Shown: one piece after another, positions 1-64,000 of the stretch
Numbering within the stretch: the first letter of the stretch is position 1
Layout of the letters: each line of letters begins with the position of its first letter
Assembly: GCA_029027985.1 (NCBI GenBank)
Contig: CP119076.1
Coordinates: 4,028,422 to 4,092,421 of the forward strand
Length of the DNA: 64,000 nucleotides
Origin: Klebsiella aerogenes
Lineage (GTDB): Bacteria > Pseudomonadota > Gammaproteobacteria > Enterobacterales > Enterobacteriaceae
Direction: 5' to 3'
Notes under the pieces: model-generated
The model's database searches: none
Told to the model about the DNA's origin: nothing
The model's input: only the letters and a program-made list of their open reading frames with translations
Program-made: the position numbers and the translations under genes

Positions 1-278
1 TGATGCGGCATCAATGATGGATAGCCAGCGAAAGCCGGTTTTGCGCTGGTCAGCGCCGCTTCATCAGAACTGATGCTCCCCGAGTTCGCCGCCCACACGC
101 CTTCATGGGTCTTCGTTATCAGCTGATGCTGCGCATTCAGATTCTGCCCCATCGCCGCAATATGCGTACTTTCGGTACCGCCGCTGTTCGCAGCCCAGGG
201 AATCGTTACATCAGCCGCGCAGGCCAGACCGGATACGAACGTCGTGGCTAACAGCGCCGTGGTTAAAAAGCGTTTCAT
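1..278 (-). CDS. Putative secreted protein, 5' part only
   Basis: The gene starts at ATG 278 behind a GAGGTG ribosome site and runs off the left edge after 92 codons without a stop. The first 21-22 residues form a classic signal peptide (MKRF, a hydrophobic stretch, then CAA/D), so the product is probably periplasmic or exported. The mature part is rich in Ala, Ser, Thr and Asn and carries the motif WAANSG twice, near residues 28-33 and 67-72. I do not recognise the family and assign no function. It lies downstream of lpd in the same orientation, where E. coli has yacH, but what is visible does not look like YacH. A strong terminator separates it from lpd, so it should have its own promoter. 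Confidence 0.7.
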   Translation of the reverse strand, partial: MKRFLTTALLATTFVSGLACAADVTIPWAANSGGTESTHIAAMGQNLNAQHQLITKTHEGVWAANSGSISSDEAALTSAKPAFAGYPSLMPH

Positions 279-288
279 TTTACACCTC

Positions 289-342
289 ATACATAATTAA
301 CTACCTACTAGTTTAGGAAGTTATTATGTGCAAATTATGTAT
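289..342. repeat. 10-bp inverted repeat upstream of the secreted-protein gene
   Basis: ATACATAATT at 289-298 is matched by its exact reverse complement at 333-342, with 34 nt between. It sits directly in front of the start at 278, within or beside the likely promoter. A -35-like TTGCAC with a 17-nt spacer to TAGTAG lies between the arms on the minus strand. It could be a split operator or a leader hairpin; no regulator can be named. Confidence 0.4.
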
Positions 343-390
343 AAGGTGTAGCGGTTTATTAATGTAGACATAGTTCTAAACATCAGACAT

Positions 391-414
391 AAAAAAGCGG
401 CTCCAGGAGCCGCT
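391..414 (-). terminator. Rho-independent terminator of the pdh/lpd operon
   Basis: Nine-base perfect stem at 396-404 and 406-414 with a single-base apex as written (a few pairs will open in practice). On the minus strand it is followed by a run of six T. It lies 25 nt past the lpd stop and ends the pdhR-aceEF-lpd transcription unit. Confidence 0.85.
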
Positions 415-439
415 TATCCATTTTGCCTGAAAGAAAAAG

Positions 440-1864
440 TTACTTTTTCTTCGCTTTGGCATTCGGCAGATCGGTGATGCTGCCTTCGAAGACTTCTGCC
501 GCCAGGCCCACGGACTCGTGCAGTGTCGGGTGAGCGTGGATAGTCAGCGCGATATCTTCAGCGTCGCAACCCATTTCGATAGCCAGACCGATTTCACCCA
601 GCAGCTCGCCGCCGTTGGTGCCGACAATCGCGCCGCCGATAACACGGTGGGTCTCTTTGTCGAAGATCAGTTTGGTCATACCGTCTGCGCAGTCGGAAGC
701 GATAGCACGGCCGGAAGCTGCCCACGGGAAGGTGGCGGTTTCGTAGCTGATGCCTTTTTCTTTCGCTTCTTTCTCAGTCAGACCAACCCATGCAACTTCT
801 GGTTCAGTGTACGCGATGGACGGGATAACTTTCGGATCGAAGTAGTGTTTCAGGCCGGAGATAACTTCTGCGGCAACGTGACCTTCGTGCACGCCTTTGT
901 GCGCCAGCATCGGCTGACCGACGATATCGCCGATAGCAAAGATGTGCGGCACGTTGGTGCGCATTTGTTTGTCAACGCGGATGAAGCCGCGATCGTCAAC
1001 TTCAACGCCTGCTTTACCTGCTTCGAGGTTTTTACCATTCGGTACGCGACCGATAGCCACCAGCACCGCGTCGTAACGCTGCGCTTCAGCCGGCGCTTTT
1101 TTGCCTTCCATGGAAACGTAAATACCGTCTTCTTTCGCTTCAACGGCAGTCACTTTGGTTTCCAGCATCAGGTTGAATTTCTTGCTGATGCGTTTAGTGA
1201 AGACTTTAACCACGTCTTTGTCGGCAGCCGGGATAACCTGATCGAACATTTCAACCACGTCAATCTCTGAACCCAGCGCATGGTATACGGTACCCATTTC
1301 CAGACCGATGATACCGCCGCCCATAACCAGCATGCGTTTCGGTACAGATTTCAGTTCCAGAGCGTCGGTGGAGTCCCATACGCGCGGATCTTCATGCGGG
1401 ATAAACGGCAGCTGAATCGGACGGGAGCCCGCCGCGATGATCGCGTTGTCGAAGTTGATGACGGTTTTGCCGTTTTCACCTTCCACTTCCAGGGTGTTAG
1501 CGCCGGTGAATTTACCCAGACCGTTAACCACCTTCACTTTACGACCTTTGGCCATGCCAGCCAGACCACCGGTCAGCTGAGTGATAACTTTTTCTTTCCA
1601 GGTGCGGATCTTGTCAATGTCAGTTTTCGGTTCGCCGAAAACGATGCCGTGTTCGGCCAGCGCTTTCGCTTCTTCGATAACTTTAGCAACGTGCAGCAGT
1701 GCTTTAGAAGGGATACAGCCAACGTTCAGGCAAACGCCGCCCAGGGAGCTGTAACGTTCTACGATGACGGTTTCCAGACCTAAATCAGCGCAACGGAAGG
1801 CTGCAGAGTAGCCTGCAGGACCTGCCCCAAGTACCACGACCTGAGTTTTGATTTCAGTACTCAT
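440..1864 (-). CDS. lpd: Dihydrolipoamide dehydrogenase (E3)
   Basis: 474-residue flavoprotein that reoxidises dihydrolipoyl groups with NAD+ and serves as E3 of the pyruvate and 2-oxoglutarate dehydrogenase complexes and of glycine cleavage. Visible are the FAD-binding GxGxxG at residues 13-18, the redox pair Cys45/Cys50 in GGVCLNVGCIPSK, a second dinucleotide motif GGGIIGLEMG near 182, and the C-terminal active-site HPTLHES. Two ATGs are adjacent. The second (1864) is chosen because it gives the usual length and better spacing from AGAGGT. The gene is last in the pdh operon, and the 206-nt gap from aceF holds a terminator-like hairpin and a promoter, so it can be expressed alone. Length and motifs are normal. 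Confidence 0.98.
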   Translation of the reverse strand: MSTEIKTQVVVLGAGPAGYSAAFRCADLGLETVIVERYSSLGGVCLNVGCIPSKALLHVAKVIEEAKALAEHGIVFGEPKTDIDKIRTWKEKVITQLTGGLAGMAKGRKVKVVNGLGKFTGANTLEVEGENGKTVINFDNAIIAAGSRPIQLPFIPHEDPRVWDSTDALELKSVPKRMLVMGGGIIGLEMGTVYHALGSEIDVVEMFDQVIPAADKDVVKVFTKRISKKFNLMLETKVTAVEAKEDGIYVSMEGKKAPAEAQRYDAVLVAIGRVPNGKNLEAGKAGVEVDDRGFIRVDKQMRTNVPHIFAIGDIVGQPMLAHKGVHEGHVAAEVISGLKHYFDPKVIPSIAYTEPEVAWVGLTEKEAKEKGISYETATFPWAASGRAIASDCADGMTKLIFDKETHRVIGGAIVGTNGGELLGEIGLAIEMGCDAEDIALTIHAHPTLHESVGLAAEVFEGSITDLPNAKAKKK

Positions 1865-1946
1865 CATGACCTCTGTAATTTATATCCGGCGGGTCTGACG
1901 CTATTATTCTTACGCCCAAGTCCACCGGGACGTTCTATCCGCGTGT

Positions 1947-1975
1947 ATTTTACAAAATTGTTAACAATTTTTAAA
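1947..1975 (-). promoter_or_regulatory. Candidate lpd promoter with a 16-bp palindrome in its spacer
   Basis: On the minus strand TTTAAA (1970-1975) and TAAAAT (1947-1952) are 17 nt apart. The spacer is largely filled by the perfect palindrome AAATTGTTAACAATTT (1955-1970). lpd is known to have its own promoter in E. coli under redox (ArcA) control. The sequence does not identify the factor that reads this palindrome. Confidence 0.5.
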
Positions 1976-2036
1976 CAACAAACGGCAAACGATTTTGTCC
2001 TTTGTTGCTGATAATCCCAAACATACTGAGATTATC

Positions 2037-2063
2037 AGAAAAAAGCCGGCCGTCAGGCCGGCT
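2037..2063 (-). terminator. Terminator after aceF
   Basis: Eight-base GC-rich stem AGCCGGCC/GGCCGGCT at 2044-2051 and 2056-2063 with a 4-nt loop, followed on the minus strand by a T-rich tail. It begins 7 nt past the aceF stop. It should attenuate rather than abolish read-through into lpd, giving separate aceEF and aceEF-lpd transcripts. Confidence 0.8.
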
Positions 2064-2070
2064 TTTTCGA

Positions 2071-3966
2071 TTACATCACCAGGCGGCGAATGTCGCTCAA
2101 GGTGTTGTTAATGATGGTAATAAAGCGGGCACCATCAGCACCGTCGATCACGCGGTGGTCGAAGGACAGAGAGATCGGCATCATCAGACGCGGAACGAAC
2201 TCTTTACCATTCCATACTGGCTCCATCGCGGACTTAGATACGCCCAGGATGGCCACTTCCGGCGCGTTAACAATCGGCGCGAAGTGGGTCGTCCCCAGGC
2301 CGCCGATGCTGGAGATGGTGAAGCAACCGCCCTGCATTTCGCCAGCGGTCAGCTTACCATCGCGCGCTTTCTTAGAGATGGTCGTCAGTTCGCGAGACAG
2401 CTCGGTGATGCTCTTCTTGTTCACGTCTTTGAAGACCGGAACCACCAGACCGTTCGGAGTATCAACCGCGACGCCAATGTTGATGTATTTCTTCAGCGTC
2501 AGACGCTGACCATCTTCAGACAGAGAACTGTTGAAGCGCGGCATCTGTTCCAGAGCAGCGGCAACGGCTTTCATGATGAAGACCACCGGGGTGAATTTCA
2601 CGTCCAGTTTACGCTTCTCAGCTTCAGCATTCTGCTGCTTACGGAACGCTTCCAGATCGGTGATATCGGTTTTGTCGAAGTGCGTAACGTGCGGGATCAT
2701 CACCCAGTTACGGCTCAGGTTAGCACCAGAGATTTTCTGGATACGGCCCAGTTCCACTTCTTCGATTTCACCAAACTTGCTGAAGTCGACTTTCGGCCAC
2801 GGCAGCATGCCTGGCAGACCGCCGCCAGCGGCAGCAGCCGGTGCAGCTTCAGCGCGTTTAACCGCGTCTTTCACGTAAGCCTGAACGTCTTCGCGCAGGA
2901 TACGACCTTTACGGCCAGTCCCTTTCACTTTCGCCAGGTTAACGCCGAATTCGCGCGCCAGGCGGCGAATCAGCGGAGTCGCGTGAACATAAGCGTCGTT
3001 CTCAGCGAACTCGGTTTTACCTTCTGCTTTCGCAGCCGGTGCGGCAGCGGGTTTAGCAGCCTGAGCCGGTGCAGCAGCAGGGGCTGGAGCCGCCGCGGCA
3101 GCTGGAGCGGCAGCAGGTGCTGCGCCTTCTACTTCGAAGACCATGATCAGGGAACCGGTGGACACTTTGTCGCCGGTGCTGATTTTGATCTCTTTCACGG
3201 TACCCGCGAATGGCGCCGGAACTTCCATAGAGGCTTTGTCGCCTTCGACGGTGATCAGTGACTGTTCAGCGGCAATTTTATCGCCGACTTTCACCATCAC
3301 TTCGGTGACTTCAACTTCGTCGCCGCCGATATCCGGTACGTTAACGTCTTTCACGCCAGCCGCTGCTGCCGGTGCCGAGGCAGCCGGAGCGGCAGCCTGT
3401 GCCGGAGCGGCTGCAGGCGCAGCGCCCGCCACTTCGAAGACCATGATCAGGGAGCCGGTGGACACTTTGTCGCCGGTGTTGATTTTGATCTCTTTCACGG
3501 TACCCGCGAACGGTGCCGGAACTTCCATAGAAGCTTTGTCGCCTTCTACGGTGATCAGGGATTGCTCAGCGGCGATGGTGTCGCCCACTTTAACCATGAT
3601 TTCGGTGACTTCAACTTCATCGCCGCCGATATCCGGTACGTGAACTTCTTTCGCCGCGCTCGCTGCCGGCGCTGCTGCCGGTGCCGGAGCGGCCGCTTTC
3701 TCTTCCTGCGCAGGCGCAGCGGCTGCTGCACCCTCGGCGGAATCGAAAATCATAATCAGTTTGCCAGTCTCGGTTTTGTCGCCGACGGAGACTTTAATCT
3801 CTTTCACGACGCCAGCCTGCGGAGACGGGACTTCCATAGAGGCTTTGTCGCCTTCTACGGTGATCAGCGACTGTTCAGCTTCAACTTTGTCGCCAACTTT
3901 GACCAGGATCTCGGTGATTTCAACTTCATCAGCCCCGATGTCCGGTACTTTGATTTCGATAGCCAT
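2071..3966 (-). CDS. aceF: Dihydrolipoyllysine acetyltransferase (E2 of pyruvate dehydrogenase)
   Basis: 631 residues, the usual length. E2 forms the core of the complex and moves acetyl groups to CoA. From the N terminus there are three lipoyl domains, each with the lipoylation motif GDKASMEV (first Lys at residue 41, the others about 100 and 200 residues later). Long Ala/Pro linkers join them to a peripheral-subunit-binding domain around 325-365 and a catalytic domain ending in [13 protein letters not shown], whose His and Asp are catalytic. The DNA of lipoyl domains 2 and 3 is nearly identical. It starts 14 nt after aceE and is co-transcribed with it. Confidence 0.98.
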
Positions 3967-3980
3967 TGTTCTCTTACCTC

Positions 3981-6644
3981 TTACGCCAGACGCGGGTTAA
4001 CTTTATCTGCATCGATGTCGAATTTAGCGATGGCGTCAGCCACGACTTTCTTATCGATTTCACCACGTTTAGCCAGTTCGCCCAGCGCCGCAACAACCAC
4101 GTAGGAAGCATCCACTTCGAAGTGGTGACGCAGGTTTTCACGGCTGTCGGAACGACCGAAGCCATCGGTACCCAGTACGCGGTAATCATCAGCCGGTACG
4201 TAAGTACGAACCTGCTCGGCGAACAGTTTCATATAGTCAGTTGATGCCACTGCCGGAGCGTCGTTCATCACCTGAGCGATGTACGGAACGCGCGGAGTTT
4301 CCATCGGGTGCAGCATGTTCCAGCGTTCGCAATCCTGGCCGTCGCGCGCCAGTTCGGTGAAGGAGGTGACGCTGTACACGTCAGAGCCAACGCCGTAGTC
4401 TTTCGCCAGGATCTGCGCTGCTTCACGGACGTGACGCAGGATAGAACCGGAGCCCAGCAGCTGAACTTTACCTTTGCTACCTTCGAGGGTTTCGAGTTTG
4501 TAGATACCTTTACGGATACCTTCCTCGGCGCCTTCCGGCATGGCCGGCATGTGGTAGTTTTCGTTCAGCGTGGTGATGTAGTAGTAAACGTTCTCTTGCG
4601 CTTCGCCGTACATACGTACCAGACCGTCATGCATGATGACAGCAACTTCGTATGCGTAAGACGGGTCGTAGGAGATGCAGTTCGGGATAGTCAGAGACTG
4701 AATGTGGCTGTGACCATCTTCGTGCTGCAGACCTTCGCCGTTCAGCGTCGTACGACCGGAAGTACCGCCAATCAGGAAGCCGCGAGCCTGCTGATCGCCA
4801 GCCGCCCAGCACAGATCGCCGATACGCTGGAAGCCGAACATCGAGTAGTAGATGTAGAACGGAATCATCGGCAGGTCGTTGGTGCTGTAAGAGGTCGCAG
4901 CAGCCAGCCAGGATGCGCCTGCGCCCAGCTCGTTGATACCTTCCTGCAGGATCTGGCCTTTCTCGTCTTCTTTGTAGTATGCAACCTGCTCACGGTCCTG
5001 CGGGGTGTACTGCTGGCCGTTCGGGCTATAGATACCGATCTGACGGAACAGACCTTCCATACCGAAAGTACGCGCTTCATCGGCGATGATCGGCACCAGA
5101 CGATCTTTGATCGACTTGTTCTTCAGCATCACGTTCAGGGCGCGAACGAAAGCGATAGTGGTGGAGATTTCTTTGTTTTGCTCTTCCAGCAGCGCGCTGA
5201 AGTCGGCCAGGGTCGGCAGCTCCAGTTTCTCAGTGAATTTCGGCTGACGAGTCGGCAGGTAGCCGTTCAGCTTCTCACGTTGAGCATGCAGGTAGGAGTG
5301 CTCTTCGGAACCTTCCGGGAAGGTCACGTACGGCAGTTTTTCGATATCGGCATCAGCCACCGGCACATTGAAACGATCGCGGACGTAGCGAACGCCATCC
5401 ATGTTCATTTTCTTAACCTGGTGCGCGATGTTTTTACCTTCAGCGGTGTCGCCCATACCATAACCTTTGATGGTATGCGCCAGAATCACGGTCGGCTGGC
5501 CTTTGGTATCCTGCGCTTTTTTCAGTGCGGCAAAGACTTTCTTCGGATCGTGACCACCGCGGTTCAGTGCCCAGATCTGCTCATCGGTCCAGTCAGCAAC
5601 CAGCGCTGCGGTTTCCGGGTATTTACCGAAGAAGTGCTCACGAACATACGCGCCATCTTTGGATTTGAAGGTCTGGTAGTCGCCGTCAACGGTTTCGTTC
5701 ATCAGCTGAATCAGCTTACCGCTGGTGTCTTTACGCAGCAGCTCATCCCAACGACCGCCCCAGATAACCTTGATAACGTTCCAGCCAGCACCACCGAAGA
5801 TGCCTTCCAGTTCGTTAATGATTTTACCGTTACCGGTGACCGGGCCATCCAGACGCTGCAGGTTGCAGTTGATGACGAAGACCAGGTTGTCCAGTTTTTC
5901 ACGGGTCGCGATGGTGATGGCGCCTTTAGATTCCGGCTCATCCATCTCGCCGTCGCCCAGGAAGGCGTAAACGGTTTGTGCAGAGGTGTCTTTCAGACCG
6001 CGGTGTTCCAGATATTTCAGGAATTTAGCCTGATAGATTGCGCCCAACGGCCCCAGACCCATCGATACGGTCGGGAACTGCCAGAATTCCGGCATCAGTT
6101 TCGGGTGCGGATAAGAGGACAGACCATTACCGTGAACTTCCTGACGGAAGTTGTTCATCTGCTCTTCAGTCAGACGACCTTCCAGGAAGGCACGTGCGTA
6201 AACGCCCGGAGAGATGTGGCCCTGGAAGTAAACCAGATCGCCGCCGTCTTTCTCAGTGCGCGCACGGAAGAAGTGGTTGAAGCAAACTTCGTAGAAGGTC
6301 GCGGAAGACTGGTAGGATGCCATGTGGCCGCCCAGTTCCAGATCTTTCTTCGATGCGCGCAGAACGGTCATGATGGCGTTCCAACGGATCGCTGAACGAA
6401 TACGGCGTTCCAGCTCCAGATTACCCGGGTATTCCGGTTCATCTTCAACGGCAATAGTGTTGACATAATTATGAGCTGCCGCACCGGCCGCTACTTTCAC
6501 GCCGCCTTTGCGGGCCTCTGAAAGAAGCTGGTCGATCAGATACTGAGCACGCTCAACACCTTCTTCACGGATGACCGATTCGATCGCCTGTTGCCAGTCG
6601 CGAGTTTCGATCGGATCCACGTCATTTTGGAAACGTTCTGACAT
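3981..6644 (-). CDS. aceE: Pyruvate dehydrogenase E1 component, homodimeric type
   Basis: 887 residues, identical in length to the E. coli enzyme. It decarboxylates pyruvate on thiamine diphosphate and reductively acetylates the lipoyl groups of AceF. The ThDP/Mg motif is present as [12 protein letters not shown] through [10 protein letters not shown] near residues 229-270. The flexible inner loop around residue 400 contains the HTIKGYGMG segment. The start is ATG 6644 with AAGGA 9 nt upstream. The gene follows pdhR by 139 nt, a gap that contains a long hairpin. PdhR acting at the upstream operator should control the whole operon in response to pyruvate. Confidence 0.98.
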
Positions 6645-6682
6645 GGGGGTATTCCTTATCTATCTAATCGTTGATTTAACTG

Positions 6683-6750
6683 GAACCTGTCCCATTGAAC
6701 TCTTTGTTCTTCTCTATTCTGAACAACCAAAAATTCAATAAGACAGGTTC
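6683..6750 (-). promoter_or_regulatory. Long nested hairpin between pdhR and aceE
   Basis: Three inverted repeats are nested about one centre: GAACCTGTC (6683-6691) with 6742-6750, ATTGAA (6694-6699) with 6734-6739, and TTGTTC (6704-6709) with 6721-6726. In the pdhR-aceEF mRNA they make a 68-nt stem-loop with small internal loops. There is no T tract, so it is not a simple terminator. From memory the E. coli interval has a similar outer stem. It may set the pdhR:aceE expression ratio or protect the aceE mRNA 5' end. Confidence 0.6.
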
Positions 6751-6783
6751 TGCGTTTAGTTGCCGCGCTCTAAAAAATGGCGC

Positions 6784-7563
6784 TTAAGAACCGGAGTTCT
6801 CGTCCTTTCGTTGCTGTAAACGACGCAGTGAACGCTCTCTACGACTCTGTTCACGGCTACGATCCAGCAAAATTTCCTCAATGAACGCCAGGTGACGGTG
6901 CGACGCCTCACGCGCCTGCTCCGGCTCCCCGGCCATTATCGCCTCAAAAATACGAGTACGATGGTTGCTGACCAACGGGAGCATTTCCCGGCGGGCATAC
7001 AGCAATTCAAAGTTCTGACGAACGTTCTGTGCCAGCATCGGCTCCATACACCTTAGCAGATGGAGCAACACCACATTATGCGCCGCTTCGGTGACGGCGA
7101 TTTGGTACTGGACGACAGCGTCGGATTCGGCGTCGAGATCGCCGGACTGTTGGGCCCGTTCAATGGCTTGATGCAGCTCGCGAATACGGTCGCGATCTTC
7201 ATCATTGCAGCGCAGCGCCGCATAATAGGCTGCGATGCCTTCCAGCGCGTGACGGGTTTCCAGCAGATCGAATTGGGATTCAGGGTGGTCGGACAGTAGC
7301 TCGACCAGCGGGTCGCTAAAGCTCTGCCATAGGCTGCTCTGTACAAAGGTTCCACCGCCCTGGCGACGAAGCAACAGGCCCTTGGCTTCAAGGCGCTGAA
7401 TCGCCTCACGGAGCGAGGGACGGGAAACGTCGAACTGTTTTGCCAGTTCGCGTTCAGGCGGGAGTTTTTCACCGGGGCGCAATGTCCCCTCAAGAATCAG
7501 AAACTCCAGCTGCTGCTCTATCACATCAGATAGTTTTGGTTGGCGGATCTTGCTGTAGGCCAT
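6784..7563 (-). CDS. pdhR: Pyruvate-sensing transcriptional repressor PdhR (GntR/FadR type)
   Basis: 259 residues. An N-terminal GntR winged helix (about residues 8-75, with [30 protein letters not shown]) is followed by an all-helical FCD effector domain (about 95-220). Pyruvate releases it from DNA, de-repressing the pdh operon and respiratory genes. The reading frame is open to 7608, but the start is placed at MAYSKIRQ (7563). That matches the family, and an earlier start would lie inside the operator. It is first in the pdhR-aceEF-lpd operon and autoregulated through the adjacent box. Confidence 0.96.
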
Positions 7564-7593
7564 ATTCCCTGTCTCTGCCATTCGCCCGGAGTC

Positions 7594-7610
7594 AATTGGT
7601 CTTACCAATT
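7594..7610. promoter_or_regulatory. PdhR operator
   Basis: A perfect 8-bp inverted repeat, AATTGGTCTTACCAATT, agrees with the known PdhR box ATTGGTNNNACCAAT. It ends 31 nt upstream of the pdhR start, as expected for repression of the operon promoter. Confidence 0.92.
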
Positions 7611-8211
7611 TAAAGTTCGTAGCGCTAAAGTAACAAAGTATTCACCTTCTGTCCATACAGGTTTTGATTGAAATCAGTAAACCAGGCCTTTTTTAACAAC
7701 CTTACAGAAATAACGTTTCAGAAATGTAACCTTGCACAAAAATTACATTTACCCAGTAAGAGGTATCATTAACGTTATATAAACGAAAAAATACGCTTTC
7801 TGAACCGATTCACCCGCCATATAAACGCAATCAAAAGCACATTTTATGAATGAATAATCAATTTGGGTCATCTTGAAGAGATATATAAAAAGATGACAAA
7901 TGGTGTCTTTTTGTTCACTCCGTCATCATCCCTTCATAAAGCAGGTGCATTCGCACGCCCTTACCATTATTCTCCATAACACGAAAGGCCTTCGAGATAA
8001 TTTATGCCTCGCCTGCCGTAAAGAAATTAATACAAAGACGGAATTTCATAATTACACAAACACAACAATGTGTGCGTTGCGTCACTTGGGTAAAAACTGG
8101 CCTCAAACGCCTTGAAATTAGCTAACTATGCTATTTGGCAGAGACGGACAGCGAAGCAGCAACCTGAAGGATGAAGCGTATAAACATAATAACCACACAC
8201 GAGGTTTCATG
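7611..8211. promoter_or_regulatory. Divergent pdhR/aroP intergenic region
   Basis: About 600 nt of AT-rich DNA carrying the pdhR promoter to the left and aroP promoters to the right. A TGTAA (7725-7729) and a TTACA (7743-7747) form a spaced inverted repeat resembling half-sites of TyrR boxes (TGTAAA-N6-TTTACA), but the spacing is wrong, so this is only a weak candidate. Small open frames here show no ribosome site or coding character. No terminator or mobile element is visible. Confidence 0.5.
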
Positions 8212-9579
8212 ATGGAAGGTCAACAGCATGGCGATCGACTCAAGCGCGGCTTGAAGAACCGCCATATACAGCTCATTGCGCTAGGAGGCGCTATTGGTAC
8301 GGGCTTATTCCTGGGTAGTGCGTCAGTCATTCAATCTGCAGGTCCTGGTATTATCCTCGGCTACGCTGTCGCCGGGTTTATCGCCTTCCTGATCATGCGT
8401 CAGCTCGGCGAAATGGTCGTTGAAGAACCGGTTGCCGGTTCGTTCAGTCATTTCGCCTACAAATACTGGGGCGGCTTTGCTGGCTTCGCCTCCGGTTGGA
8501 ACTACTGGGTGCTGTACGTACTGGTCGCCATGGCGGAGCTCACCGCCGTCGGCAAATATATCCAGTTCTGGTGGCCGGAAATTCCCACCTGGGTCTCCGC
8601 TGCGGTCTTCTTCATCGCCATTAACGCGATTAACCTGACCAACGTGAAAGTCTTCGGTGAAATGGAGTTCTGGTTCGCGATTATCAAAGTGGTCGCGGTC
8701 GTCGCAATGATCCTGTTCGGCGCCTGGTTGCTGTTCAGCGGCAACGGCGGCCCGCAGGCCACCGTGCGTAACCTGTGGGATCAAGGCGGCTTCCTGCCGC
8801 ACGGCTTCACCGGCCTGGTGATGATGATGGCGATCATTATGTTCTCGTTCGGCGGCCTGGAGCTGGTGGGGATCACCGCAGCGGAAGCAGACAACCCGGA
8901 AAAGAGCATCCCGAAAGCCACTAACCAGGTAATCTACCGTATCCTTATTTTCTATGTAGGCTCGCTGGCGGTGCTGCTCTCCCTGCTGCCGTGGACGCGC
9001 GTGACCGCGGATACCAGCCCGTTCGTTCTGATCTTCCATGAACTCGGCGACACGCTGGTGGCGAACGCTCTGAACATCGTGGTGCTGACGGCGGCGCTCT
9101 CGGTCTATAACAGCTGCGTCTACTGCAACAGCCGCATGCTGTTTGGCCTCGCGCAGCAGGGCAATGCGCCGAAAGCGCTGCTCAGCGTCGACAAACGCGG
9201 CGTGCCGGTCAACACCATCCTGGTGTCAGCGGTGGTCACCGCGCTGTGCGTATTGATCAACTATCTGGCGCCGGAATCGGCATTCGGCCTGCTGATGGCG
9301 CTGGTCGTCTCCGCATTGGTGATTAACTGGGCGATGATCAGCCTCGCGCACATCAAGTTCCGTCGGGCGAAGCAACAGGAAGGCGTGAAGACGCGTTTCC
9401 CGGCGCTGTTCTATCCGCTGGGCAACTGGGTGTGCCTGCTGTTTATGGTGGCGGTATTAGTCATCATGCTGATCACCCCGGGGATGGCGATTTCGGTATG
9501 GCTGATCCCGGTATGGATTGTGATTCTCGGCATTGGTTATCTGTTTAAACAGAAAAGTGCGGGCATCGTAAAAGCATAA
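8212..9579 (+). CDS. aroP: Aromatic amino acid:proton symporter AroP
   Basis: 455-residue inner-membrane permease of the amino-acid/polyamine/organocation superfamily that imports Phe, Tyr and Trp. The N terminus carries the consensus GLKNRHIQLIALGGAIGTGLFLGS of the amino-acid transporter family, and about 12 hydrophobic helices follow. The start is ATG 8212, 7 nt after a GAGG, giving MEGQQHG as in E. coli. An upstream in-frame extension was rejected. It is monocistronic. In E. coli it is repressed by TyrR; no convincing box was found here. Confidence 0.97.
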   Translation: MEGQQHGDRLKRGLKNRHIQLIALGGAIGTGLFLGSASVIQSAGPGIILGYAVAGFIAFLIMRQLGEMVVEEPVAGSFSHFAYKYWGGFAGFASGWNYWVLYVLVAMAELTAVGKYIQFWWPEIPTWVSAAVFFIAINAINLTNVKVFGEMEFWFAIIKVVAVVAMILFGAWLLFSGNGGPQATVRNLWDQGGFLPHGFTGLVMMMAIIMFSFGGLELVGITAAEADNPEKSIPKATNQVIYRILIFYVGSLAVLLSLLPWTRVTADTSPFVLIFHELGDTLVANALNIVVLTAALSVYNSCVYCNSRMLFGLAQQGNAPKALLSVDKRGVPVNTILVSAVVTALCVLINYLAPESAFGLLMALVVSALVINWAMISLAHIKFRRAKQQEGVKTRFPALFYPLGNWVCLLFMVAVLVIMLITPGMAISVWLIPVWIVILGIGYLFKQKSAGIVKA

Positions 9580-9594
9580 TAATACATCTCTTAA

Positions 9595-9627
9595 CGCCGT
9601 GTTCGTTCGCTGCTGACGGGCACGGCG
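9595..9627 (+). terminator. Possible aroP terminator hairpin
   Basis: CGCCGTG (9595-9601) and CACGGCG (9621-9627) pair perfectly across 19 nt, starting 16 nt past the aroP stop. There is no proper T tract, so it may be a 3'-end stabilising hairpin or a factor-assisted stop. Confidence 0.4.
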
Positions 9628-9630
9628 CAT

Positions 9631-9646
9631 TGTTATCTACCTCACA
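9631..9646 (+). promoter_or_regulatory. Candidate CRP site upstream of the arabinoside operon
   Basis: TGTTA-N6-TCACA matches the CRP core TGTGA-N6-TCACA at 9 of 10 positions. It lies 110 nt upstream of the transporter start, with AT-rich -10-like sequence about 30-40 nt downstream, as in a class II arrangement. Catabolite control would suit a secondary sugar operon. Confidence 0.45.
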
Positions 9647-9724
9647 CTTTCCTTTCTATAACCGTTTTATCCATATCGTTGACGGATTACTGCAACGTAA
9701 TTCCCGGCGTCGCAACCAATAATT

Positions 9725-9748
9725 CTCTCCATACTGCAATGGGGAGAG
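9725..9748 (+). promoter_or_regulatory. Hairpin overlapping the transporter Shine-Dalgarno
   Basis: CTCTCC (9725-9730) is complementary to GGAGAG (9743-9748), which is the ribosome-binding sequence 7 nt before ATG 9756. Closing the hairpin would hide the site. This may make translation initiation conditional, though no ligand domain is visible. Confidence 0.4.
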
Positions 9749-9755
9749 CGCCAGG

Positions 9756-11162
9756 ATGACAGGCAATACGCTTTCGGTTAAAGAGAAGATTGGTTATGGG
9801 ATGGGCGATGCCGGATGTAACATTATCTTTGGCGCCATCATGTTGTTCGTTAACTATTTTTATACCGATATTTTTGGTCTTGCACCCGCGCTGGTCGGGG
9901 TGCTGTTGCTTTCGGTCCGCGTGATTGACGCCGTTACCGACCCGATTATGGGGGCGATGGCCGACCGCACTCGCAGTCAATATGGCCGCTTTCGTCCATG
10001 GCTACTGTGGATGGCCTTCCCTTATGCCCTGTTCAGCGTGCTGATGTTCACGACCCCCGACTGGACCTATAACAGTAAAGTGATTTATGCCTTCGTCACC
10101 TACTTCCTGCTGTCGATAACCTATACCGCCATCAACATCCCCTACTGCTCGTTGGGTACGGTAATGACCAGCGATCCAAAAGAACGCGTGGCCTGTCAGT
10201 CATACCGCTTTGTGCTGGTTGGCATCGCCACGCTGTTGCTTTCTCTAACCCTGCTTCCCATGGCGGAGTGGTTCGGCGGAGCCGATAAAGCCAAAGGTTA
10301 TCAAATGGCGATGACCGTACTCGCCATCATTGGCATGTGTATGTTTTTATTCTGCTTCGCCACGGTTCGTGAACGCGTACGCCCGGCAGTGCAGACCAAC
10401 GACGAATTGAAAAAAGACCTCAAAGACGTCTGGAAGAACGACCAGTGGGTACGCATTTTACTGTTAACCCTGTGCAACGTCTGCCCGGGCTTTATCCGCA
10501 TGGCCGCCACTATGTATTACGTCACCTGGGTGATGGGGCAAAGCACCCACTTCGCCACTCTGTTTATCAGCCTCGGCGTCGTCGGCATGATGATCGGCAG
10601 TATGCTGGCGAAAGTGCTCACCGACCGCTGGTGTAAGCTGCAGGTCTTCTTCTGGACCAACATCGTGCTGGCGATCTTCTCCTGCGCCTTCTATTTCTTT
10701 AATCCACATGCCACCACGTTGATTATGGCGCTCTACTTCCTGCTCAATATTCTCCATCAAATCCCGTCGCCGCTGCACTGGTCGCTGATGTCCGACGTTG
10801 ACGACTATGGCGAGTGGAAAACCGGTAAACGCATTACCGGCATTAGCTTCTCCGGTAACCTGTTCTTCCTGAAAGTCGGGTTGGCGGTCGCCGGGGCGAT
10901 GGTCGGTTTCTTGCTGTCATGGTACGGCTACGATGCCGGCGCGAAGCAACAAAGCGCCTCCGCGCTGAACGGCATCGTTCTGCTGTTTACGGTGATCCCC
11001 GGCGTTGGCTATCTGATTACCGCAGGCGTCGTGCTTCTGCTGAAAGTGGACCGTAAGCTGATGAGCCAAATCCAGAGCGATCTCGAAAAACGCCGTAGCG
11101 CCTATAGCGAGCTGAATGAATACCAGGAGTTAAAAACCAGCGAACACGTAAGGAAAGCCTGA
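9756..11162 (+). CDS. GPH-family sugar:cation symporter, probably for arabinosides or pentosides
   Basis: 468-residue inner-membrane transporter of the glycoside-pentoside-hexuronide:cation family (MelB/XynP/YicJ group), with 12 hydrophobic segments. The family signature is clear near residues 50-80: VIDAVTDPIMGAMADRTR followed by YGRFRPWLLW. Substrate is inferred from context. Its stop overlaps the start of a GH43 enzyme by one base (TGATG), implying translational coupling and a shared substrate, likely short arabino-oligosaccharides. Only the first gene has its own Shine-Dalgarno and the possible CRP site. E. coli lacks this gene between aroP and ampE, so it is accessory there, yet its base composition resembles the neighbours. 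Confidence 0.9.
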   Translation: MTGNTLSVKEKIGYGMGDAGCNIIFGAIMLFVNYFYTDIFGLAPALVGVLLLSVRVIDAVTDPIMGAMADRTRSQYGRFRPWLLWMAFPYALFSVLMFTTPDWTYNSKVIYAFVTYFLLSITYTAINIPYCSLGTVMTSDPKERVACQSYRFVLVGIATLLLSLTLLPMAEWFGGADKAKGYQMAMTVLAIIGMCMFLFCFATVRERVRPAVQTNDELKKDLKDVWKNDQWVRILLLTLCNVCPGFIRMAATMYYVTWVMGQSTHFATLFISLGVVGMMIGSMLAKVLTDRWCKLQVFFWTNIVLAIFSCAFYFFNPHATTLIMALYFLLNILHQIPSPLHWSLMSDVDDYGEWKTGKRITGISFSGNLFFLKVGLAVAGAMVGFLLSWYGYDAGAKQQSASALNGIVLLFTVIPGVGYLITAGVVLLLKVDRKLMSQIQSDLEKRRSAYSELNEYQELKTSEHVRKA

Positions 11163-12112
11163 TGAACAACTGGCCAAACCCGTTTATTGCACAGCGTGCG
11201 GACCCTTTTATCCTGCGCCATCACGACCATTACTATTTTATTGCCTCGGTGCCGGAATATGACCGGCTGGAAATTCGCCGCGCCCCAACGCTGGAGGGTC
11301 TGCGCGAGGCCACGTCGGTTATCGTCTGGCGTAAACCGCAAAGCGGCCCGATGAGCCAGCTGATTTGGGCACCGGAACTGCATGAAATCGACGGTAAATG
11401 GATTATCTACTTTGCCGCGGCCCATACCCATGACCTTGATGCCCAGGGCATGTTTCAGCATCGCATGTTCGCGCTGGAGTGTACCGACAGCGATCCGCTC
11501 AGCGGTCGCTGGGAGGAAAAAGGACAAATCGTCACCCCGCTCGATACCTTCGCGCTCGATGCCACCACCTTTTCTCATCAAGGTAAACGCTGGTACCTGT
11601 GGGCGCAAAAAGACCCGCAGATCGCCGGCAATACCAATCTTTATTTAGCGGAACTGGAAAACCCGTGGACGCTAAAAGGCAAGCCGGTAATGCTGAGCAA
11701 ACCTGAATTCGACTGGGAATGCAGGGGATTTATGGTCAACGAAGGGCCGGCGGTACTGATGCATGGCGATAAGCTGTTTATCAGCTACTCTGCTAGCGCC
11801 ACCGATGAAAACTACTGTATGGGATTATTGTGGATCGATGTTCAGGACGATCCGCGGCAACCGGCAAACTGGCATAAAGCGCTACAGCCGGTCTTTCGCA
11901 CCAGTAATGAAAACCGCCAGTATGGCCCAGGCCACAACAGCTTTACGCAAACGGCGGAAGGAGAAGATGTGCTGGTCTATCATGCGCGCAACTACACCGA
12001 AATTGAAGGCGACCCATTGTACGATCCTAATCGCCACACCCGACTGAAGCTGGTTTGCTGGCAAGAAAATGGGATGCCCGACTTCGGCATCCCCCCTGCT
12101 GATACGTTGTAG
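11162..12112 (+). CDS. Family 43 glycoside hydrolase, likely alpha-L-arabinofuranosidase
   Basis: 316 residues, with no signal peptide, so cytoplasmic. The three GH43 acids can be placed: the base Asp in RADPFIL (about residue 14), the pKa-setting Asp in LDATTFSH, and the general acid Glu in VNEGPA. The N-terminal block FIASVPEYDRLEIRRAPT resembles the exo-1,5-alpha-L-arabinofuranosidase branch (GH43_26-like), which is my best guess over beta-xylosidase. It is coupled to the upstream symporter by TGATG, suggesting the pair imports arabino-oligosaccharides and frees arabinose inside the cell. A perfect 8-bp hairpin (12071-12078 with 12086-12093) lies in the last codons and may act at the mRNA 3' end. 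Confidence 0.85.
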   Translation: MNNWPNPFIAQRADPFILRHHDHYYFIASVPEYDRLEIRRAPTLEGLREATSVIVWRKPQSGPMSQLIWAPELHEIDGKWIIYFAAAHTHDLDAQGMFQHRMFALECTDSDPLSGRWEEKGQIVTPLDTFALDATTFSHQGKRWYLWAQKDPQIAGNTNLYLAELENPWTLKGKPVMLSKPEFDWECRGFMVNEGPAVLMHGDKLFISYSASATDENYCMGLLWIDVQDDPRQPANWHKALQPVFRTSNENRQYGPGHNSFTQTAEGEDVLVYHARNYTEIEGDPLYDPNRHTRLKLVCWQENGMPDFGIPPADTL

Positions 12113-12273
12113 CGAATTAACAGCAGGTCGCCCGGGATCCACCTGACAAAATAACGCCACCACTGGGATTTTCCCTGCTCGCGCTGCGCTTAGCAGGGAT
12201 ACAGCTCCTGTGCTTACCGCAGCGCCATCCGGCAACATGAGTGCGCCAAGCCCGGCAGAGCCCGGCCAGATCG

Positions 12274-13128
12274 TTAAATCAAAGTCCCGTAGATCGTCAG
12301 CAGCGCCATAATCACCACCACCACCAGCGACGTTTTCTTTGCCATCGACACCGCAGCCTTTGGCGTCTCGACCGCGTCGACGTGCGGTTCGCGAGCCAGT
12401 GAGAACTGCGCCAGACGGGTTAACACTTGATACTGCGACGAATGGCGATCGCCCAGCGAGGCGAACCAGGCCGGCAGCGCTTTCTCTCCGTGGCCAAGCA
12501 GCGCATACACCACGCCAACCAGCCGTACCGGCACCCAGTCGACAATATGCAGAATGCCGTCAATACCGGACTGTAAACGATGGCGCGGCGTCTGATAGCG
12601 CGCAAGCCAGGTCTGCCAGGCGCGCAGCACGCAGTAGGCCGTCAACGTCAATAGCCCCCACGGGCCGCCGACCACCAGCCAGAACAGTGGCGCGAGATAA
12701 TAACGATAGTTAATCCACAGCAGCGCGTTTTGCAGCTCGCGCAAATACTCCTGACGATCGCAGCCGGGCGGCACGCCGTGGATAAGCGTCAACTCGCTGG
12801 CCATGGAGTCGCAAGCATGGCTATCGTTGTTAGCCGCCGCTTTCAGATAGGCGTGGTAATGCAGACGCACTTTACCTGCGCCGATGCACAACAGGCCGAG
12901 TAAAATCCAGAACACCAGCAGCGGTACGTTAAACAACTGCCCCTGTAGCAGGCGTTGAATCACAAACACCACCGCAACCATAACAACGGTCATGAGTAAC
13001 GTGCCGAACAGCGAAAAATGCTTCACGCGGCGGAACAGTACCTCAAGGCGGTGATCGAGCTGCCAGTGTTCGCCAAGTTTGAACAGACGCTCAGCGATGA
13101 GAACCAGCAGCGTAGTAAACAACGTCAT
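12274..13128 (-). CDS. ampE: AmpE, inner-membrane protein of the ampDE operon
   Basis: 284 residues, same length as E. coli AmpE, with several hydrophobic helices including a C-terminal one ([18 protein letters not shown]). Proposed as a membrane sensor in beta-lactamase regulation; its biochemical role is unclear. It shares the ATGA overlap with ampD (13125-13128) and so is translationally coupled. No ampC or ampR is present in this window. Confidence 0.95.
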
Positions 13129-13688
13129 GGGATCTCCTTATGTGACGATGCGGCCAACATACCGCGGTATTTTGCCCAATCAAACGCCGGGCCGGGATCC
13201 GTTTTGCGCACCGGCGCGATATCGCAATGGCCGGTAATATTATCAGCAATAGAAGGATAACGCTGGATGAGTGTCTGAGTGATCGCCGCCAACTGCCGAT
13301 ACTGCGCCTCGGTATAAGCCTGGGTATCAGTCCCTTCCAGCTCAATGCCGATAGAAAAATCATTACAACGTTCACGGCCATGATAGCTGGAGACGCCCGC
13401 ATGCCACGCGCGTTTCTCGAAAGGCACATATTGAACTATCTCGCCGTCGCGGCGAATCAGACAATGCGCCGAAACGCGTAGATGGACAATCTCGGCGAAG
13501 AAAGGATGCGCGTCAGCATCCAAAGTGCCGGTAAACAACGCGTCAATATACGGGCCGCCGAACTCGCCCGGCGGCAGGCTAATATTATGTACCACCAGTA
13601 AAGAAGGGTTTTCATCATCCGGGCGGCCATCATGATGCGGCGAAGGAACCCGACGCGCGCCCACCAGCCATCCACCATTCAACTGCAT
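13125..13688 (-). CDS. ampD: 1,6-anhydro-N-acetylmuramyl-L-alanine amidase
   Basis: 187-residue cytoplasmic zinc amidase of the Amidase_2 family. It strips peptides from anhydro-muropeptides in peptidoglycan recycling and so keeps the AmpR inducer low. The zinc ligands fall at His34 (VVHN), His154 (GHCD) and Asp164 (TDPGP), with Lys162 nearby, matching characterised AmpD numbering. The start at 13688 follows an AGGAGA at good spacing; an upstream in-frame extension lacks support. First gene of ampDE, divergent from nadC. Confidence 0.96.
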
Positions 13689-13801
13689 GGGGAATCTCCT
13701 TTCGCAAACCTGGATCCCGGGTCGCCTCAACGCAACGCGAAATCCATTGGGTATGTGTGGTACAGAAACGAGCTTCAGGTTAGCATGTTTCCCACTTCTG
13801 A

Positions 13802-14719
<918 letters not shown>

Positions 14720-14725
14720 ATCTCC

Positions 14726-14759
14726 CCCGATACCCGGCGGGTATCGGGACTGCTTTTTG
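14726..14759 (+). terminator. nadC terminator
   Basis: Ten-base perfect stem CCCGATACCC/GGGTATCGGG at 14726-14735 and 14739-14748, then CTTTTTG. It separates nadC from the pilin operon. Confidence 0.85.
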
Positions 14760-14899
14760 CGAGCGTTCTTACACTCAGACGTTGCATCATTGAAAGCGAC
14801 GTCGAAAGGTTGGAAGCTCGCATCCTAAGCTCTTTTTCTCCCCTCGCCGCCGTGGTGAAATCGCGCCAAAGTCACGCCTCTACCAACAAGGAGCGACTT

Positions 14900-15331
14900 A
14901 TGGACAAGCAACGTGGTTTTACCCTGATTGAATTAATGGTGGTCATCGGCATTATTGCCATCCTCAGCGCCATCGGCATCCCGGCCTACCAGAACTACCT
15001 GCGTAAAGCCGCGCTCACCGACATGCTGCAGACCTTTGTCCCCTACCGCACCGCGATAGAACTCTGCGCGTTGGATCACGGGGGGCTAACCGGCTGCGAC
15101 GGCGGCAGCAACGGTATTCCCTCCCCGACCACCACCCGCTACGTATCGGCGATGAACGTCACCCGGGGCGTCGTCACCCTGGATGGCCAGGAGAGCCTGA
15201 ACGGACTTACCGTTACCCTGACGCCATCCTGGGATAACGCCAGCGGCATCACCGGCTGGCAGCGCGTCTGCGCCATCGGTGAAGACAGCGCGCTGCAACA
15301 GGCCTGCGAAGACGTATTCCGCTTTAACTAA
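14900..15331 (+). CDS. ppdD: Prepilin PpdD, major type IV pilin
   Basis: 143 residues. The leader MDKQRG is cut before Phe7 in G/FTLIELMVV, the prepilin peptidase site, and leaves the conserved Glu5 in the mature protein. A long hydrophobic N-terminal helix for pilus packing follows. Two paired Cys sets occur (LCALDHGGLTGC and VCAIGE...QQACEDVF), and the protein ends in the usual ...CEDVFRFN. The start at 14900 has AAGGAG upstream. It leads ppdD-hofB-hofC; the prepilin peptidase and secretin genes are elsewhere. Confidence 0.96.
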   Translation: MDKQRGFTLIELMVVIGIIAILSAIGIPAYQNYLRKAALTDMLQTFVPYRTAIELCALDHGGLTGCDGGSNGIPSPTTTRYVSAMNVTRGVVTLDGQESLNGLTVTLTPSWDNASGITGWQRVCAIGEDSALQQACEDVFRFN

Positions 15332-15341
15332 GGTGGCGACG

Positions 15342-16727
15342 ATGAAAATCGAACAGTTACTCACCCTCTGCCAACGCCATCACGCCCTACTGCTGAATAG
15401 CGACGATCAGACTATTGTTATCGCCGTCGCTGATACGCCAGCGCCTGAATTAATGGAAGCGCTGCGCTTCGCCACCCAAAAGCGTATCGATATCGAATGC
15501 TGGAGCCAGGATAAAATGGATAAGCGCCAGCATGAAGCGCTGCAGTCTGCGCCAGATTCCGTCACGACTGGCGTAAATGACGTGGTTGAGCAGGTGAACC
15601 AGATGCTGGAGCAAGCTCTACGTCAACACGCCTCTGATATCCATATTGAGCCTGCAGAAAATCAGCTACGGGTGCGCTTACGGATCGATGGCGTGCTACA
15701 TGCCCTACCGCTGCTGAAGCCAGCCCTGGCCGCGCCAATGGCCGCCCGGTTGAAAGTGCTGGGTAATCTTGATATCGCCGAACACCGCTTGCCGCAGGAT
15801 GGGCAATTCACCCTGACGCTCGCCGGGCGTCCGGTCTCGTTTCGCATTGCTACCCTCCCCTGTCGCGGCGGGGAGAAAATCGTCCTACGTTTATTACACC
15901 AGGTGGAACAGACCCTGGATCTGGAAGCCCTGGGGCTCTCTTCTCGCCAGCTCGCTTTTTTTCGCGCCGCGCTGAATCAGCCGCAGGGGTTGCTGCTGGT
16001 TACCGGGCCGACAGGCAGCGGTAAAACCGTCACGCTGTACAGCGCATTGCAGGCAAGAAATCACGAAGAAGTTAATATCTGCAGCGTAGAGGATCCGCTG
16101 GAGATCCCCCTTGCCGGACTAAACCAAACGCAGATCAACCCGCGATCCGGCCTCACTTTTCAAAGCGTCCTGCGGGCGCTGCTGCGTCAGGATCCGGACA
16201 TCGTCATGGTCGGTGAAATTCGCGATGCCGAAACGGCCGAAATAGCCATTAAGGCGGCGCAAACCGGGCACCTGGTACTGTCTACACTGCATACCAACTC
16301 CACCAGCGAAACGCTAATTCGCTTACAACAGATGGGCGTGGCGCGCTGGATGATCTCCTCAGCATTATCACTGGTGGTGGCCCAGCGTCTGGTGCGTAAG
16401 CTTTGCCCGCACTGCCGCCGTGATGATGGCCGCCCCACCGAAGTGCCGCACAGCCTGTGGCCGCGCCCGTTGCCCGGCTGGCAGGCGGTAGGCTGCCCGC
16501 AGTGCTACCACGGCTACTATGGCCGCCTGGCATTATTCGAACTGCTGCCAGTGGACAGCGCGCTACGTCAGGCCATCAACCGCGATCTTAGCGCGGCGGA
16601 AATCGAAACGCTGGCCCGCGAGTCAGGCATGATGACGCTGTTTGAAAGTGGATGCGAAGCGGTGGAACGCGGGTTGACCAGCCTCGAAGAGGTTATCCGG
16701 GTTCTGGGGCTCCCACATGGCGAATAA
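15342..16727 (+). CDS. hofB: Type IV pilus assembly ATPase HofB (GspE/PilB family)
   Basis: 461-residue cytoplasmic secretion ATPase that powers pilin polymerisation. An Asp box is seen at HASDIHIEPAEN (about 96-107), Walker A GPTGSGKT at 222-229, Walker B/His box through PDIVMVGEIRD and GHLVLSTLHTN, and a CxxC pair motif (LCPHC ... GCPQC) near 370-410 that binds zinc. It lacks the N-terminal extension of true PilB. It starts 10 nt after ppdD and overlaps hofC by 11 nt. Confidence 0.95.
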   Translation: MKIEQLLTLCQRHHALLLNSDDQTIVIAVADTPAPELMEALRFATQKRIDIECWSQDKMDKRQHEALQSAPDSVTTGVNDVVEQVNQMLEQALRQHASDIHIEPAENQLRVRLRIDGVLHALPLLKPALAAPMAARLKVLGNLDIAEHRLPQDGQFTLTLAGRPVSFRIATLPCRGGEKIVLRLLHQVEQTLDLEALGLSSRQLAFFRAALNQPQGLLLVTGPTGSGKTVTLYSALQARNHEEVNICSVEDPLEIPLAGLNQTQINPRSGLTFQSVLRALLRQDPDIVMVGEIRDAETAEIAIKAAQTGHLVLSTLHTNSTSETLIRLQQMGVARWMISSALSLVVAQRLVRKLCPHCRRDDGRPTEVPHSLWPRPLPGWQAVGCPQCYHGYYGRLALFELLPVDSALRQAINRDLSAAEIETLARESGMMTLFESGCEAVERGLTSLEEVIRVLGLPHGE

Positions 16728-17922
16728 GCAGCTCTGGCAGTGGCGTGGGATGGATAAACAAGGAATGCCATGTGAAGGCGTACTGTGGCGGGAAACACGC
16801 ACACAGGCGCTGGAATCACTGGAACGACAGCAAATCCTGCTACTGGCGCTGCACCGTAAACCGGTACAGGACTCATTGTGGCGTCCACGCTACAGCGGCG
16901 GGGTTATCCGCCAACTCGCCACGCTACTGCGGGCCGGTTTACCGCTTGCCGAAGGGCTGGAACTGCTGTCCCAACAGCAACCGTATAAACAGTGGCAGGC
17001 GCTGCTGCAAATGTTGGCGCAGGAACTGGCGCAAGGCGTTTCTCTCTCCAGCGCGTTAGCTCAATGGCCGCAGATCTTCCCGCCGCTCTATCTGGCGATG
17101 ATTCGCACCGGGGAACTCACCGGTAAGCTCGAACGCTGCTGCTTTCAACTCGCGCAGCAACAACAAGAGCAACAGCGGCTGACGGCCAAGGTAAAGAAAG
17201 CGCTGCGCTACCCGATCATTATTCTGACGTTAGCGCTGGCGATGGTAAGCGCAATGCTGTTTTTCGTTCTACCGGAATTCGCCGCCATCTATCAGACCTT
17301 CAATACGCCGCTCCCCTTGCTGACGCAAGTCGTCATCAACGCCGGCGAGGCGCTGACGCGGTACTGGCCGTTGCTGCTGCTCGTTATCAGCCTTCCCGTA
17401 TTACTCGACCGGTTAACCCGGCACCAGCCGCGCTGGCGACTCGTGAGACAAAAGGTATTACACGCTATACCGGTGGCCGGTCCGTTGATTAACGGCCAGC
17501 AACTAAGCCAGATATTTACCATTCTTTCGCTAACCCAAAGCGCGGGTATCAGCTTTTTGCAGGGGCTGGAAAGTGTGCAGGAAAGCGTGAATTGTCCGCT
17601 ATGGCGACAGCGGATTGCACAGGCGCACGCGGAGATTACCCACGGTAAACCTATCTGGCAGGCGCTGACGAATTGCGGCGGATTTACCTCACTCTGCCTC
17701 CAACTCATTCGTACCGGCGAGGCATCGGGGGCGCTGGATACGATGCTCGATAACCTGGCGCGTCATCATAGCGAGCAAACCTATCAGCAGGCGGATAACC
17801 TGGCGACGCTGCTGGAGCCCATGCTGTTGGTGGTGACCGGAACGATGGTCGGCGTACTGGTGGTAGCGATGTATCTTCCCATTTTTCATCTGGGCGATGC
17901 GCTTGGCGGGATGGGAGGATAA
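16717..17922 (+). CDS. hofC: Type IV pilus inner-membrane platform protein HofC (GspF/PilC family)
   Basis: 401 residues with two GspF repeats (about 55-180 and 255-380) and three transmembrane helices, the last near the C terminus (PMLLVVTGTMVGVLVVAMYLPIF). It couples HofB to the pilin. It overlaps hofB by 11 nt and is the last gene of the operon; the pilus machinery genes beyond it are not in this window. Confidence 0.95.
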   Translation: MANKQLWQWRGMDKQGMPCEGVLWRETRTQALESLERQQILLLALHRKPVQDSLWRPRYSGGVIRQLATLLRAGLPLAEGLELLSQQQPYKQWQALLQMLAQELAQGVSLSSALAQWPQIFPPLYLAMIRTGELTGKLERCCFQLAQQQQEQQRLTAKVKKALRYPIIILTLALAMVSAMLFFVLPEFAAIYQTFNTPLPLLTQVVINAGEALTRYWPLLLLVISLPVLLDRLTRHQPRWRLVRQKVLHAIPVAGPLINGQQLSQIFTILSLTQSAGISFLQGLESVQESVNCPLWRQRIAQAHAEITHGKPIWQALTNCGGFTSLCLQLIRTGEASGALDTMLDNLARHHSEQTYQQADNLATLLEPMLLVVTGTMVGVLVVAMYLPIFHLGDALGGMGG

Positions 17923-17924
17923 AC

Positions 17925-17944
17925 GCTGGCGCCGGAGCGCCAGC
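17925..17944. terminator. Hairpin between convergent hofC and guaC
   Basis: Perfect 8-bp stem GCTGGCGC/GCGCCAGC with a 4-nt loop, starting 3 nt after the hofC stop and ending 9 nt before the guaC stop. T tracts are weak on both sides. Confidence 0.5.
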
Positions 17945-17952
17945 GAGCGGCA

Positions 17953-18996
17953 TTACAGGCTATTGAACACGCGGTTCTCTTGTTCCTGTACGCGGATAAA
18001 GGTCGTACGTTTGGTCAGCTCTTTCAGGCGAGACGCGCCCACGTAGGTGCACGCTGAACGCAGGCCGCCGAGGATATCACGAGCGGTATTATCAACCGGG
18101 CCACGCAGCGGCAGCTTAACGGTTTTGCCTTCTGCCGCGCGGTACTTCGCAACGCCGCCGACGTGGCGAGTCATCGCAGACTCGGAGCTCATGCCGTAGA
18201 ACAGCATGAATTTTTCACCGTTTTCTTCAACCACGGTACCGCCGCTCTCTTCATGACCTGCCAGCATACCGCCGAGCATGACGAAATCAGCGCCGCCGCC
18301 AAAGGCTTTCGCGACATCACCCGGCATGGTGCAGCCGCCATCGCTGATGATCTGGCCGCCAAGGCCGTGTGCCGCATCGGCACACTCAATCACCGCGGAG
18401 AGCTGCGGATAGCCGACACCGGTTTTTACACGGGTCGTACATACGGAGCCTGGGCCAATGCCGACTTTAACGATATCGGCGCCGGAGAGAATCAACTCTT
18501 CGCACATTTCACCAGTCACCACGTTGCCGGCAATAATGGTTTTTTGCGGCCAGGCGGCACGGGCTTTCGCGACAAACTGAACGAAGTGCTCAGAGTAGCC
18601 GTTGGCGACGTCAATGCACACGAAGTTCAGCTGCGGGTTCTGGGTGAGGATCTGTTGGGTCTTGTCGAAGTCTGCATCGGAGGTGCCGGTAGAAACCATC
18701 ACATGCTTCAGGACTTCTGCGGATTCGCTCTGCGCAAACGTCTGCCACTCTTCAACGGTATAGTGCTTGTGCACGGCGGTCAGAATACCAAAGGCAGACA
18801 AAGCTTTCGCCATGCTGAAGGTCCCAACGGTATCCATGTTGGCAGCGATAATCGGCACACCGGACCAGGTCTGGCCAGAATGTTTAAAGGTGAATTCACG
18901 TTCCAGCTGAACATCAGAACGGCTTTTGAGGGTAGAGCGTTTCGGACGGATAAGAACGTCTTTAAAACCAAGCTTCAGATCTTCTTCAATACGCAT
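17953..18996 (-). CDS. guaC: GMP reductase
   Basis: 347 residues, the E. coli length. It reduces GMP to IMP with NADPH in purine interconversion. IMP dehydrogenase-like barrel with the catalytic Cys-containing loop [17 protein letters not shown] (Cys near 186) and phosphate-binding [24 protein letters not shown]. The frame extends 22 codons upstream, but [11 protein letters not shown] at 18996, with an AGGA 8 nt before it, is the family start. Monocistronic. Confidence 0.96.
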
Positions 18997-19333
18997 GTGC
19001 GAATTCCTGGGGTTAATTGCATTATTGTGAGAGCACAACTCCAGTGACGCTATCATACGCACGAATCATAGCCGCGCAAGACTGCGATTTTCACTTTTTT
19101 TACGCTACAATCGTTTAAATTTACCTGGTGAATAGCGAAAAACACGTTCATGTGCTTTCCTTACCAGCGTATCATTTTTAACCAATTGATTTTTATATAT
19201 AAAGAAAATAATGATTCACACCGCTGATGGTTTTTCGATTTAACAGAATCTCGATTAATCTATCCGTTGCGCCTGGCTGGCGCGGTGAATCTCAAAGGTT
19301 TTGAACAATAATGTGACATCGGGATTGAAGTGT
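18997..19333. promoter_or_regulatory. guaC/coaE divergent intergenic region
   Basis: 337 nt without a gene, AT-rich in its middle (19090-19240). It must carry promoters for guaC to the left and coaE-zapD-yacG to the right. I see no convincing operator or terminator and cannot place the -35/-10 elements with confidence. Confidence 0.45.
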
Positions 19334-19954
19334 ATGGGGTATACGGTAGCGTTAACAGGCGGCATCGGCAGTGGTAAAAGTACCGTCGCCGACGAATTTG
19401 CTCACCTGGGCGTGGCCGTTATCGATGCCGATATTATCGCACGTCAGGTTGTTGAGCCCGGTACCCCCGCCCTGCTCGCCATCACCGCACAGTTTGGTCC
19501 GCAGATGATCAACGACGATGGCAGCCTGGATCGCCGCCGCTTACGCGAACGCATTTTTGCCAATAACGAGGACAAAGCCTGGCTCAACGCGCTGCTGCAT
19601 CCGCTGATTCAGCAAGAAACGCGCCGCCAGATGCAAGCCGCTACCTCGCCTTATCTTCTCTGGGTCGTACCCTTGCTGGTCGAAAACCGTCTGACCGATA
19701 AAGCCGATCGAGTACTGGTCGTCGATGTGCCGAGAGAAACGCAAATCGAGCGCACGATACGCCGCGATGGGGTCAGTCGCGAACATGCCGAACATATTCT
19801 TGCCGCTCAGGCGACGCGCGAACAGCGCCTGGCTGCAGCGGATGATGTTATTGAAAACATGGGCCCTGCGGATGCCGTCGCATCCCACGTCGCCCGCCTG
19901 CACGAAAAGTATTTAATGCTGGCATCGCAGGCCGTCTCACAGGAAAAACCGTAA
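19334..19954 (+). CDS. coaE: Dephospho-CoA kinase
   Basis: 206 residues. It catalyses the last step of coenzyme A synthesis, phosphorylating the 3'-OH of dephospho-CoA with ATP. P-loop GGIGSGKST at residues 9-17, then the [13 protein letters not shown] substrate region and a lid with LLHPLIQQE. The start is ATG 19334 ([10 protein letters not shown]). The stop shares one base with the zapD start (TAATG), implying coupling. Confidence 0.96.
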
Positions 19955-20697
19955 TGCATACCCCTGTTCTCTTCGAACATCCGCTCAATGAGAAAATGCG
20001 TACCTGGTTGCGCATCGAATTTCTGCTTCAGCAGATCTCTTCTCGCCCAACCATCGCCACCTACGCGGACGCGCTCCATTTTTTCCGCAATACTGGCGAT
20101 CTACTGGACGTCTTTGAACGTGGCGAAGTCCGTACCGACCTACTGAAAGAGCTGGAACGACAACAGCGGAAATTGCAATCCTGGGCCGAAGTTCCCGGCG
20201 TCGACCAACAGCGTATTGATGCTTTGCGTCAGCAGCTTAAACAGTCCGGCAGCGTCCTGATTTCCGCCCCGCGCCTTGGTCAGTTTCTGCGTGAAGACCG
20301 GTTGATAGGCCTGGTGCGCCAACGCCTGAGTATTCCGGGCGGCTGCTGCAGTTTTGATTTACCCACGCTGCATATCTGGCTGCATATGCCGCAGGAGTAT
20401 CGCGATGAGCAGGTGGCGAAGTGGCTGGCAAGCCTAACGCCGATGATGCAGTCTCTGGATCTGATCCTCGATCTTATCCGCAACTCCGCGCCTTTCCGCA
20501 AGCAGACGAGCCTCAACGGTTTCTATCAGGATAACGGCGACGACGCCGACTTGCTGCGTCTGCGTTTGGATCTCGCCAGCCAACTGTATCCGCAAATATC
20601 CGGCCATAAAAGCCGCTTCGCGATTCGCTTCCTGCCGCTGGACAGCGAGCACGGCATCGTTCCGGAGCGCTTTGATTTTGAACTGGCCTGTTGCTAA
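19954..20697 (+). CDS. zapD: Cell division protein ZapD
   Basis: 247 residues, the E. coli length. A cytoplasmic FtsZ-associated protein that crosslinks FtsZ protofilaments at the Z-ring. Mostly helical N-terminal half followed by a beta-rich part ([24 protein letters not shown]), as in known ZapD. It starts at the last base of the coaE stop and is followed by yacG after 10 nt. Confidence 0.95.
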
Positions 20698-20707
20698 GGA
20701 GACAACT

Positions 20708-20902
20708 ATGTCTGAAGAGACTATCGTTAACTGCCCAACTTGCGGCAAAAACGTCATTTGGGGCGAACAAAGCCCATTTCGCCCATTTTGCTCAAAGCGC
20801 TGCCAGCTGATCGATCTCGGTGAATGGGCGGCGGAAGAGAAACGCATCCCCAGCTCCGGCGATCTGTCCGATAGCGATGACTGGAGCGAACCGCAGCAGT
20901 AA
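20708..20902 (+). CDS. yacG: DNA gyrase inhibitor YacG (small zinc protein)
   Basis: 64 residues. Four Cys (9, 12, 28, 32 in NCPTCGK and FCSKRCQ) bind one zinc. The family binds GyrB and blocks DNA binding by gyrase. An acidic tail ([11 protein letters not shown]) follows. The start is at MSEETIV behind AAGGAGAC. An in-frame extension into zapD is rejected. Last gene of coaE-zapD-yacG. Confidence 0.95.
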
Positions 20903-20912
20903 TCCCTCTATC

Positions 20913-20938
20913 GCTAATCCGGATCGCGCCGGATTAGC
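20913..20938. terminator. Bidirectional hairpin between yacG and mutT
   Basis: Ten-base perfect stem GCTAATCCGG/CCGGATTAGC with a 6-nt loop. It sits between the convergent yacG and mutT stops and has little U-tract on either side. Confidence 0.6.
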
Positions 20939-20955
20939 GTCTCAGGCTGGCGCAT

Positions 20956-21348
20956 TCAGGCCAGCGCAATAAGCCTGCTGATGACCGGCTCATTCGCGGG
21001 CGGAAACGCATCTGCAACCAGCGCCTGCTGCGCTATCCACTGTCCCGGCTGCCCCTCTTTGCCCCATGGCTCGCCTTGCCAGCTTTCCACCAGATAGAAC
21101 CACAGCGTGATATGGCGGTCAGGAAACTGATACTCCAGCTTATCGAACAGCGTAGACGACGTGACCGTAATCCCAACTTCTTCCTGCAGTTCACGAACCA
21201 GCGCCTGCTCCGCCGTTTCCTCAGCCTCAATTTTCCCGCCTGGAAATTCCAGCTTGTTGGCCATATGGGCGTCAGCAGCACGCTGAGTGATAAAGATCTC
21301 GCCCTGCGGATTGCGAATAATCCCGACAGCGATTTGCAGTTTTTTCAT
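20956..21348 (-). CDS. mutT: 8-oxo-dGTP diphosphatase MutT
   Basis: 130 residues. It hydrolyses 8-oxo-dGTP to the monophosphate and so prevents A:T to C:G transversions. The Nudix box is complete at residues 38-60: GGKIEAEETAEQALVRELQEEV then GI, with Arg52, Glu53, Glu56 and Glu57 in place. It lies 60 nt beyond the secA stop in the same direction, with a terminator between. Confidence 0.96.
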   Translation of the reverse strand: MKKLQIAVGIIRNPQGEIFITQRAADAHMANKLEFPGGKIEAEETAEQALVRELQEEVGITVTSSTLFDKLEYQFPDRHITLWFYLVESWQGEPWGKEGQPGQWIAQQALVADAFPPANEPVISRLIALA

Positions 21349-21362
21349 TGCGTTAGCTCCAT

Positions 21363-21388
21363 AAAAAAGGCGCAGATATCTGCGCCTT
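21363..21388 (-). terminator. Terminator between secA and mutT
   Basis: A perfect 22-bp palindrome (21367-21388, AAGGCGCAGAT and its complement), followed on the minus strand by a T run. It lies 20 nt past the secA stop and just before the mutT start at 21348, so mutT probably depends on read-through or on its own promoter nearby. Confidence 0.75.
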
Positions 21389-21408
21389 TGTTTGCTTTTT
21401 ATCAGCCC

Positions 21409-24114
21409 TTAGCTCAGACGGCCATGGCACTGTTTGTATTTTTTACCGGAACCGCACGGGCAAGGATCGTTACGGCCGACTTTACGGTCGCCAGTTTGTT
21501 CCGCCAGCGCCGCGGCAGCCACGGTATCGTCATCCTGATGGCTCAACTGCTGCAGTTGCGCGAGACGTTCAGCCTCTTCACGGCGCTGCTGCTCCATCTC
21601 TTCGACCTCTTCCGGCATCCGTACCTGAACTTTGCTCAGGGTACTGATCACCTCATACTTCAGCGATTCCAGCATCGCGGCGAACATTGAGAAGGATTCA
21701 CGCTTGTACTCCTGCTTCGGATCTTTCTGCGCATAGCCGCGCAGGTGGATGCCCTGGCGCAGGTAGTCCATCGCCGCCAGATGCTCTTTCCACAGGGAAT
21801 CCAATGTCTGCAGCATGACGCCTTTCTCGAAATGACGCATCATCTCGGCGCCGACGACTTCTTCTTTACGCTGGTAGGTTTCTACCGCGCTCTGCAGAAT
21901 ACGTTCGCGCAGGGTTTCTTCGTGCAGCTCTGGCTCTTTATCCAGCCACTCTTTGATAGGCAGCTCCAGATCGAAGTCGTTTTTCAGACGTTCCTGCAGG
22001 CCTTCAATATCCCACATTTCTTCCAGCGACTGCGGCGGAATATGCGCATCGAGCGTAGCTTTGAACACATCTTCGCGGATACTGTTAATGGTTTCGCTCA
22101 CGTCGGAAATATCCAGCAGTTCGTTACGCTGGGTGTAGATCGCGCGGCGTTGGTCGTTAGCCACATCATCATATTCCAGCAGCTGTTTACGGATATCGAA
22201 GTTGCGGCTTTCCACTTTACGCTGTGCGTTGGCAATCGCTTTGGTCACCCATGGATGCTCAATAGCCTCGCCTGGTTTCATCCCCAGTTTACGCATCATG
22301 CCGGATACGCGATCGGAGGCGAAGATACGCATCAAGGCATCTTCCATCGACAGGTAGAAGCGGGAAGAACCAGCATCGCCCTGACGACCCGCACGGCCGC
22401 GCAGCTGGTTATCGATACGGCGGGATTCATGGCGCTCGGTACCGATGATATGCAGACCGCCTGCAGCCAGTACTGCATCATGGCGTACCTGCCAGTCAGC
22501 TTTAATCTGTTCAATCTGCTCCGGCGTCGGTTCTTCCAGCGCGGCGACTTCCGCCTGCCAGCTACCGCCAAGCATAATATCGGTACCACGACCCGCCATG
22601 TTGGTGGCGATGGTCACTGCCGCCGGATAACCGGCCTGAGCAACGATATCCGCTTCGCTGGCGTGGAACTTGGCGTTCAGCACGTTGTGCTTAATACCAG
22701 CTTTCGTCAGTTCGCGAGAGACGACTTCTGATTTTTCAATCGAGATGGTCCCTACCAGCACCGGCTGACCGGCAGCGGTACGATCTTTGATATCTTCGAT
22801 AATCGCCTGAATTTTTTCCGCTTCGGTCATGTAGACCAGATCCGCCATATCCTTACGGATCATCGGACGGTTGGTTGGGACCACCACGGTATCCAGTTTA
22901 TAGATAGAGCTGAATTCAAAGGCTTCAGTATCCGCAGTACCGGTCATCCCTGCCAGCTTCTCGTACAGACGGAAGTAGTTCTGGAAAGTAATCGATGCCA
23001 GGGTCTGGTTTTCGTTCTGGATATCCACGCCTTCTTTGGCTTCTACTGCCTGGTGCAGACCATCGGACCAGCGACGGCCCTGCATCGTACGACCGGTGTG
23101 CTCATCGACGATAATAACTTCGCCATCTTTAACGATGTAGTCAACGTCGCGGGTGAACAGCGCATGCGCGCGCAGCGCGGCGGTCACATGGTGCATCAGC
23201 ATGATGTTGGTCGGGGAATACAGCGATTCGCCCTCTTCCATAATGCCTTCTTGCACCAGCAGTTCTTCGATCAGCACCAGACCACGTTCGGTCAGGTTCA
23301 CCTGGCGGGCTTTCTCATCAACGGAGAAATGGCCTTCGCCGGTAAAGGTGTCAGAGTCTTCTTTTTCCTGGCGAACCAGGTGCGGAATGATCTTGTTCAC
23401 CTTGCGATACATTTCGGAGCTGTCTTCAGCCGGGCCGGAAATGATCAGCGGCGTACGCGCTTCGTCGATCAGGATCGAGTCCACCTCATCCACCAGCGCA
23501 TAGTGCAGTTTACGCTGTACGCGCTCTTCCGGGCTGAATGCCATGTTGTCGCGCAGGTAGTCGAACCCGTATTCGTTGTTGGTGCCGTAGGTGATATCGG
23601 CCGCGTAAGCTTCGCGCTTCGCTGGCGCAGGCAGGCCAGACATGTTGATACCGACGCTCATGCCGAGGAATTCAAACAGCGGGCGGTTGTTTTCGGCATC
23701 ACGCTGCGCCAGATAGTCGTTGACGGTAACTACATGTACGCCTTTACCGGACAGCGCGTTCAGGTATGCCGGCAGCGTCGCGGTCAGGGTTTTACCTTCA
23801 CCAGTACGCATTTCCGCGATGCAGCGGTCGTTCAATACCATGCCGCCCAGCAGCTGTACGTCAAAGTGGCGCATACCAAATACGCGCTTACTCGCTTCAC
23901 GCACCACAGCAAACGCTTCCGGGATCAAACTTTCCAGGCTTTCGCCTTTTTCCAGACGCGCACGGAATTCAACGGTTTTTGCTTTCAGCTCGTCATCAGA
24001 CAGCTTCTCCATCGCCGGTTCCATACCGTTGATGATATTGACAGCTTTGCGCATACGGCGCAGCGTACGGTCGTTACGGCTACCGAAAACCTTGGTTAAC
24101 ATTTTAATTAACAT
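21409..24114 (-). CDS. secA: Preprotein translocase ATPase SecA
   Basis: 901 residues, the E. coli length. A DEAD-like motor that pushes unfolded preproteins through SecYEG. Walker A is EMRTGEGKT near 100-109, [15 protein letters not shown] marks NBD1, and NMAGRGTDI and [23 protein letters not shown] (in two halves) mark NBD2. The C-terminal zinc/SecB motif [13 protein letters not shown] has Cys885, Cys887, Cys896 and His897. It starts 62 nt after secM. In the family, SecM stalling exposes the secA ribosome site. The local Shine-Dalgarno (GAGAT) is weak. Confidence 0.98.
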
Positions 24115-24176
24115 AATAAAATCTCAAACGCCCCGCGGTGCGGAGTCACAAAAAATAGGATGGTCCGTGTTTATTT

Positions 24177-24674
24177 TCAGCTGAGGCGTTGAGGTCCTGC
24201 ACGGATCCCCGCCACCTGGCTAATCCAGGCGGAAACGCGGAATGCAGAATAAGAAGAAGGGATATAAGCCGCCTGGCGGATGACCACCGGCGGTTTGCTG
24301 TCCTGAGTCAACAGCGCGCTGAGCGTATCGAGCAGCGCCAGATGCTGGGCCTGTAACGGCGAAGATTCCTCCGCCACCGGCAAAGCCTGCGGCGCCATCG
24401 CGAATGACAGATGGCGAATGACCGTGCGGATCGCATGCTGATGCCAGTAATCGACGGTGAAGTTCGGCCGACGGTTAGCCTCCAGCAGCGCCAACTGGGA
24501 GAAATTAACTTTGTTCGGATGAGGGTTGCTGGCCGTCGCCTTCGCCGGCATCGTGGTTTCATGGCTGTTGTTTAGCGCAGGCAGGCCGAGGCTAGCCGCG
24601 ACCATCCCCAACAGGAGATGCGGCCAAAAGTACCGTCTGCCAAACTGTCGCCAACGCGTCAGCAATCCACTCAC
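24177..24674 (-). CDS. secM: Secretion monitor SecM (ribosome arrest peptide)
   Basis: 165 residues from a GTG start (24674, [11 protein letters not shown]), about 9 nt after AAAGG. An N-terminal export signal ([20 protein letters not shown]) directs it to Sec, where pulling relieves the stall. The arrest motif is intact at 145-161 as F-x4-WI-x4-GIRAGP, here [17 protein letters not shown]. The E. coli version is FSTPVWISQAQGIRAGP, so four variable positions plus two within SQAQ differ. The segment just upstream ([17 protein letters not shown]) is also unlike E. coli. First gene of secM-secA. Confidence 0.93.
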
Positions 24675-24693
24675 TTTCGTTACCTTTAGTTGG

Positions 24694-24762
24694 TATACCC
24701 GTCGTCTTTCAAGCTGCCTTTTTATTGGCGGTCTTCGCAGTGCAACTTGATATCCACGGGCC
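24694..24762. repeat. Degenerate ERIC-like element upstream of secM
   Basis: The left end TATACCCGTCGTCTTTCAAG and the right part TGCAACTTGATATCCACGGG are ERIC-type termini (TATACCC..., TGCAACTTGAA...ACGGGTATA) facing each other as an imperfect palindrome. The right outer TATA is lost. The long ERIC centre is absent, leaving about 69 bp. It lies in the lpxC-secM gap, 20 nt before the secM start on the transcribed strand, so it becomes part of the secM leader. It is clearly related to the copy at 55077-55138. Confidence 0.7.
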
Positions 24763-24922
24763 AAGCAACCCAGAGAAATAATTTTGCGCCCAAATACTAA
24801 CATTAATACCGCGTCGAGACAGCATGAATGAAGGCTTAAGCAGCGGGAAAACGCTTAATAAAGCAGCGAACGCACGGTGATTATCGCCAGTGAATCCCGG
24901 CAGAAAATCATTTGGGAGGGTT

Positions 24923-24976
24923 AAAAAAGAAAAACGACTGGCCCCCTGGTCGGAGAGAGTACCAGGTTACCAGTCG
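24923..24976 (-). terminator. Terminator after lpxC (end of dcw cluster)
   Basis: Outer stem CGACTGG (24935-24941) with CCAGTCG (24970-24976) plus an inner CCTGGT/ACCAGG. On the minus strand it is followed by TTTTTC and TTTTTT. It starts 20 nt past the lpxC stop. The remaining gap to secM (to 24675) holds the secM promoter region and the ERIC-like repeat. Confidence 0.8.
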
Positions 24977-24996
24977 AATTTACTGAATGGTCAGGC

Positions 24997-25935
<939 letters not shown>

Positions 25936-26014
25936 CTATCCAACCGAAGTGTACTATACATTCGGCAGGCCAGTTTAGCACAAAGAGCGCAGATGCCCAA
26001 CTTCCAGCCAATTC

Positions 26015-27166
26015 TTAATCAGCTTGCTTACGCAGGAACGCTGGGATATCCAGATAATCCGGCTCTTTCGCGGTTTGCGGCGTATTGTCGTTCACCACTT
26101 TTGCGACCGGTTTCTGCTCTTGAGTCAATGGCGCCATACCGTGCTGCTGGTAGCGATCCATCACCGGCTGCTGAACCTGTTTGTTGGTCACCAGGGTAAT
26201 TTCCGGACGCTTGTCCATACCGATACCGGTAGCAACAACGGTAACACGCAGTTCGTCGTTCATATCCGGATCCAGAGAGGTACCGATAACCACGGTCGCA
26301 TTATCCGAAGCAAAGGCGCGAATAGTGTTACCCACGGTCTCGAACTCATCCAGACGCAGGTCGAAGCCAGCGGTAATGTTGACCAGAACGCCGCGCGCGC
26401 CGGACAGATCGATATCTTCCAACAGTGGGGAAGAGATAGCCATTTCAGCCGCTTCTTCCGCACGGTCTTCACCGCTCGCCACGCCAGAGCCCATCATCGC
26501 GTAGCCCATTTCAGACATAACGGTGCGGACGTCCGCGAAGTCGACGTTCATCAGACCCGGACGGGTAATCAGTTCGGCGATACCTTGCACTGCGCCTTTC
26601 AGTACGTCGTTTGCCGCGCCGAAAGCGTCGAGCAGAGAAATACCGCGACCCAGCACTTTCAGCAGCTTGTCGTTCGGGATGGTGATCAGTGAGTCAACGT
26701 GCTTGGACAGCTCGGTGATCCCCTGCTCAGCAAACGCCATGCGCTTTTTGCCTTCGAAATTAAATGGCTTAGTGACGACCGCAACGGTCAGGATCCCCAG
26801 ATCCTTCGCCACTTCCGCGACAACGGGCGCCGCGCCGGTACCGGTACCGCCGCCCATACCAGCCGCGATAAATACCATGTCCGCGCCATCAAGCGCAGCG
26901 CGCAGCGCTTCACGGTCTTCATCCGCCGCATTACGGCCGACTTCCGGGTTCGCGCCTGCGCCCAGACCTTTGGTAATACCGCTACCAATCTGGATAGTCT
27001 GGCCAACAGCCGTTTTGCGCAGTGCCTGCGCATCGGTGTTGACCGCGAAGAATTCAACACCCTCAATGCGCTCGCGCACCATGTGTTCAACGGCATTACC
27101 GCCGCCGCCACCGACGCCGATGACTTTAATCACCGCGTCGTTGGTCAGTTCCATAGGTTCAAACAT
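26015..27166 (-). CDS. ftsZ: Cell division GTPase FtsZ
   Basis: 383 residues, the E. coli length. Tubulin-like GTPase that forms the Z-ring. The GTP signature GGGTGTG is at 105-111 and the catalytic synergy-loop NVDFADV near 207. A disordered linker leads to the conserved C-terminal peptide [14 protein letters not shown] that binds FtsA, ZipA and ZapD (also encoded here). It is 62 nt downstream of ftsA. Confidence 0.98.
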
Positions 27167-27228
27167 AGTTTCTCTCCGTCTTGTGCCTGTCGCCTGAGAA
27201 CGCTAATTGTCTGCGTTCTCTTAAAAAA

Positions 27229-28491
27229 TTAAAACTCTTTTCGCAGCCAGCTATTGAGTCGCTTAATCCACGACCCGACTGACGCCGTCACACGTTTTTC
27301 TACTTCTGCTTCACCACTGAGATGAGACTCTTTTCCGTAGTGCAGCAACCCAACCGCCGTCGAATAATACGGCTCCTGGGCATAATCCGTTAAACCGGTA
27401 ATGTTCAGCGGCGCGCCGATGCGCACCTGCGTATGGAACACGCGCTGCGCGCAGGCCGCCAGGCCTTCAATTTGCGCGGCGCCGCCGGTTAATACAATCC
27501 CCGCCGCCAGGTGGTGTTTCACGCCTTGCTGACGGAGCTGTTCCTGCAACTGCAGGATCTCTTCGTTAACCAGATTGAGCAGTTCGGTGTAGCGCGGTTC
27601 AATGACCTCTGCCAGCGTCTGACGCTGCAGGCTGCGCGGCGGACGTCCGCCCACGCTCGGTACTTCCACGTTCTCGTCTTTACCGACGATTGAACCTAAT
27701 GCGCAACCGTGACGAACCTTAATGGCTTCGGCGTCGCTCGGCGGCGTCCCGAAGGCATAGGCGATATCGCTGGTCACCACATTACCCGCGTACGGGATCA
27801 CTTTGGTATGACGCAGCGCGCCGCCGGTATACACGGCGATATCCATTGTACCACCGCCGATGTCGACAACGCAGACTCCCAGCTCACGTTCGTCTTCCGT
27901 TAATACGGAATAACTGGCCGCTAAACCGGCGAAAATAAGTTGGTCAACTTTCAGACCACAACGTTCAACCGCTTTAACAATGTTTTTTGCCATATCGTTA
28001 TGGCAGGTAATCAAATGAACCTTCGCCTGCATACGCACGCCGGATAGCCCTACCGGATTTTTAATCCCTTCCTGGTAGTCGATGGCGTATTCCTGCGGGA
28101 TGACGTGCAGTACGCGATGCTCGTCGCGCACGCGAACCGACTTCGCGGTATGAACGACGTTTTCAACGTCATCCTGCGTCACCTCTTCTTCTGAAATCGG
28201 CACCATACCAATTTCATTTTGACAGCTAATATGCTTACCTGAAAGCGCCAGATACACTGAAGAGATCTGGCAATCGGCCATCAGTTCAGCCTGGTCGATA
28301 GCGCGTTGTACGCATTTGACTACCGACTCGAGGTCATTCACCCCGCCTTTATCCATACCACGCGATGGGCAACTGCCCACGCCAATGATATTAATCATAC
28401 CGTCGGGCAGAACTTCCCCTACTAAAGCGGCAACCTTCGCGGTGCCAATCTCCAGTCCAACTACCAGTTTTCTGTCCGTCGCCTTGATCAT
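27229..28491 (-). CDS. ftsA: Cell division actin-like protein FtsA
   Basis: 420 residues. Actin-fold ATPase that tethers FtsZ filaments to the membrane. ATP-binding pieces are seen at [32 protein letters not shown] and [14 protein letters not shown]. The C-terminal amphipathic helix [15 protein letters not shown] is the membrane anchor. It overlaps ftsQ by ATGA. Confidence 0.98.
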
Positions 28492-29321
28492 CGTTGTTCT
28501 GCCTGTGCCTGATTCTGTTGTTGATTATTTTCCTCTGCGGGAGCAGGTACCCAACCTACCGCCGCACCCGAGTCATAGCGCAAATCAACGTAGCTTATCC
28601 GTTTGCCGTCAGTCTGTGCCTGCTGCTGAAGAACCGGGTAGAGTTCCATAAAGCGCTGAAGCCGTTTCATGGTGTCGCCGCGGCCAAGATTGAGCTTAAT
28701 ATCGTTATTAAGCGTCAACTGCCAGGAACGACGCGCGGTCATTGCCGCCACTTTCAACGTGAACTTATTCTTTGCCAGTACCTGCCCCATGTCGCGGTAC
28801 CCCTGAAGCACTTCATTTTCGCTGCCTTCAGGACCATATAACATCGGTAAGTTCTGTTTGCTGGTACGATCCGCCGGCACGCTGAAAGAATTTCCTTCGA
28901 CGTCGACCATATGCTGATCATTCCAACGCGCAATCGGCACATATTCAACCAGATGAATCTTCAATTCATCAGGCCATTGCTTTCTTACGCTCGCCTGTTT
29001 AATCCATGGCAGACGCTCAATTTGACTCTGGATGATGTTCACATCCTGCGTCATAAAGGTGCCCGGCGAGCCCAACGCCAGAATCGCCTGGCGGATATCA
29101 TCGTTGCGCGTATAGTGACGCTCGCCGGTGACAACCATTTTCGACAACGGTAGACGCTGCGCATCTTCCATCCAACCAAGAACCATCCACCCGCTGACCA
29201 ACACGGTACACAACACCGCCAGCAGGAAAACGATCCCTGCCAGTCGGGTTCCATTATTCCGACGTGAAGAAGCAATAGATTCTTCTTCCTGGTTCCGCGT
29301 ATTCAGCGCCGCCTGCGACAT
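28488..29321 (-). CDS. ftsQ: Cell division protein FtsQ
   Basis: 277 residues. Bitopic divisome protein: a short cytoplasmic tail, one transmembrane helix (about 31-53, [21 protein letters not shown]), then a POTRA domain ([18 protein letters not shown]) and a beta domain that binds FtsB/FtsL. The start at 29321 ([10 protein letters not shown]) lies 1 nt after the ddlB stop, with its ribosome site inside ddlB. An upstream extension was rejected. The C-terminal tail is Gln/Glu-rich. Confidence 0.97.
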
Positions 29322-29322
29322 A

Positions 29323-30243
29323 TCACCCCGCCAGGTCCAGAATTCGTACAACAAGCTGCGAGAAGCTCATCCCCGCCTGACGGGCCGCCATCGGCACCAG
29401 GCTGTGGCTGGTCATGCCAGGTGAGGTATTCGCTTCCAGCAGATAAAACTGGCCATCGCGGTCCAGCATCACGTCAATACGTCCCCATCCTTTGCAACCC
29501 AGAACACCCCAGGCTTTAAGTACCAGGTCCTGGATTTCTGTCTCACGTGCCGGTTCTTCAAAGCCAGGGCAGAAATATTGCGTCTCATCAGAGAGATACT
29601 TCGCCTCATAATCATAGAAGGTTCCAGCCGCCTGGATACGGATTGACGGTAAAATATCTTCACCGACGATAGCGACGGTAAATTCCGGCCCACTGAGCCA
29701 TTTCTCAATCAGAACTTCATCATCATGCTGAAAAGCCAGAGCCAACGCATCCTGCATTGCACAACTTTCGCTAACTTTCGACATGCCGACGCTCGACCCT
29801 TCGCGGCTCGGCTTGATGATGACCGGCAGCCCCAGCGCCGCAATCTGCTGCTCAACAGCAGCAGAAAGTCCTGCGTTGAACTGAACGCGGGTCAACGCAA
29901 CCCACGGCGCGACCGGTAACCCAGCTCCCTGCCACAGCAATTTGCTGCGCAGTTTATCCATCGAAATGGCGGAAGCCATTACGCCGCTGCCGGTATATGG
30001 CAGTTGAATCAGTTCCAGCAGGCCTTGCAGCGTGCCATCTTCGCCGCCGCGACCGTGCAGAGCAATAAACGCTTTCTGAAAACCCATGTTTTTCAACTGG
30101 GTGATATCAACATCGCGCGGGTCGACCGGGTGGGCATCCACTCCGCCTTCACGCAGCCCCGCCAACACTGCGGCGCCTGAATTCAGCGACACTTCGCGTT
30201 CAGCGGAGGTTCCGCCGAAGAGAACCGCGATTTTATCAGCCAT
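29323..30243 (-). CDS. ddlB: D-alanine--D-alanine ligase B
   Basis: 306 residues. ATP-grasp ligase making D-Ala-D-Ala for the peptidoglycan stem. Motifs include [12 protein letters not shown] near the N terminus, [14 protein letters not shown], and the Mg-binding [20 protein letters not shown] region. It overlaps murC by 8 nt. Confidence 0.97.
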
Positions 30244-31711
30244 GGCGGTCCTCCTCCGTTTTTTGCGGCACCAGTTTGATTTCAGCCAGGTGGCGTGCGA
30301 TTTTTCCTATGTTGCCGGCGCCCTGCACCAGCACCAGATCGTCGCCGGTCAACACCGATGCCAGCATTTCCGCAGCTTGCGCCGGATCGGAAACCAGAAT
30401 CGGATCGACTTTGCCGCGGCCGCGAATCGTGCGGCACAGCGAACGGCTATCGGCACCCGGGATCGGCGCTTCGCCTGCCGGATACACATCCAGCATCAGC
30501 AGCGCGTCAACCTGAGTCAGCACGTTGGCGAAATCATCGTACAGGTCGCGAGTACGGGTATAACGGTGCGGCTGGAAGACCATCACCAGATTTTTCTCCG
30601 GCCAGCCGGCACGCGCCGCTTTAATCGTCGCGTCAACTTCCGTTGGGTGGTGACCGTAATCGTCGATCAGCATCGCGCTACCGCTCTTACCGTTGACTTC
30701 CATCAGCGGGTACTCGCCGAGGAAGTCAAAACGACGGCCGGTACCCTGGAAGCTTTCCAGCGCGCGCAGAATCGCTTCGTCTTCAATGCCCTCTTCCGTC
30801 GCGACGGCAACGGCCGCGGCGGCGTTAAGCGCATTGTGACGCCCCGGCGCATTCAGCGTCACCAGCATCACCTCTTTGTCCTGGCGCACCAGACGGAAAT
30901 GCCCCTGCGCGCCAACCTGGCGATATTCTTCAATTCGTACGTCGGCATCATCGCTAAAACCATAGGTAGTTACCTGGCGGCCGACGCGCGGCAGCAGTTC
31001 ACGAATCACCGGGTCATCCACACACATCACCGCGCGCCCGTAGAACGGCAGGTTGTGCAGGAAGTTAATAAAGGTCTGCTTCAGGTTTTCGAAGTCACCA
31101 TGGTAGGTATCCATGTGATCGGCTTCGATGTTGGTCACAATGGCGACCATTGGCTGCAGATGCAGGAACGACGCATCGCTCTCATCCGCCTCCGCAATCA
31201 GGTAACGGCTATGGCCGAGACGCGCATGCACGCCCGCGGCTTTCACCAGCCCGCCGTTGACGAAGGTCGGATCGAGCCCGGCCTCCGCGTAAATGCTCGA
31301 TACCATCGCGGTGGTGGTGGTTTTGCCGTGGGTACCGGCAACCGCGATCCCGTGACGGAAGCGCATCAGCTCCGCCAGCATTTCGGCGCGACGGATCACC
31401 GGGATGCGCGCTTCGTGCGCGGCGACGATTTCCGGGTTATCCGCGGAGATTGCGCTGGAAACCACAACGACGCTGGCATCGCGCACGTTTTCCGGGCGAT
31501 GGTTGAAATAAATCGTGGCGCCAAGCTGCGACAGCTGCTGGGTTACCGGATTCGGCGCAAGATCGGAGCCGCTAATCTGATAGCCTTCATTCGCCAACAC
31601 TTCGGCAATACCGCCCATACCGGCACCGCCGATGCCGACAAAGTGAATGTGCCGGACGCGACGCATCTCGGGCACTATGGAACGCAGTTTTGCCAAATCT
31701 TGTGTATTCAT
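30236..31711 (-). CDS. murC: UDP-N-acetylmuramate--L-alanine ligase
   Basis: 491 residues. First amino-acid ligase of peptidoglycan synthesis. The N-terminal UDP-binding domain begins [17 protein letters not shown], the ATP loop is [11 protein letters not shown] near 122-130, and the C-terminal domain contains [10 protein letters not shown] and FQPHRYTRT. It is 47 nt after murG and overlaps ddlB. Confidence 0.98.
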
Positions 31712-31758
31712 TCTTTACGCCATCAACTTCTTTATTCGGGCGGTGAAAATCACCGCGA

Positions 31759-32829
31759 TTAGCGCGCCAAAGCTACGGCGCTGACCTCTTCTGCTACCCG
31801 CTCGGTAGCGTCCGGAATCGAAGCGCCGCGCGCTCGTTCCGCCATATCCAACAGCGTTTCCCGATCCCAACCGACCAGGGTAGCCGCCACGGCGTCTACC
31901 GTAAACTCAGGTTGTTCGAGAATTTTCGCCGCGCCAGCTTTCTCCAGCGGCAGCGCATTCCAGTACTGCTGACGATCTTTGTGCTGGAACGGCACAAACA
32001 GCGCCGGTAAACCAGCGGCGGCGATTTCGCTCACCGTCAGCGCGCCGGAACGGCAAACGACAACATCGGCCCAGGCATAAGCCGCCGCCATGTCATCAAT
32101 AAATTCAGTCACTTTATGCTGCGGCTGACCGGCGGCGGCATACGCCTGTTGTACCGTTTCCTGGCCACCCTTGCCGCTCTGATGCCAGATAGTCACCGCA
32201 TTGCCAAGCTTCCCGGCGACCTGTGGCATAGTCTGGTTCAGCACGCGGGCGCCCTGAGACCCCCCGACCACCAGCACACGAATCGGCCCCTGACGGCCGA
32301 CCAGACGCTGTTCAGGTAACGGCAGCGCCAGTACATCGGTACGCACCGGGTTACCTACCACGTCAGCGTGCGGGAACGCGCCGGGAAACGCTTGCATCAC
32401 TTTCTTCGCAATCTTCGCCAGCCATTTGTTGGTCAAGCCGGCAATACCATTTTGTTCGTGCAGCACCACCGGGATCCCCAGCGACCACGCCGCCAGGCCG
32501 CCGGGACCTGAAACGTAACCGCCCATTCCCAGCACCACATCCGGCTGGAAACGCTTCATGATCGCCCGTGCCTGACGCCAGGCGTTGAAAATGCGCACCG
32601 GCGCTAACAGCTGCGCTTTTACCCCTTTGCCACGCAGGCCGGAGATGCGGATAAAATCGATATCGATGCCGTGCTTCGGCACTAAATCCGCTTCCATACG
32701 ATCGGCGGTACCCAGCCAGCGAACCTGCCAGCCCTGGTCCATTAAATGGTGCGCGACCGCCAGTCCCGGGAACACATGTCCGCCGGTACCGCCTGCCATT
32801 ACCATTAACCGCTTTTCCTGACCGCTCAT
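31759..32829 (-). CDS. murG: UDP-GlcNAc:lipid I N-acetylglucosaminyltransferase
   Basis: 356 residues. GT28 family enzyme that converts lipid I to lipid II on the inner face of the membrane. The glycine-rich [11 protein letters not shown] is at residues 13-23, and the donor-site block reads [23 protein letters not shown] then [10 protein letters not shown]. The start overlaps the ftsW stop by ATGA. Confidence 0.98.
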
Positions 32830-34100
32830 CGAACACCCCGTGTAAACGCCTGCGCTTTTTCGAGGCGCGTTTCATAATCTATTCGCAATAACAACATGAT
32901 GGCCGTCGACATAATCAGCAGACTGGAACCACCATAACTAATCAGCGGTAGGGTCAGACCTTTGGTCGGCAGCATCCCCGCTGCCGCCCCGACGTTAACC
33001 AGCGCCTGGAAACTGAACCATACGCCGATAGCGCAGGCCAAAAAGCCGGAGAAGCGGTGGTCAATCTCCAGCGCTTTGCGGCCAATCGACATGGCGCGAA
33101 AGGCGACGAAGAATACCATTAAAAGCGCGAGTACCACACCGATATAACCGAGTTCTTCGCCGATAATCGCGAAGATGAAGTCAGTGTGCGCCTCCGGTAA
33201 ATACTCCAGTTTCTGCACCGAGTTGCCGAGCCCTTGTCCCCACATCTCACCACGGCCAAAGGCCATCAGTGACTGGGTCAGCTGGTAGCCGCTGCCGAAC
33301 GGATCTTCCCACGGGTTCCAGAAAGAAGTAACGCGACGAATACGATACGGTTCGGCGAGGATCAGCAGCACGACGGCCGAGATCCCCATGCCGATAATGG
33401 CGATGAACTGCCACAGTTTCGCACCGGCCAGGAACAGCATCGCCAGCGTGGTCACGAACAGCACGACGACCGTACCGAGGTCAGGCTGCGCCAGCAGCAG
33501 GATCGCCAGCACGAAAATCACGCCCATCGGCTTCAAGAAGCCACGCAGGTTGTTACGGACTTCATCCGCCTTACGAACCAGATAGTTGGCGATGTAGCAA
33601 AACAGCGACAACTTGGTGAATTCCGCAGGCTGAATACGCAGCGGCCCAAGCGCGATCCAGCGCGACGCGCCGTTAACCGAGCTCCCCACCACCAGTACGA
33701 TCAGCAGCATCACAATCGAGGCGATGAGCATCGCGGTACTGTGGCGTTGCCAGAAGTCCATCGGCAGGCGCAGCGTCACCATCGCCAGCGCGAAGGCCAG
33801 CACAATGTACAGACCATCACGCTTGGCAAACAGGAACGGATCGTTCGCCAGACGCTGTCCAACCGGCATCGACGCCGAGGTCACCATAATAAAGCCGATG
33901 GCCGCCAGGCCGAAAGTCAGCCACAGCAGCATCCGGTCATACATGACCAGACTGTCGTTATCTTTCGGGCGCGAGCCCATCACCCAGCCTTTCAGCGCGG
34001 CGAACAGCCAGGCGAAGATAAACATCCCCGGCAGTCGCGGAAGATTCAGCCGGGGCAGCCCCAACTGCGGCATTTTCAGGCGTGGGAGAGAGAATCGCAT
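32826..34100 (-). CDS. ftsW: SEDS peptidoglycan glycosyltransferase FtsW
   Basis: 424 residues with about 10 transmembrane helices. The septal lipid II polymerase that works with FtsI. Conserved SEDS blocks include [32 protein letters not shown], and SYGGSSLL near the end. The cytoplasmic N terminus ([19 protein letters not shown]) repeats an LPRL motif and is about 10 residues longer than E. coli. The ATG at 34100 overlaps the murD TGA by one base; AAGGAG lies inside murD. Confidence 0.97.
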
Positions 34101-35416
34101 CAACCTAACTCCTTCGCCAGACGGGCAAAGACATCGCCCCGTTGTTCAAAGTTTTTAAACTGGTCCAGACTCGCGCAGGCAGGCGACAGCAAGACCATAT
34201 CGCCGGATTTCACCTGTGGGGCGATTTGACGCATCGCCTGTTCCATCGTTTCGGTCTGTACCGCGACTTCCGGGCGCAGAGCCGCCAGTTGAGCGCCATC
34301 GCGGCCAAAGCAGTACAGACGGACGTTATCGCCGCCCAGATAACGCTTCAGCGGCGCGAAGTCAGCGGATTTACCGTCGCCACCCAACAGCAGATACAGC
34401 GTGCCGTCGAGATGCAGGCCGTTCAGCGCCGCTTCGGTGCTGCCGACGTTGGTCGCTTTTGAGTCGTTAACCCAACGCACGCCGTTATGCTCCAGCGCCA
34501 GTTGGAAACGGTGCGCCAGGCCGGTGAACGTCGTCAGCGCCTTCAGGCTACTGGCGCGCGGCAGACCGGCGGCATCGGCCAGCGCCAGCGCCGCCAGCGC
34601 ATTGCTGTAGTTATGCTGGCCGCTGATGATCATCTCTTTCACGTTCAGCACTTTTTCGCCTTTCACCCGCAGCCAGATTTCACCCTGCTGGCGGTTGAGA
34701 TGATAGTCGCCGACGTCAACGCCGAAGCTGACGCAGCGATCGTCAGCGCCGCGTACCGGCATGGTGAGTGCATCATCGGCATTCACCACACAGGTTTTGG
34801 CATTTTCATATACCCGCAGTTTTGCGGCGCGGTACTGCTGCAGACCCAACGGGTAGCGATCCATATGATCCTCGGTCACATTGAGGATGGTCGCCGCGAC
34901 GGCTTTCAGGCTGGAGGTTGTTTCCAGCTGAAAGCTGGAGAGTTCGAGCACATACAGTTCGCGCGCCGGATCCAGCAGCATCAGCGCTGGCAGGCCGATA
35001 TTGCCGCCGACGCCGACGTTAACGCCCGCCGACTTCGCCATCTCACCCACCAGGGTGGTGACGGTGCTTTTGCCGTTCGAGCCGGTAATCGCGATAATCG
35101 GCGCCTGCGCCTCACGGCAGAACAGCTCGATGTCGCCGACGATTTCCACGCCAGCGTCCGCTGCCGCGCTCAGCGAAGGATGCGCCAACGCGATCCCCGG
35201 ACTGGCGACAATCAGATCCGCCGCCAGCAGCCAGTCGTCGTTAAGACCGCCAACGTGGCGCTCAACGGCTTCCGGCAGCTTCTCAAGCCCGGCAGGGGCG
35301 ACGCGGGTATCCATCACGCGCGGGGTGACGCCGCGCGCCATGAAAAAGTCCACGCATGACAGGCCGGTCATACCCAGCCCAATAATGACGACTTTTTTAC
35401 CCTGATAATCTGCCAT
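34100..35416 (-). CDS. murD: UDP-N-acetylmuramoyl-L-alanine--D-glutamate ligase
   Basis: 438 residues. Adds D-Glu to UDP-MurNAc-L-Ala. The N-terminal Rossmann motif is [13 protein letters not shown], the ATP loop is [11 protein letters not shown] near 110-120, and [10 protein letters not shown] and WVNDSKATN mark the active site. It begins 2 nt past mraY. Confidence 0.98.
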
Positions 35417-35418
35417 GA

Positions 35419-36501
35419 TTAACGTACCTTCAGCGTCGCCAGGCCAATCAGCACCAGCATCAGCGAAATAATCCAGAAGCGCACGATAACGCGCGGTTCA
35501 GGCCAGCCTTTCAGTTCATAGTGATGGTGTATCGGCGCCATACGGAAGATGCGCTGACCGCGCAGCTTAAAGGAGCCGACTTGCAGGATCACCGACAGGG
35601 TTTCCACCACGAAAACGCCGCCCATAATCACCAGCAGGAATTCCTGACGTAGCAGCACGGCGATAATGCCCAGCGCGCCGCCGAGTGCCAGTGAACCGAC
35701 GTCGCCCATGAAGACCTGCGCCGGATAGGTGTTGAACCACAGGAAGCCGAGGCCCGCGCCGACAATCGCCGTACAGACGATAACCAGCTCGCCGGCGTGG
35801 CGCAGATAAGGAATGTGCAGGTAGTTGGCGAAGTTCATGTTACCGGTCGCCCACGCCACCAGCGCAAAGCCGGCCGCGACGAAGACAGTCGGCATAATCG
35901 CCAGGCCATCGAGGCCATCGGTCAGGTTGACCGCGTTGCCGGTGCCGACAATCACGAAGTAGGCCAGCAGGATATACAGCAGACCCAACTGCGGCATCAC
36001 GTCTTTAAAGAACGGGACCACCAGCTCGGTCGCCGGAGTATCTTTACCCGCCAGATACAACGCGAACGCCACGCCCAGCGCAATCACCGACATCCAGAAG
36101 TACTTCCAGCGAGCAATCAGGCCTTTGGTATCTTTACGCACAACCTTACGGTAGTCGTCGACAAAACCGATAATGCCGTAGCCGATCAGAACCGTCAGCA
36201 CGCACCAGACGTACGGGTTGGACGGATAAGCCCACAACAGAACGGAAACGGTAATCGCGGTCAGGATCATGATCCCGCCCATGGTCGGAGTGCCGCGTTT
36301 GCTGAAGTGGGACTCCGGACCGTCGTTACGCACGACCTGGCCAAAGGACAGTTTTTGCAGGCGGGCGATCATGCGCGGGCCCATCCACAAAGAGATGAAC
36401 AGCGCGGTCAGCAGGCTGACGATGGCGCGAAACGTCAGGTAGGAAAAGACGTTAAAGCCGGAATAATATTTGACCAGATGTTCGGCCAGCCATACTAACA
36501 T
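35419..36501 (-). CDS. mraY: Phospho-N-acetylmuramoyl-pentapeptide transferase MraY
   Basis: 360 residues, ten transmembrane helices. Transfers phospho-MurNAc-pentapeptide to undecaprenyl phosphate to make lipid I. Active-site blocks are present: [23 protein letters not shown], and the [14 protein letters not shown] tail motif. It overlaps murF by 7 nt. Confidence 0.98.
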
Positions 36502-37853
36502 GTCGCAATCTCCTGTAATGCGCGTACTACCTCTTCCATGGCGGCACTACGTGAACCCTTCACTAAAATGGTCATAACTTTGTGCTCTGCCAGCAGCTCG
36601 CGCAGGCGAGCCACCACGGCGGCTTTATCATTAAAATGTTCGCCAACACCGCTGGCGCTGCTGATATCCGCGCTCAGGGACCCCACGCTCAGGACGCAAT
36701 CCAGTCCCGCCGCTTTCGCCGCTTCGCCGACTTCGCGATGGCATGCCGCGCTTTCCGCGCCGAGCTCCGCCATATCGCCAACCACCATTGCCCGGAAGCC
36801 CGGCATTTCCGCCAGTACCTGCACCGCGGCGGTCATCGACCCGACGTTCGCGTTGTAGGAGTCATCGAGCAACAGCTGGTTTTCCGCCAACGGGATCGGG
36901 AACAGGCGTCCCGGCACCGCTTGCAGCTGCGCCAGTCCGGTTTTCACTGCCGCCAGATCGGCGCCTACCGCCATCGCCAGCGACGTCGCCGCCAGCGCGT
37001 TAGCAATGTTGTGGCGTCCCGGCAGCGGCAACAGCACATCGACATTCCCGGTTGGGGTCTGCAGCGTAAATTCTGTGCCGTGGCTGGTGATGTGAATATT
37101 GGTCGCCGTAAAGTCGCTGTTCGCCGCATTTGGCGAGAAGCGCCACACTTTGCGATCGCCGATCACGCTCTGCCAGTTCAGCCAGTCGTTGTTGTCGGCG
37201 TTCAAAATAGCAATACCGTTTTGCGACAGGCCGCTAAAGATTTCACCCTTCGCTTTCGCCACCCCCGCCAGCGAGCCGAAACCCTCAAGGTGAGCGGCAG
37301 CGAGATTATTGACCAGCGCCGCTTCCGGACGCGTCAGACCGACGGTCCAGGCAATTTCGCCCTGGTGGTTAGCGCCCAGTTCAATGACCGCATACTGATG
37401 TTCTTTGTTCAGACGCAGCAGCGTCATCGGTACCCCGATATCGTTATTCAGGTTACCGGCGGTATACAGCGTCTTGCCGCACTGGCTGAGGATCGCCGCC
37501 GTCATCTCTTTAACTGAGGTTTTGCCGGAAGATCCGGTCAGCGCGACGACGCGAGTCGGCACCTGCTGACGTACCCAGGCGGCTAATTCGCCAAACGCCA
37601 GGCGGGTGTCTTTCACCACAACCTGCGGCAAATCACAGTCCAACGGACGGCTGACCAGCAACGCGCCCGCGCCCGCCGCTTTCGCCTGCTCGGCAAAATC
37701 ATGGGCGTCAAAACGTTCACCCTTCAGCGCCACGAACAGGCAACCCGCCGTAACTTTACGGGTGTCGGACGTCACTTCATTGATAGCGATATCGCTACCC
37801 TGCCGTTCGCCGCGCGTGATATCGGCGAGCTGACTTAACGTAAAACGAATCAT
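36495..37853 (-). CDS. murF: UDP-MurNAc-tripeptide--D-Ala-D-Ala ligase
   Basis: 452 residues. Adds the D-Ala-D-Ala made by DdlB. The ATP loop is [14 protein letters not shown] near 105-118, and later blocks include [13 protein letters not shown] and [13 protein letters not shown]. The start overlaps murE by ATGA. Confidence 0.98.
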
Positions 37854-39337
37854 GCCACCACTCCCAGCAGACGCGCGACGGTAACCCGGTCGGAATAATC
37901 CAGACGGCGGTTGCCAACGATCTGATAGTCTTCGTGGCCTTTACCCGCCACCAGCACGACGTCGTTTTCTTTCGCCTGCATGACGGCGTTGGTGACCGCT
38001 TCCGCGCGGCCTTCCATCACCCGCGCCTGCCCCGCATCGAGCATGCCGGCCAGAATGTCGTTGATAATCGCCCGCGGCTCTTCAGTACGCGGGTTGTCAT
38101 CGGTCACCACCACAATATCGGCGAACTCTTCAGCAATCGCGCCCATCAGCGGACGCTTACCTTTATCGCGATCGCCGCCGCAGCCGAAGACGCACCACAG
38201 CTTGCCGCTGCAGTGCAGACGCGCGGCCTGCAGCGCTTTTTCCAGTGCGTCAGGCGTGTGGGCGTAATCGACGACGACGGTGGGTTTACCCGGCGCGCTG
38301 AACACTTCCATGCGGCCGCAAACCGGCTGTAAACGCGAGGAGGTCTTCAGCAAATCTGCCAGCGGGTATTCCAACGCCAGCAGCGTCGCCAGCGCCAACA
38401 ACAAGTTGCTGACGTTAAATGCGCCCATCAGGCGGCTTTCGATTTCACCATTGCCCCAGCTTGAGGCAAACTGGATCGTCGCACCACTGTCGTGATAGTT
38501 AACCGCTGTCGCCTTTAGCCAGCGACCGTGACAGTTCGGATTGATATGATCTTCCATCGATACTGCGACCGCGTCCGGCAGCTTCGCCAGCCAGCGACGC
38601 CCAACTTCATCGTCAGCGTTGACGATGGCCTGGCCGCAATGGTGGGTGGAATACAGCAGCCATTTTGCCGCTTCGTAATGTTCCATGTCGCCATGGTAAT
38701 CGAGGTGATCGCGGCTCAGGTTGGTAAACACCGAGGCAGCAAACTGCAGCGCCGCCACGCGGTGCTGGACCAGACCGTGAGAGGACACTTCCATCGCGCC
38801 GAAAGTCGCGCCCTGCCCTGCCAGGCCGGAAAGGACGTGCTGTACATCCACTGCGGAACCGGTTGTGTTTTCAGTCGGCACCACTTTATCCAACAGACCG
38901 TTACCGACGGTCCCCATCACCGCGCTGGTTTCACCCAGCAGCTTAGCCCACTGCGCCAACAGCTGAGTAGTGGTGGTCTTACCGTTGGTGCCGGTGACGC
39001 CCACCAGACGCATCTGCTGCGAAGGCTGATGGTAAAAACGCCCGGCCAGCGCCGATAAACGCTCATTCAGCTGGCTCAGGTAGATGACCGGTACGCCGTG
39101 CATCTCGCGCACTTCGCCGTCTTCGGCCTCGCCCTGCGCCTCAGCAATAATGGCAGCAACACCTTGCGCTATCGCCTGCGGGATATAACGACGCCCGTCC
39201 GCCTGATGACCCTGTACCGCGACAAAGAGGTCGCCGGACGCCGCCACACGGCTGTCCAGCGTCATCTCTCGCAGAATTCGCTCCGGCGCATTTGGCACCC
39301 ACGGAGCGAGAAGGTCGCGCAAATTACGATCTGCCAC
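37850..39337 (-). CDS. murE: UDP-MurNAc-L-Ala-D-Glu--meso-diaminopimelate ligase
   Basis: 495 residues from a GTG start. Adds meso-diaminopimelate. The ATP loop is [15 protein letters not shown] near 110, and the DNPR motif in [10 protein letters not shown] selects mDAP over Lys, as expected for a Gram-negative wall. The start lies 14 nt inside the 3' end of ftsI. Confidence 0.98.
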
Positions 39338-41090
39338 CTGTTCCCTCGCCTTGATTAATCACAAATTCACTTTTTTCGCCCGTTGCCAGCGCATCCGGTT
39401 CGATGTTCATGGTCCGCAATACGCCGCCCATGATGGCACCGAAGACCGGCGCGGAAACGGCGCCGCCGTAGTATTTACCTGCCTGCGGGTCGTTGATCAC
39501 CACCACCAGCGCGAAGCGCGGATGGCTGGCGGGCGCAACGCCTGCGGTGTAAGCAATATATTTGTTGATGTAGCGGCCATCCGGCCCCACTTTTTTCGCC
39601 GTACCGGTTTTAATCGCGATGCGATAGCCTTTGATCGCCGCTTTCACGCCGCCGCCGCCGGGCAGCGCCACGCTTTCCATCATGTGAACGACGGTACGTA
39701 CGAGTGATTCCGGGAACACGCGCTCGCCCGGAACCGGTGGATCAACCTTGGTAATCGACAGCGGGCGATAGATGCCGTAGCTGCCAATCGTTGCGTAGAC
39801 TCGCGCTAGCTGTAACGGCGTTACCATTAGCCCGTAGCCGAAAGAAAAGGTGGCCCTCTCTATGTCAGACCACCGTTGTTTTTGAGGATATAAGCCACTG
39901 CGTTCTCCGACCAACCCCAAATTGGTCGCCTTTCCTAGCCCAAAACGTGAGTAAGTATCTACTAACGCTGAGGACGGCATCGCTAACGCCAGCTTGGAAA
40001 CGCCAACGTTACTCGACTTCTGTAGCACCCCGGTCAGGGTCAATTCGCTGTAGCGCGCCACGTCTTTGATTTCGTGGCCGTTAATTCGATAAGGAATGGT
40101 GTTCAATACGGTATTTTCGTTAACGATGCCGCGCTGCAGCGCCGTCATCACTACCATCGGTTTGACCGTAGAACCCGGTTCGAACACGTCGGTGATGGCG
40201 CGGTTACGCATCGTGTCTTTTGCCGTACCGGCGAAGTTATTCGGGTTGTAAGACGGGCTATTGGCCATCGCCAGGACTTCGCCAGTGCTGACATCGACCA
40301 GAACCGCGCTACCCGACTCCGCTTTGTTAAAGGCCACGGCGTTGTTCAGCTCGCGATACACCAGCGCCTGCAGACGTTCGTCGATGCTCAACGCAAGGTT
40401 GTGCGCCGCCTGGCTGTCAGTGGAAGAGATGTCTTCAATGACGCGGCCATAGCGGTCTTTACGCACAATACGTTCGCCCGGCTGGCCGGTGAGCCATTTA
40501 TCAAAGCTTTTCTCGACCCCTTCAATCCCCTGGCTATCGACGTTGGTGAAGCCAATGAGGTGAGCGGTTACTTCGCCTGACGGATAATAACGGCGTGATT
40601 CTTCACGCAGATGAATACCCGGCAGTTTCAATTTTTTGATGTAATCCGCCATGTCAGGGTTAACCTGACGCGCCAGATAAATAAAACGCATCCGCGGGTT
40701 GCTATTGATGCGCGAGGCCAGCTGATCCAGCGGCATTTTCAACGCATCGGCTAACGCTTTCCAGCGGTTATCGAGCGTCACGCCACCGGCGTCATGCAGC
40801 TCTTTCGGGTCGGCCCAGATGGCTTTCACCGGTACGCTCACCGCCAGCGGGCGACCGGAGCGGTCGGTAATCATGCCGCGCGCGGTCGACACTTCCTGCA
40901 CGCGCAGAGAACGCATATCCCCCTGACGCACCAGCATGTCCGGGCTGACCACCTGTAACCAGGCGACGCGGCCAAGCAGGAAGGCCAGAGCGATTAAAAT
41001 ACATCCGCACAGCAACGCAAAACGCCAACTGATAAAGTTGGCTTGTTCTTCCTGACGTTTTGCTTTTGGCGTTTTCGGCGCTGCTTTCAT
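39324..41090 (-). CDS. ftsI: Penicillin-binding protein 3, septal transpeptidase FtsI
   Basis: 588 residues, the E. coli length. Crosslinks septal peptidoglycan and is a beta-lactam target. One N-terminal transmembrane helix (about 20-42) is followed by a pedestal domain, then the transpeptidase motifs SxxK in EPGSTVKPM (Ser near 307), SSN in [10 protein letters not shown], and KTG in [10 protein letters not shown]. The start at 41090 ([13 protein letters not shown]) is favoured over the TTG three codons earlier. It begins 15 nt past ftsL. Confidence 0.98.
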
Positions 41091-41105
41091 GCGTCGCAAT
41101 AATCC

Positions 41106-41471
41106 TTATTTCTGTACCACTATGTTTTCTTGTGATGGATCAACGTGTTGCATCTGCAACTTTTCAGTCGCGATCCGCTCAACCCGACTGTGATCGCCAA
41201 GGGCATTCTCTTCGAGGATCAGGTTGCGCCATTCAATATCCAGAGCGTCACGCTCCAGAACGAGTTGTTCACGCTGCGCGGTTAACAGACGGGTATGGTG
41301 CGCCGTCGTCACCACGGTAATCGCCGTAATGATGATGCAAATGAACAGACAGAGTGGCAGCTTCCCAAACCGCAGAAGATCGTCCCCGATAACGCCAGGC
41401 AAAGCATGACGCTCGGTGCTTCCTAACGATCCTTTAACTTTGCTTAAGGCTACTGTCACTCTGCCGATCAT
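41106..41471 (-). CDS. ftsL: Cell division protein FtsL
   Basis: 121 residues. Bitopic divisome protein that pairs with FtsB and FtsQ and activates FtsWI. A basic cytoplasmic tail precedes one transmembrane helix (about 37-58, [20 protein letters not shown]). A periplasmic leucine-zipper-like coiled coil ([20 protein letters not shown] and onward) follows. The start overlaps rsmH by ATGA. Confidence 0.97.
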
Positions 41472-42409
41472 GCGTTCGTCCTCTCTGCAATACGCAGCAC
41501 TGAACTACGAGCGCGTGGATTCTCTGCCACCTCTTCTTCGCCCGGCATCAACTTGCCTAGTGCTCGCAGCTGACGGCCGCCCAGTTTCCTGAGCTGCTCT
41601 TCAGTCATCGGGATCCCTGCTGGAACCTGCGGACCGCGGCTTTGCTCACGCATGAAGCGCTTCACAATACGGTCTTCCAGCGAATGGAAACTGATTATCG
41701 ACAGCCGCCCCCCCGGGGCCAGCACGCCGAGCGAGCTTTTTAGCGCCTGCTCTATCTCCTCCAGTTCACTGTTCACCCAAATGCGCACCGCCTGGAAGGT
41801 ACGGGTCGCGGGATGTTTGTGTTTATCTTTCACCGGCATCGCCGCCGCAATGACTTCCGCCAGCTCTTTGGTGCGGGTCATCGGCTCAATACGGTTGCGT
41901 TCAACGATCGCACGCGCGATACGTTTGCCGAAACGCTCTTCGCCAAAGGTTTTAATCACCCAGGCGATGTCCGCCTCTTCAGCGGTCTGTAGCCATTCAG
42001 CGGCAGATTGACCGCGGGTTGGATCCATACGCATGTCCAACGGACCGTCGCGCATAAAGGAGAATCCGCGCTCCGCGTCATCCAACTGCGGTGAAGACAC
42101 GCCAAGATCGAGAAGAATACCGTCGATCTTGCCGGTAAGATTGCGCTCGCCGACGTAGTCAGCCAGCTGTGAAAAAGGACCATGCACGATGGAAAAGCGA
42201 GGGTCATCGATGGTTTGCGCAACGGCGATAGCCGTCGGGTCGCGATCGATTGCCAGCAGGCGTCCTTCCGCCCCCAGTTGGGAGAGGATCAAACGCGAGT
42301 GACCGCCGCGGCCAAAGGTTCCATCAATGTAGATACCATCCGGACGAATGTTCAGGCCGTTAACGGCTTCATCCAAAAGTACCGTAGTGTGTTTAAAATT
42401 TTCCATCAT
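41468..42409 (-). CDS. rsmH: 16S rRNA m4C1402 methyltransferase RsmH (MraW)
   Basis: 313 residues. SAM-dependent N4-methylation of C1402 in 16S rRNA. SAM motif [17 protein letters not shown], then [11 protein letters not shown] and [21 protein letters not shown]. The start is the first of two ATGs (42409), giving the known [12 protein letters not shown]; a longer in-frame extension into mraZ is rejected. The gap to mraZ is 1 nt. Confidence 0.97.
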
Positions 42410-42410
42410 T

Positions 42411-42869
42411 TTATAAAGACAAATCCTGCAGGCGCTCCGACAGTTCACCGGTAGCGGACTGCTCAGCGTCGATATCTTCCTTGACCCGTTGATACCAGGT
42501 CGTTTCATCCCACAGTTCAAATTTATTAAACTGTCCGACCAGCATCACTTCTTTTGTCAGCCCGGCATGTTGCCGTAACACCGGCGCGATCAGCAATCGT
42601 CCGGCGCTATCCATCTGACATTCGCTGGCATGCCCCAAAAGCAGGCGCTGTACACGCCGCTCAACGGGATTCATGCTCGATAAACGCGACAATTTTTGCT
42701 CAATGATTTCCCATTCAGGCAAGGGATAAAGCAGCAGGCACGGGTGATGAATGTCAATGGTGCATACCATTTGACCAGAAGCATCCTCGATCAGCCCGTC
42801 ACGGTAACGCGTCGGTACGGCCAAACGGCCTTTACTGTCGAGATTGACTAACGTTGCTCCCCGGAACAT
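42411..42869 (-). CDS. mraZ: Transcriptional regulator MraZ
   Basis: 152 residues made of two SpoVT/AbrB-like halves, each with a DxxGR turn ([15 protein letters not shown] and [16 protein letters not shown]). It represses its own dcw promoter in E. coli. First gene of the cluster. The start at 42869 ([10 protein letters not shown]) is used; a 12-codon extension would run through the operator repeats. Confidence 0.97.
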
Positions 42870-42888
42870 GCCAGCCTCACCCCTTTTC

Positions 42889-42912
42889 GCCACTTTACCC
42901 CACAAATTCCCA
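42889..42912 (-). promoter_or_regulatory. MraZ operator repeats
   Basis: On the minus strand TGGG (42909-42912), TGGG (42899-42902) and TGGC (42889-42892) repeat at exact 10-bp spacing. This is the hallmark of MraZ-binding TGGGN direct repeats, and they lie between promoter and start codon. Confidence 0.75.
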
Positions 42913-42920
42913 CCTAAAGG

Positions 42921-42950
42921 AGTTTACGGAGCGGAGGAAAAGCTTGTCAA
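42921..42950 (-). promoter_or_regulatory. dcw cluster promoter Pmra
   Basis: A strong sigma-70 promoter: TTGACA at 42945-42950, an 18-nt spacer, TAAACT at 42921-42926. It lies 52 nt upstream of the mraZ start and ahead of the operator repeats. It should drive mraZ through the division genes. Confidence 0.85.
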
Positions 42951-43508
42951 GCCAGCACTAATGCCAACAGAGCGCAAAAACCCATTATTTACAGCCGATA
43001 TTAGCCCTGATGAAAAAATCACCAACAAACGAGGCAAATTAACGTTATGAATACGTGTAAGAAAATAACCGACAAACTCGTAACAGTTAAAAGCGACAAA
43101 ATATCTTCGGCGGGAAAATATAAAGTGTCAGTTTGCGACGCGAGCGGCATTTTAGGCCATTATGATGCCCGTTAACAGTACCACTTGTGGACGGAGAAGC
43201 ACATGTGCCGCGGCCTGGCGCAATCGTCATCCGCGAAGGAGCGATAAAGCGATTGTTAATTCAACAATTATTCCGGTGAATGTAACAAAATAATACAAAT
43301 GAATGCCGCTGCGCTTTTTCTTGCACCATTTCGATACAAAAAAATTGTTCTCCAGAATAAAACAAAATAAGGCGTAAAGAAGTTTAGGGATTTGTCTGAA
43401 AGCGAATAGATTTACGATTCTCTACGTAAATTGTATGGAATATCGCCAGATGCTAATCCATCTGGCGAATAACCTACGAATAATCCTGGTCTTTCATCAC
43501 TGTCGGCA
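42951..43508. other. Gene-free interval between mraZ and cra
   Basis: About 560 nt, AT-rich, with no credible gene. It holds a small perfect inverted repeat ATTGTT/AACAAT (43252-43268) and, next to cra, the 10-bp hairpin TCGCCAGATG/CATCTGGCGA (43443-43452 and 43459-43468). The hairpin is the likely 3' end of the cra transcript, although its T tract is poor. Nothing else stands out. Confidence 0.5.
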
Positions 43509-44513
43509 TCAACGACGATTCAAACTGCCGCGATGATACAGGTTGCGACGAATACGGCTTAAACCAGGTTTTGGCTTACGCGGTTCATCAAGGCTGGCCA
43601 GAACAATCTCCAGCACGCGCTCAGCAACATCGCGGTGGCGCTGAGCGACCGCCAGTACAGGACACTGCAGGAAATCGAGCAGTTCATTATCGCCGAAGGT
43701 GGCGATGGCCAGCTCAGACGGCAGCTTCCCTTCACGACGCAGCGTGACGTCCATGACGCCCTGCAGCAACGGGAAAGAAGTGGTGAACAGCAGTTGCGGC
43801 ATCGGATGCGTTTCCAGCCATTTTTCAAACAGCTGGGCTGCGGCTTCACGCTCGTAGCTGTTGGCATACAGGAAGTTCACCTCACGCGGATCGTCTTTCC
43901 AGGCGGTACGGAACCCTTGCTCGCGCAGGAAGCTTACCGACAGTTCCGGCAGCGCGCCGAGATACAGCACCGTGTCGCCTGGGAATTGGCGCAGCTCGGC
44001 GCCGAGCATTTCAGCATCATCCTGATCCGCGCCGACCACGCTGGTGAAGTGTTCGCGGTCAAGCGCACGGTCGAGGGCGACAATCGGGAAAGAATTGTTC
44101 GCCCAGCGCTGGTAGAACGGGTGCTCCGGCGGCAGCGACGTCGACACGATGATCGCATCCACCTGGCGCTGCAGCAGATGCTCAATACAACGCATTTCGT
44201 TATCCGGCTGATCTTCCGAACAGGCGATCAACAGCTGGTAGCCGCGCTGACGCGCCTGGCGCTCCAGATAGTTCGCAATACGGGTATAACTGGTATTTTC
44301 GAGGTCGGGGATCACCAAACCGATAGAACGCGTACGTCCTGCACGCAGGCCAGCAGCAACCGCGTTCGGGTGGTAGTTATGCTCACGCACCACTGCCATC
44401 ACCTTTTCGACCGTTTTATCGCTGACGCGATACTGCTTCGCTTTGCCATTAATCACATAGCTCGCGGTGGTTCTTGAAACACCGGCCAGCCTGGCGATTT
44501 CATCCAGTTTCAC
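43509..44513 (-). CDS. cra: Catabolite repressor/activator Cra (FruR)
   Basis: 334 residues from a GTG start with AAGGGG 5 nt upstream. LacI-family regulator of glycolytic versus gluconeogenic flux, released by fructose phosphates. The N-terminal helix-turn-helix is [20 protein letters not shown], followed by hinge and periplasmic-binding-like effector domain ([14 protein letters not shown] onward). The frame is open 48 codons further upstream, but that part does not fit the family and overlaps the ilvH terminator region. Confidence 0.96.
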
Positions 44514-44654
44514 AATTGCCCCTTGGGTAAGAAGTACAAAACATAACCATTCAGCAAATATACTCGTTAGAGTATACAGATTCATTTTTATAACATCTAA
44601 ACGCAGAATAGTTAGCGCGGCAACCGCTTTCGTCCACAGTTCCCACCGAATTCG

Positions 44655-44692
44655 CAAAAAAATAACCCGACAGTTTGTGTCGGGCTATTTTT
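44655..44692 (-). terminator. ilvIH terminator
   Basis: Seven-base stem CCCGACA/TGTCGGG (44666-44672 and 44678-44684), extended by A/T pairs and flanked by A and T runs on both sides. It lies just past the ilvH stop. Confidence 0.85.
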
Positions 44693-44711
44693 ACGTCAGC
44701 GTTTCCGGTTG

Positions 44712-45203
44712 TTAACGCATAATTTTATCACCGCGCGACAACCCGACCACGCCGGACCGCGCCACTTCGACAATGCGCGCGACATCGCGCAAAGAGGCCA
44801 GGAAGGCATCCAGCTTATCGCTGGTCCCGGCGAGCTGAACCGTATAGATAGAAGGCGTCACGTCAATGATCTGCCCGCGGAAGATTTCAGTGTTACGTTT
44901 CACCTCTTCGCGGCCATAGCCGCTGGCTTGTACTTTAACCAGCATGATTTCACGCTCAACGTGGGATCCCTGGCCGAGCTCACTCACCCGCAGTACGTCC
45001 ACTAGCTTATGCAGCTGCTTTTCGATCTGCTCAATCGCTTTCTCGTCGCCCACCGTCTGAATCGTCATGCGGGACAGTGTCGGATCGTCGGTCGGCGCGA
45101 CGGTCAGGCTTTCAATATTGTAGCCACGCTGCGAAAACAGGCCGATCACCCGGGATAATGCCCCCGATTCGTTCTCCAGTAATACCGATAATATCCGGCG
45201 CAT
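44712..45203 (-). CDS. ilvH: Acetolactate synthase III regulatory subunit
   Basis: 163 residues. An N-terminal ACT domain ([25 protein letters not shown] in two blocks) binds valine and gives feedback inhibition of IlvI. The start at 45203, 2 nt after the ilvI stop, is chosen over an upstream in-frame start inside ilvI. Confidence 0.97.
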
Positions 45204-45205
45204 AA

Positions 45206-46930
45206 TCAGGTTCTCTCCGTTTTGCTCAACCACATTTCGTCCATGCCGCCGCCGCGGATCTGCATGGGGTACACATGCTCACTGCCATCCACCGTGACAT
45301 CAACGAACACCAGGCGGTTATTGCGCACCTGTTCCAGCGCTTCCGCCAGCTTCGTTTCCAGCTCTTGCGGCTCGCTGATGCGAATACCGACGTGACCATA
45401 GGCTTCCGCGACGCGGACGAAGTCCGGCAGCGATTCCATATAGGACTGCGAATGACGGCCGGAATAGAGCATATCCTGCCACTGCTTCACCATCCCGAGG
45501 TAGCGGTTGTTGAGGTTCAACACCAGTACCGGCAGCTCGTACTGCAGCGCAGTGGAAAGCTCCTGGATGTTCATCTGGATGCTGCCGTCGCCGGTGACGC
45601 AGATAACGGTTTCGTTTGGCAGCGCCATCTTCACGCCCAGCGCGGCAGGCAGGCCAAAACCCATCGTGCCGAGGCCGCCGGAGTTAATCCAACGCCTTGG
45701 CTTATCGAACGGATAATAGAGAGCGGCGAACATCTGATGCTGACCAACGTCGGACGTGACGTAGGCATCGCCATTCGTCAGGCGCCAGATAGTCTCGATC
45801 ACCGCCTGCGGCTTGATCTTGCCGCTTTGCGTGTCGTATTGCAGGCAGTGACGGGAACGCCACTGTTCAATCTGTTGCCACCAGTCGCGGATCTCATCCA
45901 GCGGCTGTTGGCTTTCTTCCTGCTCCAGCAGTTCCAGCATTTGATCGAGCACCTGCCGCGCATCGCCAACGATCGGCACATCCGCTGGCACCGTCTTGGA
46001 GATCGATGTCGGATCGATATCAATATGCAGCACCGTTGCGTTCGGGCAGTACTTCGCCAGATTGTTGGTCGTGCGATCGTCAAAACGCACGCCGACGGCA
46101 AAGATGACGTCGGAATGGTGCATGGTCATGTTGGCTTCATAGGTGCCATGCATGCCCAGCATGCCCAATGCCTGCTGATGGGTCGCCGGAAACGCCCCCA
46201 GGCCCATTAAAGAAGAGACCACCGGCAGCTTGAGTTTTTCGACCAGCGTACGCAGCTGCGCCTCGCACTGCGCGTTGATCGCCCCGCCGCCGACGTAGAC
46301 GACCGGTTTTTTCGCCGTCGCCAGCGTCTGCAGCGCGCGCTTAATTTGCCCTTTATGACCGCTGGTCGTCGGGTTATAGGAACGCATGCTCACCGCATCC
46401 GGCCAGACGTAAGGCAGTTTATTCGCCGGATTGAGAATGTCCTTTGGCAAATCAACCACCACCGGGCCAGGACGACCGCTGGCCGCCAGCCAGAAAGCCT
46501 TTTTCAGGATCCCCGGAATATCTTCAGTCTGCTTCACCAAAAAACTGTGTTTGACCACCGGGCGCGAGATGCCAACCATGTCGCATTCCTGGAAGGCATC
46601 GTAGCCAATCAGCGAAGTAGCGACCTGCCCGGAAAGGATCACCAGCGGAATGGAATCCATGTAAGCCGTTGCGATACCGGTAATCGCGTTTGTCGCCCCC
46701 GGGCCGGAGGTCACCAGCACGACGCCGACTTCGCCGGTTGCGCGCGCCAGGCCGTCAGCCATATGCACCGCAGCCTGCTCGTGGCGTACCAGCACGTGGT
46801 CGATGCCGCCAAGGGTATGTAACGCATCATAGATATCGAGGACTGCGCCTCCGGGATAGCCGAATACTTGCTTGACGCCCTGATCGACCAGCGATTGGAC
46901 GACCATCTCGGCTCCTGACAACATCTCCAT
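45206..46930 (-). CDS. ilvI: Acetolactate synthase III catalytic subunit
   Basis: 574 residues, the E. coli length. ThDP/FAD enzyme that condenses pyruvate with pyruvate or 2-oxobutyrate, the first common step to Val, Leu and Ile. It has the catalytic-Glu region [13 protein letters not shown] near 47-60 and the ThDP motif [16 protein letters not shown]...NLNN near 430-460. The start has CTGGAGG at good spacing. First gene of ilvIH; in E. coli activated by Lrp and influenced by LeuO, whose gene upstream is broken here. Confidence 0.97.
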
Positions 46931-47318
46931 GGTTTGCCTCCAGGCTTATGGTTTTCACGACGGCAGAAGTCATTTTCCGCGCCCGTCGTATGATGCAAAG
47001 CCACAGGCAGTGCATTGAGGTGAACGACTTGCTGAGCATTACCATAACTGCTCGCCAACAGGCAGGCAATTAGCCTCCCGGCGTATATCGCCCGCGTTAA
47101 AAGCAGAAAAGAAAGCATCTGGTAGAATATATGGAGGATTGCTTCAAGAATAAGAAAATGGGATAGCCAATACTCGGGGAAAATGGCTTACGGCAGAAAA
47201 TCATCCATTTTTCACCGTCGAGCCGCCATAACCCACAGCAATAAACAGAATAATATTCTGATTTTTTATTAAACAACAATACAAGCAGGAGCTTTCGCTC
47301 CCGTTTTCGGATAATGTA
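46931..47318. promoter_or_regulatory. ilvIH upstream region
   Basis: 388 nt between leuO and ilvI, in the place where E. coli has its long Lrp-controlled ilvIH promoter. I could not pick a promoter or Lrp sites with confidence. The leuO-proximal third is AT-rich. A small hairpin GGAGC/GCTCC (47288-47292 and 47297-47301) lies 18 nt past the leuO stop and may terminate leuO weakly. Short open frames here overlap ilvI out of frame and are not genes. Confidence 0.5.
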
Positions 47319-48268
47319 TTAGCGCTGGCAAATATTCGCCAGTAATTCTTCCATCCACTGATGGCCTTTATCGCGCCCGGCCGCTTCATGCCAGGACAGG
47401 AAGCAGGTGCGATTATTTTCCTTCAACGGCAGCGGTAATAGCTGTAAATCTAATTTCCCAGCAAATTCACTCGCTAACCAGCGCGGCGCGATAGCCACCA
47501 TATAGGTTTGCGAAACCACATTTAAAACGCTGACCATCGCATTGCCCTGATAAGCGATACTGGATTGTTTATCAACGGAGTCATACCATGGCTGGCTAAA
47601 TGACGCATAGCGATCCAATGAGACAACAGCATGCTCTTCCTGATAAATATCCGCTTCCGTTAGCGGGCCGGAAATACGCGGATGTTTACGACTGGCAACC
47701 AGAACCATTTCATCTTTGAATAAAGGGATACAGGCGAATTCCGGGCGACGGAACTCTTCATACCCGATAACAAATTCAATTTCCTGATAGCGCAGCTGAT
47801 GTTCAGTATTTTGGTGTAGCGCTGATTTAAAGACCAAATGAATATTTGGCGCGATTGCACTCACTTTATTAAATATAAGAGAGGTTAAATAATTATCCAA
47901 CGGGCTACACACGCAGAGGTTAAATGCCCGCCGCTGCTCAGCGGTTCGAAGCCGGAACCCGGTAGCTCATTCTGCACCAACTGCAACGCCTGACGCACGG
48001 AGCCGAATAGTTGGTAGGCCCTCGCTGTCGGCTGAATACCGCGGCCATAGCGGACAAACAGTTCATCATTAAACATCACTTTAAGACGTGATACCGCGTT
48101 GCTCACCGCCGGTTGCGACATCCCGAGCGAATGGGCCGCACGGGTAATATTTTGCTCCTGCATCACCGCATCAAACACTGTCAGGAGGTTAAGATCCACC
48201 ATTCGCAGTTGTGGTTTGACGACTTCCTGTCCCGGGGCTGATTTATATTCAGTATTTTCAATTAACAT
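47319..48268 (-). pseudogene. leuO: leuO, LysR-type global regulator, disrupted by a frameshift
   Basis: Two abutting frames together encode a full LeuO (about 316 residues). Frame one runs from ATG 48268 (with GGTGGAG 6 nt before it) through the helix-turn-helix [20 protein letters not shown] to [13 protein letters not shown], then reads out of frame to a stop at 47885 (127 residues). Frame two resumes with [16 protein letters not shown] and runs to the normal end [21 protein letters not shown]. One missing base between 47931 and 47932 (plus-strand T, expected SSERAFNL) accounts for the break, and no other damage is seen. The truncated product keeps the DNA-binding domain and lacks the effector domain. 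LeuO normally counters H-NS silencing. A sequencing error or a strain-specific mutation are both possible. Confidence 0.85.
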
Positions 48269-48828
48269 ATCTGACTCCACCGTCACGCTAAATTCCTTTT
48301 ACCAAAGTGCAGTAATTAATTAAGACAATATCATTTATCATGTATATTAAATCTGCAAAAGGGCAAAATTGAATTTTAGGAATATATCAAGGTTATGAGT
48401 GGCGACGAAAAACCGCACTGGACATCACCGGAACCCGCCCAAAACATATCGTTTACTTGATGATATAAAGTGTACCCATAGATCATAAAAATAAACAACA
48501 CCACTAACAGTGAATTCCAATTTAAGCATTAATTAACTATCTAGTTTTCGCCTGATAGAAATTAACACTTCATTATCTTTTCCCGGGCAATAACGTCGCA
48601 AAATCAGATAGCGTCTCTCCTCTAATCGCTTGTATTTCATTATGATACTACTTAGGCGGCGCCAATACGTATTGAGTCCCTGAATGAAAATAATTTTTTC
48701 AAAATGTTCTCTTTTTTTCAAAAACAGGGCCAGGGTCTCAAATAGGATCGTCCGACAAACGACATATAAACCAGCACAATTAGCTAATTCACCTGACCGG
48801 CTAAAAGCAGTTTTTATGTTCCCTGGGG
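48269..48828. promoter_or_regulatory. leuO/leuABCD divergent control region
   Basis: About 560 nt, strongly AT-rich, with several short A/T tracts typical of H-NS-bound DNA. It carries the leuO promoter to the left and ends at the leu promoter. An open frame at 48533-48838 (minus) has no ribosome site or coding bias and is not called. Confidence 0.5.
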
Positions 48829-48857
48829 TTGACATCAAAACCGCTATCCAGTAACTC
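48829..48857 (+). promoter_or_regulatory. leuABCD promoter
   Basis: TTGACA (48829-48834), a 17-nt spacer, TAACTC (48852-48857). This and the following CTAAAAGCATATCG match the known E. coli leu promoter region closely. Confidence 0.8.
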
Positions 48858-48891
48858 TAAAAGCATATCGATTTCCACTGGAGTATGACGC

Positions 48892-48978
48892 ATGATTCGC
48901 ACCACTCGCTTCACCAGCCTACTACTACTAAACGCATCCATTATGCGCGGTAGGCTGTTGGGCGACGTTCAGCGTTAA
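48892..48978 (+). CDS. leuL: leu operon leader peptide
   Basis: 28-codon leader, ATG 48892 to TAA 48978. It contains four consecutive CUA leucine codons (rare codons) at positions 10-13 (residues SLLLLNAS), plus two more Leu near the end (RLLG). Ribosome stalling there when charged tRNA-Leu is scarce prevents the downstream terminator from forming. The ends of the peptide differ from E. coli and Salmonella, but length and the Leu block are conserved. Confidence 0.92.
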   Translation: MIRTTRFTSLLLLNASIMRGRLLGDVQR

Positions 48979-48999
48979 GTCATCTTCCAGCAAGACACT

Positions 49000-49027
49000 A
49001 AACCCGCGCCATTGCGCGGGTTTTTTT
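49000..49027 (+). terminator. leu attenuator
   Basis: Nine-base stem AACCCGCGC/GCGCGGGTT (49001-49009 and 49014-49022) followed by a T run. It lies 23 nt past leuL and 45 nt before leuA. Confidence 0.92.
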
Positions 49028-49071
49028 ATGCTCGAAGCAAGGCGCCAGGCAACAGATTAAGGATCTAAACC

Positions 49072-51734
<2,663 letters not shown>

Positions 51735-51736
51735 TC

Positions 51737-53137
51737 ATGGCGAAAACGTTATACGAAAAATTGTTTGATGCGCATGTGGTATATGAAGCGCAAAACGAAA
51801 CCCCGTTGCTGTACATCGACCGCCATCTGGTGCACGAAGTGACTTCGCCGCAAGCCTTTGACGGCCTGCGCGCGCATGGTCGCCCGGTGCGCCAGCCGGG
51901 TAAAACCTTCGCCACCATGGATCACAACGTTTCTACGCAGACCAAAGATATCAATGCGTCCGGCGAAATGGCCCGCATCCAGATGCAGGAACTGATTAAA
52001 AACTGTAACGAGTTCGGCGTTGAGCTGTATGACCTGAACCACCCGTTCCAGGGCATCGTTCACGTCATGGGGCCGGAACAAGGCGTGACGCTGCCAGGAA
52101 TGACCATTGTTTGCGGCGATTCCCACACCGCCACCCACGGCGCGTTCGGCGCGCTGGCGTTCGGTATCGGCACCTCCGAAGTTGAGCACGTCCTGGCGAC
52201 CCAGACCCTGAAACAGGGCCGCGCGAAGACGATGAAAATTGAAGTGCAAGGCAAAGCAGCGCCGGGCATTACCGCGAAAGATATCGTGCTGGCGATCATT
52301 GGTAAAACCGGCAGCGCCGGCGGTACCGGCCACGTAGTGGAGTTCTGCGGCGAAGCCATCCGCGATCTGAGCATGGAAGGCCGTATGACCCTGTGCAATA
52401 TGGCGATCGAAATGGGCGCCAAAGCGGGGTTGGTCGCTCCGGACGAGACCACCTTCAACTATGTGCAGGGCCGTCTGCACGCGCCGAAGGGTCAGGATTT
52501 CACCGACGCGGTAGCATACTGGAAGACCCTGAAAACCGATGATGGCGCGACCTTTGACAGCGTGGTGACGCTGCAGGCGGAAGAGATTGCGCCGCAGGTG
52601 ACCTGGGGCACCAACCCGGGCCAGGTGATCTCGGTCACTGACATCATCCCGGATCCATCTTCGTTCAGCGATCCGGTCGAGCGCGCCAGCGCCGAAAAAG
52701 CGTTGGCCTATATGGGTCTGAAATCCGGCGTACCGTTGACCGAAGTCGCGATCGATAAAGTCTTTATCGGCTCCTGCACCAACTCGCGAATCGAAGATTT
52801 ACGCGCGGCGGCGGAAATCGCCAAAGGCCGTAAAGTGGCTCCAGGCGTGCAGGCGCTGGTGGTTCCTGGCTCCGGTCCGGTAAAAGCACAGGCGGAAGCG
52901 GAAGGTCTGGATAAGATTTTCATCGAAGCCGGTTTTGAGTGGCGCTTACCAGGCTGCTCGATGTGTCTGGCGATGAACAACGACCGCCTGAACCCGGGCG
53001 AACGCTGCGCGTCTACCAGCAACCGTAACTTTGAAGGCCGTCAGGGCCGCGGCGGGCGCACCCATTTAGTCAGCCCGGCCATGGCCGCGGCGGCAGCCGT
53101 TACCGGCCATTTCGCCGATATCCGTAGCATGAAATAA
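51737..53137 (+). CDS. leuC: 3-isopropylmalate dehydratase large subunit
   Basis: 466 residues. Aconitase-family enzyme that isomerises 2- to 3-isopropylmalate with LeuD. The 4Fe-4S cluster cysteines are seen in [13 protein letters not shown] and in [12 protein letters not shown]. It starts 2 nt after leuB, with leuD 10 nt beyond. Confidence 0.98.
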
Positions 53138-53147
53138 GGAGACCATC

Positions 53148-53753
53148 ATGGCAGAGAAATTTACCCAACATACTGGCCTGGTGGTTCCGCTGGATGCCGC
53201 AAACGTCGATACCGATGCGATCATTCCGAAGCAGTTCCTGCAGAAAGTCACCCGCACCGGCTTTGGCGCGCATCTGTTCAACGACTGGCGTTTCCTTGAC
53301 GACCAGGGACAGCAGCCAAACCCGGAGTTCGTGCTCAACTTCCCGCAATACAAAGGGGCGTCGATCCTGCTGGCACGGGAAAACTTCGGCTGCGGCTCCT
53401 CGCGTGAGCACGCGCCGTGGGCACTGACCGATTACGGTTTCAAAGTGGTGATCGCGCCAAGCTTTGCCGATATCTTTTACGGCAACAGCTTCAACAACCA
53501 GTTGCTGCCGGTCACCCTTAGCGATGCACAGGTCGATGAGCTGTTCACGCTGGTACAGGCTAACCCAGGCATCAAGTTTGAAGTGGATCTGGAAGCACAG
53601 GTGGTTAAAGCAGGGGATAAAACCTACAGCTTTAAAATCGATGACTTCCGCCGCCACTGCATGCTCAACGGGCTGGATAGCATCGGTCTGACGCTGCAGC
53701 ATGAAGACGCTATTTCGGCTTACGAAAACAAGCAGCCGGCGTTTATGCAGTAA
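53148..53753 (+). CDS. leuD: 3-isopropylmalate dehydratase small subunit
   Basis: 201 residues. Swivel domain partner of LeuC, with the characteristic [15 protein letters not shown] motif and [10 protein letters not shown] near the N terminus. Good AAGGAG before the ATG. Last gene of leuABCD. Confidence 0.98.
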
Positions 53754-53768
53754 TCCGTAACGCCTTGT

Positions 53769-53820
53769 CCGGGCTACCGACATTCATTGGTAGCCCGGCC
53801 GAGCGCAGCGATGCCGGGAC
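53769..53820. repeat. REP-like palindrome and terminator after leuD
   Basis: CCGGGCTACC/GGTAGCCCGG (53769-53778 and 53789-53798) makes a perfect 10-bp stem. The overlapping GTAGCCCGGCCGAGCGCAG... CCGGG block is the enterobacterial REP type (CCCGG, then ~15 nt with GCGCAGCG, then CCGGG). It separates the convergent leuD and setA and probably ends both transcripts. Confidence 0.65.
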
Positions 53821-53829
53821 GGCACCAGA

Positions 53830-55008
53830 CTAAACGTCCTTGACCCTCCCGGTCAGCACCAGCGTCACCAGCGAAATCCCGGCAATCACCCAGTACACCG
53901 AGAAATGGCCAAAGCTCTGCGCCAGCGCCCCTTGAATAATCCCCGCCAGAATTACCCCGGTTGAAATACTATTGGTAAACAGCGTGGTCGCTGCCCCCGC
54001 ACGACCGGGCATCAGATCCTGGAACCACAACATGCCGATCCCGGCGACAATACCGATAAACACCGCGTTGAATAGCTGAAGCACCAACAGCGAGGTATGG
54101 CTGTGGAAGAAGATCAGCCCGACGTAGAACAGCACACCAGCGGCCACCGCCGTCACCATCATCCGCCGCTTACCGAAGCGCTTCACGTAGTAACCCGCGA
54201 GGATCATCGCCGGAATTTCCAGCCCCGCCGCCGTCCCCATCAGGATCCCCGCCAGACTATCGGGCAGACCGAGATCGCTGCTGATCCACAATGGCATATC
54301 GATGATATACATGGTGTTGCAGGTCCACATCAGCGTGGAAGCGATAAACAGCATCCGTACGTTGCTGTCCTTCCAGCCGCTAATCTGGTTCTGCACCACG
54401 TCGGCGGGCTGTTCGACCCTCGCCACCGACGGTAGCGTCAGGGCAATCAGCGTCAGGCTAATCACGAAAATGGCGGCGGCAATAGAAAACATGGCAGTAA
54501 AGCCATAGTTGAGCGCCAGCATAAAGGCCAGCGGTGGGCCAATAACCCACGCCAGCGACAGCTGGGCGCGCATCACCGAGCTGAACATCACCACTTCCCG
54601 CGCCGAACTATCGGCATATTCACGGGCGAGCGCAAACAGCTGCGGCATCGCGGCGTTGGCGATTGAGGCCAGCATCACGCCACAGGTGATAAGCGTCAGG
54701 TAGTGGCGGTTGAAAGCGAACAGCAGGGCGTTGCCCACCGCCATCAGGCAACAGAACATAATCAGGCGCCGCCGATCGCCGCGGCTGTCCGATCGTTTCG
54801 CCAGCGCCAGGCTCACCAGGATGCCGGCAATCGCATTCACCGTATAAAACAGGCCAACCCAAAACGGCGGCGCGCCGACTTCACGGCTCAGGAACAGGCT
54901 GAGCGTCGGCGCTTGCAGGGCTCCCGCCACGCCCATCATAAAAGCCACCAGCATAAAAGCGGCATACACGCCGTTTAGCCGTCGCCCCATCGTCATTAAC
55001 CACAGCAT
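53830..55008 (-). CDS. setA: Sugar efflux transporter SetA
   Basis: 392 residues, major facilitator superfamily, about 12 transmembrane helices. Exports glucose and other sugars or their analogues, relieving sugar-phosphate stress. MFS loop motif LAKRSDSRGDRRR is seen near 70. It lies directly downstream of sgrS (31 nt past its terminator) on the same strand, as in E. coli where sgrS and setA can be co-transcribed. Confidence 0.96.
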   Translation of the reverse strand: MLWLMTMGRRLNGVYAAFMLVAFMMGVAGALQAPTLSLFLSREVGAPPFWVGLFYTVNAIAGILVSLALAKRSDSRGDRRRLIMFCCLMAVGNALLFAFNRHYLTLITCGVMLASIANAAMPQLFALAREYADSSAREVVMFSSVMRAQLSLAWVIGPPLAFMLALNYGFTAMFSIAAAIFVISLTLIALTLPSVARVEQPADVVQNQISGWKDSNVRMLFIASTLMWTCNTMYIIDMPLWISSDLGLPDSLAGILMGTAAGLEIPAMILAGYYVKRFGKRRMMVTAVAAGVLFYVGLIFFHSHTSLLVLQLFNAVFIGIVAGIGMLWFQDLMPGRAGAATTLFTNSISTGVILAGIIQGALAQSFGHFSVYWVIAGISLVTLVLTGRVKDV

Positions 55009-55076
55009 GAAATATCCTTAACACACGCGAAGTAAACGAAAAAAGCCAGCAGAAGCAATCTGCTGGCGGGTGATTC

Positions 55077-55138
55077 TATACTCTATGGATTTCGAGTTGC
55101 AGCCAATGCTGCCTACAGCCTGAAAGACGGCGAGTATA
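55077..55138. repeat. 62-bp ERIC-like palindrome inserted in sgrS
   Basis: Ends are TATACTC and GAGTATA, with inner TTTCGAGTTGCA and CAGCCTGAAAGACGGCGAGT. These correspond to the two termini of ERIC (TATACCC...TTCGAGTTGCA and TGCAACTTGAAG...ACGGGTATA) with the centre deleted. It abuts the conserved pairing region at 55139 and interrupts a sequence that in E. coli reads GGTGATTTTACACC on this strand. Confidence 0.8.
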
Positions 55139-55172
55139 ACACCAATACTCAGTCACACATGATGTCTGCAAG

Positions 55173-55325
55173 TCAACGATCGGAGGTCGGCGACGTAACT
55201 CCCCACTGCATCAGTTCCTCCAGCATCTTCTGCTGTTTTCCTGCCAACAGGCGGGCCAGCCAGGACGCATCCTGCGTCGCAGAAAAGTACCGTTGATAGA
55301 ACTGTCTGGTGGTTGACCTCGTCAT
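55173..55325 (-). CDS. sgrT: SgrT, glucose-transporter inhibitor peptide
   Basis: 50 residues encoded in the 5' part of SgrS, ATG 55325 to TGA 55173. Central RQFYQRYFSAT resembles E. coli RQFYQHYFTAT, and KMLEELMQW matches TMLEGLMQW. The N terminus is six residues longer (MTRSTT) than the 43-residue E. coli peptide. AAGGAG lies 7 nt before the ATG, a stronger site than in E. coli. SgrT blocks PtsG activity, complementing the RNA's repression of ptsG synthesis. Confidence 0.9.
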   Translation of the reverse strand: MTRSTTRQFYQRYFSATQDASWLARLLAGKQQKMLEELMQWGVTSPTSDR

Positions 55326-55412
55326 ATTCATCTCCTTACTTCATCGAGATTCATTATTGACCTAATATAGGAACTCATAAATTGCTGAGTTTTCGTCAGG
55401 AGTTCCCCTTTT

Positions 55413-57068
55413 ATGTCTTCCAGTCGTTTGCAACAACAGTTCATCCGCTTATGGCAGTGCTGCGAGGGTAAGTCGCAAGAGACGACCCTTAACGAGCTGG
55501 CGGAAATGCTCAGCTGCTCGCGCCGCCATATGCGCACGCTGCTCAATATGATGGCGGAACGCGGCTGGCTGGCATGGGAATCCGAAGCCGGACGCGGCAA
55601 GCGTTCCAGGCTGACTTTCCTCTATACCGGGCTGGCGTTGCAGCAGCAGCGCGCCGAGGATTTGCTGGAGCAGGACCGCATCGACCAGTTGGTGCAGTTG
55701 GTCGGCGATAAAGCGGCCGTCAGGCAAATGCTGATTTCACATCTTGGCCGTAGCTTCCGCCAGGGGCGGCATATCCTGCGCGTGCTCTACTATCGACCGA
55801 TGAAAAATCTGCTGCCCGGCAGCGCGCTGCGCCGCTCGGAGACCCACATCGCCCGGCAGATTTTTAGCGCCCTGACGCGGGTAAATGAGGAAAACGGGGA
55901 ACTGGAGGCCGACATCGCTCACCACTGGCAGCAGATTTCGCCAACCCACTGGCGCTTTTTCCTGCGCCCCGGCATTCATTTCCATCACGGCCGCGAACTG
56001 GAAATGACTGACGTCATCTCTTCGTTGCAGCGCAGCAGAGAGCTGCCGTTGTTTTCACATATCACGCGCATCATCTCACCGACCGCCTGGACGCTGGATA
56101 TTCACCTCAGTCAGCCGGATCGCTGGCTACCGTGGTTGCTGGGTCAGGTCCCGGCGATGATGCTGCCGCACGAATGGCGGACGATGAACCGCTTTTCCAG
56201 TATGCCCATTGGTACCGGCCCCTATGCGGTGGCGCGCAACAATCAAAACCAGCTGAAAATCCACGCCTTCGAGGATTACTTCGGCTACCGGGCGCTTATC
56301 GATGAGGTCAACGTCTGGGTGCTGCCGGAAATTAGCGAAGAGCCCAGCTGCGGGTTAACCCTACAGGGCAATACCGAAAGCGAAAAAGCGGTGGAGAGTC
56401 GCCTGGAAGAAGGCTGCTACTACCTGTTGTTTGATTGCCGCAGCCCGCTGGGTCGCAACGATGAGGTTCGCCGCTGGCTCAGCCATCTATTCCAGCCCGC
56501 CAACCTGCTCTACCACGCGGGCGAGCACTATCAGGGCAACTGGTTCCCGGCCTACGGCCTGCTGCCGCGCTGGCACCATGCCCGCAGCCACACCTGCGAG
56601 AAACCAGCGGGACTGGAGTCGGTCACCCTCACCTACTACCGCGATCACGTCGAACATCGCGTGATCGGCGGGATCATGCGCACGCTGCTGGCGGAACATC
56701 AGGTGAAGCTAGAAATACAGGAACTAGAGTATGACGACTGGCATCGCGGTGAAGCGGTGAGCGATATCTGGCTCAACAGCGCCAACTTCACGCTGCCGAT
56801 CGATTTTTCCCTGTTCGCCTATTTATATGAAGTGCCGCTTATCCATCACTGCATCCCCATCGACTGGGAAGCGGACGCCAGCCGCTGGCGCGCGGGTGAA
56901 TTCAACCCGGCGACCTGGAGCCAGCAACTCCTGGTCCAGCAGCATATCGTGCCGCTGATTCACCACTGGCTGATGATTCAGGGACAGCGCAGTATGCGCG
57001 GGGTGCGTATGAACACCCTCGGTTGGTTTGACTTCAAATCGGCATGGTTCGCCCCGCCGGAGCCCTGA
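55413..57068 (+). CDS. sgrR: SgrR, transcriptional activator of sgrS
   Basis: 551 residues, the E. coli length. An N-terminal winged helix (about 1-80, with [23 protein letters not shown]) is joined to a solute-binding (SBP-5-like) domain (about 160-480) thought to sense sugar phosphates. Divergent from sgrS with a 67-nt gap between its ATG and the sRNA start, matching activation of sgrS and autorepression. Confidence 0.97.
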
Positions 57069-57106
57069 AGACTTTCCGTCATCTGACAAAATCATTACAC
57101 TATCGC

Positions 57107-57228
57107 CGTTCTCAACGGGGTGCTGAAAGGCTGAGAAAATACCCGTCGAACCTGATCCGGATAACGCCAGCGAAGGGATTTGAGGCTGACTCAAAATCCT
57201 TTGCCTCCCCATTTACTGAGGTGCAAAG
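57107..57228 (+). promoter_or_regulatory. TPP riboswitch (THI element) of thiBPQ
   Basis: Conserved pieces in order: CTCAACGGGGTGC (57111-57123), CTGAGAAAATACCC (57131-57144), GAACCTGATCCGGATAACGC (57148-57167), then GAAGGGA. P1 can form by CTCAA (57111-57115) with TTGAG (57180-57184). The P3 arm is very short. Downstream, CTTTGC-CTC (57199-57207) pairs with GAG-GT-GCAAAG (57218-57228), masking the ribosome site of the GTG at 57228, so control is probably at translation initiation. Confidence 0.93.
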
Positions 57229-58211
57229 TGTTGAAAAAACTGCTTCCCCTACTGGCGCTGGTTGCCGCGCCGGTCTTTGCTAAACCCGTCCTGACCGTTT
57301 ACACCTACGATTCGTTCTCCGCCGACTGGGGTCCTGGTCCTGCGGTGAAAAAAGCGTTTGAAGCCGACTGCGGTTGCGAACTGAAATTCGTCGCTCTGGA
57401 AGATGGCGTATCGCTGCTTAACCGCCTGCGGATGGAAGGTAAAAACAGCAAGGCCGATGTTGTGCTGGGTCTTGATAATAACCTGCTGGCGGCAGCGGCG
57501 CAGAGCAAACTGTTCGCCAAAAGCGGCGTTCCGGTCAGCGCAGTCAACGTACCCGGAGGTTGGGAGAATGACACTTTCGTGCCTTACGACTACGGTTACT
57601 TCGCTTTCGTATATGACAAAAACCGGCTGAAAAACCCGCCCAAAAGCCTGAAAGAACTGGTTGAGAGCCCGCAAAAATGGCGTGTGATTTATGAAGATCC
57701 ACGCACCAGTACCCCGGGGCTCGGCCTGCTGCTGTGGATGCAGAAAGTTTATGGCGATAAGGCGCCGGAGGCCTGGCAGAAGCTGGCGGCGAAAACGGTT
57801 ACCGTCACCAAAGGCTGGAGCGAAGCCTACGGTCTGTTCCTGAAAGGCGAAAGCGATCTGGTGCTGAGCTACACCACCTCACCGGCCTACCACATCATCG
57901 AAGAGAAAAAAGACAACTATGCGGCGGCCGACTTTACCGAAGGCCACTATCTGCAGGTTGAAGTGGCCGCGCGTACCGCCGCCAGCAAGCAGCCGGAACT
58001 GGCGGAGAAATTCCTCAAGTTCATGGTTTCCCCTGGCTTCCAGAACGCCATTCCCACCGGCAACTGGATGTATCCGGTGACCCAGGTCGCGCTACCGGCC
58101 GGTTTCGCTACGCTGGTCAAACCGCAAACGACGCTGCAGTTCACTCCGCAGCAGGTCTCTGCTGAACGTCAAAACTGGGTTGGTTCATGGCAACGCGCCG
58201 TCAGCCGCTAA
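57228..58211 (+). CDS. thiB: Thiamine/TPP-binding periplasmic protein
   Basis: 327 residues from a GTG start chosen by the riboswitch ribosome site and family length. Signal peptide VLKKLLPLLALVAAPVFA cut before Lys19. Type 2 solute-binding fold (VLTVYTYDSFSADWGPGP, DVVLGLDNNLL). Delivers thiamine, TMP and TPP to ThiPQ. It overlaps thiP by 25 nt. Confidence 0.97.
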   Translation: MLKKLLPLLALVAAPVFAKPVLTVYTYDSFSADWGPGPAVKKAFEADCGCELKFVALEDGVSLLNRLRMEGKNSKADVVLGLDNNLLAAAAQSKLFAKSGVPVSAVNVPGGWENDTFVPYDYGYFAFVYDKNRLKNPPKSLKELVESPQKWRVIYEDPRTSTPGLGLLLWMQKVYGDKAPEAWQKLAAKTVTVTKGWSEAYGLFLKGESDLVLSYTTSPAYHIIEEKKDNYAAADFTEGHYLQVEVAARTAASKQPELAEKFLKFMVSPGFQNAIPTGNWMYPVTQVALPAGFATLVKPQTTLQFTPQQVSAERQNWVGSWQRAVSR

Positions 58212-59797
58212 GTTTCGGCTGGCTCATACCAGGCGCCGCGGCCGCCTTTTTACTCGCGGTGGTGGCGCTGGCCGCCTTTCTGGCGCTGTGGCTGGAAGCG
58301 CCGCAGGCACCCTGGCGGACGATCCTCAGCGATAGCTATCTCTGGCACGTTATACGCTTCTCATTCTGGCAGGCGTTTCTATCGGCGCTGTTTTCCGTCG
58401 TACCGGCGATATTTCTTGCTCGCGCGCTGTATCGCCGCCGTTTCCCGGGGCGCACGCTGCTGCTGCGCCTGTGCGCGATGACCCTGATTCTGCCGGTGTT
58501 GGTAGCGGTGTTTGGCATTCTCAGCGTCTATGGCCGTCAGGGCTGGCTGGCCGCGCTGTTTCATACGCTCGGCTGGCAGTGGGACTTCTCGCCTTACGGG
58601 TTACAGGGCATTCTGCTGGCCCACGTGTTCTTTAATATGCCAATGGCGACCCGTCTGCTGTTGCAGGCGTTGGAAAACATTCCCGGCGAACAGCGGCAAA
58701 TCGCCGCCCAATTAGGTATGCGCGGCTATGCGTTCTTCCGTTTCGTCGAGTGGCCGTGGCTACGTCGGCAGATCCCACCGGTGGCCGCGCTTATTTTTAT
58801 GCTGTGCTTCGCCAGCTTCGCCACCGTGTTGTCGCTCGGCGGCGGGCCGCGAGCGACAACCATCGAGTTGGCCATCTATCAGGCGTTGAGCTTCGATTAC
58901 GACCCGGCACGGGCGGCGCTGCTGGCGCTGATTCAAATGATCTGCTGTCTTGGGCTGGTACTACTGAGTCAGCGGCTGAGCAAAGCGCTGGCGATTGGCG
59001 CCAGCCAGGTCCAGGGTTGGCGCGACCCCGACGACCGTCTGCATAGCCGCTTATGCGATGGCGCGCTGATCGCCATCGCCCTGTTGCTGCTCCTACCGCC
59101 GCTGCTGGCGGTCCTCGTCGATGGCCTGAACGTCAACCTGCCGAAGGTGCTGAGCCAACCCGCGCTATGGCAGGCGCTATGGACCTCGCTGCGTATCGCC
59201 ATCGCTGCCGGTCTGCTTAGCGTCACTCTAACCATGATGCTGCTGTGGAGCAGCCGAGAACTGCGCGCCCGCAACCTGCCGCTGGCCGGGCAGACGCTGG
59301 AGCTCAGCGGCATGCTCATCCTCGCGATGCCGGGGATTGTGCTGGCGACCGGCTTCTTCCTGTTGCTCAATAACAGCGTCGGTCTGCCGGAATCCGCCGA
59401 TGGTATTGTCATCTTCACCAACGCCCTGATGGCGATCCCTTACGCCATGAAAGTGCTGGAAAACCCGATGCGCGATATCGCCGCCCGTTATGGCGCCTTG
59501 TGCCACTCTTTAGGCATGCAGGGCTTTACCCGCTTACGAGTGGTCGAACTACGAGCGCTTAAACAACCGCTGGCGCAGGCATTAGCATTCTCCTGCGTAC
59601 TGTCGATCGGCGACTTCGGCGTTGTGGCGCTGTTCGGCAACGACGCTTTCCGCACGCTGCCATTCTACCTGTATCAGCAGATAGGCTCCTACCGCAGCCA
59701 GGACGGCGCGGTGACTGCGCTCCTGCTGTTATTACTGTGTTTTGTACTCTTTACTGTGATCGAAAAACTACCGGGGCGCGATGCTAAAACTCAATGA
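58187..59797 (+). CDS. thiP: Thiamine ABC transporter permease
   Basis: 536 residues with about 12 transmembrane helices in two homologous halves. Each half has a permease EAA-like loop ([23 protein letters not shown] and [21 protein letters not shown], each split in practice). It forms the channel for ThiB-delivered thiamine. Overlaps thiB at its start and thiQ by 17 nt. Confidence 0.97.
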
Positions 59798-60482
59798 TGT
59801 CACCTGGCTGTATCAGCATTTGCCGATGCGTTTTACCCTCAGCGTCGCACGCGGCGAACGCATCGCCGTGCTCGGCCCCAGCGGCGCCGGGAAGAGCACG
59901 CTGCTGAACCTGATTGCCGGTTTTCTGCCGCCCGCCAGCGGCAGCCTGTTGATTAACGGCGAAGCGCATACGACAACGCCGCCAGCGCAACGCCCGGTCT
60001 CCATGCTGTTCCAGGAGAATAACCTGTTTAATCACCTGACCATCCGGCAGAATATTAGTCTCGGGATCCACCCGGGGCTCAAGTTAAGCCGCGAACAGCA
60101 GGAGAAGGTGACGGCGATTGCCGGACAAATGGGGATTGATGCACTATTGGAGCGCCTGCCGGGGGAGCTGTCCGGCGGCCAACGCCAGCGTGCGGCGCTG
60201 GCTCGCTGCCTGGTGCGTCAGCAGCCGGTGCTGCTGCTCGATGAACCCTTCTCGGCGCTCGATCCGGCGCTGCGGCAGGAAATGCTCACGCTGGTCGCCG
60301 ATGTGTGCGAGCAGCAACAGCTAACCTTACTGATGGTATCGCACAGCGTCGAAGATGCAGCGCGGATCGCGCCGCGATCCGTCGTGGTGGCCGATGGGCG
60401 GATCGCCTGGGATGGCGCCACTGCCGAGCTGTTAAGCGGCAACAGCAGCGCCTCGCCTCTGCTGGGGATTAGCGCGAGATAA
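59781..60482 (+). CDS. thiQ: Thiamine ABC transporter ATPase
   Basis: 233 residues. Walker [10 protein letters not shown] (33-41), Q loop MLFQENN, signature [14 protein letters not shown], Walker [12 protein letters not shown], and switch His in MVSHSVEDA. Last gene of thiBPQ. Its 3' end overlaps that of the convergent yabI by 14 nt. Confidence 0.97.
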
Positions 60483-61236
60483 CCTTATGCAGGATCTCAA
60501 GGTAGACCGGCATCAGCGGATGGCGGAGCACCAGGATCAACGCCGCCACCGCCAGCACGGCTATTAGCGGCGCCAACCACAGCAGACGGCCACGCGGTAA
60601 CCAGCGGGTCAGACGATCGCCGGAGGCTTTCGCGCTACGCCATAGCCGCCAGCATAACCATCCCGCCAGCCATATCAGCAACGCCGCGCCCAACAGCAGC
60701 CATTTAAAACTGGCGCTGTTTTCATCAGCAGGAATATCAATTGCCGCGCCGGCAAGGATACCGGGCAGGAAATAGAGCGGCGGCCAGAACAGGCAGCCAA
60801 TGATATTCGGCAACACAAATTTCGCCACCGGCAGGTCGAGCATCCCGGCGACCATCGGCACCAACGGGCGCGTCGGCCCGACGAAACGGCCAATCAGTAT
60901 CGTCACCATGCTGTGCTGGTGCAGCGCATGCTCGGTTTTCTCCAGCAGCGCGCGGTTTTTCTTCATAAACGACCAGCGATGCAGCGGCTTTTTAAAACGC
61001 CAGCCAAGCCAGAATGAGATCCAGTCGCCGAGCAAACAGCCGATGATCCCCGCCAGCCACGCCTGCCAGAAGTTAACCTCGCCGCTACCGATAAGCGCCC
61101 CGAGACCGGCCATCATGACCGTTCCGGGTAAGATAAGCCCCACCAGCGCCAGTGACTCCAGAAATGCCACCAGCATCACGGCGAGCAAAGAGTAGACCGG
61201 TGATTGGGTGATAAAATGTTCCAGCAATGCCTGCAT
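60469..61236 (-). CDS. yabI: DedA-family membrane protein YabI
   Basis: 255 residues, 5-6 transmembrane segments. DedA/SNARE-associated domain with the conserved [21 protein letters not shown] block (two halves) and [15 protein letters not shown] near the N terminus. DedA proteins act in undecaprenyl-phosphate or phospholipid flipping and membrane homeostasis. The exact role of YabI is not established. Converges with thiQ. Confidence 0.95.
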
Positions 61237-61364
61237 AATGTACCCGGTTAAAAAACGAAGTCCGGATTCTCCGGAGCCATCGCGGCGCCGTCAAGCCACC
61301 AATTGTCTTAATAGTTTACTGGCTGTGACATTTAAGCGGGTCATCATTTCACTTTCTTTACTTT

Positions 61365-62210
61365 TTATTCACATCCTGCGCGGAATTCGCTTGGGCTGGC
61401 GCCGGTGCATTTTTTAAATACCCGCGAGAAATAAAGCTGATCCTCAAAGCCGACATTGCGCCCTACGCTGGCAATCGGCATCCGCGTGGTGCTCAACAGT
61501 AATTTGGCCTGGCTAATTCGCTGATCCTCCCGCCAGCCGAGCACGCTGATCCCCAACTGCTGGCGGAACAAGTGCGACAGACGCGAAGGCGACAGGCAGA
61601 CGTGCTGGGCGACACTGGCGATATCGAAATGGCTGTCCGCCAGATGGTCGCTGATGTATTGGCAGGCGTCACGCACCCGGTTATCCAACGGCGGGTGCAG
61701 CGATTCGTTAATCGCTTCCATGCGCCGTAGCAGCAATTGCTCAAGCAGATTAATCGCCAACAGTTCGGAATAACGCCCCGCGCCCTGCCCGGCATCGACA
61801 ATCTGCCCGAACAGTTCGCCAAACCGCGCCTGCCATTGCTCATCCGGGCGGAAGAAACCGGTTTGCGCAAAGATCGTCGGCCAGTTAAGCCACTCATGCC
61901 AGTAGGCGCGCGGACGGAAGTAAACCCATTGGTGATACCACTCGCTGGCGTCCGGATGACGGCCGTAATGGTGAATCTCTCCCGGCGGGAACAACAGCAT
62001 GTCGCCGGGACGACAGACAAACTGCTCGCCGTGGTTTTTGATCACCCCCTCGCCGCGGATCGTCAGGTTAAGAATATAGCCTTTCATGCCCAGCGGACGG
62101 TCGATAAAGAAATCCAGGTATCCTTGCGCCTCAATCGGCGTCAAGCCGGTGACCAGATGGGCGTTAAAGGAGTAACCCGGCAACAGCGGATCGTTTTGCG
62201 TTTCGGCCAT
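61365..62210 (-). CDS. araC: Arabinose operon regulator AraC
   Basis: 281 residues. The N-terminal arm and cupin domain (about 10-170, with [20 protein letters not shown] and [20 protein letters not shown]) bind arabinose and dimerise. The C-terminal domain has two helix-turn-helices ([20 protein letters not shown] near 198 and [20 protein letters not shown] near 245). It ends at [11 protein letters not shown], 11 residues before the E. coli end, as I recall for Salmonella, so not a truncation. Divergent from araB. Confidence 0.97.
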
Positions 62211-62418
62211 AAGCGTCGTTCTCCCCAGGGTAACTTTGACACCAATTGTCCATATTCATCATTTTATCGCCAACTGCGCCACGCCGACTGCGACGCCGGT
62301 GGAAATTTAAGCAAAAACCCGCATGGCGACCGAAAAACCGCCCACAGCATGCTTTCTTTGCGGATTGAGCGCATAACAAAAGTGTCTATAAATACGGCAG
62401 AAAAGTCCACATCGAATA

Positions 62419-62485
62419 TTTGCACGACGTCACACTTTGCGAGGTGACAGCAAAATAATCCATAAGATTAGCGAATACGGCCTGA
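62419..62485 (+). promoter_or_regulatory. araBAD control region: CRP site, araI1 and araI2
   Basis: A CRP-like site (62419-62434, TTTGCACGACGTCACA) matches the E. coli ara CRP region. AraC half-sites follow: araI1 CAGCAAAATAATCCATA (62448-62464) and araI2 TAGCGAATACGGCCTGA (62469-62485), starting 21 bp apart as in E. coli. The araB promoter lies just beyond (TATCTACTGT near 62502-62511). The rest of the 335-nt gap back to araC holds its promoter and possible araO1. Confidence 0.8.
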
Positions 62486-62545
62486 CGGATTTTGCCGTGG
62501 CTATCTACTGTTGCTTTATGAATGATTTTTGCATGGAGTAACAGG

Positions 62546-64000
62546 ATGGCAATTGCAATTGGCCTCGATTTTGGTAGTGACTCTGTACGCGCGTTGGCGG
62601 TGGAATGCGCCACCGGCGCGGAGCTGGCGGCAAGCGTAGAGTGGTATCCGCGCTGGCAGGAAGGTCTGTTCTGCGATGGGCCGAATAACCGCTTCCGCCA
62701 TCATCCGCGCGATTACATTGAATCCATGGAATCGGCAGTGAAAAGCGTGCTGGCGGCATTAAACGCGGAACAGCGCGCGGCGGTCGTCGGCATCGGCGTC
62801 GACAGCACCGGCTCAACCCCGGCCCCCATTGACGCTGACGGCAACGTGCTGGCGCTGCGCGAAGAATTCGCCGACAACCCAAACGCCATGTTCGTGCTGT
62901 GGAAAGACCATACCGCGGTGGAAGAAGCCGAAGCCATCACCCGCTTGTGTCACACGCCGGGTAAAGAGGATTACTCGCGCTACATTGGCGGTATCTACTC
63001 CAGCGAATGGTTCTGGGCCAAAATCCTTCACGTCACCCGCGAAGATAGCGCCGTCGCGCAGGCGGCGGCATCGTGGATTGAACTCTGCGACTGGGTACCT
63101 GCCCTGCTTTCCGGCACCACCCGCCCGCAGGATATCCGCCGCGGCCGCTGCAGCGCCGGACACAAATCACTGTGGCATGAAAGCTGGGGCGGCCTACCGC
63201 CCGCCAGCTTCTTCGACGAGCTCGACCCGATTATCAACAGACACCTCGACTGGCCGCTATTCCGCGACACCTGGACCGCCGATCTCCCGGTTGGCCACCT
63301 GACTGCCGAGTGGGCGCAGCGCCTGGGTCTGCCGGAGACGGTCGTCATTGCCGGCGGTGCCTTCGACTGCCATATGGGCGCGGTCGGCGCCGGGGCGCAG
63401 CCCAATGCGCTGGTCAAAGTCATCGGCACGTCCACCTGCGACATCCTGATCGCCGATAAAAACAGCGTCGGCAACCGCACGGTTAAAGGCATTTGCGGTC
63501 AGGTGGACGGCAGCGTGGTGCCGGACTTCATCGGCATGGAGGCCGGGCAGTCAGCTTTCGGCGATATCTATGCCTGGTTCGGCCGCATTCTCGGTTGGCC
63601 GCTGGCGCAGCTTGCCCAACAGCATCCGGAACTGCGCGAACAGATCAGCGCCAGTCAAAAACAGCTGCTGCCTGCGCTGACCGAAGCCTGGGCCGCCAAT
63701 CCGTCTCTCGATCACCTGCCGGTGGTGCTGGACTGGTTCAACGGCCGCCGCACGCCGAACGCCAACCAGCGTCTGAAAGGCGTGATTACCGATCTTAATC
63801 TCGCCACCGATGCGCCGGCGCTGTTCGGCGGGCTGATTGCCGCCACCGCCTTCGGCGCGCGCGCCATTATGGAGTGCTTCACCGAACAAGGCATCCCGGT
63901 CAATAACGTGATGGCGTTGGGCGGCATCGCGCGCAAGAACCCGGTCATCATGCAGGCCTGCTGCGACGTACTGAATCGCCCGCTGCAGATTGTCGCCTCC
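62546..64000 (+). CDS. araB: L-ribulokinase, 3' end beyond window
   Basis: Open from ATG 62546 to the window edge, 485 codons of an expected 560-570. FGGY-family kinase that phosphorylates L-ribulose to ribulose-5-phosphate, second step of arabinose use. Phosphate loop [17 protein letters not shown] at the N terminus, then [41 protein letters not shown], and [20 protein letters not shown] near the visible end. The AAC-AGG before the start is weak, but the family start is MAIAIGLDF. First gene of araBAD. Confidence 0.97.

Follow-up and report, generated by a model that had tools for sequence, protein, structure and literature searches.

The small RNA SgrS of E. coli and Salmonella (RF00534) is the closest described relative of the RNA gene analyzed here, and the two are alike in their position between setA and sgrR, the SgrT reading frame, the mRNA-pairing block, the small stem and the terminator, but the loop of that small stem has 6 nt in the E. 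coli type or a short mini-hairpin in Salmonella, whereas here it holds a 62-bp ERIC remnant. The small stem-loop of E. coli (nt 183-196, GGUG/CACC) is reported to be needed for the stability of SgrS: with the substitution G184A the lifetime of the RNA was 3.6 instead of 10.4 min, and C195U, the compensatory change, brought it back (PMC7870926). In the same source the pairing region is given first as nt 168-187, ending one base past GGUG, and later narrowed to 168-181. The U-tail is described elsewhere as required by Hfq (PMC5558911, PMC4509938). The second described system is the element itself, ERIC (also IRU or RU-1), which our insert resembles in its TA ends, its inverted repeat, its repetition in the genome and the existence, in the K. 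oxytoca branch, of a full copy of 127 bp in the corresponding position, while differing in that the present copy is without about 65 bp of the middle and sits in an RNA gene. Conserved structured RNA genes that contain a small mobile palindrome are likewise described for Rickettsia, whose palindromic elements lie in tmRNA and RNase P RNA (Ogata et al. 2002, cited in PMC2229807), but element and RNA are different ones, and in our case it is the apical loop of an Hfq module, struck in separate lineages. In Coxiella, QMITE1/2 are reported to supply sequence to bacterial sRNAs (PMC5896051), although those sRNAs were born from the MITEs, whereas here an element was inserted into a conserved sRNA. 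An earlier description of the SgrS insert was not found in the literature searched, with Horler and Vanderpool 2009 and Wadler and Vanderpool 2009 outside its scope; as far as these searches go, the presence of ERIC within the Hfq module of a core sRNA, genus-wide in our set and recurring in another lineage, is new.

The window, a 64,000-nucleotide stretch of a Klebsiella aerogenes genome, contains the only Rfam match to SgrS across 5.0 Mb (Table 1). Covariance model match, sgrR - sgrS - setA synteny as expected of SgrS, and the SgrT peptide, a feature of most members, were all found at the locus, and the K. pneumoniae gene in the position of the setA-like gene is annotated 'sugar efflux transporter'. 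The initial annotation had described, at positions 55039-55164, a 62-bp palindrome in the GGTG/CACC loop between the pairing block and the terminator, and direct reading of the sequence agrees with this interval, as does the Rfam alignment with the placement, since it contains a 61-nt insertion 3' of UGGUGUU in addition to further, shorter insertions more upstream. Its statement that the insert starts at the base after the pairing region depends on how that region is drawn: the insert begins after GGTG and one T, which agrees with the older limit (nt 168-187) and not with the later one (168-181; PMC7870926).

Table 1. Features of the sgrS locus and other RNA or ERIC-like features of the window (window coordinates)
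Feature	Position	Strand	Basis
SgrS small RNA	55345..55038	-	Rfam RF00534, 152.6 bits (gathering score 37), full model 1-232
sgrT open reading frame, 52 aa	55331..55173	-	Pfam SgrT PF15894, 37.9 bits, cut-off 27
mRNA-pairing block GTGTGACTGAGTATTGGTG	55158..55140	-	identical in 20/20 genus genomes; role as reported in PMC7870926
GGTG, 5' half of small stem-loop, Hfq-binding module	55143..55140	-	sequence, predicted fold, report in PMC7870926
T between GGTG and element	55139	-	sequence
Insert, 62-bp internally deleted ERIC, TATACTC...GAGTATA	55138..55077	-	consensus alignment, same-site relatives, own-genome copies
GAAT between element and CACC		-	read from sequence
CACC, 3' half of small stem-loop	55072..55069	-	sequence, predicted fold
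SgrS intrinsic terminator stem-loop	55067..55045	-	terminator search; predicted pairing probability 1.00 in 20/20 genus genomes
U-tail, six T	55044..55039	-	sequence
sgrR, activator gene, divergent from sgrS	55413..57068	+	Pfam SgrR_N
setA-like gene for a sugar efflux transporter, located downstream of sgrS	53830..55008	-	Pfam MFS_1
TPP riboswitch	57106-57196	+	Rfam
leu leader	48878-49027	+	Rfam
PssrA	27158-27249	-	Rfam
STnc40	21363-21433	-	Rfam
tp2	6648-6779	+	Rfam
Second short ERIC-like copy, TATACCCGTCGTCTTTCAAGCTGCC...	24694-24766	+	24 bases matched, E 5e-4; far end placed by eye

The ERIC-type identity proposed for the palindrome, which could have fallen with a lack of ERIC similarity in the 62 bp, was borne out by alignment with two published consensus sequences (PMC2759123 Table 1a, one of them from E. 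coli), with z of 7.1 and 6.9 against 300 shuffles. Against the E. coli consensus the window copy aligns only locally, with 31 of 39 aligned bases identical and the middle absent. At this site the K. oxytoca branch carries a 127-bp insert, one copy of which was aligned and matches that consensus without gaps from end to end (96/127 identical; z 28.6 and 23.5 against the two sequences), and judged by eye the window copy corresponds to about the first 40 and the last 22 bases of this form. Both termini are inverted repeats ending in TA (TATACTC...GAGTATA), the site of insertion is a TA, and a search of the same genome with the 127-bp sequence returned 22 places at E<=0.01, the SgrS site included. 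On these alignments the 62-bp insert is an internally deleted ERIC whose similarity to the family is beyond chance. A palindrome that arose by chance or as an inverted repeat private to this locus does have a parallel in Citrobacter, where the same loop holds a palindrome that is not ERIC-like and occurs at its own locus only, but for the present insert such an origin is refuted by the shuffled alignments and the 22 places in its own genome, and we give it practically no probability. An Rfam scan (gathering cut-offs) of 20 of the 21 other ERIC places in this genome gave no match that overlapped any of them.

All 20 Klebsiella and Raoultella genomes examined have a loop of at least 60 nt at this site. 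As measured on extracted sequences, the element has 62 bp in the window and 58 bp in the sister of the window species, 127 bp in the seven genomes of the K. oxytoca branch (K. oxytoca itself, G003, among them), 159 to 169 bp in four genomes, and about 85 to 88 bp, depending on where the end is drawn, in the seven genomes of a clade that includes three named Raoultella (G004, G008, G016). In the K. pneumoniae branch and in K. indica the middle of the insert has been replaced by other sequence, and the 165-bp insert of K. pneumoniae is present with equal loop length in all three records looked at, including the type strain ATCC 13883 (G019). Likeness to ERIC is partial in the Raoultella-branch, K. 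pneumoniae-branch and K. indica inserts (z 2.7 to 8.4), with R. terrigena at -0.5 against one consensus and 5.7 against the other, so that the case for their descent from a single insertion is built on site, ends and tree. In an sgrR tree of 55 chosen rows the 20 carriers form one clade (support 100/99), joined next by Kluyvera (93/78) and then by Superficieibacter. The empty site GGTGTAAAATCACC occurs exactly in one of two Superficieibacter rows (S. electus) and in others, the second Superficieibacter row differing by one base; where relatives read GGTG-TA-AAATCACC, the junctions of G017 read GGTG-TATACC...GTATA-AAATCACC, both matching TA exactly. Comparison of sgrS across genera, which had been suggested for dating the insertion, thus points to an old event, with 20 of 20 genus genomes carrying the insert and the nearest other lineages without it. 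The ERIC insertion at SgrS probably predates the split of the Klebsiella and Raoultella examined, these patterns are consistent with one ancestral insertion for the entire genus, and to judge from the tree ERIC insertions here appear only as old events.

The explanation that we favor, and in which we place good though not complete confidence, is that this ancestral ERIC insertion was structurally accommodated in the SgrS loop and has been kept, mostly as a tolerated passenger. The element would have entered the TA dinucleotide in the 6-nt loop of GGUG-UAAAAU-CACC in the ancestor shared by Klebsiella and Raoultella, and its ends, which can pair, would stack on the GGUG/CACC stem; because the element is an inverted repeat, the small stem-loop would have grown rather than been disrupted. 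The pairing block, the U-rich stretch, the closing stem, the terminator and the U-tail, i.e. the parts used by Hfq and ptsG, would have stayed in place, and the insert would then have been retained and reshaped, with changes in length and replacement of the middle in the K. pneumoniae branch and K. indica. Predicted folds from the pairing block to the U-tail in the 20 genus genomes support the suggestion in the initial annotation that a self-complementary insert can extend the hairpin. The terminator is predicted to pair with probability 1.00 in all 20, and with the block identical in all of them this is also in line with the claim that both are conserved; the GGUG/CACC closing stem exceeds 0.5 in 16 (0.81-0.83 in the window) and is below 0.4 in four (G001 0.08, G008 0.00, G009 0.13, G017 0.39). 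Folded by itself, the hairpin scores z -2.8 for the window copy, the range over the 20 genomes being -1.5 to -5.4 (200 shuffles), but since any ERIC is expected to fold, this does not inform on selection.

The loop tally outside the genus covers 97 genomes, namely G027, found by Rfam alone, and 96 of the 99 in which the pattern matched; it leaves out G335, G381 and G406, matched with two mismatches only, the 287 genomes of the 392 in the family in which the pattern had no match, and all Rfam-only genomes except G027. Seventy-three of the loops were short, 14 contained a mini-hairpin and had 20-24 nt when measured to the terminator stem, eight were unscored by the pattern, and two were long, these being in Pluralibacter (G296) and Citrobacter amalonaticus (G079). 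Of 80 named loci, which overlap with the tallied genomes, 47 have a short loop, 8 a mini-hairpin and 13 a long loop, and 12 were unscored. In a check of the E. coli population 3235 of 5426 genomes matched, each covered to at least 80%, and the remaining 2191 were without a match; gaps in the loop can be read only in the 15 matches listed, split matches having been joined by the search, and of these 14 were in one piece and one was in two with a short deletion.

The Pluralibacter loop insert is an ERIC by alignment (106/127 identical to the E. coli consensus, z 34.1), its sister G102 (100/100) has a short loop, and a single clade of all ERIC carriers was rejected on the sgrR tree (p 4e-6). The Pluralibacter ERIC being independent of that of Klebsiella and Raoultella, the same loop received ERIC at least twice. 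Three Citrobacter loci (L182, L183, L161) hold a palindrome unrelated to ERIC, with no similarity to the ERIC consensus in an alignment with shuffles; its interpretation as a repeat family was rejected, as it was found at its own locus only in the G079 genome. At L161 (Citrobacter sp. Res13) the loop insert is about 275 nt, a palindrome with a further structured piece of about 200 nt nested in it, and the hairpin has z -11.1. Seven of the 12 unscored named loci are without the small hairpin altogether, four of them Kluyvera, two Pseudocitrobacter and one an uncultured Pluralibacter. In the four Kluyvera (L149, L150, L154, L156) and two Pseudocitrobacter loci (L181, L204), GACTGAGTATT directly abuts the terminator stem and the small stem-loop is missing, though it is needed in E. 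coli. Taken together, the second ERIC, the Citrobacter palindromes and the hairpin-less Kluyvera loci indicate that the loop site is tolerant.

An alternative explanation is exaptation, in which the ERIC arm has become a selected RNA domain that stabilizes the Hfq module or separates the pairing block from the terminator; we consider this unlikely, but it deserves to be weighed. In its favor, palindromes reached this loop on at least two further occasions in other lineages, and the outer arms pair in five consensus folds, but the four Kluyvera and two Pseudocitrobacter loci manage without the hairpin, and the interior has been freely swapped in the K. pneumoniae branch. Slow change would be another argument, and in the seven genomes of the K. 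oxytoca branch the insert (for this comparison the 132 nt between GGTG and CACC) has 0.025 differences per site vs 0.285 at fourfold sites of sgrR. Controls were orthologous ERICs elsewhere in the same genomes, from the 100 listed of 178 other matches counted in the seven genomes, giving 18 groups and 47 pairwise comparisons after removal of two gap-rich pairs out of 49; since similarity to the SgrS copy was how they were identified, they are biased to conserved copies. Their rate has a median of 0.018 and a mean of 0.036, compared with 0.016 and 0.026 for the SgrS copy in the same genome pairs, and the insert was lower in 23 and higher in 24 of the 47 matched pairs. Because control ERICs are about equally conserved, selection inferred from slow divergence, and with it the claim of constraint on the insert, was abandoned.

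More favorable to exaptation is where changes fall in the fold. By five of the seven K. oxytoca-branch folds only 1 of 11 variable sites is in a paired position (P 0.0001 to 0.0003), with 86 paired positions in the 132-nt insert, or 82 by the fold of G005; in the control ERICs it is 24 of 47, with 934 of 1560 positions paired (13 groups, five of the 18 having been dropped for unequal length or more than 25% variable sites), and the contrast has p 0.016. The pair G007/G008 leans the same way, with 7/18 and 9/18 differences in paired positions by two folds (P 0.0015 and 0.07). However, by the folds of G009 and G015 there are 2/11 and 3/11 paired changes (P 0.0008 and 0.0065) and the contrast with controls weakens to p 0.09 and 0.19, the set G004/G010/G016 shows no avoidance of paired positions (P 0.14 to 0.74), and covariation among the seven Raoultella-clade inserts, where 3 of 34 pairs have double changes, is no better than in shuffles, which reach that number in 40/500 and 109/500. 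We regard the fold-dependent avoidance of paired positions as a hint only. The statement in the initial annotation that a module had been added to a regulatory RNA is accordingly not upheld, the insert being not clearly slower than control ERICs and the small hairpin missing in some genera, and a mostly tolerated passenger appears the better description. We similarly doubt, while leaving it some weight, the bolder proposal that the apical loop of the SgrS Hfq module is an evolutionary docking site for recurrent palindromes and that the Klebsiella arm is a maintained shielding or stabilizing domain.

Whether the lengthened RNA still works can be approached through K. pneumoniae, for which a review reports that the conserved pairing region of SgrS is required for ptsG regulation, that manX is regulated as well and that SgrT works (PMC4021124). 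As all three K. pneumoniae records carry the 165-bp insert, the suggestion of a longer, possibly functional sRNA is probably right, and SgrS probably kept its working parts while lengthening. In the window species SgrS would be functional too, with putative ptsG pairing and Hfq dependence; its pairing block is shared unchanged with the other genus genomes, and the reported function is that of K. pneumoniae. Microarray data from K. pneumoniae have SgrS 2.1-fold lower without Hfq, below the 3-fold mark of that paper (PMC3136514). It could be instead that the ERIC arm created a target for RNase III or RNase E, so that riboregulation weakened and the SgrT peptide came to carry most of the response: ERICs of Yersinia are reported to destabilize upstream mRNA through an RNase E site (PMC2229807, PMC10969869), and an SgrT frame is present at the locus. 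We hold such degeneration to be improbable, as the pairing block is identical in 20/20 genomes, the terminator is kept, and SgrS of K. pneumoniae is reported to regulate its targets. Even less probable, to a degree that we would call slight, is that Klebsiella SgrS ends or is processed before the insert, leaving it outside the functional RNA. In its favor is the 242 bp published in 2011 for SgrS of one strain, K. pneumoniae NTUH-K2044 (PMC3136514 Table 2), a length that does not fit the Rfam match in ATCC 13883, which spans 411 bp, and that also speaks against the favored explanation; the entry could be a fragment called by homology, or that strain could lack the insert. However, the only terminator-like site found on the minus strand from the pairing block to setA is 3' of the insert, and an RNA without it would be missing the U-tail reported to be required by Hfq. 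More broadly, the locus is a natural experiment in which a regulatory RNA of an important bacterial genus has absorbed about 60 to 170 foreign bases in its Hfq-binding module and probably still works. It gives reason to recheck the length annotated for SgrS in Klebsiella, and its natural alleles (lacking the hairpin, with a short loop, with inserts of 62, 127 or 165 bp, or with a nested one) allow direct tests of the role of the small stem-loop.

The sequence that replaced the middle of the insert has a distribution of its own. A repeat of K. indica (G013) with the core CAAAACGGTTAACCGTTTTG occurs at 35 distinct places by our own count and also fills the insert middle in K. pneumoniae-type genomes. 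Compared with the K. indica genome, the insert of the K. pneumoniae branch gave 46 matches at 37 distinct places (own count), 35 of these to its middle, and G012 and G019 each have one strong additional place.
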